The notes beneath the pieces were generated by a model. The model did not search any database, was not told the DNA's origin, and saw only the letters and a program-made list of their open reading frames with translations. From contig JAFSTE010000019.1 in the NCBI GenBank assembly GCA_017450645.1, positions 1-38,982 on the forward strand: DNA of 38,982 nucleotides, given 5' to 3'. Source of the DNA: Eubacterium sp. Lineage in GTDB: Bacteria > Bacillota > Clostridia > Oscillospirales > Acutalibacteraceae. The position numbers were made by a program, and so were the translations under genes. This document shows, one piece after another, positions 1-38,982 of the stretch (within the stretch, counting starts at the first letter, position 1; every line of letters starts with the position of its first letter).

Positions 1-2
1 AG

Positions 3-824
3 GTAGGTGTACCGGCAATCATCGTATTCATGAACAAGACTGACCAGGTTGACGACGAGGAGCTCCTTGAGCTTGTAGAGATGGAAATCCGTGAGACACT
101 CGCTGAGTACGAGTTCGACGAGGATTGCCCAATCATCAAGGGTTCAGCTCTTAAGGCTCTTGAGGCTACTTCAAACGACGATCCTGCTTGCGCTTGCATC
201 GCAGAGCTTATGGACGCAGTTGACGAGTATATTCCTACTCCTGACCGTAAGGCAGACCTTCCTTTCCTTATGCCTGTTGAGGACGTATTCACTATCACAG
301 GTCGTGGTACTGTTGCTACAGGTAGAGTTGAAAGAGGTAAGCTTAACACTAACGATACAGTAGAGATGGTTGGTCTTGAGGACGAAATCAAGTCAACAGT
401 TTGCACAGGTATCGAGATGTTCAGAAAGATTCTCGACTACGCAGAGGCTGGCGACAACATCGGTTGCCTTCTCCGTGGTGTTCAGAGAACTGAGATTAAG
501 AGAGGACAGGTTCTTGCTGCTCCTGGCTCAATCAAGCCTCACACCAAGTTCACAGGCCAGGTTTACGTTCTTTCTAAGGACGAGGGTGGCCGTCATACTC
601 CTTTCTTCAACAACTACAGACCTCAGTTCTATTTCAGAACAACTGACGTTACAGGCGTTATCTCTCTTCCTGAGGGAACAGAGATGTGCATGCCCGGCGA
701 TAACGTTGATATGAACGTTGAGCTCATCACTCCTATCGCTATCGAGAACGGACTTCGTTTCGCTATCCGTGAGGGTGGTAGAACAGTTGGTTCAGGCGTT
801 GTTATCGCAATCGACGAGGACTAA
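3..824 (+). CDS. tuf: Elongation factor Tu, 3' part (5' end outside the window)
   Basis: EF-Tu is the GTPase that delivers aminoacyl-tRNA to the ribosome. The reading frame is open to the left edge (first whole codon at base 3), so the true start and most of the GTP-binding domain are missing. What remains, about 273 codons, begins just before the guanine-specificity motif NKTD (the family usually has NKCD) and continues through the two beta-barrel domains, with the very conserved stretches [13 protein letters not shown] and MPGDNV near the expected places. Codon use is that of a highly expressed gene. An intrinsic terminator follows the stop at once, so tuf is the last gene of its operon. 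Identification is certain; only the start is unknown. Confidence 0.97.
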
Positions 825-846
825 TTAGTTAATACTAAACTACTAT

Positions 847-871
847 AAAGGACTGCTTCGGCAGTCCTTTT
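847..871 (+). terminator. Intrinsic terminator after tuf
   Basis: A perfect 10-bp stem AAAGGACTGC / GCAGTCCTTT closes on a stable TTCG tetraloop (857-860) and runs into T-rich sequence. It lies 22 bases after the tuf stop codon. Confidence 0.93.
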
Positions 872-881
872 GCTTTTGTGA

Positions 882-910
882 TTTACTTATACTGAATAAT
901 ATGCTATAAT
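882..910 (+). promoter_or_regulatory. Sigma-A promoter of the leucine-rich repeat gene
   Basis: TTTACT (882-887), a 17-bp spacer, then TATAAT (905-910). The -10 box is preceded by TGC, giving an extended -10 (TATGCTATAAT), the same string as in two promoters at the far right of the window. Confidence 0.7.
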
Positions 911-941
911 ATAATTTATACTGCATAAAGGATGTGATGAA

Positions 942-2831
942 ATGAAAAAGTGGCTTAGCCTTGCGCTGTGTGCTGTTTTGATTTTTGTTATGTCCTTTTC
1001 TGTTTGTATGAGCGCATTTGCGATTCAGACTGAGGATATTGAGCCGACTCAGCTTGGCACAAGCGATACATATTATTCGTACTCTGCACAGACTAAAACG
1101 CTTACTGTCAGCGGCAGCGGCGCTATGCCAAATATGAAGAATAACGAGAGCTATCAGCCCTGGTACGACTTTCGCTCGGACGGAAGTATCCAAAATATAG
1201 TTGTCGAATACGGCGTTACCTCTGTAGGCAATTACGCCTTTTACAACGTTACGGCAAACAGCATAACCCTTCCCGAGAGCTTAAGGACTGTCGGCTCGTA
1301 CGCGTTTGCGTATAACGCGGCTCAAAATATCAGCCTGCCTTACGGACTGACCTCCGTCGGCTCGTACGCTTTTGACGGTTGCACTTCTCTTACTAATCTC
1401 AGCTTGCCCGATACGCTTAAAACTATCGGCTCGTATGCGTTCAGACTTTGCACACAGCTTGAAAGCGTAGCTATTCCGTATTCCGTAACCTCTCTGGGCA
1501 GCTACGCTTTTTCGAGATGCTCTAAGCTCAGCAGCCTTACTTTCGATAATATGACCGGCGAAATCAAGATAGGCAGTAATGCTTTTTCGGACTGCATCTT
1601 GCTTAAATCCGCCGCTTTTCCGCGCTTTGCAACGCTGTCCTCTAAGGCATTCGGATACGCGTCCGGCGCGCTTGTGAGCGGCGTTACAATGCAGGTTTAT
1701 GAGTCCTCTAACGCCGATATTTACGCTATGAATAACTCAATAAGCACTACTTATTACGACTCTTGCGCCCTTAAATGCGGCGTTAAAAACAGCGTGAGCT
1801 TCGACGAAAATAATCTCAGCGAGGTTTACACCTTTACATTTTCGCCCGATTTCAGCGCGGCTTATAACTTTTATTCAATCGGCGAGGTCGATTTAATGGC
1901 GGAGCTTTTTGACGGCGCCGCTAAGTTTGCCGAGAATAATGATTTAGCGGAAAATGACGATAATTTCTGCATTTCTTACGACTTAACACAGGGCAAAACC
2001 TACACCCTTAAAGTACATACTATGATGAGTCAGGGTGTCGGCGAAGTGGTGGTTTACCCCGACGAGATAACCTCGTTTAGTATCGGCGGCGCGATTACCT
2101 TTAACGCGCGTGACGGCTTTCGTTCGGGCTCAACGCCGTACTTCCCGATAATTGACTCGACGCTTGAGGAGCTTGTGATTAATGTAGTTTTTACTAACGG
2201 CTACACCGACAAGGTACGGTATGTTAACGGCTTTTTTAATAACAGAACTATGAGCTTTAACGATATCCAGGGCGCGTCGCCCTTTACCTGCGGCAGTAAC
2301 CTCGATTACATCAGAATCGGCGACGATTCAGAGCCTTTCGAGGTTATAGTTAACCATAGCTATAACGAAGAGATTGTACCGTACACCGCATATGACGACG
2401 GCTACACGATATTTACCTGTATGCTTTGCGGCGACAGCTACATCGGCGACTTTGTGCCGACTCCCGCTATCACCGTAACGGGCAGGTGCGTACTTATGAC
2501 CGACACTGACGGCTCATATAACGAGAATATTCCGATTAAGAATATTAGCTTTGTTTACGATTCGAGGGAGTACCGTGTTAACGAAAACGGCGAGTTTACC
2601 TTTAACACGCTTGAAAGCTGCGATATAACGCTGCTCAACCCCTACGGCGCGGATAAAATAATCAGCATTACTAACGAGGACGAGGATGTTGATTTAGGCA
2701 ATATTGCGATTTGCGCTTACGATTTTAACCGCGATTCTCATATAAACGGGCGCGACCTTGCGGTGTTTAAAACTCAGCTTGAGGACGAGCTTGGAAAAAA
2801 CTATTTTGTCAATGCAATTAATTTTATGTAA
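942..2831 (+). CDS. Secreted BspA-type leucine-rich repeat protein with a dockerin-like C-terminus
   Basis: This 629-residue protein starts with a Sec signal peptide (about residues 1-27, cleavage after AFA). Residues of about 85-250 are LRR_5/BspA repeats, seen as repeated units such as LPESLRTVGSYAF and LPYGLTSVGSYAF. The middle part is unassigned. Near residues 480-505 is a CxxCG motif common in clostridial surface proteins, followed by a carboxypeptidase-regulatory-like segment (about 515-590). The end, DFNRDSHINGRDLAVFK, resembles one calcium-binding dockerin repeat; true dockerins have two, so it is degenerate or single. No sortase motif was seen. It has its own promoter and a plain RBS (AAAGGATG) in front of ATG 942. 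Probable role is surface adhesion or binding of host, fibre or partner proteins; the ligand cannot be told from sequence. Confidence 0.85.
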   Translation: MKKWLSLALCAVLIFVMSFSVCMSAFAIQTEDIEPTQLGTSDTYYSYSAQTKTLTVSGSGAMPNMKNNESYQPWYDFRSDGSIQNIVVEYGVTSVGNYAFYNVTANSITLPESLRTVGSYAFAYNAAQNISLPYGLTSVGSYAFDGCTSLTNLSLPDTLKTIGSYAFRLCTQLESVAIPYSVTSLGSYAFSRCSKLSSLTFDNMTGEIKIGSNAFSDCILLKSAAFPRFATLSSKAFGYASGALVSGVTMQVYESSNADIYAMNNSISTTYYDSCALKCGVKNSVSFDENNLSEVYTFTFSPDFSAAYNFYSIGEVDLMAELFDGAAKFAENNDLAENDDNFCISYDLTQGKTYTLKVHTMMSQGVGEVVVYPDEITSFSIGGAITFNARDGFRSGSTPYFPIIDSTLEELVINVVFTNGYTDKVRYVNGFFNNRTMSFNDIQGASPFTCGSNLDYIRIGDDSEPFEVIVNHSYNEEIVPYTAYDDGYTIFTCMLCGDSYIGDFVPTPAITVTGRCVLMTDTDGSYNENIPIKNISFVYDSREYRVNENGEFTFNTLESCDITLLNPYGADKIISITNEDEDVDLGNIAICAYDFNRDSHINGRDLAVFKTQLEDELGKNYFVNAINFM

Positions 2832-2845
2832 ATTACCTTAAAACC

Positions 2846-2874
2846 TTGAAATAAAGCCAAAAATAGAGTATAAT
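2846..2874 (+). promoter_or_regulatory. Sigma-A promoter of the purine operon
   Basis: TTGAAA (2846-2851), 17-bp spacer, TATAAT (2869-2874). The leader to purE would be only about 24 nt, too short for a purine riboswitch, so control is more likely by a repressor at the promoter or at another level. Confidence 0.8.
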
Positions 2875-2903
2875 ATTACGAATTATTTTTCAGGAGGACG
2901 AGT

Positions 2904-3401
2904 ATGAAAAAGGTTGCAATTATTATGGGTTCAGACAGCGATTTACCTATCGTAACCCCTGCAATTAAACAGCTTAAGGAGCTTGGTATCGAAACTGAGG
3001 TCAGGGTTATGTCCGCTCACAGAACTCCCGAGGCTGCACACGAATTTTCAAAAAATGCTATTGATAACGGCTTTGGCGTTATTATTGCCGCAGCAGGTAT
3101 GGCGGCGCATCTCGGCGGTGTTCTTGCCGCTTCTACAACGCTGCCGGTTATCGGTATCCCGTGCTCTGCAAAGGTGCTTGACGGTATGGACGCTATGCTT
3201 GCAACCGTTATGATGCCGCCGGGTATTCCCGTTGCAACAGTAGGCGTAAATGCGGCTAAAAACGCGGCTTTGCTTGCGGCAGAAATCCTTGCTGTCGGCG
3301 ATAACGACCTTATGGATAAGCTCGTTTCTATGCGTGCCGATATGGCTAAGCAGGTTGAGCAAAAGGACAAAGCACTTCAGGAAAAGATAAAGGAATTATA
3401 A
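2904..3401 (+). CDS. purE: N5-carboxyaminoimidazole ribonucleotide mutase PurE (class I)
   Basis: PurE moves the carboxyl group of N5-CAIR to C4 to give CAIR in purine synthesis. At 165 residues it has the usual class I length. It shows the family motifs MGSDSDLP near the start, MSAHRTPE around residues 35-43, and a glycine-rich segment GMAAHLGGV in the middle. A strong RBS (CAGGAGG) precedes ATG 2904. It is the first gene of the operon purE-purM-purN-purO-purD. No purK lies in the window, so N5-CAIR must come from a gene elsewhere. Confidence 0.96.
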   Translation: MKKVAIIMGSDSDLPIVTPAIKQLKELGIETEVRVMSAHRTPEAAHEFSKNAIDNGFGVIIAAAGMAAHLGGVLAASTTLPVIGIPCSAKVLDGMDAMLATVMMPPGIPVATVGVNAAKNAALLAAEILAVGDNDLMDKLVSMRADMAKQVEQKDKALQEKIKEL

Positions 3402-3407
3402 TCAGGT

Positions 3408-3422
3408 ACGGACAGAGTCCGT
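3408..3422 (+). other. Small inverted repeat between purE and purM
   Basis: ACGGAC-AGA-GTCCGT is a perfect 6-bp hairpin with no T-run after it. It is followed by a stretch with four AGCT words up to the purM start. It may be an RNA processing or stability element; no function can be shown. Confidence 0.35.
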
Positions 3423-3481
3423 CAATGAGCTCATAGCTCAAAGCTTAAAACTCATAGCTATTTTCGACGAAGGAGAAAAAT

Positions 3482-4519
3482 ATGGAAAAAAGCTACAGCG
3501 ACAGCTACGCGGCTGCAGGCGTTGATGTAACTGCAGGTTATAAATCAGTAGAACTGATTAAATCACATGTTAAAAACACATTTATTCCCGGCGTAATCGG
3601 CGGTATCGGCGGCTTTGGCGGTATGTTCGAGCTGCCGTGGGGCGAGTACAAAAACCCCGTTCTCGTTTCGGGTACGGACGGCGTAGGCACTAAGCTTAAG
3701 CTTGCGTTTTTAATGGATAAGCACGACACAATCGGTATCGACTGTGTTGCTATGTGCGTAAACGATGTTGCGTGCAGCGGCGCTAAGCCACTGTTTTTCC
3801 TCGATTACATCGCTTGCGGCAAAAACTATCCCGAAAAGATTGAGCAGATTGTTAAGGGCGTTGCAGAGGGCTGCGTTCTGTCGGGCTGTGCGCTTGTAGG
3901 CGGTGAAACCGCGGAGCATCCCGGTCTTATGCCCGACGAGGATTACGACCTTGCGGGCTTTACCGTAGGTATCGGCGAAAAGGATAAGCTCGTTTCGGGC
4001 GAACATTTAAAGAGCGGAGACGCGCTTATCGGCGTTGTGTCCTCGGGCGTACACTCTAACGGCTTTTCGCTCGTTCGTAAGGTGTTCAATATCGGCGCTG
4101 ATACAATCGGCGTATATTATGACGAGCTCGGCAGCACACTCGGCGAGGAGCTTATCACACCTACAAGAATTTATGTTAAACCGCTTCTCACCCTTATGGA
4201 CAGCGTTCGCGTTAACGCAATTTCGCATATTACGGGCGGCGGATTTTACGAGAATGTACCGCGTATGTTAAACGACAATACACTTGCCGTTATCGAGAAA
4301 AACAAGTGCCACAAAAAGCCGATTTTTGACCTTATTCAAAAGACAGGCGGCATCAGCGAGCACGATATGTATAACACCTTTAATATGGGTACGGGTCTTG
4401 TTATCGCGGTTGACAGCGACAAGGCGGACGAGGCTGTTCGTATTCTTACGGACTGCGGCGAGCAGGCTGCCGTAATAGGCGAAATTAAAGACGGTGAAAA
4501 GGGAGTAGAGCTTGTATGA
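3482..4519 (+). CDS. purM: Phosphoribosylformylglycinamidine cyclo-ligase PurM (AIR synthetase)
   Basis: PurM closes the imidazole ring of FGAM with ATP to give AIR. Its 345 residues match the family length. Clear motifs are the N-terminal Gly-rich loop GGIGGFGGMFELP, the substrate and ATP-binding GTDGVGTKLKLA (about residues 64-75), NDVACSGA and GGETAEHPG. RBS GGAGAA lies just before ATG 3482. Its last codons overlap purN (ATGATG; stop TGA 4517-4519), which points to translational coupling. Confidence 0.97.
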   Translation: MEKSYSDSYAAAGVDVTAGYKSVELIKSHVKNTFIPGVIGGIGGFGGMFELPWGEYKNPVLVSGTDGVGTKLKLAFLMDKHDTIGIDCVAMCVNDVACSGAKPLFFLDYIACGKNYPEKIEQIVKGVAEGCVLSGCALVGGETAEHPGLMPDEDYDLAGFTVGIGEKDKLVSGEHLKSGDALIGVVSSGVHSNGFSLVRKVFNIGADTIGVYYDELGSTLGEELITPTRIYVKPLLTLMDSVRVNAISHITGGGFYENVPRMLNDNTLAVIEKNKCHKKPIFDLIQKTGGISEHDMYNTFNMGTGLVIAVDSDKADEAVRILTDCGEQAAVIGEIKDGEKGVELV

Positions 4520-5139
4520 TGAATATAGCTGTATTCGTTTCGGGCGGCGGAACTAATCTGCAGGCGCTGCTTGACGCGCAGGACAGGGGAGAGATTAAAA
4601 ACGGAAAAATCACCTTTGTTCTTGCCTCTAACGAGAGTGCCTACGCGCTTAAAAGAGCCGAAAATGCAGGCGTTGAAAGTGCTGTAGTAAGCAGGATAAA
4701 CTATTCCTCAAAAGAGGAGTACGACAAGGCTATTTTAAAGGCGCTTGAAGGCAGAAATATCGACCTGATTGTGCTTGCAGGCTTTTTGTCAATTCTCGGC
4801 GACGAGCTTGTAAACGCTTATAAAAACAGGATTATCAATATCCACCCGAGCCTTATTCCGCTGTTTTGCGGCGACGGCTTTTACGGTAAAAGGGTACATA
4901 CCGCAGTCCTCGAAAGCGGCGTTAAGGTTACGGGCGCTACGGCGCATTTTGTAAACGAGATTACCGACGGCGGCGCGATTATTCTGCAAAAGGCTGTGCC
5001 CGTTGAGCAGGGTGACAACGAGGATATCCTTCAGTACCGTGTAATGCGCCAGGCAGAGTGGGAAATCCTGCCGAAAGCGGTGTCACTTTTCTGCGAGGGC
5101 AGAATTAAAATTTACGGCAATAAAACAGAGATTATTTAA
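4516..5139 (+). CDS. purN: Phosphoribosylglycinamide formyltransferase PurN
   Basis: PurN transfers a formyl group from 10-formyl-THF to GAR. The 207-residue protein starts with the nucleotide loop VSGGGTNLQAL and carries the catalytic Asn/His in the motif NIHPSLIP (about residues 108-115) and the Asp in TDGGAI. Two ATG codons lie side by side (4516 and 4519), and the first overlaps the purM stop, so either may be used. It is the folate-dependent enzyme, not the ATP/formate-dependent PurT. Confidence 0.96.
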   Translation: MMNIAVFVSGGGTNLQALLDAQDRGEIKNGKITFVLASNESAYALKRAENAGVESAVVSRINYSSKEEYDKAILKALEGRNIDLIVLAGFLSILGDELVNAYKNRIINIHPSLIPLFCGDGFYGKRVHTAVLESGVKVTGATAHFVNEITDGGAIILQKAVPVEQGDNEDILQYRVMRQAEWEILPKAVSLFCEGRIKIYGNKTEII

Positions 5140-5151
5140 TGGGAGAATAGT

Positions 5152-5853
5152 ATGGAGATTAAATCACTTGCAACCGAGCTTAACACTAATACCTACCCGG
5201 GACGCGGTATCGTTATCGGCAAAAGCGCCGACGGCAAAAACGCCGTAATCGCGTACTTTATTATGGGCAGGAGCGTTAATTCACGCAACAGAATTTTCGA
5301 AGATAACGACAGGGGCGGCATCCGCACAAAAGCTTTTGACGAGAGCAAAATGGTTGACCCGCACCTTATTATATACAATCCGGTACTTAAGCTCGACGGC
5401 AAAACTATTGTCACTAACGGCGACCAGACCGATACGATTTACGACTTTATGAAGGACGGACACTGCTACCGTCACGCGCTTTTAACTCGCGAGTTTGAGG
5501 ACGACGCACCTAATTATACGCCGAGAATTTCGGCTGTTGTTAAGCCAAACGGCGACTATAATATGTCCATTCTTAAGTCAAATATGGGCGAGCCTGAGTG
5601 CGTAAGATACTTCTTTGAATATCCTGCAAGGACAGGACTCGGACACTTTATCCACACCTATAAATGCGACGGAAATCCTATTCCGTCCTTTGAGGGCGAG
5701 CCGACTCCCGTAGCTATCGAGGGCGATATAGACGCCTTCACCGATATGGTTTGGAATAATCTTAACGAGGATAATAAGGTGTCACTTTTCACCCGCTTCA
5801 TTAATCTTGAAAACGGCGAGGAGCAGACGAGAATTATTAATAAAAATGTTTAA
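5152..5853 (+). CDS. IMP cyclohydrolase of the PurO type
   Basis: This 233-residue protein matches the IMP_cyclohyd family (PurO, first known from methanogenic archaea), which closes FAICAR to IMP, the last step of the pathway. Recognisable parts are the N-terminal YPGRGIVIG, the segment MGRSVNSRNRIF and an internal NGDQTDTIYDF. It stands 12 bases after purN and 54 before purD, where most bacteria carry bifunctional purH. There is no AICAR formyltransferase in the window, so that activity must be encoded elsewhere. Such a split PurO-like arrangement is known in several clostridia. RBS GGGAGAA precedes ATG 5152. Family assignment is fairly sure; activity is inferred. Confidence 0.85.
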   Translation: MEIKSLATELNTNTYPGRGIVIGKSADGKNAVIAYFIMGRSVNSRNRIFEDNDRGGIRTKAFDESKMVDPHLIIYNPVLKLDGKTIVTNGDQTDTIYDFMKDGHCYRHALLTREFEDDAPNYTPRISAVVKPNGDYNMSILKSNMGEPECVRYFFEYPARTGLGHFIHTYKCDGNPIPSFEGEPTPVAIEGDIDAFTDMVWNNLNEDNKVSLFTRFINLENGEEQTRIINKNV

Positions 5854-5907
5854 TAAAGCGAGAACAAACGCTATAGCTTAAATCTGTATTCTACTAAGGA
5901 GAATAAT

Positions 5908-7185
5908 ATGCGAGTACTTGTAGTTGGCGGCGGCGGAAGAGAGCACGCCCTGATAAAAAAGATAAAAGAGTCAAAAAAGGTTGATTATATTGCTTGTTGC
6001 CCCGGAAACGGCGGCATTTCGTTTGACGCTGAGTGCTTTAATGTCGGTGCTTGCGACATCGACGGCGTTGTAAATCTTGCAAAAGAAATTAAGGCTGACC
6101 TTGTAGTTGTTGCGCCCGACGACCCGCTTGTTCTGGGTATGGTCGACGCGCTTAATAAAGAGGGCTTTAAGACCTTCGGACCTACTGCCGCAGCGGCAAT
6201 TATCGAGGGCTCTAAGGTGTTTTCTAAAAACCTTATGCTTAAATACGGCATCCCGACTGCTGAGTACAAGGTGTTTGACAACGCCGACGACGCAATCGCA
6301 TATATTACCGAAAAAAATGAGTTCCCGACCGTTATTAAGGCGGACGGTCTTGCGCTCGGCAAGGGCGTTATAATCCCCGAAAGCCTTGATGCTGCAATCG
6401 CCGGCGTTAAAGAGATTATGGAGGATAAGGTGTTCGGCGACAGCGGTAACAATATTGTTGTTGAGGAATTCCTTACAGGTCCCGAGGTGTCGGTGCTTGC
6501 GTTTACGGACGGAAAATGCGTTAAGCCTATGGTATCCTCTATGGACCATAAGCGCGCTCTCGACGGCGACAAAGGGCTTAATACCGGCGGTATGGGTACT
6601 GTTTCGCCTAATCCTTACTACACCGACGAGGTAGCTAAGGAGTGTATGGATAAGATTTTTATGCCTACCATTGAGGCTATGAATAAAGAGGGAAGAACCT
6701 TTAAGGGCTGCCTCTACTTCGGACTTATGGATACGCCTAAAGGTCCTAAGGTTATCGAGTATAACTGCCGTTTCGGCGACCCCGAAACTCAGGTTGTGCT
6801 GCCGCGTCTTAAGACCGACATTATCGACATCTTTGAGGCTATTAATAACGAAACCTTATCCGAGCTTGAAATCGAGTGGAGCGACGACGCTTGCGTATGC
6901 GTAATTATGGCGTCGGGCGGTTATCCTAAGGCGTACGACAAGGGCATTGAAATTACGGGACTTAAGGACGGCGACCTTGACGGCGTTACCGTTTACCACG
7001 CAGGTACTGCTCTTAAGGATGGTAAGCTTGTTACCTCGGGCGGCCGGGTTCTCGGTGTTACGGCGCTTGCGGGCGACCTTACTTCAGCGCTTAAAAAGGC
7101 ATATGACGGCGTCGAGAAAATCAGCTTTGATAAGGCTTTTTGCAGAAAAGATATAGGTAAACGCGCGCTTGAAGCATTAAAGTAA
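5908..7185 (+). CDS. purD: Phosphoribosylamine-glycine ligase PurD
   Basis: PurD joins glycine to phosphoribosylamine with ATP, giving GAR. Its 425 residues are of normal length. The start shows the N-domain loop GGGGREHAL (residues 7-15), the middle has the ATP-grasp core (IKADGLALGKGV), and the metal-binding CRFGDPETQ stands near residue 290. It ends the purine operon. No hairpin terminator follows; the next unit begins with its own strong promoter only 24 bases downstream. Confidence 0.97.
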   Translation: MRVLVVGGGGREHALIKKIKESKKVDYIACCPGNGGISFDAECFNVGACDIDGVVNLAKEIKADLVVVAPDDPLVLGMVDALNKEGFKTFGPTAAAAIIEGSKVFSKNLMLKYGIPTAEYKVFDNADDAIAYITEKNEFPTVIKADGLALGKGVIIPESLDAAIAGVKEIMEDKVFGDSGNNIVVEEFLTGPEVSVLAFTDGKCVKPMVSSMDHKRALDGDKGLNTGGMGTVSPNPYYTDEVAKECMDKIFMPTIEAMNKEGRTFKGCLYFGLMDTPKGPKVIEYNCRFGDPETQVVLPRLKTDIIDIFEAINNETLSELEIEWSDDACVCVIMASGGYPKAYDKGIEITGLKDGDLDGVTVYHAGTALKDGKLVTSGGRVLGVTALAGDLTSALKKAYDGVEKISFDKAFCRKDIGKRALEALK

Positions 7186-7209
7186 TATATTATATATACA
7201 AAAAGTTAT

Positions 7210-7238
7210 TGACAATTATACTAATAGAAATTATACTT
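7210..7238 (+). promoter_or_regulatory. Strong sigma-A promoter of the adaptor/permease unit
   Basis: Consensus TTGACA (7210-7215), 17-bp spacer, TATACT (7233-7238). It is the closest match to consensus in the window and separates the export genes from purD. Confidence 0.85.
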
Positions 7239-7296
7239 AAACTGTATAATTCTTTAATTTTATAATACTTCTTCATACGAATTTGAGGTAGATAGT

Positions 7297-9021
7297 ATGG
7301 CAACAATCAAAAAGAGTAACAAAAAGAAGATAATAATTCCTATCTGTATCGTACTTGTTATTGCACTTGTAGCGACTACTGTTCTTACAATCAGCGCTAA
7401 GAAAAAGACCGTAACAGTAAGCCTTACGACCATTACGGCTGGCGATATTACAGAGAATGTTAACGCTACGGGTACGGTATCCGCAGGCGCTTCGAGAGAG
7501 TATTCACCTGCTACAGTTGCGCTTTGCGAGGATGTTTATGTTAAGGTAGGCGATACTGTAAAGAAGGGCGAAAAGCTTGCCGACTTTTCTACGGAGGAGC
7601 TTGATGCTCAGATTAGCTCGCTTCAGATTTCGTATAACGATGCGAGCGCTTCTTACTATTCCGCTCTTAAAACGCAAAGGCTTAATAAGAAAAAGCTTGC
7701 AGCGGTTAATAAAAAGATTAAGCCCCTTGAAAAGCAGCTCAAGAAGCTCGAAAAGGCAAGGAGCACAACTACTACAACCACTACAACAACAACCACAACC
7801 GAAACAGAAAGCGAGTCGGGAGAGAGTTCCTCAAAGAACAGTTCGGGCAGCACTAAAAAAGCTGTTTCTGATATCACAATCCCCTCGACATCCGATTATG
7901 CCGGCGATATCGAAGACGCTGTTAAGGCTCTTAAGCAGCTTGCCGAAACGATTTCTGCCCTTAGTGACGATATCACAACCACTAACGAGATTACCCGTCA
8001 GGTTATGAAGGCCATTTCGGAAATGATTGCAAAGGGTGAGCTTTCACCTGAAGCTATTTCTAAGGCTGCGGGCGACGCTATGAGCGAAGCTATCCAAAAG
8101 GGACTTATCGACGAAACTAAGCTTATCGTTGAAAGCGGCGTGGCTGTTCAGATGGTTGAGGAGGCTGTTAAGGCTGTTAACTGGGCAGAGATAGGCACAG
8201 CAATCGGTAACACCGACAACGCACAGCTTGCAAGCATAGAGCTTCAGCTTGCCGCTCTTTACGCTCAGCGCGAGGTATTCGAGCTCGGCGCTGACGGAAC
8301 CTTAGTTAACTCCCAAAAGCAGATTATGAGAACTACTAAGAGCGCTCTTGACACTCTTAAGAAGTCACAAAGCGAGCTTAAAGCCGGTTGGGTATCCTCA
8401 ATCGACGGCGTTGTTACCGAGTGTACGCTCGAAAAAGGTCAGCAGACCTCGGCGCTCCAGACCGGACTTAAGGTAGAAAACCTTGACGATTTAGTTGTTA
8501 CCGTTTCGCTTAACGAATACGATATTCATAAGGTAAGCGTAGGTATGCGCGGCGAGATTAAAACCGCGTACGGTAAATACACCGGCGAGATTATCAGTAT
8601 CGCACCTACTGCTACGGGCTCATCGAGCGGCTCAGTGCTCGACTCGCTCGGCTCAAATATGGCGGGCATCAGCGGTCTTTCGTCGCTTACATCAAGCGGT
8701 GCCGGCGTACAGTGCCAGGTTGCGGTTGACGGCGTTGACGATAATATTATCGCGGGCTTCGACGCAAATGTTGAAATTCAGACCGGCTCTTACACCGATG
8801 TTCCGACCGTTCCGATTGAGTCCATAGTACTCGAAAAAGAGGGTACATATGTTTACCTTTATAACGAGGCGGAAGGAACCGTAACTAAGACTAAGATTGA
8901 AACAGGCGCGATTTCCGATACCGCTTATGAGATTAAGAGCGGACTTAAAATCGGCGACAAGATTGTTTCTACTCCGGGTCAGGATTATACAGAGGACACC
9001 TTTAAGGTTAAAGTTAAATAA
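7297..9021 (+). CDS. MacA-like membrane fusion protein (efflux adaptor)
   Basis: The 574-residue protein has one N-terminal membrane anchor (about residues 11-33), then a lipoyl-like half (60-100), a charged coiled-coil arm starting near 104, a run of twelve threonines (157-168) followed by a Ser/Glu-rich linker, a long helical insert (about 195-320), the second half of the lipoyl motif (GWVSSIDGVVTECTLEKGQ) and beta-barrel parts to the end. This is the HlyD/MacA layout, which in Gram-positive cells bridges an ABC permease to the wall side. It is followed after 12 bases by the permease. Substrate unknown; antimicrobial peptides or lipids are typical for the family. Confidence 0.85.
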   Translation: MATIKKSNKKKIIIPICIVLVIALVATTVLTISAKKKTVTVSLTTITAGDITENVNATGTVSAGASREYSPATVALCEDVYVKVGDTVKKGEKLADFSTEELDAQISSLQISYNDASASYYSALKTQRLNKKKLAAVNKKIKPLEKQLKKLEKARSTTTTTTTTTTTTETESESGESSSKNSSGSTKKAVSDITIPSTSDYAGDIEDAVKALKQLAETISALSDDITTTNEITRQVMKAISEMIAKGELSPEAISKAAGDAMSEAIQKGLIDETKLIVESGVAVQMVEEAVKAVNWAEIGTAIGNTDNAQLASIELQLAALYAQREVFELGADGTLVNSQKQIMRTTKSALDTLKKSQSELKAGWVSSIDGVVTECTLEKGQQTSALQTGLKVENLDDLVVTVSLNEYDIHKVSVGMRGEIKTAYGKYTGEIISIAPTATGSSSGSVLDSLGSNMAGISGLSSLTSSGAGVQCQVAVDGVDDNIIAGFDANVEIQTGSYTDVPTVPIESIVLEKEGTYVYLYNEAEGTVTKTKIETGAISDTAYEIKSGLKIGDKIVSTPGQDYTEDTFKVKVK

Positions 9022-9033
9022 GAGGGTAATATT

Positions 9034-10284
9034 TTGAATATTTCAGAAAGCCTAAAAATTGCTATAAAGTGTATTAAGGCGAACTGGATGCGTTCACTGC
9101 TTACAATGCTGGGCATCATTATCGGTATTACCTCGGTAATTATGATTGTCGGCGCAGGTACAGGCGTCAGGGACTATATCGTAGGTCTTATTCAGGATAT
9201 GGGCTCGAACGCCGTTCTTGTATCGGTTGACGAAACTCAGGCGACAGACAACGACTACATAACGCTTAACGATATTGAAAATATCAAAAACAAGGTTAAG
9301 GATGTTGAGCGTTGCTCGCCGATGCTTATGGGCTTCGGCAGGGCGGTGATAAGCAATACCGGTAAAGAAGCTACCGTTATGATGATAGGCGTTAACAGCG
9401 ATGTCCAGTTTGCAATGACGGGAAGCTGCGACCACGGCCGTTTCTTTACGGACGAGGAGTATGCCGCTAACGCACCTATTGCCGTAATGGGTATCGAGTC
9501 GGCTAAGACGGTTTACGGCTACGAGGATGTTACGGGCGAAACCGTAACCGTAACCTCGAGCGGTGCTTCTATGCAGATTAAGGTCTGCGGCGTTGCACAG
9601 ATGGACGGTCTTGCGTCTACTCTCGGCGGCTCGGGCGGTATGTCAAGTATGTTCCAGTCCAGCTCGGATACACCTATGATGGCGCTGTTTATGCCTTGTA
9701 CTACACTGACTCAGCTTACGGGCGGCAGTGCGAACTTAAGTAATGTGTTCGTTATCGCTAAGGACGGCGCAGATTACGACGCTGTCGGTAACGCAACGGT
9801 AAACTACCTTAAGGCGGCGCACAGTAGCTATTCTAACGGTATGTACACTGCACAGAATATGGCAACATATATCGAGATTGTTGATATCGTAATGAAGGTT
9901 CTTACTATCTTTATTGCGGGCGTTGGTGCTATTTCGCTTATAGTAGGCGGTATCGGCGTAATGAATATTATGCTCGTGTCCGTAACCGAGCGAACGAGGG
10001 AAATCGGTATCCGTAAATCACTTGGCGCTAAGACGCGTGTAATTACTATGCAGTTCTTGACCGAGTCGATAATACTTTGCTTTATAGGCGGACTTATCGG
10101 CGTCGTGCTCGGAATAGCCGGTGCTTACGGAGCCTGCGCGATAGTAGACATAACGCCTAAGATAAGTATTTGGCTTGTGCTTCTTGCTCTGCTGTTTTCA
10201 AGCGGCGTCGGACTGTTCTTCGGAATTTATCCGGCGAGAAAAGCTGCACTGCTAAGTCCTATCGACGCACTCAGAAGTGAATAA
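9034..10284 (+). CDS. MacB/FtsX-type ABC transporter permease
   Basis: 416 residues with TTG start at 9034, chosen because RBS AGAGGG (9021-9026) stands just upstream and no in-frame ATG lies near. The first membrane segment is at about 20-42, a large extracytoplasmic MacB_PCD-like domain spans about 45-280, and three C-terminal segments form the FtsX domain with the coupling-helix motif ERTREIGIRKSLGA, which contacts an ATPase. There is no ATPase domain in the protein and no ATPase gene beside it, although MacA-like/ATPase/permease trios are usual. It therefore needs an ATPase from elsewhere or the operon has lost it. Confidence 0.88.
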   Translation: MNISESLKIAIKCIKANWMRSLLTMLGIIIGITSVIMIVGAGTGVRDYIVGLIQDMGSNAVLVSVDETQATDNDYITLNDIENIKNKVKDVERCSPMLMGFGRAVISNTGKEATVMMIGVNSDVQFAMTGSCDHGRFFTDEEYAANAPIAVMGIESAKTVYGYEDVTGETVTVTSSGASMQIKVCGVAQMDGLASTLGGSGGMSSMFQSSSDTPMMALFMPCTTLTQLTGGSANLSNVFVIAKDGADYDAVGNATVNYLKAAHSSYSNGMYTAQNMATYIEIVDIVMKVLTIFIAGVGAISLIVGGIGVMNIMLVSVTERTREIGIRKSLGAKTRVITMQFLTESIILCFIGGLIGVVLGIAGAYGACAIVDITPKISIWLVLLALLFSSGVGLFFGIYPARKAALLSPIDALRSE

Positions 10285-10285
10285 C

Positions 10286-10317
10286 AGGCAGGCTGCTATG
10301 CAGTCTGCCTTGGTTTT
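10286..10317 (+). terminator. Intrinsic terminator after the permease gene
   Basis: Stem AGGCAGGCTGC / GCAGTCTGCCT (one G-T pair) with loop TAT, followed by TGGTTTTT. It ends only about a dozen bases before the start codon of the next gene. Confidence 0.85.
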
Positions 10318-10328
10318 TAGAGGATATT

Positions 10329-11621
10329 ATGAAAAAAGTATTTATAAGTATTTTAACAATTTGCATTATGCTCACACCGCTCAGCGCCTTTGCAGCTGAG
10401 CCGATTAAGGGTACAAATTCCGACGGGGTACAGTATGAGTATTTAATCGACGAGCAGCAGGAGCTTTCCTCCTCGCCCGAAATAGGATGTAAGGCTGCCT
10501 TCGTCGCCAACCCTGAAACCGGCAAAATTTTTTACCAAAAGAATGCCGATAAAAAGATGTTCCCCGCGAGCACGACTAAAATTTTAACCGCCCTTGTGGT
10601 TTTGGAAAACTGCGATTTGGACGAAACCGCGGTTGTTACTCAAAAAGCGCTTGACCTTGTGCCCGAGGGCTACTCAAACGCTAATATGCGTGCAGGCGAG
10701 GAGTTCACCGTTTATACTCTTTTGCAGGCGCTCTTGATACCGAGCGCTAACGAGGCGGCAATCGCGCTTGCAGAGCATGTCAGCGGCAGTATAGAAAAAT
10801 TTGCCGACCTTTGCAACAAGAGGGCTAAGGAGCTTGGCTGTAAAAATCTTCATTTTGTAAACCCTAACGGCGTTCACTCAAATAAACATTACTGCACCGC
10901 ACACGATTTGTATTTAATCGCAGCTGCGTGCCAGAGCTTTGACGCGTTCAGGGAGATTGTAAGCACCCCGAGCTTTACTGTACCCGCAACGGATATTTAT
11001 AAGTTCGAGGACAGAACCTTTAATAATACCAACGAGCTTATACTGAACTATTCGCCGAACTACTATCCCGAGTGTACGGGTATAAAAACGGGTCACACTG
11101 AGGAAGCGGGGGAGTGTTTAGTGTCCTCGGCGAGTAAAGATAATATCGATTTAATCTGCGTTGTTCTCGGCGGTAAGATTTTGGGTAATGTTAACGAGCG
11201 CTTTACCGATACTAAAAAGCTGTTCGATTTTGTGTTTGACAACTATGAGTACAAGCAGGTTCTCAAAAAAGGCGAGGTAATGCAGACACTCAATGTAGAC
11301 AGAGCCGATAAAGATACCGCTTCGCTTGATATAATCACAAAAAATGATATTTACACTATCGTTCCCAAGGGCGCTGACAGCGACGCGGTTGAAAAAAATA
11401 CCCGCCTAAAAACCGGCATACAAGCTCCGCTTCGCGAAGGTGCGCGCTTAGGCGTCGCGTTAGTAACTGTTGACGGTATAACCTATTACGCCGACCTTGT
11501 GGCGAGCCATAGCGTAAAAATGCAGTCGTTCACGCTGTACATAATTATAGTCGCCGCTGCAGTCATCTTGCTGATTGCAATCATTATAATAATCGCAAAA
11601 TCCAAAAAGAAAAAAGCTTAA
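10329..11621 (+). CDS. D-alanyl-D-alanine carboxypeptidase (DacF/PBP5 family)
   Basis: A penicillin-binding protein that trims the terminal D-Ala of peptidoglycan stem peptides outside the membrane. The 430 residues carry a signal peptide (1-22), the serine-protease-like triad motifs in order S81-T-T-K84, S139-A-N141 and K253-T-G255, a C-terminal beta domain, and an unusual hydrophobic anchor near the end (about 400-424) followed by a lysine tail. Most relatives end in an amphipathic helix instead, so a true membrane span is slightly different. RBS AGAGG lies six bases before ATG 10329, almost within the tail of the preceding terminator; a separate promoter is not visible. Confidence 0.93.
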   Translation: MKKVFISILTICIMLTPLSAFAAEPIKGTNSDGVQYEYLIDEQQELSSSPEIGCKAAFVANPETGKIFYQKNADKKMFPASTTKILTALVVLENCDLDETAVVTQKALDLVPEGYSNANMRAGEEFTVYTLLQALLIPSANEAAIALAEHVSGSIEKFADLCNKRAKELGCKNLHFVNPNGVHSNKHYCTAHDLYLIAAACQSFDAFREIVSTPSFTVPATDIYKFEDRTFNNTNELILNYSPNYYPECTGIKTGHTEEAGECLVSSASKDNIDLICVVLGGKILGNVNERFTDTKKLFDFVFDNYEYKQVLKKGEVMQTLNVDRADKDTASLDIITKNDIYTIVPKGADSDAVEKNTRLKTGIQAPLREGARLGVALVTVDGITYYADLVASHSVKMQSFTLYIIIVAAAVILLIAIIIIIAKSKKKKA

Positions 11622-11625
11622 AACA

Positions 11626-11658
11626 AAAACTTCCGTAGGTTTATCCTGCGGAAGTTTT
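11626..11658 (+). terminator. Bidirectional terminator between converging genes
   Basis: AAAACTTCCGTAGG / CCTGCGGAAGTTTT with loop TTTAT, flanked by A-run on the left and T-run on the right. It can end both the carboxypeptidase transcript and the flavin reductase transcript coming from the other strand. Confidence 0.9.
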
Positions 11659-11670
11659 TTGGTGTTATTA

Positions 11671-12174
11671 TTATCCTTCTTTAATATAAGTCGGAGCGGT
11701 TTTCGGGGACTTGCCCTTGATAACATTATGGTAGTACGCGTAGGTCATCGGGGTGTCGTCGCTGAGGATTTCCGCGCCCGTAACCTCGCCGAGGAATACC
11801 GTATGGGTCGCAGCTTCCATAGTGTCGATAACCTTACAGGTGATGTGTGCGATACAGCCGTCGACAACGGGAAGGAAGTCCTTAACCTCGGGCTTGTCGG
11901 TGAACTTATCAGTATCTCTGCCGCTCCTGAAACCGAAGGTGCCGATAATCATCGGGTTGCTTTTTTCGCCGAGGACATTAATAGCGAAACGACCCGAATT
12001 TTTAATACACTCGTTTGTAAAATTGTCATGATTAATGCTAACTGCTATTGTTGCAGGCTCAGCTGTTACCTGCATTGCAGAGTTCGCGGTGCAACCTGTA
12101 GGACGACCGCCGTCCGCCCAGGTACTTACAACATATACGCCGTAGGAAAGCTTTGTAAATGCAAGTGGATTCAT
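11671..12174 (-). CDS. Flavin reductase domain protein
   Basis: This 167-residue protein belongs to the flavin reductase-like FMN-binding family (split-barrel fold; hallmark NSAMQVTAEP, and a conserved FTNECI segment). Such proteins bind FMN and pass electrons from NAD(P)H. It lies 18 bases downstream of a flavodiiron protein in the same direction; in some bacteria the same domain is fused to the C-terminus of flavodiiron proteins, so the two probably act together in oxygen or NO reduction. It starts at ATG 12174 with RBS AAGGAG. Confidence 0.88.
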   Translation of the reverse strand: MNPLAFTKLSYGVYVVSTWADGGRPTGCTANSAMQVTAEPATIAVSINHDNFTNECIKNSGRFAINVLGEKSNPMIIGTFGFRSGRDTDKFTDKPEVKDFLPVVDGCIAHITCKVIDTMEAATHTVFLGEVTGAEILSDDTPMTYAYYHNVIKGKSPKTAPTYIKEG

Positions 12175-12192
12175 AATTTTACTCCTTAATTA

Positions 12193-13365
12193 TTATACAT
12201 TTTTAATTATCTCATCAGCAAGCTCCTCAAGCTCTTTGATGTTAGCTTCTGTAAGCCTTGTTTTGATAGATACGGTTTTGTCAAGTACATTGATGTTAGC
12301 CATACCCTCAAACTCAGCCTTCATAGTTTTAATTGCGCTCGGCGCCCATGAGGTATTCTCTACAAGCGCAACGGTGCGGTTCTGGAAGGTCTTTGTCTTT
12401 AAGTGGTGAAGGTAGTCAGCCATCGGTGCAAAAACGCCTGCATCGTAGCTTGACGCCATACAAAGAAGTACGCTGTGGCGGAAGCCGTCCTCGACGCACT
12501 CTGCCATATCCTCGCGGCAAAGGTCAGCCATAGCAACCCTCGGGCAGCCCTTAGCTTCGAGTATTTCCTTCATCTTTTCAGCAGCGCCGAGAGTGTTACC
12601 GTGGATTGAAGCGCAGGCGATAAATACGCCCCTGTCCTCGGGCTCGTACTTTGACCATGTGTCATAGAGCTTTACAACCTCGGGGATTGTTTCGGTGAGT
12701 ACCGGGCCGTGCAGCGGACAGATTGTTTCGATGTCAAGCTTAGAAGCTTTTGCGAGGAGCGCTTGTACCTGCTTGCCGTATTTGCCAACTATGTTAAAGT
12801 AGTATCTTCTCGCTTCACAGCTCCAGCCCTCGTCAGCGTCAATCGTGCCGAACTTGCCGAAAGCGTCAGCAGAAAACAGTACCTTGTCCTTGCTGTCGTA
12901 CGATACCATAACCTCCGGCCAGTGAACCATAGGCGCCATAATAAATGTTAGCTCGTGCGCGCCGAGGGAGAGGGTGTCGTTCTCCTTAACAGCCTCAACT
13001 CTTGCCGCGTCGATGTCGCAAAACTGCGGCAACATTCTGAGCGCAGAAGCCGAAACGATAACCTTTGCGTTTTCGTACTTATCCGCAAATGCCTGAATAC
13101 CGAACGAGTGGTCGGGCTCAAGGTGATGTACTATAAGGAAGTCGGGCGTTCTGCCGTCAAGCTCGCTTTCGAGATTATCGAGCCATCTGTCAACCGCAAT
13201 CTTGTCTACGCTGTCGCAAACCGCAACCTTCTCGTCAAGGATAAGGTAAGAGTTGTACGCCATACCCTCCTCGAGCATATACTGCGACTCAAAAAGCTCG
13301 ATGTCGTAGTCGTTTACGCCGACATACTTTATTGTATCCGAAATTATTACATCCTTAATATTCAT
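12193..13365 (-). CDS. fprA: A-type flavodiiron protein (FprA family)
   Basis: Flavodiiron proteins reduce O2 to water (or NO to N2O) in anaerobes. The 390-residue protein shows the metallo-beta-lactamase-like diiron domain with ligands H81-x-E83-x-D85-H86, H148, D167 and H219. After about residue 245 comes a flavodoxin domain, with the FMN phosphate loop ASIHGNT at about 252-258. All iron ligands expected for an active centre are present. RBS AAAGGAG precedes the ATG. With the downstream flavin reductase it forms a two-gene oxygen-defence unit. Reduction partner (rubredoxin) is not in the window. Confidence 0.95.
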   Translation of the reverse strand: MNIKDVIISDTIKYVGVNDYDIELFESQYMLEEGMAYNSYLILDEKVAVCDSVDKIAVDRWLDNLESELDGRTPDFLIVHHLEPDHSFGIQAFADKYENAKVIVSASALRMLPQFCDIDAARVEAVKENDTLSLGAHELTFIMAPMVHWPEVMVSYDSKDKVLFSADAFGKFGTIDADEGWSCEARRYYFNIVGKYGKQVQALLAKASKLDIETICPLHGPVLTETIPEVVKLYDTWSKYEPEDRGVFIACASIHGNTLGAAEKMKEILEAKGCPRVAMADLCREDMAECVEDGFRHSVLLCMASSYDAGVFAPMADYLHHLKTKTFQNRTVALVENTSWAPSAIKTMKAEFEGMANINVLDKTVSIKTRLTEANIKELEELADEIIKNV

Positions 13366-13394
13366 AAATCTGCTCCTTTAAATGTATTATAGTT

Positions 13395-13423
13395 ATTTTA
13401 CAATATTATTGACTTTATTGCAA
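13395..13423 (-). promoter_or_regulatory. Promoter of the flavodiiron/flavin reductase unit
   Basis: Read on the minus strand: TTGCAA (13423-13418), 17-bp spacer, TAAAAT (13400-13395), with the fprA start about 30 bases on. A TATAAT sits slightly further down (13388-13383) but lacks a partner at good spacing. Confidence 0.6.
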
Positions 13424-13429
13424 CAGTAA

Positions 13430-13458
13430 TTGATTATTTTGAAGATTTATGTTAAAAT
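13430..13458 (+). promoter_or_regulatory. Promoter of the sugar kinase gene
   Basis: TTGATT (13430-13435), 17-bp spacer, TAAAAT (13453-13458). It overlaps the upstream-most possible ATG of the kinase frame, which argues for the later TTG start. Confidence 0.6.
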
Positions 13459-13474
13459 AGGGCTGGTGATTAAT

Positions 13475-14557
13475 TTGGATATTAGAGATATTCTTGATAA
13501 TTTTGAATTTAAGGGCGATTTTGTGTCGTGTAAGGAGTTTGGCTCAGGTCATATAAACCGGACATATATCGCTGAATATGACTGCGAAAAATATGTAGTT
13601 CAGTGCGTTAACGGCAGTGTGTTTAAAAACATTGACGAGCTTATGGAAAATGTGTTTGCCGTAACCCGCTACTTAAGGAAGCAGATTAAGGCTAACGGCG
13701 GCAATCCCGACAGAGAAACCCTGCACTACATTAAAACAAAAGACGGCGACAAGTATTATCGCTGCGCTGACGGCTCGTTTTACCGCGCGTATGTGTTCGT
13801 AAGCAACAGCGTAAGCTATGACTCTGCCGATACGCCCGAGCTTTTCGGCGCGAGCGGCGTTGCCTTTGGCAGATTTCAGCGTATGCTCGGCGGTTTTGAT
13901 TCAACAAAGCTGTTTGACACCATACCCAATTTTCATAACACGCTGTACAGGTATCAAAACGAGTTTTTGCCTGCGCTTAAGGCTGATAAGGCAAACAGGG
14001 CTTGCACCTGCAAAGCCGAGATTGATTTTGTAAATGCCCGCAGTGATGAGATGGACAGGCTTTATAAGCTTGTTGAAGAGGGTAAAATCCCGCTTCGCGT
14101 TACCCACAACGACACAAAGCTTAATAATGTTATGTTTGACAGCGAAACTAACGAGTGCGTGTGCGTTATCGACCTTGATACGGTAATGCCGGGTATCGCG
14201 CTGTTTGACTTTGCGGACGCGATACGCTTCGGTGCTAATACCGCAGCCGAGGACGAGCAGGATTTAAGTAAGGTCAGCATAGACCTTGATTATTTTAAAG
14301 CGTATTCCAAGGGCTTTTTGAGCGAGGCAGGGGAGACACTCAACCAGTACGAAAAGGATAACCTCGCGTTCTCCGCAAAGCTGATTACGCTCGAATGCGG
14401 TATGCGCTTTCTGACAGATTACCTCAACGGCGACACTTACTTTAAAACAGAATATCCCGAGCATAATCTCGTCCGAGCAAAATGCCAGTTCGCCCTTGTG
14501 GCGGATATGGAGCGCAAAATGGACGAAATGGAGCGTATAATTAAAAGCACTTGTTAA
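13475..14557 (+). CDS. NahK-like phosphotransferase (probable N-acetylhexosamine 1-kinase family)
   Basis: A 360-residue protein of the aminoglycoside phosphotransferase fold. I chose TTG 13475 because GGTGA lies 5 bases upstream; an in-frame ATG at 13430 sits inside the predicted promoter. Motifs: FGSGHINRTY (nucleotide loop), catalytic THNDTKLNNVMFD (about residues 210-222) and metal-binding VIDLDTVMPG. This pattern and overall length fit NahK of bifidobacteria, which phosphorylates GlcNAc/GalNAc at C1 in mucin and milk-glycan use. No phosphorylase or uridylyltransferase gene is next to it, so the substrate is inferred from similarity only. Choline/ethanolamine or homoserine kinase-like activities are the alternatives. 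Confidence 0.75.
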   Translation: MDIRDILDNFEFKGDFVSCKEFGSGHINRTYIAEYDCEKYVVQCVNGSVFKNIDELMENVFAVTRYLRKQIKANGGNPDRETLHYIKTKDGDKYYRCADGSFYRAYVFVSNSVSYDSADTPELFGASGVAFGRFQRMLGGFDSTKLFDTIPNFHNTLYRYQNEFLPALKADKANRACTCKAEIDFVNARSDEMDRLYKLVEEGKIPLRVTHNDTKLNNVMFDSETNECVCVIDLDTVMPGIALFDFADAIRFGANTAAEDEQDLSKVSIDLDYFKAYSKGFLSEAGETLNQYEKDNLAFSAKLITLECGMRFLTDYLNGDTYFKTEYPEHNLVRAKCQFALVADMERKMDEMERIIKSTC

Positions 14558-14571
14558 CCAAGTGCTTTTAA
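14541..14571. terminator. Bidirectional terminator overlapping the kinase stop codon
   Basis: Perfect 13-bp stem TTAAAAGCACTTG / CAAGTGCTTTTAA with loop TTAAC. The kinase TAA stop is in the loop, and the gene on the minus strand ends one base away, so one hairpin serves both. Confidence 0.9.
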
Positions 14572-14865
14572 TTATATATACAAAATAAAATATAGAACTG
14601 CGAGTATTACAAGTATTGCAAGCATACAAACTGTAATAATTGTACCTGCTTTGCTGCCGTTTGCTACTATGCGTGCGTTGGGGTTAAAGTTGTCGGTTTT
14701 CTTATATTCCTCGGGGTGCTTTTGCTTGTTGTACCTCGAATAAGTAATGCCAAAGATTATCAATGACAATACCGCAAAAACCAGCAAAACATACGCCTCG
14801 CTGAACACCGCCACGCCAAGACAAGCCACAGCAAAAACGATTGAAAAAATAATTATATATATCAT
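14572..14865 (-). CDS. Small membrane protein of unknown function
   Basis: 97 residues with two adjacent hydrophobic segments at the N-terminus (about 1-22 and 25-44), a charged loop with Lys and Tyr, and a third segment at the C-terminus (about 75-97). RBS GAGGTAAAG precedes the ATG. I do not recognise a family. It lies between two hairpins and downstream of a leucine-rich repeat gene on the same strand; function unknown. Confidence 0.7.
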   Translation of the reverse strand: MIYIIIFSIVFAVACLGVAVFSEAYVLLVFAVLSLIIFGITYSRYNKQKHPEEYKKTDNFNPNARIVANGSKAGTIITVCMLAILVILAVLYFILYI

Positions 14866-14877
14866 ACTTTACCTCAA

Positions 14878-14911
14878 AACAAGGTCTGCCACATCAGCAG
14901 CAGACCTTGTT
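14878..14911 (-). terminator. Terminator of the minus-strand leucine-rich repeat gene
   Basis: 12-bp stem AACAAGGTCTGC / GCAGACCTTGTT with a 10-base loop; read on the minus strand it runs into TTTTG. The T-run is short, so read-through into the small membrane protein gene is possible. Confidence 0.75.
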
Positions 14912-14919
14912 ATTAATAT

Positions 14920-16230
14920 TTACAGCGCTTTGAACTTAATGCCGTATTTTTTAGCAAACGCCTGAGCCTTAGAGCCTTTTGGCGCTATAATTGTTACCTT
15001 GTATTCAATAATATCCTGCCAGGTTTCGTCATCAAAACCGGTTACGATATAAGGTATTGCGCTCTTTTTAATCTCAAGGTTTTTGTTTTTTATTGTAAGC
15101 TTTTCAAGCTTTGTGCAGTCCTGAAAAGCGCATCCTCCAAGCTTTTTAACGCTCTTCGGTATAGTAATGGATTTAAGCGAAGAACAGCCTTCAAAAGCAG
15201 CGTATCCTATTTCTTTAAGTGAGGAAGGCAGCTTAACGCTTGTAAGCTTTTGGCAATAAAGGAATGTATACTGCTTAACCTTTTTTACCTTCTTTGGTAT
15301 ATTGATTGATTTAAGCGAGGAACAGCTTGAAAACGCGTCTGCACCAATCTCGGTTAATCCGCTCGGCAGTGTTACGCCCTTCAATTTGTAGCAGCCTACA
15401 AATGCCTGCTTAGTAATCTTTTTGGTTGTCTTTGCAATTTTAAGATTTTTGTAAGATTTTGCAGCAGGGCATTTGATAAGCGTAGTTTTTTTCTTGTTGT
15501 ACAGTACGCCGTCAACAGAAGCATATTTTTTGTTCTTTTTGTCAACCGAAATGGTCTTAAGGTCGCTGTTGGTAAAATACCCTCCAAAAGAGTCGTAAGC
15601 AATGCTCTTAACCTTTTTGCCTACAAAAATTGTTTTAAGTCCTGTGCAGCCGACTACTGCCATGCTGTCAATCTTTGCCGGGGCATTAATTGTAATCTTT
15701 TTTACAGCGCTCAGGTAAGACATTGACTCTGTGTCAATAAAGGTAACGCTTTTAGGTACCTTGTATTCCTTCATTTTTTTAGCGTGCGGAATTTTTACAA
15801 GCGTTTTCATATCCTTGCTGTATAACACGCCTTTAACAGTCTTGTAGTTTTTGTTTTTGCTGTCAACTACAATGCTCTTTAAATTGATGTTGTTGTGCTG
15901 GAAGTTGTAACCGTTAATCTTTGTTACAGTGCTCGGAATCTTTACCTTTGTAACAAAGTTACAAAAATTCTCGTCGTACATCATATTGTCAATATTAAAC
16001 GTTACAACCTTTTTACCGCTGATTTTTGCAGGTATATTAAGGGTCTTTTTACTTCTGTTTGTCTGCAGAATACGGTTGATATTTACCTTGTTGTCTTTAA
16101 CAGAGTAATAATACTTAAAACCGCCTGATTTATAGGTCTTTTCGCTGCTTGCCTGTGCGCTTATTGTAAAAGAGGCAAACGACGTGATTATTACTGTTAA
16201 TGCTAAAATAAGCGAAATTGTTTTTTTCAT
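14920..16230 (-). CDS. Secreted leucine-rich repeat (BspA/LRR_5) protein, lysine-rich
   Basis: 436 residues with signal peptide (about 1-27, AQA). The mature part is an array of LRR_5 units, seen as repeated FxxCxxLKSxxIPKxVKKxxxxAF patterns; the clearest ones lie at about 270-400. It differs from the first such protein in the window by being very rich in lysine and lacking a dockerin-like end. It starts 26 bases after the lysC stop with no terminator between, so it could be carried on the hom-lysC transcript. Likely a surface-binding protein; ligand unknown. Confidence 0.85.
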   Translation of the reverse strand: MKKTISLILALTVIITSFASFTISAQASSEKTYKSGGFKYYYSVKDNKVNINRILQTNRSKKTLNIPAKISGKKVVTFNIDNMMYDENFCNFVTKVKIPSTVTKINGYNFQHNNINLKSIVVDSKNKNYKTVKGVLYSKDMKTLVKIPHAKKMKEYKVPKSVTFIDTESMSYLSAVKKITINAPAKIDSMAVVGCTGLKTIFVGKKVKSIAYDSFGGYFTNSDLKTISVDKKNKKYASVDGVLYNKKKTTLIKCPAAKSYKNLKIAKTTKKITKQAFVGCYKLKGVTLPSGLTEIGADAFSSCSSLKSINIPKKVKKVKQYTFLYCQKLTSVKLPSSLKEIGYAAFEGCSSLKSITIPKSVKKLGGCAFQDCTKLEKLTIKNKNLEIKKSAIPYIVTGFDDETWQDIIEYKVTIIAPKGSKAQAFAKKYGIKFKAL

Positions 16231-16256
16231 TATAATTTTCCTTTTTGTGTGGTTTA

Positions 16257-17465
16257 TCAGTCGTTAGGAATAAACGCAGAGTGTACGGCAGATACTGCTC
16301 TGTCTGCGTCCTCAGCGTCAATGATTACAGAAATTTTAATCTCGGATGTTGAAATCATCTTGATGTTGATGCCTCTCTCGTAAAGTGCCTCGAACATCTT
16401 AGATGCTGTTCCGGGGTGCGACTCCATACCTGCGCCTACGATTGATACCTTAGCAACATCTGTGTCGCATACAAACTTAGCGCCCTCAAGCACCGAAAGC
16501 TCCTTTAAAAGCTCAACCGCAATAGGCCCGTTGTCCTTTGTAACCGTAAATACGATATCCTTTGTGTTGTTTCTGCCGAAGGACTGCAGAATTATATCTA
16601 CATTGATATTTTTAGCCGAAAGCTTTGAGAAAAGCTTAAAAGCAACGCCCGGATTATCCTGAACACCGAGTACCGATACAAGTGCTACATCCTTATCCTT
16701 TGTAACACCGCGAATTAACATTTTTTCCATTTTTGCTACCTCCTTAACTAATGTACCCGGAATCGGGTTAAGTGATGAGAGCACTTCAAGCTCTACCGAA
16801 TATTTCTTTGCCATTTCTACGCTGCGGTTGTTAAGAACCTGCGCGCCGAGAGTTGCAAGCTCAAGCATCTCGTCGTATGTGATTTCCTTAAGCTTCTTTG
16901 CGCCCTCGACTTTTCTCGGGTCAGCGGTGTATACGCCTTCAACATCTGTAAAAATCTGACATTTATCGGCGTGGAGAGCAGCGGCGATAGCAACTGCCGA
17001 TGTGTCCGAACCGCCTCTGCCAAGCGTGGTCAGGTCGTCGTATCTGTTGATACCCTGGAAGCCTGCCACGACTACGATGTTGTGCTTGGCAAGCTCAGCC
17101 TGAAGTCTGTTTGGCTTGATGTTTTTAATTCTTGCCGCGCCGTAAACCGAGTTCGTGTTAAAGCCTGCCTGCCAGCCGAGAAGGCTGATAACGGGGCAGT
17201 CAAGTGTTTCGATAGCCATTGCAAGAAGCGAAATTGAAATCTCTTCACCTGCTGCAAGGAGCATATCCATTTCTCTTTTAGGGGCGTTTGGGTTAATCTC
17301 CGCCGCCTTTTCGATTAAATCGTCCGTTGTGTCACCCTGTGCCGAAACAACTACAACAACATCATTACCTGCCTTGTAGGTGTCGCTGACAATGCGTGCC
17401 ACATTCATAACTCGCTCGGCGTTGGCAACCGAAGAGCCGCCGAACTTCTGTACTATAAGTGACAT
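16257..17465 (-). CDS. lysC: Aspartate kinase
   Basis: Aspartokinase makes aspartyl phosphate, the entry to lysine, threonine and methionine. The start is ATG 17465, preceded by TTGGAGGAAACTCAA; a further in-frame TTG at 17480 contains the ribosome site itself and is unlikely to be used. The 402-residue protein starts with IVQKFGGSSVANAERV, has the substrate motif GRGGSDTSAVA near 150 and TDVEGVYTADPR near 180, and ends in two ACT domains (from about 265) which usually give feedback control by lysine and/or threonine. It is the third gene of the pheB-like/hom/lysC operon. Confidence 0.95.
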   Translation of the reverse strand: MSLIVQKFGGSSVANAERVMNVARIVSDTYKAGNDVVVVVSAQGDTTDDLIEKAAEINPNAPKREMDMLLAAGEEISISLLAMAIETLDCPVISLLGWQAGFNTNSVYGAARIKNIKPNRLQAELAKHNIVVVAGFQGINRYDDLTTLGRGGSDTSAVAIAAALHADKCQIFTDVEGVYTADPRKVEGAKKLKEITYDEMLELATLGAQVLNNRSVEMAKKYSVELEVLSSLNPIPGTLVKEVAKMEKMLIRGVTKDKDVALVSVLGVQDNPGVAFKLFSKLSAKNINVDIILQSFGRNNTKDIVFTVTKDNGPIAVELLKELSVLEGAKFVCDTDVAKVSIVGAGMESHPGTASKMFEALYERGINIKMISTSEIKISVIIDAEDADRAVSAVHSAFIPND

Positions 17466-17486
17466 TTGAGTTTCCTCCAAATTATA

Positions 17487-18701
17487 TTAATAGTTTGTTA
17501 CCTTAATTGTATTAATTACTTCAATACCTTCAAGCTTTTTCTTAAGCTCGTTTTCGGTCATCTCGTCGGTGATAAAAGCAATCTCTTTTGACGGCTGACC
17601 AAAACGCGAAAGGTACTTGACCTCGCCGAAAACTGACTGGATTTTGTGGCTGTCGGCGATAGCTCTTACATAAAACGGTACGCTGATGCTCTCTTTGTAA
17701 TCTACTACATAGTCCTCAGCGCCTGCGCTCCAGCCGAAAATCTTTTTGCGGTTGATGTGCTTAGCAGCGTCCACCATATCCGCAACAACTGCCGAAGCGG
17801 TGGGCAGCTTACCTGCGCCCGGTCCGTAAAAGCATACATCGCCTACGGCGTCGCCTCTTACGAGAATTGCGTTAAATACGCCGTTTACGCTCGCAAGCTG
17901 TGAGCCGTGCTGTACAACCGCAGGGCTTACAAAAGCAGCAATTTTGTCGTCGCTGATATATTTAATCTGACCGAGCAGCTTAATTACGCCGATTGAAGAA
18001 ATGTACGAAACATCCTCAAGCGTGATGTTAGTAATACCCTCGGTTTCGACCTGGTTCGGATAAACATGCTTACCAAAGGCGAGGGAAGCGAGGATACAAA
18101 CCTTTCTGCACGCGTCAAAGCCTTCGATGTCGGCTGTCGGGTCCTTCTCGGCATAGCCGTTGTCCTGCGCGAGCTTAAGCGCGTCCTCAAAGGTCATGCC
18201 GTCCTCAATCATTTTAGTGAGGATAAAGTTCGTCGTGCCGTTTAAAATACCTGCAACGCCTTCGATGTTGTTAGCTGCAAGGCACTGCGACATAGGTCTG
18301 ATAATCGGGATACCGCCGCCGACCGACGCTTCGAAAAGGTAGTTAGCGCCGCTCTCCTCAGCCGCGTCAAGAAGCTCAAGTCCCTTTTGTGCAACAAGCT
18401 CCTTGTTAGATGTGATTACGCTCTTGCCAGCCTTTAACAGCTTCATTGTAAAGGTGTAAGCAGGCTCAACGCCGCCCATTGTTTCAGCAACAACCTTAAC
18501 CTCGGGGTCGTTTAAAATATCGTTAAAGTCCTTGGTGAAAAGGCTTTCGTGGCTGTCGCCGGGGAAGTCGCGCAAATCAAGGATATGTGAAACCTCAAGC
18601 GTTTCGCCGCCTGTGCGTTTTTTAATAATTTCTTTGTGCGTGTCGATAACCTCGACTACACCTGAGCCTACGGTGCCGTAGCCCATAACTGCAACTTTCA
18701 T
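17487..18701 (-). CDS. hom: Homoserine dehydrogenase
   Basis: It reduces aspartate semialdehyde to homoserine with NAD(P)H. The 404 residues include the N-terminal dinucleotide loop GYGTVGSGVVEV (7-18), the substrate domain with GGIPIIRPM and GILNGTTNFILTKM (about 140-175) and a C-terminal ACT domain (from about 330), the length typical for the threonine-regulated monofunctional enzyme. A strong RBS (GGAGGC) overlaps the end of the preceding ACT gene. It lies 21 bases upstream of lysC's start codon. Confidence 0.96.
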   Translation of the reverse strand: MKVAVMGYGTVGSGVVEVIDTHKEIIKKRTGGETLEVSHILDLRDFPGDSHESLFTKDFNDILNDPEVKVVAETMGGVEPAYTFTMKLLKAGKSVITSNKELVAQKGLELLDAAEESGANYLFEASVGGGIPIIRPMSQCLAANNIEGVAGILNGTTNFILTKMIEDGMTFEDALKLAQDNGYAEKDPTADIEGFDACRKVCILASLAFGKHVYPNQVETEGITNITLEDVSYISSIGVIKLLGQIKYISDDKIAAFVSPAVVQHGSQLASVNGVFNAILVRGDAVGDVCFYGPGAGKLPTASAVVADMVDAAKHINRKKIFGWSAGAEDYVVDYKESISVPFYVRAIADSHKIQSVFGEVKYLSRFGQPSKEIAFITDEMTENELKKKLEGIEVINTIKVTNY

Positions 18702-18710
18702 ATATGCCTC

Positions 18711-19139
18711 CTAAACTAAATCGGCGTCGGTTACGCCGCTGATTCTTTTAATTTTCTCGATTAGCTCATCCGTAGTGATTGCAGCCCTTGTAAGACTGAC
18801 GGTGATTGAAACATCGGCAACATCGTTTACGGGCGAGGTCTGGTGAATGCTAAGCACATTAGCGCCCGCAAGATACACCTCGTTCATAACCGAGCTTAGT
18901 ACGCCCGCGTTGTCAAGCAGCTTCGCGCTGATAGTTGCAGTGTTGCTTTCGCCCTCGCTGTACTCGAATATCTTATCCTTGTACTTATAATATGCAGAAC
19001 GCGAAATGCCTGCCATTTTAACAGCCTGCGAAACGCTTGATGCGCTGCCGCTCTTTAAATAATTGTTGACTTCAACAACCTTTTTATATACATCGGGGAG
19101 TATTGAAGTCTCAATGAGTAAGTATTTTGAAGTTTTCAA
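18711..19139 (-). CDS. PheB-like ACT domain protein
   Basis: The protein resembles Bacillus subtilis PheB (UPF0735). An N-terminal helical part with the motif SRSAYYKYKDKIF looks like a helix-turn-helix, and a C-terminal ACT domain carries GANVLSIHQTSP. ACT domains bind amino acids, so as first gene of an operon with hom and lysC it probably senses an aspartate-family or aromatic amino acid. I chose TTG 19139 (142 residues), six bases after AGGTGGTG; a GTG at 19151 in the same frame is the alternative and would give 146 residues. Confidence 0.85.
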   Translation of the reverse strand: MKTSKYLLIETSILPDVYKKVVEVNNYLKSGSASSVSQAVKMAGISRSAYYKYKDKIFEYSEGESNTATISAKLLDNAGVLSSVMNEVYLAGANVLSIHQTSPVNDVADVSITVSLTRAAITTDELIEKIKRISGVTDADLV

Positions 19140-19189
19140 ACTGTACACCACCTACGGACAGATGTATTACTGTGAGAAACACTTTTCAT

Positions 19190-19218
19190 ATACTATCACT
19201 AAAATATAAAATATACAA
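19190..19218 (-). promoter_or_regulatory. Promoter of the ACT/hom/lysC operon
   Basis: On the minus strand: TTGTAT (19218-19213), 17-bp spacer, TAGTAT (19195-19190). The leader is short, about 45 nt, with no lysine riboswitch or T-box visible. Confidence 0.55.
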
Positions 19219-19268
19219 GCTATTTTTTAAAATTTTCTAATTATTAACAAATATTAATAATATTTTGC

Positions 19269-19297
19269 TTGAATATTGTTAAAAATTGCTTTAAAAT
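19269..19297 (+). promoter_or_regulatory. Promoter of the AI-2E family gene
   Basis: TTGAAT (19269-19274), 17-bp spacer, TAAAAT (19292-19297), inside very AT-rich sequence between two divergent genes. Confidence 0.55.
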
Positions 19298-19327
19298 AAT
19301 AATAATTAAACAAAAGGAAGTATAATT

Positions 19328-20524
19328 ATGACCCCTAAGGTTGAAAAGAGAAGAGAATTTTTAATCAGCTTAGCTTTTATTGCTGCTATATTTGCGATAA
19401 TCTATGTGTATTTTAAGTATCTGTTCTGGGTTACAGCACCGTTTATTCTTACATTCCTGTTTTCGGTTATTCTTCAAAAGCCGCTAAGAGCGCTTGACAA
19501 AAAAACGCACAACAAGCACCATACCCTTTGGAGCGTGCTGCTTGTATTATTGTCTATAATTATCGTGCTGTTCCCGCTGGGTATGATACTCGGCGCCGTA
19601 ATATCTAAGATTACGCAGTTCGTTAAATACTTTATGGAGCAGATGAACGATATCCCGAACTTCCTTACTACTCTTGAAAGCGAGATATTAAGCATAATCA
19701 AGTTCCTGCCCGATTCACTGTATAAGAGCGTCAGCGAGTCGGTACAGAACTTCTTTACTCCGCTTATCGACGATTTTGATTTGGGCAACCTCGGCATTAA
19801 CTTCTCGACCCTTAAAAACGGCTTGTCATCGGGTGTTTCGGGTATGATGAGTATGGTTAAAAATGTGCCGTCCGTACTTATCGGATGCGTAATAGGCGCT
19901 ATCGCCTGGATATTCTTTACAAAGGACTATAACTTTATTGTCCGCTTTATCCAAAAGCAGCTGCCCGATAAGCGCAAGAACCTGCTTGTCGAGATAAAGC
20001 AGGTGTTCAGCAAGACTATACTTAAGATGGTCAGAGCGTACGGACTCATTATGCTTATCACATTTTTCGAGCTGTTCCTCGGCTTCTCGGTTATGTCGCT
20101 GCTCGGAATAATGAAAAACAGCTATTATATCCTTATCGCCGCTTTAATCGCAGTATTCGATATCCTGCCTATTGCGGGCTCGGGCGGAATACTTATTCCT
20201 TGGGCGCTTATTTCGCTTGTCCTCGGTAACTATAAACAGGCTATAGGCGTTATAGTTATTTACGCGCTGATTTCTGTAATAAGACAGTATATCGAGCCTA
20301 AGATTGTCGGCGACTCGCTCGGCGTTCACCCGATAGTAACGCTTATGGGCTTGTACTTCGGCTTAAAGCTGTTCGGCTTCCTCGGCATGTTCATAGTGCC
20401 GCTGACCGTAATGACGCTAAAAGCCTTTAACGACACCGGCAGAATTAATCTTTGGGAACCCGTTGAGCGTATTAAGCTCGACGCCGCAGCGCCCAAGAAA
20501 ACAAAGAAGGCAAAAAAAGAATAA
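19328..20524 (+). CDS. AI-2E family transporter (YtvI-like permease)
   Basis: 398 residues with about seven or eight hydrophobic segments: two near the N-terminus (13-33, 35-50), one at 64-86, then a soluble stretch (90-165) and the conserved C-terminal set, including GIMKNSYYILIAALIAVFD and the family hallmark DILPIAGSGGILIPW (about 275-292). Members are called AI-2E or putative permeases; in sporulating Firmicutes YtvI is a relative. Substrate is not established for most of them. RBS AAAGGAAG precedes ATG 19328. A hairpin follows the stop. Confidence 0.9.
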   Translation: MTPKVEKRREFLISLAFIAAIFAIIYVYFKYLFWVTAPFILTFLFSVILQKPLRALDKKTHNKHHTLWSVLLVLLSIIIVLFPLGMILGAVISKITQFVKYFMEQMNDIPNFLTTLESEILSIIKFLPDSLYKSVSESVQNFFTPLIDDFDLGNLGINFSTLKNGLSSGVSGMMSMVKNVPSVLIGCVIGAIAWIFFTKDYNFIVRFIQKQLPDKRKNLLVEIKQVFSKTILKMVRAYGLIMLITFFELFLGFSVMSLLGIMKNSYYILIAALIAVFDILPIAGSGGILIPWALISLVLGNYKQAIGVIVIYALISVIRQYIEPKIVGDSLGVHPIVTLMGLYFGLKLFGFLGMFIVPLTVMTLKAFNDTGRINLWEPVERIKLDAAAPKKTKKAKKE

Positions 20525-20550
20525 AAATTACTTAAAACTGAGTAAAATAA

Positions 20551-20578
20551 AAAGCGGCAACCGAAAGGTTGCCGCTTT
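20551..20578. terminator. Strong hairpin terminator, best read on the minus strand
   Basis: Perfect stem AAAGCGGCAACC / GGTTGCCGCTTT with a GAAA loop. On the minus strand it is followed by TTTTTATTTTA, a classical terminator directly downstream of the tRNA-like segment; on the plus strand it also stands 27 bases after the AI-2E gene but has only a short T-run. Confidence 0.85.
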
Positions 20579-20644
20579 GTGCAGGAGATGGTTCGTTTGC
20601 GACCGCTGCCGGTGGCAGATGAAGGGAGCAAAAAGAACTGCGTA

Positions 20645-20698
20645 GCGGTCTGAATTTTAAGGCTGCCTTTTGGCTGCCGCAAAAATTCAGGGCACCGC
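20645..20698. repeat. Long nested inverted repeat
   Basis: GCGGT (20645-20649) and CTGAATTTT (20650-20658) pair with AAAATTCAG (20682-20690) and ACCGC (20694-20698). The interior GGCTGCC-TTTT-GGCTGCC folds on itself as a seven-pair stem with one T-T mismatch. This looks like a structured RNA or a small palindromic element. Confidence 0.65.
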
Positions 20699-20706
20699 CA
20701 GCCGTT

Positions 20707-20744
20707 GACTTGAACCCACACAGCATTGCTGCCACTAGAACCTG
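20707..20744 (-). pseudogene. tRNA-Leu-like fragment (anticodon loop to T arm)
   Basis: Read on the minus strand, the segment has the anticodon-loop-like TCAGGTT (CAG anticodon), the 3' anticodon stem CTAGT, a long variable arm CAGCA-A-TGCTG typical of class II tRNAs, and the T-arm GTGGGTTCAAGTC. The sequence then departs from tRNA; about 115 bases on (20591-20580) comes CCATCTCCTGCA, which would complete the T stem and a leucine acceptor arm just before the terminator. The 5' half is not recognisable, so the gene is broken or mimicked. Confidence 0.5.
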
Positions 20745-21019
20745 ATGGTAACAGAACCTTGGTGAAAGGCGAAAAATCGCGGTATAAAGCCATTTTCCGC
20801 ACTTCTCTTATGCAAAAGTGTCAAATTTGAAAAGTGAGTGTTTGCAAGGGTTTCGGAACTTCGTTCAGGGGGAAAATCGAATGTAGCCGAAAGAAATTCT
20901 TGAAACGACCAGTACCCCGTCCGAAAAAAACTGAAAGGCTAATATGGCATTATACAAGTATTAAGATGTTTATAAACAATCAGTGTATTAAATCAAAACT
21001 TTGATTTGAAGGCTGTTTA

Positions 21020-21880
21020 TTAAACCTGAAAAGAGCGGGAGCGGATGGAGTTGAAAAAGGACGCATATTTTTTCTTGTAGGAATTCTGGCAGGCGATGTA
21101 AAAGGTGGCGTACGCTTCGGGCTCCTCAATCGGAATAACAACCCTGTTATTTCCGTACGGAGCGGAGTGAGTAAAAGCTTCCGTTGTGAAGCAGGGGAAA
21201 TCCGTTGCGTTAATCAGCTCTTCAAGCGAGTCCATTGAGTTCTGAACAAGGAAGTTAGCGCCCTTCATTTTTTCGTTGCAGATTTCCTTCCAGAAGCCGA
21301 TATGCTGAAAAAGAAGAAAGCTCTCGCCTTTAAAATCCTCGAATTTTACAAAATCTTTTCCTGCAAGACGGTGTGTTTTGGGAACGGAAATATATAAATG
21401 CTCACTGACAAACCGCTGACAGAACAGCTCTTCGCTTTCTGTCGGCTTATTTAATATTCCTATCTGATAGGTGTTGTCAAGCAGTCCCGCTTCAATATCG
21501 CCTATCTCCGCAAGCTCGCTTGTTATAAGCATACCGCCGAAATATTCCTGCAAAAGCGGCATAAGCTCGTTCATCGGGAACGGAGCGCACGCCCCAACGG
21601 TTATACTGCGCTGACTGCGGTCGAACGCTTTTATTCTGCGTATCATGCCGTTGTTCAGGCTGAGCATCTCGTTTGCAAGCCTTGCGGCAAGCTCGCCCGT
21701 TTCGTTAAGACTGATTTTTGCCTTATCCCGGTCAAAAAGCGAAACGCCGAGCTCCTCCTCGATTTTCTTCATTGAACGGCTTAAGGCGGGTTGTGAAATG
21801 TGGAGCGATTCCGCCGCCTTTGATAGCGTTCCATGTTCGGCAAAGGCGCAAAGCTGTTCGAGTAAATAAATCTCTATCAT
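21020..21880 (-). CDS. LysR family transcriptional regulator
   Basis: 286 residues. The N-terminal winged helix-turn-helix (1-60) has the family pattern AFAEHGTLSKAAESLHISQPALSRSMKKIEEELGVSLFDR (shown here in two parts: residues 12-30 and 31-49). The remainder is the substrate-binding domain (about 90-285) that senses a small ligand. It is divergent from a flavodoxin gene, the usual arrangement for a LysR protein controlling its neighbour, so it probably governs the redox cluster to its right. Ligand unknown. RBS AGGTGG precedes the start. Confidence 0.93.
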   Translation of the reverse strand: MIEIYLLEQLCAFAEHGTLSKAAESLHISQPALSRSMKKIEEELGVSLFDRDKAKISLNETGELAARLANEMLSLNNGMIRRIKAFDRSQRSITVGACAPFPMNELMPLLQEYFGGMLITSELAEIGDIEAGLLDNTYQIGILNKPTESEELFCQRFVSEHLYISVPKTHRLAGKDFVKFEDFKGESFLLFQHIGFWKEICNEKMKGANFLVQNSMDSLEELINATDFPCFTTEAFTHSAPYGNNRVVIPIEEPEAYATFYIACQNSYKKKYASFFNSIRSRSFQV

Positions 21881-21901
21881 ATTACCACCTATAAATGAAA
21901 G

Positions 21902-21919
21902 TTATAACTCTATGCATAA
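21902..21919. promoter_or_regulatory. Possible LysR operator dyad
   Basis: TTAT-N10-ATAA stands seven bases upstream of the flavodoxin -35 box in the shared regulator/flavodoxin region. The spacing is near but not equal to the classic T-N11-A, so this is tentative. Confidence 0.35.
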
Positions 21920-21926
21920 TTGATAT

Positions 21927-21955
21927 TTTACATTATTACCATTTTAGCATATAAT
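21927..21955 (+). promoter_or_regulatory. Promoter of the first flavodoxin unit
   Basis: TTTACA (21927-21932), 17-bp spacer, TATAAT (21950-21955), about 45 bases before the flavodoxin start. Confidence 0.75.
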
Positions 21956-22000
21956 TTAGGTGTAATCAATAGCGAAGATATATAATTTGGAGGTAATAAA

Positions 22001-22498
22001 ATGTCAAAAAATCTTGTATTATACTTTTCTGTTTACGGCACGGCGAAGGCTGTCGCTGAGGAAATTGCAAAGCAGACGGGCTCTGATATTCAGGAGATTG
22101 CGCCTGTACTTCCCTATGACAGCAACAGGGCAAATTACAACGCGCTTGCGGCTTATGCTAAGAAAGAGCACGATGAAAATATGCGACCTGCAATAAAGGA
22201 TAAAATCAATATAGAGGACTACGATAATATTTTCATTGGTTATCCGATGTGGTGGTACACCTTCCCGATGATTATTTACACGCTGTTTGATGAATATGAT
22301 TTCAGCGGTAAAACAATTATTCCGTTCAATACGCATATGGGAAGCTCGGACGGCGGAACCTATCAAACAATCGCCGAGCTTGAGCCGAACGCAAAAGTAT
22401 TAAAGGGCTTGCCCGTTGAGATGTCCGCCGCAGAGCGCGGTTGCAAAAAGGCGGTATCAATATGGCTCAACAGCTTACAGGACGCCCGTATTGTGTGA
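22001..22498 (+). CDS. Flavodoxin
   Basis: 165-residue FMN electron carrier of the Flavodoxin_4 type. FMN phosphate loop SVYGTAKAVAEEIA at about residues 10-23, the aromatic flavin-stacking segment GYPMWWYTFPM near 80-90 and the second loop THMGSSDGGTY near 112-122. RBS TTGGAGG. First gene after the LysR-facing promoter; followed without a terminator by a small membrane protein and an aldo/keto reductase, so probably one transcript. The partner reductase is not identified. Confidence 0.92.
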   Translation: MSKNLVLYFSVYGTAKAVAEEIAKQTGSDIQEIAPVLPYDSNRANYNALAAYAKKEHDENMRPAIKDKINIEDYDNIFIGYPMWWYTFPMIIYTLFDEYDFSGKTIIPFNTHMGSSDGGTYQTIAELEPNAKVLKGLPVEMSAAERGCKKAVSIWLNSLQDARIV

Positions 22499-22552
22499 AA
22501 TGCACAACAAAAAAACAAAAGAAATTTTAATTGAATGTAAAAGGAGGTTATT

Positions 22553-22915
22553 ATGAAAAAAGAAAAGAGAGTTTATAAGCGCAGTTTTAAGAATCTTGTG
22601 GCTATTTTTGTGGCACTTGTATTTTTGCTACTTGGCGTTCTGCTTAACTGCTTTACGGCTTATGCCGTGATTAACGGAGCGAAGGTCAGCTTTTATCTGT
22701 TTTACAGCTTGCAGATAATTACAAATGTTATTACTGCAGGTATGCTGACATTCCTTGCGATGTCCGGCTTTAACAAGTATGCAGCGCAGGATATTATCAA
22801 TACGAAAAGAAAAAAAGTAATATTCGGTCTGACAACCTTCGTGCTCACAATGCTTTTTGCCATGGCAAATTGCTGCTGTATGTGGTATATGATGTGCGGA
22901 GCAACGGCATGTTAA
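22553..22915 (+). CDS. Small membrane protein with a cysteine-rich end
   Basis: 120 residues, basic N-terminus (KKEKRVYKRSFK), three hydrophobic segments (about 14-38, 46-68, 88-112). The last segment holds CCC followed by C and a final C at the end (NCCCMWYMMCGATAC). RBS AAAGGAGG is strong. I do not recognise a family. The position between flavodoxin and an oxidoreductase, and the cysteines, could suggest metal or redox work in the membrane, but this is a guess. Confidence 0.75.
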   Translation: MKKEKRVYKRSFKNLVAIFVALVFLLLGVLLNCFTAYAVINGAKVSFYLFYSLQIITNVITAGMLTFLAMSGFNKYAAQDIINTKRKKVIFGLTTFVLTMLFAMANCCCMWYMMCGATAC

Positions 22916-22938
22916 TTTAAGTAACAGGAGATATTATT

Positions 22939-23781
22939 ATGAAGTATGTAACAATGAATAACGGCGGCAAATGCCCCGTAGTCGGAATAGGCACCTTTAT
23001 GCTTGCGCCTGAGGATGCACAGAACAGTGTGAGAGAAGCGCTCAAAATGGGCTACCGTCTGGTGGATACCGCCGCTGCGTATGTCAACGAAAGAGCGGTT
23101 GGACGCGGAATTAAGGAAAGCGGCGTTTCAAGAGAAGAAATCTTCCTATCAACCAAGCTCTGGCCCAGCGAATATGAAAACGAAAACGCTGTTGATGAAA
23201 CGCTGGAAAGGCTTGGTGTTGATTATATAGATTTGCTTTATATCCACCAACCTTCCGGTAATTGGCTTGCGGGCTACCGTCTGCTGGAAAAGGCGTATAA
23301 AGAGGGCAAAGCAAAGTCTATCGGTATTTCAAACTTTGAGGGAAAATATATTGCCGAGCTGGAAACAAAATGGGAAATCGCACCGCAGTTTATTCAGGTG
23401 GAGGCGCACCCATATTTTCAGCAGGACGAGCTTCGCATAACACTGGATAAATACGGAATCAGACTGATGGCGTGGTACCCGCTCGGTCACGGCGACAAAT
23501 CGCTGATTAACGAACCGATATTCAAAGCGCTCGGCGAAAAGTACGGCAAAACGCCCGCCCAGGTAATTCTCCGCTGGCATACGCAGATGGGTTTTGTAGT
23601 CATCCCCGGAAGTAAGAATGTTGACCACATCAAAGATAATCTTGATATTCTTGATTTTAAACTTACCGACGGCGAAATGGAAGAAATCGGAAAGCTTAAC
23701 AAAGGCGTTCGTTACTACAACGGAACTGAAGAACAGCTGGCAGGCTATGCTCTCTGGCAGCCCACATATGAAACGAAGTAA
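22939..23781 (+). CDS. Aldo/keto reductase
   Basis: 280-residue NADPH-dependent oxidoreductase with TIM-barrel fold. The catalytic tetrad is complete: D43 (LVDTAAAY), Y48, K73 (STKLW) and H103 (YIHQP). The C-terminal NADP motif VIPGSKN with the following region stands near 222-228. It resembles the 2,5-diketo-gluconate/methylglyoxal reductase branch that acts on aldehydes and reactive carbonyls. RBS ACAGGAG. It sits in the LysR-flavodoxin cluster; fourteen bases separate it from the following flavodoxin lipoprotein. Confidence 0.93.
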   Translation: MKYVTMNNGGKCPVVGIGTFMLAPEDAQNSVREALKMGYRLVDTAAAYVNERAVGRGIKESGVSREEIFLSTKLWPSEYENENAVDETLERLGVDYIDLLYIHQPSGNWLAGYRLLEKAYKEGKAKSIGISNFEGKYIAELETKWEIAPQFIQVEAHPYFQQDELRITLDKYGIRLMAWYPLGHGDKSLINEPIFKALGEKYGKTPAQVILRWHTQMGFVVIPGSKNVDHIKDNLDILDFKLTDGEMEEIGKLNKGVRYYNGTEEQLAGYALWQPTYETK

Positions 23782-23794
23782 CAGAGGTGAAACA

Positions 23795-24481
23795 ATGAAA
23801 AAGATAGTTGCTTTAATATTGGCACTTACGCTTATTTTTACTTTTACTGCCTGTTCTGCGGGCGGCGGCAACGAAACGACAACGGCGAACACGCAAAGTA
23901 CAGCTGCAGGCACCACCTCTGCCGAGGCGGAGCAGATGGAAGAAGCGCCGACAAAGGATAAGAAAATACTCACAATCTATTTCAGCTCTGCTAATACGGT
24001 TGACGCAACCTCGTCTGCAACTCCGTATTTTGACGGCGTGGCTTCCACCGAATACCTTGCGCAGTATATCAATAAAAAGGTCGGCGGCGATATTGCAAAA
24101 ATTACACCCGTCAAGGATTATCCCGAGGATTATAACGGCACTGCCGACGCGGCTAAAGCAGAAAACGATAAGGACGAGCGTCCCGAATTTCAAAAGCTCG
24201 AAGTCAACCCCGAGGATTACGATGTGATTTTTGTCGGCTATCCGATGTGGTGGTACACCCTGCCGATGATTATGTACACCTTCTTTGACGCCTACGATTT
24301 CAGTGGCATGACGGTGATTCCGTTTAACACGCACGAAGGCAGCGGAGACGGCGGCACTTACGATAAAATTCAGGACTTCGAGCCGAACGCTACCGTACTT
24401 GAAGGCTTCAATGTCAGGGGCAACAGCGCTGATAAAGCCGACAGCGACCTTGACGAATGGCTGGCAGGATTGAATTATTAA
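23795..24481 (+). CDS. Flavodoxin-domain lipoprotein
   Basis: 228 residues. ATG 23795 was chosen because it follows AGAGGTGAAAC and gives a lipoprotein signal (lipobox FTAC, Cys20); the same frame is open further left inside the reductase gene. After a Thr/Ser/Ala/Glu-rich linker (about 21-58) comes a flavodoxin domain with GYPMWWYTLPM and THEGSGDGGTY, nearly the same motifs as in the cytoplasmic flavodoxin two genes earlier, so likely a duplication with gain of an export signal. An extracytoplasmic flavodoxin could feed electrons to membrane or outside acceptors. Confidence 0.9.
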   Translation: MKKIVALILALTLIFTFTACSAGGGNETTTANTQSTAAGTTSAEAEQMEEAPTKDKKILTIYFSSANTVDATSSATPYFDGVASTEYLAQYINKKVGGDIAKITPVKDYPEDYNGTADAAKAENDKDERPEFQKLEVNPEDYDVIFVGYPMWWYTLPMIMYTFFDAYDFSGMTVIPFNTHEGSGDGGTYDKIQDFEPNATVLEGFNVRGNSADKADSDLDEWLAGLNY

Positions 24482-24486
24482 GAATT

Positions 24487-24514
24487 AACACTCCGTCTTT
24501 CAGTCGGAGTGTTT
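24487..24514 (+). terminator. Terminator of the first flavodoxin unit
   Basis: AACACTCCG / CGGAGTGTT stem with a nine-base loop TCTTTCAGT, then TTTG. The -35 box of the next promoter overlaps its last bases. Confidence 0.85.
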
Positions 24515-24541
24515 GCCAATTATTAAAAGATTTGTTATAAT
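24513..24541 (+). promoter_or_regulatory. Promoter of the second flavodoxin unit
   Basis: TTGCCA (24513-24518), 17-bp spacer, TATAAT (24536-24541), directly after the preceding terminator and 18 bases before the start codon. Confidence 0.75.
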
Positions 24542-24559
24542 AAACCAAAGGTGTAAGTT

Positions 24560-25072
24560 ATGAGTAAAACATTAGTTATTTATTATTCAAGAAAAGGCGA
24601 AAACTATTTTAACGGCAGCCTTAAGACTATTGATAAGGGCAATACGGAAATAGTTGCCGAATTTATTCGCGATGCTGTCGGCGCCGATTTGTTTGAAGTT
24701 GACACGGTAAAGGAATACGATAAATCCTATATGGTATGTATTGACGAAGCAAAAAAGGAATTGCGTGAAAACTCGCGCCCCGAACTGAAAAAGGCGCTTT
24801 CCGATATCAGCGCGTATGATAATATTGTTGTTGCAGGTCCGTGCTGGTGGGGAACTTATCCCATGGCAATTTTTACCCAGCTTGACAAGCTTGATTTCAG
24901 CGGAAAAAAGCTGTTTCCCGTTATGACTCATGAGGGCAGCGGGCTTGCAAGTTCGGCAAAGGACCTGAAAAAATACTGTTCTGATATTGGGGAGGGGCTT
25001 GCAATTCAGGGCGCATGCGCTTCTTCGTCAAAAGGTATTGTTGAAAAATGGGCAAAGCAAAATCTTTTATAA
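24560..25072 (+). CDS. Flavodoxin (second cytoplasmic copy)
   Basis: 170-residue flavodoxin with the N-terminal phosphate-binding strand-loop YYSRKGENYF, the aromatic flavin loop GPCWWGTYPM (about 94-103) and THEGSGLASS. It is more distant from the other two (different loop residues and a longer first loop), so its redox role may differ. It begins a new transcription unit that continues into an LtrA-like protein, a decarboxylase-cupin fusion and two further genes. Confidence 0.92.
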   Translation: MSKTLVIYYSRKGENYFNGSLKTIDKGNTEIVAEFIRDAVGADLFEVDTVKEYDKSYMVCIDEAKKELRENSRPELKKALSDISAYDNIVVAGPCWWGTYPMAIFTQLDKLDFSGKKLFPVMTHEGSGLASSAKDLKKYCSDIGEGLAIQGACASSSKGIVEKWAKQNLL

Positions 25073-25093
25073 GTAAAAAATGCAGAGGAACAT

Positions 25094-26245
25094 ATGTTAA
25101 AACAGCTTTTTGACAAAAAAGAAAAAAAGGTAGAATATATTGAGCTTATCTATGACCTTATTTTCGTATATATCATAGGAAGGAATAATTCGCTTCTCCA
25201 TATTACCGAAAACGGCTTCGTAAACGGAAGTGCGTTTCTTGCATATGTTTTATGCACACTTGCGGTTATTCAGATTTGGAATTACACTACCTTTTATATT
25301 AATATGTTCGGACGAAAGAGCGTAAGAGACCATATTTTCCTTTTTGTAAATATGTATCTTATGTACTTCATAGGTCAGAGCGTTCAAAAGGATTTTGAAA
25401 ACTATGTTACACAGTTCCATATTGCATGGGGTCTGATTCTTGTGAATATCGGCTTGCAGTACCTTCTGGAAATACGCAACCATAAAGCCGATGTGTGGAA
25501 TAAGGATATCTGTAAAAGAATGCTTATACCGTTATTTTTTGAAGCGGCGCTGGTATTTATCAGCGGCTTTACCGAAAAGACGGCGGGTGTAATTATTTCA
25601 GCTGTTGCAATCCTTTCGGGTATAGTTCTTACCATGCTCGGAAGACGAAAGAGTCCCGGCGGTCAGATTGACTTTGCCCACCTTACGGAAAGAGCAATGC
25701 TATATGTAGTTTTCACTTTCGGAGAAATGATAATTGCTATTGCGTCATATTTCAGCGGTGACGGAAGCTGGGATACGTCTACGCTATACTTTTCGCTTAT
25801 GGCGTTTTTGATAGTAGTAGGGCTTTTCCTTATTTACGGATATGTTTACGACAATCTTATTGACAGAGAGGGAAGCTATGACGGAATGGTGTATATGATG
25901 ATACATATCTTTATTGTCTTTGCTCTTAATAATATTACGGCGTCGCTTGAATTTATGCGGGAGGAGGAAATAGACCTGTTTCCGAAAATGCTCTTTATGA
26001 TTGGCTCGCTGATTATATATTTTACTTTTGTCTTTTTGTTAAAAGGTCATACAAAATGCAACTGTAAACCGACAGGTAAGTTTATGACTACAATATGCAT
26101 TTCTACTTTACTGTTTATTGCATTAATGATATTGTTCAGAGAATTAATGGCTGTAAATATACTGATAAGCGCTATTTATGTATTTTCTGTATTTTTAGTA
26201 ATTTACGGCTTTTACAGAAAAACTACGGAGGTAAACAATGAATAA
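25094..26245 (+). CDS. LtrA-like (low temperature requirement A) membrane protein
   Basis: 383 residues with about ten hydrophobic segments spread over the whole chain. Family signatures are ELIYDLIFVYIIG at the N-terminus and HLTERAMLYVVFTFGEMIIAI (written here up to residue 20 of the motif region, near 198-217), matching the conserved ERF...GE pattern of LtrA. Its biochemical role is unknown in the family. It overlaps the next gene by eight bases, so the two are translationally linked. Confidence 0.82.
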   Translation: MLKQLFDKKEKKVEYIELIYDLIFVYIIGRNNSLLHITENGFVNGSAFLAYVLCTLAVIQIWNYTTFYINMFGRKSVRDHIFLFVNMYLMYFIGQSVQKDFENYVTQFHIAWGLILVNIGLQYLLEIRNHKADVWNKDICKRMLIPLFFEAALVFISGFTEKTAGVIISAVAILSGIVLTMLGRRKSPGGQIDFAHLTERAMLYVVFTFGEMIIAIASYFSGDGSWDTSTLYFSLMAFLIVVGLFLIYGYVYDNLIDREGSYDGMVYMMIHIFIVFALNNITASLEFMREEEIDLFPKMLFMIGSLIIYFTFVFLLKGHTKCNCKPTGKFMTTICISTLLFIALMILFRELMAVNILISAIYVFSVFLVIYGFYRKTTEVNNE

Positions 26246-26993
26246 AAAAATAGTTCAAACAGCAGGAAGAGAGCAGCTTGGCGATTTTTCGCCGATGTTT
26301 GCGCATCTTAACGACGATGTGCTTTTCGGCGAGGTATGGAACGAAGAAGCGCTCAATACAAAAACAAAATGTATAATAACGGTAGTTTCGCTTATGGCAA
26401 GCGGCATTACCGACAGCTCGCTTAAATACCATCTTATTAACGCAAAGAATAACGGCGTTACAAAAGAGGAAATCGCCGCAATAATTACACACTGTACAAT
26501 GTATACGGGCTGGCCCAAAGGCTGGGCGGTATTCCGTCTTGCAAAAGAGGTATGGGTTGAAGAGAATGAAGCGTTAACGGAGAAAGACCGTTTTCAAAAT
26601 GAGATAATGTTCCCGATTGGCGAGCCGAATCCTTACGGTGAGTTTTTTGTCGGTCAGAGCTATCTGGCGCCCGTTTCAACAGAGCAGGTTCCGATATTCA
26701 ATGTGACCTTTGAGCCGGGCTGCCGCAACAACTGGCATATTCACCACGCAAAAAGCGGAGGCGGTCAGCTGCTCATCTGCGTTGGCGGACGCGGCTATTA
26801 TCAGGAATACGGCAAGGCTCCCGTTGAATTAACGGCGGGCAGCGTTGTCAATATCCCCGCCGAGGTGAAGCACTGGCACGGCGCGGCGAAGGATTCATGG
26901 TTTTCACACCTTGCCATGGAAATTCAGGGCGAGGAAGCGGGTACAGAATGGTGCGAGCCCGTCATCGAAAGCGACTATAACGCCCTTGGGTAA
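26238..26993 (+). CDS. Carboxymuconolactone decarboxylase-cupin fusion protein
   Basis: 251 residues. Residues 1-110 form an AhpD/CMD-like helical domain with C86 in HCTMYTGWP; the usual CxxC is reduced to one Cys. Residues 140-235 are a cupin with probable metal ligands H167, H169 or H170, Q177 and H212 or H214. This CMD-cupin combination is common next to LysR regulators and flavodoxins in Firmicutes and Proteobacteria, and is thought to act on quinones, peroxides or aromatic lactones; the substrate here is unknown. RBS ACGGAGG lies in the end of the LtrA-like gene. Confidence 0.88.
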   Translation: MNKKIVQTAGREQLGDFSPMFAHLNDDVLFGEVWNEEALNTKTKCIITVVSLMASGITDSSLKYHLINAKNNGVTKEEIAAIITHCTMYTGWPKGWAVFRLAKEVWVEENEALTEKDRFQNEIMFPIGEPNPYGEFFVGQSYLAPVSTEQVPIFNVTFEPGCRNNWHIHHAKSGGGQLLICVGGRGYYQEYGKAPVELTAGSVVNIPAEVKHWHGAAKDSWFSHLAMEIQGEEAGTEWCEPVIESDYNALG

Positions 26994-27002
26994 GGAATAT
27001 TT

Positions 27003-27674
27003 ATGAAAGCAAAAAGAAAAATGCAGATTGCCGTTGATGTTATTATGACGGCAATTCTGCTTGTTCAGATGTCTTACAGTATTGCGGGTGAACTGCTCCA
27101 CGAAATATCGGGGATTGCATTTTTTGTACTGTTTGCCGTTCACCATATTCTTTCTTTAAACAACACAAAGGCTCTGTTTAAAGGAAATCATTCTTCAGAT
27201 AAAATTGTTAAAATAATAGTTGACATAGTTCTGTTTTTAATAATAATCTGTATGATGTTAAGCGCTCTGCCGATTTCAAAATATGTATTCACTTTTTTCG
27301 GTATTAACGGTCTTTCATCCCTCGGAAGAACAGTGCATATGCTCGGAGGCTACTGGGGCTTTGCGCTGATTGGTATTCATATCGGCTTCCACCTTGACAT
27401 TATGCTAAAAAAGCCGCTGAAGGATAAAAAGAAAAAACCGTTTGTTTTAACGGCATTGTGCGCAGTGTTTTTTGCAGGGCTTGTTATGTTTATCAAGGAG
27501 GGCATATATAAATATATGCTTTTAATAAATCGGTTTGCCTTCTTTGATATGAAGGGCGGACTGCCGCTGTTTTTGCTGAAATATATATTAATCGGCGGAA
27601 TGTTTGCATCGTTCGGCTACTTGCTTATTAATGTTATAAAACGGAAAGGAAAAGCGTATGAGCATAACAATTAA
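27003..27674 (+). CDS. DUF4405-like cytochrome b-type membrane protein
   Basis: 223 residues with about five to six membrane helices. Histidines lie within or at the ends of the helices (H33, H47/H48, H112, H126, H130), the pattern of membrane b-haem proteins of the DUF4405/ferric-reductase-like group. It may move electrons across the membrane, which would fit with the neighbouring flavodoxins, but haem binding is inferred. It ends with a 17-base overlap into the next gene. Confidence 0.7.
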   Translation: MKAKRKMQIAVDVIMTAILLVQMSYSIAGELLHEISGIAFFVLFAVHHILSLNNTKALFKGNHSSDKIVKIIVDIVLFLIIICMMLSALPISKYVFTFFGINGLSSLGRTVHMLGGYWGFALIGIHIGFHLDIMLKKPLKDKKKKPFVLTALCAVFFAGLVMFIKEGIYKYMLLINRFAFFDMKGGLPLFLLKYILIGGMFASFGYLLINVIKRKGKAYEHNN

Positions 27675-27981
27675 TCTTTATTATACGGGCAAAAACGGCA
27701 GCGCAAAAGCCTTTGCCGAAGAAATGGAAAAAAGCGGAATTGCAAACAGAATACGCTCGGAAAAAGGTAATCTCGGATATGATTATTTTTTGCCTTTAAA
27801 TAACAGCGAAACCGTATTATTGATTGACAGCTGGGAAAACCAGAAGGCGCTCGACGTTCACCACGCGTCGCCAATGATGCAGGAAATTGCAAGTCTTCGT
27901 GAAAAATACGACCTTCATATGAAAGCAAAGCGTTACATAAGCGAAGAAAACAGCGAAGACGAGAAATTTATAAGAAAATAA
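27658..27981 (+). CDS. Antibiotic biosynthesis monooxygenase (ABM)-like protein
   Basis: 107 residues, start at ATG 27658 behind GAAAGGAAAAGC in the end of the previous gene. It has the dimeric alpha+beta barrel pattern of small ABM proteins: a first strand INLYY, a helix AKAFAEEM, and the tail motif ESWENQKALDVHHASP-like (WENQKALDVHHASP), with H at the position seen in YgiN-type quinol monooxygenases. Likely acts on quinols or as an electrophile-sensing protein. Confidence 0.72.
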   Translation: MSITINLYYTGKNGSAKAFAEEMEKSGIANRIRSEKGNLGYDYFLPLNNSETVLLIDSWENQKALDVHHASPMMQEIASLREKYDLHMKAKRYISEENSEDEKFIRK

Positions 27982-27983
27982 TA

Positions 27984-28018
27984 AAAAGCTCACCTCGCCT
28001 TTCAGGGGTGAGTTTTTT
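27984..28018 (+). terminator. Terminator of the second flavodoxin unit
   Basis: CTCACCTC / GGGGTGAG (one G-T pair) with loop GCCTTTCA followed by TTTTTT. Confidence 0.88.
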
Positions 28019-28094
28019 AAGTCTGAAATTGAGGCTTTGATTATTAATTACAGGTATTTATTGAGGAATTTTTTAATAAGAATATGTAATAAAC

Positions 28095-28125
28095 AAGGCA
28101 CGGGATAATAGAACTTCCGTGCCTT
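28095..28125 (-). terminator. Terminator of the AraC regulator gene
   Basis: AAGGCACGG / CCGTGCCTT stem with a 13-base loop; about 30 bases past the AraC gene stop on the minus strand. It can also back up transcription from the left. Confidence 0.75.
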
Positions 28126-28154
28126 TAATATAAGAGCTGTTCTGTTTTCAAGGA

Positions 28155-28961
28155 CTAAAAATCAATTTTTCTGAATTGCAGCGGGGAAATACCCGTTTCC
28201 TTTTTGAAAAAGCAAATAAAGTTTGAGGTGCTGTTAAAGCCGCACTGATAGGCAATTTCGCTGACGGGTAGGTTTGAATTTATCAACAGTTCCTTTGATT
28301 TATCAAGGCGAACAGATAAAAGATAATCGTAGGGTGAAAGCGCCGTGTTATCCTTAAAAATCCTTGAAAAATATGAAGGGCTTAAGTTAACCGTCCTTGC
28401 GATTTGTGAAACACTTAGATTGTTCTGATAATTCTGCTTTATATATTCCTTTGCAACTTCTGTTAACGAGAGTGTTGCTTCGTTTGCAGAACTCTGCGTG
28501 TCAAGCATACGCATCAGCATTTTGAAGACTGCTTCCGATTGCTGTGCTTCGCTGTCTGCATTTATAACAGCAAAAATGTTTCGGCTTACAAAGTCGGGGC
28601 ATTTTATTTTTTTACCCTTTTCGCTGATAATCTCTTCAAAAAGCTCACGGGAATTACTGCCGTCAAAATGCAGCCAGAGGGTATGCGCCGATGTGTCAGT
28701 GAAATATCTGTGTGGCTTGTAACAGTCAACAAGTAATGCTTCGCCGCTCTGTACCGTCAAACTCTCGTGTTTGATTTCGCCGTCCAGCACGCAGATAATC
28801 AGAAAGCTGTTGTACTGCTCTCGGTTTACTTCGTATTCATCATTACAGTAAAATTCGCCTGCACACAGCGGATAATAATAAAGCCGTTTTGCCGTTCCTG
28901 ACGGCGTGTAAAAATACATATATGAGCCGTGCTCAAGTCCGTTTCCTATCAGTTTCATCAT
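28155..28961 (-). CDS. AraC family transcriptional regulator
   Basis: 268 residues: an N-terminal cupin-like sensing domain (about 10-150) and a C-terminal pair of helix-turn-helices (about 168-265), with LSVSQIARTVNLSPSYFSRI and VSEIAYQCGFNSTSNFICFF. It is divergent from the DUF5107/GH2 genes and probably activates them in response to a sugar. Two adjacent ATG codons (28961 and 28958) are possible starts; the ribosome site is weak. Confidence 0.93.
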   Translation of the reverse strand: MMKLIGNGLEHGSYMYFYTPSGTAKRLYYYPLCAGEFYCNDEYEVNREQYNSFLIICVLDGEIKHESLTVQSGEALLVDCYKPHRYFTDTSAHTLWLHFDGSNSRELFEEIISEKGKKIKCPDFVSRNIFAVINADSEAQQSEAVFKMLMRMLDTQSSANEATLSLTEVAKEYIKQNYQNNLSVSQIARTVNLSPSYFSRIFKDNTALSPYDYLLSVRLDKSKELLINSNLPVSEIAYQCGFNSTSNFICFFKKETGISPLQFRKIDF

Positions 28962-29023
28962 ATCACAGCAGGATTTCTAAATTTTTTGAAAGATTATCAA
29001 AACAAATCCGTTGATTAACATTA

Positions 29024-29029
29024 TATAAT
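29024..29029 (+). promoter_or_regulatory. -10 box of the DUF5107/GH2 unit
   Basis: TATAAT without a matching -35 box at 16-18 bp, as expected for a promoter that needs an AraC-type activator bound in 28962-29010. Confidence 0.5.
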
Positions 29030-29062
29030 GGAAATGTAATAATGTCAACGAAGGTGATATTT

Positions 29063-32000
29063 ATGAACACAAAATCTAAAGTTTGGGAAGAAACAGTAGT
29101 TATTCCTACCTATGAGGCAGCAGAGCCTGACAGAAATCCGCTGTTTCTTGAAAAGCGTGTGTATCAGGGCAGCAGCGGCAAGGTTTATCCGCACCCTGTT
29201 ATTGACAAAATCAGCGATGAAAGAATTGACAAAGAATACAAAGCGGTATTCCTTGAAAATGATTATCTCAAGATAATGATTCTGCCCGAGCTCGGTGGAA
29301 GAGTGCAGAGAGCGTACGACAAAACAAGAAACTATGACTTTGTATATTACAATCAGGTTATCAAGCCTGCCCTTGTAGGACTTGCGGGTCCGTGGATTAG
29401 CGGCGGCATTGAATTTAACTGGCCTCAACACCATCGTCCGAGCACCTTTGACAAGGTGAACTATACTTTTTTTGAAAATGAGGATGGCAGCGCAACGGTT
29501 GTTGTGAGTGAATACGAGAATATGTTTCATACCAAGGGCGAAACGGAGTTTACGCTCTATCCCGACAAGGCGTATTTAGAGCTGAAAAATCATCTCTTTA
29601 ACCGCACGCCTGTAAAGCAGACATTTCTTTGGTGGGCGAATCCTGCCGTGGCGGTTAACAGCAATTACCGCAGTATCTTTCCGCCTGATGTGACTGCAGT
29701 TATGGACCACGGCAAGCGAGATGTTTCCACTTTCCCGATTGCAACGGGAACCTACTACAAGGTGGATTATTCAAGGGGCGTTGATATTTCACGTTACGAC
29801 AATCTGCCTGTACCTACCTCTTATATGGCGGCTAAAAGCGATTTCGATTTTGTCGGCGGTTATGATGACGGCGTGAAAGCAGGCCTGCTCCATATTGCCG
29901 ACCATCATATTTCGCCGGGTAAAAAGCAGTGGACCTGGGGCAGCGGTGATTTCGGCAAGGCATGGGATAGAAATCTGACCGATGAGGACGGTCCGTATTT
30001 TGAACTGATGACAGGCTGCTTTACCGATAATCAGCCGGATTTCAGTTATATTGCGCCGTTTGAAGCGAGAGATTTTACGCAGTATTTTATGCCGTATCAC
30101 GACCTCGGACAAGTGCATAATGCGAACAAGGATTTGTCGCTTCATCTTGATGTAAGCGATATGATAACCGTTACGCTTTACTGCTCTGGTACGCTCGGCA
30201 AATGCGATGTTAATATCAATAAGTTTTATAAAAAATGCTTTGACTTTCAGTGCGCAGAAACCTATGAACTGAAAATCCCGAACGGCAACGGTTTGAAGTT
30301 TGAGGATATAAAAATAACCGTCACAAAGGACGGAAAAGAAATCCTTATCTTTGACGGCAATTTCAAAAAGCAGGAGATTCCCGAGGCGGCAAAGGCGGCG
30401 CCGCTGCCGCAGGACTGCAAAACAAACGAGGATTTATACCTTTACGGTCAGCACATTGAGCAGTACCGCCACGCAACCCGCAGAGCCGAGGATTATTACC
30501 TTGAAGGTCTGCAACGCGATAACACCGATATGCGCCTTAATAATGCCTACGGTATGCTGCTGTTCAAGAAAGGCTGTATTGCCGAAAGCGAAACCTATTT
30601 TCGCAAGGCGATTGAAAAGCAAACGCGCTCAAATCCAAATCCGAACAGCGGTGAATACTATTACAATCTCGGCTTATCGCTCTTTTATCAGAATAAGCTC
30701 GGCGAGGCGTTTGACGCGTTTTATAAAGCGATATGGAACAGCGACACGCAGGCAAACGCCTATTACTTTATGGCGCTTATTAAGTCAAGGCAGAAGGATA
30801 AGAGGCAGGCGCTTGAATTTGTCAACAAGGCACTGGTTTATAATGCGCACAATTTCAGCGCGCTCAATCTGAAAGCATTGCTGAAAGGCGAAAAGAGCAA
30901 GGCAAGTGAAATTGATAGCTTAAACATTCTTGCGCTTTTCATTAACGGCGAGGATATTAAAAAACACATTATCAATCCGAATATGCTGATTGATTTATCG
31001 CTTGAATTGTGGCTTGGCGGTTTCAATGAAAAGGCGTTTGAGCTGCTTAATCTCTGCAATGAGCCGTTTCCGCTTCTTGATTATTACCGCGCATTTTACA
31101 GCGGTGACAAAGCGTATCTTGAAAATGCGTTTTCTGATACCCCTTACTGTTGCTTCCCCAACAGGATAGAGGATATCGCAGTGCTTAAAAATGCGGTGCA
31201 GAATAATCCCGCTGATTTTAAAGCGCCATATTATCTCGGCTGCCTGTACTTTGACAAGGAACGCCATGAAAACGCGATAAAGTGCTTTGAGATGTCCATA
31301 GCTCGAGGCGCAGATTTTGCAACGCCGTATCGCAATCTTGCACTGCTTGAATACAATGTTCAGCAGAGTACAGACGAAGCCTTAACGCTTATGAAAAGAG
31401 CATATGCGCTTGACGAAAGCGATGCGAGAATACTATATGAATTAGATTTGCTCAAAAAGCGAATGGGCGTTTCTCCGAAAGAGCGCTTAGCATTTCTTGA
31501 AAGCCGATTTGATATCGTTAATCTTCGTGACGATTTAACGCTTGAATATATCACGCTGCTTAATCTTTCAGGCGAATATAAAAAGGCGCTTGATAGAATT
31601 ATGGGCAGGAAATTCCACCCGTGGGAGGGCGGCGAAGGCAAAGTGCCCGAGCAGTATATCTTTTCAAATATCGCTCTCGGCACGCCCGAAAACGCCTTCG
31701 CTTATCCCGAAAATCTCGGCGAGGGCAAGCTCTACGGCGCACAGGAAAACCGCCAGAATTATTATATGGGGCTGAAAACCGCAGACATCACCTATTTTGA
31801 AAAGGCGTCAACGGGTTTGAGCGAGCCAGCCTCGGCGATGTACTACAACGACCAGCCGCCTGAAACGATATTCTATCAGGGTATGGCGCTTCTGAAGCTC
31901 GGCAGAGAAAACGAGGCAAACATGCGGTTTGACAAACTGATTAATTATGCCGACAGGCATATTGATGATAAAATCCGCATTGATTATTTTGCCGTTTCGT

Positions 32001-32194
32001 TGCCCGATTTGCTTGTGTTTGACGAGAATTTGGTTATTAAAAATCAGCTTCACTGCCTGTTTATGAAAGCGCTCGGGCTGTACGGCAAGGGCGAAAAAGA
32101 ACAGAGCAAAAAGCTATTTGAAAAGGCACTTGGAATAAATCCAAACACCTTCCAGATAGCAACACACTACAATCTGCTTTTCAAGGAGAACTGA
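29063..32194 (+). CDS. DUF5107 domain protein with tetratricopeptide repeats
   Basis: 1043 residues from ATG 29063, chosen because AAGGTGA stands seven bases upstream; an ATG at 29042 lacks any ribosome site. Residues of about 1-330 form a DUF5107 domain with beta-sandwich-like composition rich in aromatic residues (WWANPAVAV, PYFELMTGCF). TPR helices follow (about 420-1040), for example YYYNLGLSLFYQNKLGEAFD. DUF5107 proteins co-occur with glycoside hydrolases and are believed to bind or modify carbohydrate, though an enzymatic activity is not established. No signal peptide. It lies two bases before the GH2 gene and shares its promoter. Confidence 0.85.
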   Translation: MNTKSKVWEETVVIPTYEAAEPDRNPLFLEKRVYQGSSGKVYPHPVIDKISDERIDKEYKAVFLENDYLKIMILPELGGRVQRAYDKTRNYDFVYYNQVIKPALVGLAGPWISGGIEFNWPQHHRPSTFDKVNYTFFENEDGSATVVVSEYENMFHTKGETEFTLYPDKAYLELKNHLFNRTPVKQTFLWWANPAVAVNSNYRSIFPPDVTAVMDHGKRDVSTFPIATGTYYKVDYSRGVDISRYDNLPVPTSYMAAKSDFDFVGGYDDGVKAGLLHIADHHISPGKKQWTWGSGDFGKAWDRNLTDEDGPYFELMTGCFTDNQPDFSYIAPFEARDFTQYFMPYHDLGQVHNANKDLSLHLDVSDMITVTLYCSGTLGKCDVNINKFYKKCFDFQCAETYELKIPNGNGLKFEDIKITVTKDGKEILIFDGNFKKQEIPEAAKAAPLPQDCKTNEDLYLYGQHIEQYRHATRRAEDYYLEGLQRDNTDMRLNNAYGMLLFKKGCIAESETYFRKAIEKQTRSNPNPNSGEYYYNLGLSLFYQNKLGEAFDAFYKAIWNSDTQANAYYFMALIKSRQKDKRQALEFVNKALVYNAHNFSALNLKALLKGEKSKASEIDSLNILALFINGEDIKKHIINPNMLIDLSLELWLGGFNEKAFELLNLCNEPFPLLDYYRAFYSGDKAYLENAFSDTPYCCFPNRIEDIAVLKNAVQNNPADFKAPYYLGCLYFDKERHENAIKCFEMSIARGADFATPYRNLALLEYNVQQSTDEALTLMKRAYALDESDARILYELDLLKKRMGVSPKERLAFLESRFDIVNLRDDLTLEYITLLNLSGEYKKALDRIMGRKFHPWEGGEGKVPEQYIFSNIALGTPENAFAYPENLGEGKLYGAQENRQNYYMGLKTADITYFEKASTGLSEPASAMYYNDQPPETIFYQGMALLKLGRENEANMRFDKLINYADRHIDDKIRIDYFAVSLPDLLVFDENLVIKNQLHCLFMKALGLYGKGEKEQSKKLFEKALGINPNTFQIATHYNLLFKEN

Positions 32195-32196
32195 CT

Positions 32197-33768
32197 ATGA
32201 GATACAACCAAACGCTGAACCGTTGGGATTTCACACTCGGCGATTATAAAACAAAAGTTACCCTTCCGCACACATGGAATGTGGATGACGAGGTAATGAA
32301 TTACAGAGGCAAGGCAGTTTATGAAACTGCTGTGTTTATCAACGAAGAATACAAAGGCAAAAAAGCATATCTTAAATTCAATGCAGTTTATCATTCGGCA
32401 AAGGTTTATGTGAATGATATCTTTGTCGGAGAGCATTCTCGATCGGGCTTTACGCCATTCAGGATTGATATAACAAACACAGCAAAAATCGGTGAGAATA
32501 ACAGCATTAAAGTTGAGGTTAATAATATCCATACGGATAATATGCTCCCTCACGGCGATGACTTTGACTGGGCGGATGACGGCGGCATTATTCGCGGGGT
32601 TACGCTTGAAATCCGCGAGCCGGACGGTATTGAATATATGCACATCACCGAACAAATTGACAGTATACAAAACGGCTTTGCAAGCGGCATGCTGAATATT
32701 AAAACAAATACCGAAAAGCCCTGCACCGTCAAGATTTATGATTATTCAAACGGTAAGCTTGTTCTTCAAAGTGACAGCCTGAATATACCGTTTGAAAATC
32801 TAAAGCTCTGGTCGTGCTATTCTCCGAATTTATATACTGTCACGCTTGAAACCGATAACGACGTTTATGAAACGAGAATCGGAATTCGCAAGTTTGAAAC
32901 CAAGGGCGAAAAGGTGTATCTCAACGGTGAAGAAATCTATCTTAAGGGCTGCGAATGGATGCCTGGCTCCCATCCCGATTTCGGTATGGCGGAACCGCTT
33001 GACCATAGCATAAAATGCTTAAAACAACTCAAAACAGCAGGCTGTGTGTTCACCCGCTTTCACTGGCAGCAGGATGATGCGCTTTTTGACTGGTGCGATG
33101 AAAACGGCTTGCTTGTGCAGGAGGAAATCCCCTATTGGGGCTATCCCAAAGAGGCAACGCCGCTGCAGCTTGATATTGCAAAGCAGCAGGCAGACGAAAT
33201 GATGCATTTTCATTTTAATCATCCGTCCATCGTGTGCTGGGGAGTCGGCAACGAGCTCGGTGCGGAAAAAGAAGCAACGATTAACTATGTTAAGAACATG
33301 GTTACCCACTTTAAATCATACGACAAGCGCCGCCTTGTGAATTATGTTTCAAACACGCTTTCCCGTGTGGAAAACGCAGACAAGGACGATGCAACGCTTT
33401 ACGGCGATATTGCAATGTGGAACGATTATCTCGGACTGTGGGAGCCGAGTGACGACATTCCGAATCATATGATAAGAACCTGTAAAAAAGCAGAGGGTAT
33501 GCCGCTTCTCGTTTCCGAATTCGGACTTTGCGAGCCGCATTTCAAGGGCGGCGATGAGGAACGCGCACGCATTTTGGAAGAGCGCCTTGCAATGTATGCC
33601 GAAATCCCAAACATCTGCGGCTATATGTGGTTTTCGCTAAATGACTACCGCACGCACTGCGGTGAAGAAGGCGAGGATAAACTCCGCCGCCGCGTTCACG
33701 GCTCAACGGATTTATACGGCAACGAAAAGCCGTCATACCGCCTTTTATGTGAATTGCAAAAGAAATAA
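32197..33768 (+). CDS. Glycoside hydrolase family 2 protein (beta-galactosidase/beta-glucuronidase-like)
   Basis: 523 residues: N-terminal jelly-roll sugar-binding domain (about 1-145, LPHTWNVDD), an Ig-like domain (about 150-235) and a TIM barrel with the family sites. The acid/base is E353 in GVGNELG and the nucleophile is E441 in VSEFGL. It is shorter than most beta-galactosidases and close to the beta-glucuronidase/mannosidase-like branch; the exact sugar cannot be told. No signal peptide, so it acts on imported oligosaccharides. Adjacent to the DUF5107-TPR gene and controlled with it, probably by the AraC regulator. Confidence 0.9.
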   Translation: MRYNQTLNRWDFTLGDYKTKVTLPHTWNVDDEVMNYRGKAVYETAVFINEEYKGKKAYLKFNAVYHSAKVYVNDIFVGEHSRSGFTPFRIDITNTAKIGENNSIKVEVNNIHTDNMLPHGDDFDWADDGGIIRGVTLEIREPDGIEYMHITEQIDSIQNGFASGMLNIKTNTEKPCTVKIYDYSNGKLVLQSDSLNIPFENLKLWSCYSPNLYTVTLETDNDVYETRIGIRKFETKGEKVYLNGEEIYLKGCEWMPGSHPDFGMAEPLDHSIKCLKQLKTAGCVFTRFHWQQDDALFDWCDENGLLVQEEIPYWGYPKEATPLQLDIAKQQADEMMHFHFNHPSIVCWGVGNELGAEKEATINYVKNMVTHFKSYDKRRLVNYVSNTLSRVENADKDDATLYGDIAMWNDYLGLWEPSDDIPNHMIRTCKKAEGMPLLVSEFGLCEPHFKGGDEERARILEERLAMYAEIPNICGYMWFSLNDYRTHCGEEGEDKLRRRVHGSTDLYGNEKPSYRLLCELQKK

Positions 33769-33782
33769 ATTTGCTGTATAAT
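33754..33782 (+). promoter_or_regulatory. Promoter module copy A
   Basis: TTGCAA (33754-33759), 17-bp spacer, TATAAT (33777-33782), overlapping the end of the GH2 gene. Nine bases after the -10 box comes the dyad at 33792-33803. Confidence 0.7.
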
Positions 33783-33791
33783 GGAAATAAC

Positions 33792-33803
33792 AAATCGGGA
33801 TTT
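33792..33803. promoter_or_regulatory. Dyad operator copy A
   Basis: AAATC-GG-GATTT, a perfect 5-bp dyad, 9 bases after the -10 box and therefore at the expected transcription start. The identical 12-mer stands before the tannase-like gene. Confidence 0.6.
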
Positions 33804-33855
33804 AATGAAGCGATAACAACAATATGAATACGCTCGGGCTAAGGAGGATGATGAT

Positions 33856-34398
33856 ATGTCAAAGAAAATACTAATCATTTCAAGTAGCATTCGTAACAAA
33901 AGCAATTCTGAGATTCTTGCAAGAGAAGCGGAAAAAGGAGCAATTGCAGCAGGTAACGAGGTTGAGTTTATTTCGTTAAAGAATAAGGACCTTCGTTTTT
34001 GTAAGGGTTGTCTTGCCTGTCAGAAAACGATGAAATGTGTTATTAAAGACGATGTTGCTGAGATTATGGAAAAGGTTAAAAATGCAGACACACTGTTATT
34101 TGCAACACCGATTTATTATTATGAGCTCTGCGGACAACTCAAGACATTACTTGACAGATTAAATCCGCTTTACCCCCAGGAGTACAGTTTCAGAGATGTA
34201 TATCTTATGACTGCTTCTTATGAAACCGGAGACGAGGTTGTTGAAAAAGCTGTCGGAGGAATCAATGGTTGGATTGATTGCTTTGAAAAAGCAAGATATG
34301 CAGGTATATTCAACGGAGGCGGACTCAATGATATGGGTGAAGCATCAAACAAACCTGATGTTCTGAATGCAGCATTTGAATTCGGTAAAGCATTATGA
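33856..34398 (+). CDS. Iron-sulfur flavoprotein / NADPH-dependent FMN reductase family
   Basis: 180 residues of flavodoxin-like fold with FMN loop SSSIRNKSNS (residues 9-18) and the compact cysteine motif C49-x2-C52-x2-C55-x5-C61, which in archaeal and clostridial iron-sulfur flavoproteins binds a [4Fe-4S] cluster. The flavin loop TPIYYYELCG follows. Such proteins reduce quinones, nitro- or metal compounds or O2/H2O2. It starts behind a strong RBS (AAGGAGG) in a transcript from promoter copy A and overlaps the following lipoprotein gene (ATGA). Confidence 0.88.
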   Translation: MSKKILIISSSIRNKSNSEILAREAEKGAIAAGNEVEFISLKNKDLRFCKGCLACQKTMKCVIKDDVAEIMEKVKNADTLLFATPIYYYELCGQLKTLLDRLNPLYPQEYSFRDVYLMTASYETGDEVVEKAVGGINGWIDCFEKARYAGIFNGGGLNDMGEASNKPDVLNAAFEFGKAL

Positions 34399-34901
34399 AA
34401 AAAGTCATAATTGTTATTTCACTGGTGCTTATGATAATCACATTAAGCGCTTGCAGCAGTATCCCGGATGGGAATGAAACAACAAGCACTGCCACAAACG
34501 AAGCATCACAAACAGCATCAGAATCAACAACGAAAAAACCGCAGGCAACAGAAATGAAAGTGAATATCAGTATTAACGGAAAAACCTTCTCTGCAACTCT
34601 CGAAGATAACGAAGCAGCGAAGGAATTATATGAAATCATAAAAAATGACGGCTTGACGATTGGAATGAGCGATTACTCCGGTTTTGAAAAGGTTGGTGCT
34701 CTTGGTCATACGCTGACATCAAACGATAAACAAACCACTACCGAAGCAGGAGACATCGTGCTTTATCAGTCAAATCAGATTGTAATGTTTTACGGTTCCA
34801 ATTCGTGGAGTTATACAAAACTCGGCAAGATAGATGATTTAAGCGGCTGGGAGGAGGCTCTCGGCAGCGGCGATATTACGGCGGAATTTTCTGTCGGTTA
34901 A
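34395..34901 (+). CDS. Cyclophilin-like fold lipoprotein
   Basis: 168 residues: lipoprotein signal with lipobox LSAC (Cys20), a Thr/Ser/Gln-rich linker (about 21-50), then a cyclophilin-like domain (Cyclophil_like family) with conserved segments such as KVGALGHTL, AGDIVLYQSNQIVMFYG and KLGKIDDL. Proteins of this family often lie next to flavin reductases and hydrolases; the function is not known and they lack the prolyl isomerase active site. The start codon overlaps the stop of the preceding flavoprotein gene, implying co-translation. Confidence 0.85.
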   Translation: MKKVIIVISLVLMIITLSACSSIPDGNETTSTATNEASQTASESTTKKPQATEMKVNISINGKTFSATLEDNEAAKELYEIIKNDGLTIGMSDYSGFEKVGALGHTLTSNDKQTTTEAGDIVLYQSNQIVMFYGSNSWSYTKLGKIDDLSGWEEALGSGDITAEFSVG

Positions 34902-34914
34902 CGGAGGAATAATT

Positions 34915-35913
34915 ATGATTAAAACAGCAGAATTGAGATTAACACAGGAATGGGATAAAACCTTTCCGAAGAGCGAAAAGGTTGACCACAGCAAGGTAAC
35001 ATTTGTAAACCGCTACGGCATTACGCTTGCGGCGGATATGTATGTTCCGAAACATGCAGGGGATAAACTCCCTGCAATCGCAGTATGCGGACCTTTCGGC
35101 GCAGTCAAGGAGCAGTGCAGCGGTCTTTATGCACAGACATTGGCGGAACGAGGATTCTTAACGATTGCCTTTGACCCGTCGTTTACCGGCGAAAGCGGAG
35201 GCGAGCCGAGATATATGGCGTCCCCCGATATCAATACCGAGGACTTTATGGCTGCCGTTGATTTCCTTTCGCTTAACGAAAAGGTTGACGCCGACAGAAT
35301 CGGAATTATAGGTATCTGCGGCTGGGGCGGTATGGCTATAAATGCTGCAGCGCTGGATACAAGAATCAAGGCAACGGTTGCCTCCACGATGTACGATATG
35401 ACGCGCGTTAATGCCAAGGGCTATTTTGACAGCGATGACAGCGAAGAAAAGCGTTACGCTGCAAAAGAAGCTATATGTGCGCAGAGGCTTGAGGATTTGA
35501 AAAACGGAGAATACAAGCTCGGCGGCGGTGTAATTGACCCGCTTCCCGAGGATGCGCCGTTCTTTGTTAAAGACTATTATGATTACTACAAAACCGAAAG
35601 AGGATATCATCCTCGTTCCCTCAATTCAAACGGCGGCTGGAATGTTATCGGCTGTGAATCCTTTATCAATCAGCCGATACTGAAGTACAGTAACGAAATC
35701 CGTTCGGCGGTTATGGTTATGCACGGCGACAAGGCTCATTCTTTCTATTTCGGCAGGGACGCCTACAACGATATGATTAACGGAAATAAATATACGGATA
35801 ATAAAGAATTGCTCGTTATTGAAGGCGCGGTTCATACCGACCTTTACGACGGCGGAGACAGCAACGCTATTCCGTTTGATAAGCTTGAGAGTTTTTTCAA
35901 TAAATATTTGTAA
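34915..35913 (+). CDS. Alpha/beta hydrolase (dienelactone hydrolase/YcjY-like)
   Basis: 332 residues with an alpha/beta-hydrolase core. The nucleophile elbow reads G133-I-C-G-W-G-G139, so where serine is usual there is Trp137, leaving Cys135 as the only nearby nucleophile. Candidate Asp272 (MHGDKAHSF) and His307 (GAVHTDL) complete a triad. A cap region lies at about 165-240. No signal peptide. It is third in the operon with an iron-sulfur flavoprotein and a lipoprotein and shares RBS style GGAGGAA. Possible esters, lactones or acyl compounds as substrates; not more can be said. Confidence 0.82.
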   Translation: MIKTAELRLTQEWDKTFPKSEKVDHSKVTFVNRYGITLAADMYVPKHAGDKLPAIAVCGPFGAVKEQCSGLYAQTLAERGFLTIAFDPSFTGESGGEPRYMASPDINTEDFMAAVDFLSLNEKVDADRIGIIGICGWGGMAINAAALDTRIKATVASTMYDMTRVNAKGYFDSDDSEEKRYAAKEAICAQRLEDLKNGEYKLGGGVIDPLPEDAPFFVKDYYDYYKTERGYHPRSLNSNGGWNVIGCESFINQPILKYSNEIRSAVMVMHGDKAHSFYFGRDAYNDMINGNKYTDNKELLVIEGAVHTDLYDGGDSNAIPFDKLESFFNKYL

Positions 35914-35922
35914 TAACTAATT

Positions 35923-35957
35923 AGTACAGTCGATATCATCGGCTGTACTTTTGTTTT
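35923..35957 (+). terminator. Terminator of the hydrolase operon
   Basis: 12-bp stem AGTACAGTCGAT / ATCGGCTGTACT (one G-T pair), loop ATC, then TTTTGTTTT. Its 3' arm holds TGTACT, which stands 17 bp before the next -10 box. Confidence 0.92.
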
Positions 35958-35972
35958 GCATTATGCTATAAT
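35944..35972 (+). promoter_or_regulatory. Promoter module copy B
   Basis: Extended -10 TATGCTATAAT (TATAAT at 35967-35972); the only -35-like hexamer at 17 bp is TGTACT inside the terminator stem. A 23-base string ending TATAATGAAC is identical to that of copy C. Confidence 0.7.
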
Positions 35973-35981
35973 GAACACGAG

Positions 35982-35993
35982 AAATCGGGATTT
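35982..35993. promoter_or_regulatory. Dyad operator copy B
   Basis: AAATC-GG-GATTT, identical to copy A and again 9 bases after the -10 box. Confidence 0.6.
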
Positions 35994-36004
35994 GTAGATT
36001 AAGG

Positions 36005-36028
36005 CGAGAAAAAATACTTCTCGTTTTT
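36005..36028 (+). terminator. Possible attenuator hairpin in the leader of the tannase-like gene
   Basis: CGAGAA / TTCTCG with a seven-base loop followed by TTTTTAATTTT. It stands between promoter copy B and the coding start, 61 bases before the ATG, so it could stop transcription early. The stem is only 6 bp. Confidence 0.5.
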
Positions 36029-36088
36029 AATTTTGGTTTAATTTTGCCGGATAGAATGAAGATAACAACATTGGAAAGGATGTTATTT

Positions 36089-38254
36089 ATGAAACTATCA
36101 AAGGCAGTTATTGCAATCGTATTAGTTGCAGCACTAATTGCAACGATGTGCGCTTGCAGTAAAAAATCAAATTCAAACAACACAACCGCCTCAACAAGCA
36201 CAAGTGCAACAGAGATTGAAGCAGCACTCAATCTTGCAAACAATGAAAATCAGGAATGGACTTATGACAGCAACGCTGACGCATGGGTACTCAGCATTGT
36301 AACAGCGGTAACGAATCCTGAAATTGAGGACCAACAGGGCGTTTCGGTCTGTGTTCCCGGTGCCTATATTAAAGGTATTGATACCGATGGTGACGGTAGC
36401 GCAGATGTAACAGCGGACAACGCAAGCGACGCAGTCAAAGGCTCACTTGTGATTGACTACGAGGCAAAGATAACAAGCACCAACGGTCAGGTTTACACAG
36501 CAGCAACCTGCCCCGTTATTCTTAACACAGGTGCGGCAGGCTACGGCTCACAGAGCAATCAAACAGCAGGAACAACCTATGCTAAAGAAGGATATATCAA
36601 TGTAACCTGCGGTAACAGAGGAAAGCAGGACACAGCAACCGATACTGACGGCAACACCTATTATACGGGTGACGCGCCGCTCTGTCTTGTTGACCAAAAG
36701 AATGCGGCAAGATTTGTTAAATACAATATTCTTCTCGGCAATCTTCCGGGCAACGTTGATTACTTTGTTTCAACAGGCGGCTCGGGCGGCGGCGCTCACG
36801 CAGCGATGTTTGCAGCAACCTCCAACAATTCGGATTACTACGATTACGAAATTGAAGCAGGCGCAGTAGGCGTTTACAAAAATGCGGATGGCACTTATTC
36901 CACAACCGTAACGATTGACGGCAAGGAATATGAGATTTCAGACGGTGCGTGGGGCTGTGTTGCTTACAGTGCTATCACTTCGCTTTATGAAGCGGATATG
37001 GCGCTTGCGTTTGAATACTATCTTGATACCGATTACGATTTCGGTTCTGATTTCAAAGCAAAACTTGCAGAACTTCTTGCAGATGAATACAAGAACTATA
37101 TCAACGACCAAAACTTAACCGTTGACGAAAGCAAGGTAAACCTTGACATTAACTCCGACGGTGATACAGAAGATACCATTAAGCTCACCATTGAGTATGA
37201 TGAAAGCAAATATCCCGAAACCAACGGTTACGGCGGAACATATCTCGATTTCTATCTTGCTGAGTTTATCTCAAATCTTCAGTGGTATATTGATAATCTT
37301 GATTACTCTGAAAACTGGACTTGGTTTGACAGCGACGGCAACGCTCTTTCCGACAGTGAGGTTGCCGCTATGACAACAGCTGACAAAGCGCAGGCATTCC
37401 TTGAAGGCAGATATACTAAAGGAAGTTCGACTTCTAACGATATGCAGGGCGGTCCGGGCGGAAACAGCGGTCCTCCGAGCGGAGATATGAACGGTACGCA
37501 TCCAAGCGGAAATCCCCCGAGTGGCAACGATGGAAATTCAATGGAAGTCGGTACTCCCGACGCAGGCTCAACACAGTCATCAACGGGCAGCACGGACAGT
37601 GCAAACTACAGTAGCTTTGACGAAATGCTTGAAGCATATCAGAGTGATATTGCGTCAATTCAGGAGGGCGATAAATACGGCAACAATATTGTTAATCTCT
37701 ATAATCCGCTTAAATACATTGGCGATAACGATACGGATAATCCGACTTGGACAAGAATTGTAATGGGTGCTTCCGAGGGCGATATGAGTATGTTCTCCTC
37801 GCTCAATATGCAGATTGCCTGGCTGAACGCAGGCGTTGACAGTACGATTGAATGGCAGTGGGACGGCGGTCATGTTCCGAGCGAGGTTCTCGGCGAAAGC
37901 CTTGCCCTCTATGTTGATACCATGTACGGCAAGTATGTTGACGGCGCAGTAGAGATTACAAAATCCGAAGCAACAAAGCAGACAACAAACGGCGACTCCA
38001 CCGAGCAGAGCGGAACAGATATTACCTCCTGGGTAAATTACAAGGACGGCGAGGTTTCGTTCTCACTCGCAGACGCAGCTTCTTACAGAACTGCAGGCGC
38101 TGCAAAAGCAGTCCCCGGATTTGATGTTATAGACTACGGTCAGGAGGACTATGTGTTCGGCAGCAGCACCGCAGATGCAAGGCACTGGGACGAACATCTG
38201 CTCAAAGTGCTTGAAGAGAACAAGGATACACTCAGCGAACTGTTTAATAAATAG
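36089..38254 (+). CDS. Tannase-like (subtype B) lipoprotein esterase
   Basis: 721 residues from ATG 36089 behind GGAAAGGA; an in-frame ATG at 36044 lacks a ribosome site and would mask the lipoprotein signal (lipobox near Cys21/Cys23). The catalytic domain resembles Lactiplantibacillus tannase: SVCVPGAYI, KNAARFVKYN, nucleophile S232 in GGSGGGAH, ADMALAFEY, NPLKYIG, D565 in GASEGDMS and H595 in GGHVPS. The Asp-His distance (30) is close to that in TanLp1 as I remember it (32). A Gly/Pro/Ser-rich linker (about 450-490) is inserted before the Asp, and a segment KAVPGFD...VFG...RHW that I recall lying before the Asp in tannases stands at the C-terminus here. Expected work: hydrolysis of galloyl or related phenolic esters outside the cell. 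Confidence 0.75.
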   Translation: MKLSKAVIAIVLVAALIATMCACSKKSNSNNTTASTSTSATEIEAALNLANNENQEWTYDSNADAWVLSIVTAVTNPEIEDQQGVSVCVPGAYIKGIDTDGDGSADVTADNASDAVKGSLVIDYEAKITSTNGQVYTAATCPVILNTGAAGYGSQSNQTAGTTYAKEGYINVTCGNRGKQDTATDTDGNTYYTGDAPLCLVDQKNAARFVKYNILLGNLPGNVDYFVSTGGSGGGAHAAMFAATSNNSDYYDYEIEAGAVGVYKNADGTYSTTVTIDGKEYEISDGAWGCVAYSAITSLYEADMALAFEYYLDTDYDFGSDFKAKLAELLADEYKNYINDQNLTVDESKVNLDINSDGDTEDTIKLTIEYDESKYPETNGYGGTYLDFYLAEFISNLQWYIDNLDYSENWTWFDSDGNALSDSEVAAMTTADKAQAFLEGRYTKGSSTSNDMQGGPGGNSGPPSGDMNGTHPSGNPPSGNDGNSMEVGTPDAGSTQSSTGSTDSANYSSFDEMLEAYQSDIASIQEGDKYGNNIVNLYNPLKYIGDNDTDNPTWTRIVMGASEGDMSMFSSLNMQIAWLNAGVDSTIEWQWDGGHVPSEVLGESLALYVDTMYGKYVDGAVEITKSEATKQTTNGDSTEQSGTDITSWVNYKDGEVSFSLADAASYRTAGAAKAVPGFDVIDYGQEDYVFGSSTADARHWDEHLLKVLEENKDTLSELFNK

Positions 38255-38266
38255 CTCTGATATGAT

Positions 38267-38304
38267 AAAAGTACAGCTGATAACCTCGGCTGTACTTTTC
38301 TTTT
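38267..38304 (+). terminator. Terminator of the tannase-like gene
   Basis: AAAAGTACAGC / GCTGTACTTTT stem followed by CTTTT; close in sequence to the terminator at 35923. Confidence 0.9.
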
Positions 38305-38319
38305 GCATTATGCTATAAT
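38291..38319 (+). promoter_or_regulatory. Promoter module copy C
   Basis: Extended -10 TATGCTATAAT (TATAAT at 38314-38319) with TGTACT of the terminator arm 17 bp upstream, as in copy B. Confidence 0.7.
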
Positions 38320-38328
38320 GAACCCAAC

Positions 38329-38340
38329 AAATCATGAGTT
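38329..38340. promoter_or_regulatory. Dyad operator copy C (diverged)
   Basis: AAATCATGAGTT, 9 bases after the -10 box. With one flanking base pair it reads ACAA-A-TCATGA-G-TTGT, a near-perfect dyad, diverged in its centre from copies A and B. Confidence 0.5.
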
Positions 38341-38371
38341 GTAAAACAAAGGGCACGGATTCAGGCGAGGC

Positions 38372-38424
38372 GCCATAACGAAGGTTTTGAAAGTAAGTAG
38401 AAACAATCGTTATGGCATTTTGCA
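38372..38424 (+). terminator. Leader hairpin upstream of the short ORF
   Basis: Perfect 10-bp stem GCCATAACGA / TCGTTATGGC with a 25-base loop, then ATTTTGCATTTT. It could be an attenuator or the end of a small RNA started at promoter copy C. Confidence 0.55.
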
Positions 38425-38468
38425 TTTTACAACAATAATTAAAAACATTAATATTGGAGGAAAATGCA

Positions 38469-38531
38469 ATGAAAAAGTATATTGCTGATGAAAAAAACGG
38501 CACTTATGTTATACTAAACGGAAAGGAGTGA
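38469..38531 (+). CDS. Short ORF, 20 codons, with strong ribosome site
   Basis: ATG 38469 follows ATTGGAGGAAAATGCA, a near-ideal RBS. The peptide MKKYIADEKNGTYVILNGKE is unknown to me; its start faintly recalls the beginning of TnpV-type proteins (DEKNG), so it could be the stub of a larger, lost gene. The coding end lies in the 5' arm of the following hairpin. Expression is plausible, function unknown. Confidence 0.45.
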   Translation: MKKYIADEKNGTYVILNGKE

Positions 38532-38555
38532 TAAATTCATTCCTTTCCGTTTAGT
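38513..38555. terminator. Bidirectional terminator before the isomerase-like gene
   Basis: Perfect 15-bp stem ACTAAACGGAAAGGA / TCCTTTCCGTTTAGT with a 13-base loop. It serves the short ORF from the left and the minus-strand gene from the right. Confidence 0.9.
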
Positions 38556-38982
38556 TTAATCAAAAGGATTTTCGGTTTTGTAAGGAAGGGCTTTCGGTTG
38601 GTTGTAGGAAATGTCCTTTATGCCAAAGAATTTAAACACTTCAAAAAGTGCCTTGCCGTAATGACCGAAGGCGACCGCGCCGTGGTGGGGATAATGCTTT
38701 TCAATCAGCACGTGGCGGTAAAATCTGCCCATTTCGGGGATTGCAAAAACACCAATACTGCCGAACGAGCCTGTCGGCACATCAAGGATTTCGCCTTGAG
38801 CAATATACGCACGGATATTGCCCTCGCTGTCGCACTGAAGACGGTAGAAAGTAATATCGCCCGCCGCAATATCGCCCTCAAGCGTGCCTCTTGTGAAATC
38901 CGGATCGCTTCCCTCGGGTTCAAGAAGCCTGTGCTGTATGAGCTGATACTTTACCGCTCTGTCGGCACACATTTTACAGCTC
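38556..38982 (-). CDS. L-fucose/L-arabinose isomerase family protein, C-terminal part (5' end outside the window)
   Basis: The frame is open to the right edge, so only about 141 C-terminal residues are seen; an internal ATG at 38972 is not the true start (SCK precedes it in frame). It matches the C-terminal domain of the fucose isomerase-like family: GDITFYRLQ, YIAQGEILDVPTG, and HHGAVAFGHYGKALFEVFKFFGI, where FucI has a similar NHGV..IGHVGAD stretch. This would isomerise an aldose to a ketose. With the GH2 unit and NahK-like kinase it hints at host- or plant-glycan use. Substrate not certain. Confidence 0.75.
   Translation of the reverse strand, partial: SCKMCADRAVKYQLIQHRLLEPEGSDPDFTRGTLEGDIAAGDITFYRLQCDSEGNIRAYIAQGEILDVPTGSFGSIGVFAIPEMGRFYRHVLIEKHYPHHGAVAFGHYGKALFEVFKFFGIKDISYNQPKALPYKTENPFD

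Follow-up and report, generated by a model that had tools for sequence, protein, structure and literature searches.

A repeated promoter-plus-dyad module in a Eubacterium genome as the putative entry side of an integron-like gene-cassette slot

The capture of gene cassettes is known chiefly from integrons and from the dif modules of Acinetobacter, and the attC sites of integrons carry a GTTRRRY core. Cassette capture is treated in PMC8618304 and PMC6449649. Tn916 is reported to recognise an A:T-rich region (PMC4202715). Among the matches listed for titles and abstract beginnings in the open-licence literature, no description of a promoter-equipped cassette system was found, and the exact 12-mer dyad considered below returned only matches that are unrelated by title and abstract beginning.

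The window, i.e. the whole stretch of DNA analysed here (38,982 nucleotides from Eubacterium sp.), contains three copies of a module in which TATAAT is followed after nine bases by a dyad. The first-pass annotation took the dyad for a repressor operator in a local, perhaps phenolic-responsive regulon. It appears likely that the module instead forms part of a cassette slot resembling that of an integron, with the order promoter, site, gene, site, rather than of a repressor switch. The promoter plus dyad would be the entry side of such a slot: an extended -10 promoter would be followed by a 16-bp site-specific recombination site and by a cassette with a Shine-Dalgarno sequence and a gene, and a second site at or near the stop codon would close the cassette. 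Recombination within the site would exchange whole genes between slots and stack them in tandem, and since a gene would enter behind the promoter of the slot, it would be transcribed from that promoter. At the level of sequence, comparison between genomes demonstrates flanks that switch at the site, two-site units in different contexts, one unoccupied junction, and integrases beside some of the sites. The features of the window are as follows.

33754..33782, plus strand: promoter A, from sequence; -35 TTGCAA (33754-33759, inside the GH2 gene), 17-bp spacer, -10 TATAAT at 33777-33782
33790..33805, plus strand: site A, ACAAATCGGGATTTAA; first-pass dyad at 33792-33803, edges from the site model
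33806..35919, plus strand: cassette 1, inferred extent (ORFs, Pfam)
33856-34398, plus strand: flavoprotein of cassette 1, FMN_red (Pfam)
34395-34901, plus strand: lipoprotein of cassette 1 with cyclophilin-like domain (ORF, Pfam)
34915-35913, plus strand: alpha/beta hydrolase of cassette 1 (ORF, Pfam)
35923..35952, plus strand: terminator-like hairpin 5' of promoter B (sequence, repeats)
35944..35972, plus strand: promoter B; -35-like TGTACT, 17-bp spacer, extended -10 TGCTATAAT, TATAAT at 35967-35972
35980..35995, plus strand: site B, AGAAATCGGGATTTGT (sequence)
35996..38254, plus strand: cassette 2, tannase-like lipoprotein; longest ORF 36044-38254, start at 36089 more likely
38254..38271, plus strand: putative remnant of a right-hand site downstream of the tannase-like gene, GCTCTGATATGATAAAAG where other places read CTTCTGATTTGTAAAG; a weak likeness, by eye
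38267..38299, plus strand: terminator-like hairpin 5' of promoter C (sequence, repeats)
38291..38319, plus strand: promoter C; -35-like TGTACT, 17-bp spacer, extended -10 TGCTATAAT, TATAAT at 38314-38319
38327..38342, plus strand: site C, ACAAATCATGAGTTGT; CATG replaces CGGG at the centre
38418..38982, no strand: DNA that in G009 (L150) comes after a right-hand site and hairpin; 97.3% identity over 565 bp, to the window end; the context of L122 was used as well
38469-38531, within the preceding stretch: short reading frame of 20 aa after site C, which may resemble the start of TnpV

The three copies of the module are real: the window has TATAAT-N9-AAATC without mismatch at three places only, 33777, 35967, and 38314; copies A and B read AAATCGGGATTT and copy C reads AAATCATGAGTT. 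With up to two mismatches, TATAAT-N9-AAATC gave 31 matches in the window versus 22.9 expected, and therefore only the exact copies stand out. The dyad alone (AAATCNNGATTT, up to one mismatch) gave five matches versus 2.9 expected, a number reached in 15 of 100 shuffles; in the window, the dyad by itself lacks significance, unlike the combination of TATAAT and dyad in the genome counts below. The likeness of copies B and C exceeds the 23 bases originally claimed, as it is a 101-nt repeat of 78% identity that spans hairpin, promoter, and dyad. Copy A is without a hairpin of this type, and its TATAAT starts 8 nt past the GH2 stop. An Rfam search of positions 32000-38982 for structured RNA returned a single match, to the L20 leader on the opposite strand and below threshold (22.1 bits versus 58.7), and this candidate was rejected.

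In the genome from which the window comes, TATAAT-N9-AAATCNNGANTT with up to one mismatch was found at four exact places, the fourth lying outside the window, and at one place with one mismatch (reversed-pattern control: 0). Among 80 genomes of the genus, TATAAT-N9-AAATCNNGATTT is present at 36 places in 18 (control: 0) and this exact promoter-side site is absent from 62; right-hand sites, described below, are present at 19 places in 14 (reversed control: 1). Of the 27 genus promoter-side sites, 13 are followed by a second site within 2.5 kb (controls: reversed 0, permuted 1 and 1, arm-swapped 5), and 14 have none at that distance. The wider-collection loci L159-L222 gave 16 of 44 (controls: 0, 3, 0, and 2), but since they partly repeat loci of the other scans (for example L192/L053 and L198/L075), this row is not independent and was not used as evidence. 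The dyad recurs across Clostridia, where most matches outside the genus are candidate cassette sites only, and the majority of the named carriers are draft bins from metagenomes. Like repeats in general, many sites are found close to the ends of contigs. One 115-bp hairpin-promoter-site block had no match in plasmids and phages, nor did two site patterns in viral contigs.

The dyad is the core of a 16-bp site, ACAAAT-N4-ATTTGT; in promoter-side copies the centre usually reads CGGG. A sister site that lacks a promoter, ACAANTTCTGATTTGT, has its end at or close to the 3' end of a gene; this right-hand form is ACAA[A/C]T-TCTG-ATTTGT, often followed by a hairpin (by eye). The consensus of 104 + 35 non-redundant sites is ACAAAT-N4-ATTTGT, in which the within-pattern conservation, the right-hand centre TCTG, and the absence of in-site breaks all follow by construction from collection by pattern. 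A Shine-Dalgarno sequence with a start was found at 74 of the 110 promoter-side sites, a set in which some members are chance matches or palindromes read on the reverse strand, and in 59 of these 74 it lies 23-34 nt after the site start. Of the 19 right-hand sites of the genus scan, 7 have an upstream frame that terminates at the site or within it, and 5 more have one that terminates within 30 nt.

Several units appear in more than one context. The ACT-domain unit of contig C17 from the same genome is 86.6% identical to that of another species, G004, from -36 to right-site end +2 in both, and both flanks differ; an acetyltransferase-kinase unit is 96.9% identical between G012 and G020 from -44 to right-site end -2. 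The tannase-like unit of the window matches G019, again another species, at 85.0% over 35943-38330, a stretch that begins at the -35 of promoter B and reaches 4 nt into site C, and in G019 it sits at the spoVAC locus with a different left flank. The protein of this unit stayed below the NCBIfam cut-offs, with 137 bits for tannase_A (550 required) and 108 bits for tannase_B (300 required), and it had no match in Pfam. The same slot can also hold another gene: C17 (ACT) and G048 (small glycine-rich protein) have in common a spoVAC fragment on the left and CGAGTATCAGG on the right. One unoccupied promoter-site-flank junction is present in G019. Within the window, promoter A and its gene order are the same in G012 (L055; 90.7% over 32001-34799, to the L055 contig end), and the 3' end of cassette 1 with promoter B is common to G048 (L076, from the contig start; 89.1% over 35538-35994), where the homology ends at site B. 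The window would best be read as a partly decayed cassette array.

Break points were compared over 145 distinct sites, 110 promoter-side and 35 right-hand, in pairs selected to have one similar and one dissimilar flank; the pairs are not independent of each other. Of the 52 promoter-side pairs alike in the left flank only, 32 diverge at +14 to +16 and the other 20 at +17 to +40. Right-hand pairs alike in the left flank only (n=13) diverge at +16 in 6 and at +19 to +34 in 7, and in those alike in the right flank only (n=17), likeness begins at 0 or -1 in 9 and at -3 to -18 in 8. Since the sites were chosen by sequence, breaks before +14 or +16, or after 0, are impossible, and the informative part of these data is how often likeness stops at the site edge. 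Shared flanks do stop at site edges.

All seven tyrosine recombinases detected by a motif scan of 118 site-bearing loci, some of them repeats, lie 65-188 bp from a site, while 5.8% of the bases in those loci lie within 200 bp of one. With only these seven in 118 loci and none near the window, no recombinase is tied to all sites. The own genome had no match to the L058 integrase (int58) at E 1e-40 or to the L139 integrase at 1e-30. Three matches to a serine-recombinase motif look false by eye (one ORF that occurs twice, under two loci, and a LysR-like start). At L058, a MobP3 relaxase and an excisionase-family protein beside the integrase and the sites give the context of an integrative mobilizable element (IME). 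Three int419-type elements (L139, L140, and L221) end in the site, as seen at the integrase-side end only; one element of the int419 kind, with 65% identity over 204 aa, has the end GATAGATAAAT-CCCG-ATTTGTCGAG within a promoter dyad, and in 6 of 10 family relatives the end reads GATAG..AAAT, with N4 and ATT next. As a universal enzyme, int419 was rejected: only two close matches occur in the 80 genus genomes, both with a right-hand site 117 nt after the gene, and the exact site is found at that place in none of the ten family relatives, a site of the same shape in six. As sole enzyme, int58 was rejected as well, with 26 of 29 genus relatives lacking a site in the ~260 nt read after the gene (less than 40 nt in two); the other three have one, promoter-side at L091 and L107 and right-hand in reverse at L110. 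Several int58 relatives end beside apparent tRNA genes (by eye), and at L091/L092 the element apparently stops before it reaches the promoter, on the upstream side. Genes of this integrase type or their C-terminal remnants lie upstream of 10 of the 145 sites, and int58 is kept as a frequent neighbour of sites. The enzyme is probably a Tn916-type tyrosine recombinase from IMEs; cassettes may excise as circles, and the system may be active today.

Three other explanations were considered. The promoter part of the first-pass reading holds, as the sites repeatedly show an extended -10 (TGnTATAAT) and, 17 bp before it, a -35-like hexamer. The dyad starts 7-9 nt past the -10, near the expected transcription start, with a stereotyped promoter, spacing, and distance to the gene start, and it recurs across Clostridia, all of which would suit a repressor bound there in a small regulon. 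However, the motif recurs in related genomes before unrelated genes (ACT, GNAT, hexapeptide transferase, DUF4256, HXXEE, ATC hydrolase, and an AAA-like protein below cut-off), sister copies without promoter lie at or near gene 3' ends, DNA partners change at the dyad, and integrases adjoin some copies. The dyad is thus not confined to promoters of co-functional genes, and the repressor and phenolic-regulon part of that reading is highly improbable, although a regulator might bind the site as well.

Hairpin-promoter blocks of 60-100 bp might alternatively recombine via RecA as a mobile promoter and shuffle their neighbours without a dedicated recombinase; the blocks of L053, 94-97% identical over ~74-102 bp, and the many sites near contig ends speak for this. 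It is nevertheless distinctly unlikely, as right-hand sites share only ~16 bp between unlike flanks and still switch both ways, and right borders fall at the site though the left-hand blocks differ in kind. If the dyad did no more than attract the insertion of IMEs with Tn916-like integrases, the genes found between sites would be leftovers of repeated insertion and deletion (accretion) and not self-moving cassettes. The elements of L139, L140, and L221 that end at sites, and the int58-type genes or remnants, agree with this, but ACT and tannase-like units, complete to both sites, recur between different flanks, and the same remnant searches found no integrase remnant upstream of either ACT copy; this explanation is unlikely. 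A wider form of the cassette-slot proposal, possible and a little short of likely, is an undescribed gene-capture platform of gut and rumen Clostridia, independent of integrons, in which Tn916-type IME integrases, in cis or in trans, would insert, stack, and swap promoterless single genes, each expressed as soon as it arrives; hairpin-promoter blocks would be gene-less cassettes between them.

If true, this would be another route by which commensals, mostly uncultured gut Clostridia, pass genes for small enzymes and regulators to each other. Such a route could account for near-identical short promoter blocks before unrelated genes close to the ends of draft contigs, and with a short defined site the recombinase could be found by a simple plasmid assay.

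Compared with integrons, the proposed system is alike in its tandem genes each ending in a recombination site, its upstream promoter, and the tyrosine recombinases beside some arrays; arrays with a site after each gene and a predicted upstream promoter are seen in the maps of L053, L058, and L170. It differs in that none of 21 site-bearing genomes (incomplete, and drawn from 25 genus genomes bearing either site) has an integron integrase (TIGR02249) above the curated cut-off, matches below it occurring in 20 of these 21 versus 14 of 14 control genomes. Moreover, the site, a dyad of 16-20 bp, shows no GTTRRRY core (by eye), and hairpin-promoter blocks recur between genes (L053). Acinetobacter dif (pdif) modules likewise hold accessory genes between two short recombination sites (PMC6449649), but the site sequence is another one, the present sites lie in Clostridia chromosomes and IMEs, and a promoter is built into the flank of one site. 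In IME/CIME accretion, att-bounded DNA is also without recombination genes, and here units without such genes are bounded by att-like sites on both sides, at loci where other instances carry IMEs complete with relaxase, excisionase, and integrase; however, the present units are often of one or two genes (~0.4-1.2 kb), with the Shine-Dalgarno sequence set against the site and the promoter coming from the slot. Targets of the Tn916 family are similarly A+T-rich and two-armed with a variable centre (N4 in six int419 relatives), whereas the ACAAAT/ATTTGT arms described here recur at many loci and bound many integrase-free genes.

The three promoter-plus-dyad copies placed here by the first-pass annotation are confirmed; the exact pattern TATAAT-N9-AAATC occurs at only three places in the whole window:

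33777: copy A, with its -35 (TTGCAA, 17 bp 5' of the -10) within the end of a GH2 gene
35967: copy B
38314: copy C

Copies B and C have in common a 101-nt block (78% identity) spanning a hairpin, the promoter and the dyad, and copy A is unlike them, without such a hairpin. The 12-bp dyad alone is within chance for the window (5 matches against a mean of 2.9 in shuffles). Between the site of copy C and DNA shared with genome G009, the stretch 38343-38417 carries an inverted repeat (38372-38387 / 38401-38416) and is flanked by TTTTGCATT sequences at 38301 and 38418.

When the pattern was sought in the whole genome (2.08 Mb, 32 contigs) and in related genomes, four exact places were found in the own genome, three in the window and one on a second contig (C17), plus one with a mismatch (reversed control, 0). 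Of 80 genus genomes, 18 carry it, at 36 places in all (control, 0), and the other 62 have no exact promoter-side site. A related pattern occurs at 10 places in 9 of 398 family genomes including the own genome, which holds two of these places (control, 0). The named-genome search returned 64 stretches, 62 of them titled Bacillota, mostly Clostridia and many from rumen or gut; the matches in Pseudanabaena and Flavobacteriales may be due to chance. The promoter-dyad pattern as such is not due to chance.

The dyads had been read as repressor targets of a local regulon. The genes behind them could be listed, and they are mutually unrelated: ACT-domain protein, hexapeptide transferase, AAA-like protein (an assignment below cut-off), GNAT, ATC hydrolase, HXXEE, DUF4256 and DUF362, with no Pfam match for two of the ten proteins scanned. 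A Shine-Dalgarno sequence and start are visible at 74 of 110 sites, and 59 of these 74 starts lie 23-34 nt past the site start. Loci L034 and L037 are identical for 70 nt 5' of TATAAT and differ soon past GATTTG. The dyad may carry an extra regulatory role besides.

To locate where such likeness ends, 145 distinct sites (16 bp, ACAAAT-N4-ATTTGT, holding the dyad) were aligned, and the divergence point was taken in pairs sharing one flank, which are not mutually independent. Among promoter-side sites, 52 pairs share the left flank (32 diverge at +14 to +16 and 20 at +17 to +40) and three the right (-38, -18 and -15). Among right-hand sites, the promoterless sisters, 13 pairs share the left flank (6 at +16, 7 at +19 to +34) and 17 the right (9 at 0 or -1, 8 at -3 to -18). 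The choice of sites by their sequence, and of pairs with one flank alike and the other not, hides any break within a site and under-counts distant ones. The pairs show that likeness frequently stops at the site edge, on both sides. Of the pairs with a shared left flank, five lie outside the genus or between its neighbours (L044/L162/L194; L173/L220; L199/L208).

The right-hand relative, ACAANTTCTGATTTGT, was found at 19 places in 14 of the 80 genus genomes (reversed control, 1). The upstream frame ends at or inside it in 7 of the 19 and not more than 30 nt away in five more; in the remainder the nearest listed frame is further away or absent. Examples of frames ending at or inside the site are:

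L120: ACT
L124, L127 and L135: kinase-like
L126: GNAT

L130 and L138 have the same gene end followed by different DNA, and L121 and L130 have different genes followed by the same DNA. A second site lies within 2.5 kb downstream of 13 of 27 genus promoter-side sites (controls 0, 1 and 1; swapped-arm control, 5).

Whole units were compared in a list of 32 intervals, each running from a promoter-side site to whichever site follows. The ACT unit of C17 matches G004 from -36 to +2 of the right-site end, with both flanks different, and an acetyltransferase-kinase unit matches between G012 and G020 from -44 to -2 of the right-site end. One slot holds different genes in C17 and G048, between a spoVAC 3' fragment plus promoter on the left and CGAGTATCAGG on the right; in G019 an unoccupied junction runs from the promoter through one site (ACAACTTCTAATTCAT) directly into this CGAGTATCAGG right flank. 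Window 35943-38330 matches G019 at 85.0%, from the -35 of promoter B to 4 nt inside site C, the G019 copy sitting at the spoVAC locus; 35538-35994 matches G048 at 89.1%, from the first base of the G048 contig to the end of site B, past whose equivalent G048 has a DUF4256 gene; and 38418-38982 matches G009 at 97.3%. These matches make B and C the apparent borders of a mobile unit. No intact right-hand site was seen within the window, where one decayed candidate was noted, and the array looks partly degenerate.

On C17 (L014), a complete spoVAC-like gene (5847-6308) is followed by tandem copies of its 3' part (7494-7664 and 8188-8358), each past an inverted gene. A full copy and 3' fragments are also present in G019 (L061), G048 (L075) and G071 (L080); insertions may favour spoVAC as a hotspot in its own right. 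A second type of promoter block, containing GGATTTGTCTTTACAAATCCTATGCTCGCT, lies 5' of the promoter-side site in L057, L063, L069 and L085; its inverted GGATTTGTC/GACAAATC-like ends resemble a small inverted-repeat element.

When the ORFs of 80 aa or more in the 118 site-bearing loci were scanned by motif, seven tyrosine recombinases came out, each lying 65-188 bp away from a site; 5.8% of the 1.11 Mb lies within 200 bp of a site. Two kinds are represented among the seven: relatives of the L058 integrase, and int419. The former lie upstream of promoter-side sites in L058, L078, L170 and L171, and L058-type sequence, including shorter pieces and C-terminal remnants, is upstream of 10 of the 145 sites. 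L058 is an IME (integrative mobilizable element), since it also encodes a MobP3 relaxase and an excisionase-family protein; a site was present in the DNA read behind the gene in only 3 of 29 relatives of its integrase. In L058 an inverted small gene (2952-3422), probably coding for a GtrA-like membrane protein, separates the excisionase gene from that of the integrase. The L091 and L092 integrases are 96% identical, and most of the DNA behind them is common as far as an inverted TGTCACGCTT/AAGCGTGACa pair, past which it diverges; this suggests where that IME truly ends.

In both genus copies of int419 a right-hand site lies 117 nt past the stop. The element of its 65% relative in L221 ends in GATAGATAAAT-CCCG-ATTTGTCGAG inside a promoter dyad, and 6 of 10 family relatives end in GATAG..AAAT, four variable bases and ATT, the integrase-side end being the one observed for int419-type elements. 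A variable centre between arms is known for Tn916-type integrases. Recognition of an A:T-rich region by Tn916 is described in a review (PMC4202715). We infer that an int419-like enzyme is the likeliest cassette recombinase, present activity of the system being likewise putative. Weighing against a cassette reading, in which promoter, site, gene and site make one slot, are the 62 of 80 genus genomes lacking an exact promoter-side site, the second site at 13 of 27 and the seven recombinases in 118 loci.

Like integrons, the system has a promoter, an entry site and genes each ending in a site. GTTRRRY is the core of the integron site. By the available tests the system is not an integron, because none of 21 site-bearing genomes has a match to the integron integrase TIGR02249 above cut-off and GTTRRRY is not in the site consensus. 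Integrons are reported in Firmicutes, among other phyla (PMC8618304). There is also resemblance to dif modules (PMC6449649) and to IME/CIME accretion. We file the system as a gene-cassette type of its own, outside integrons, dif modules and IME/CIME accretion.
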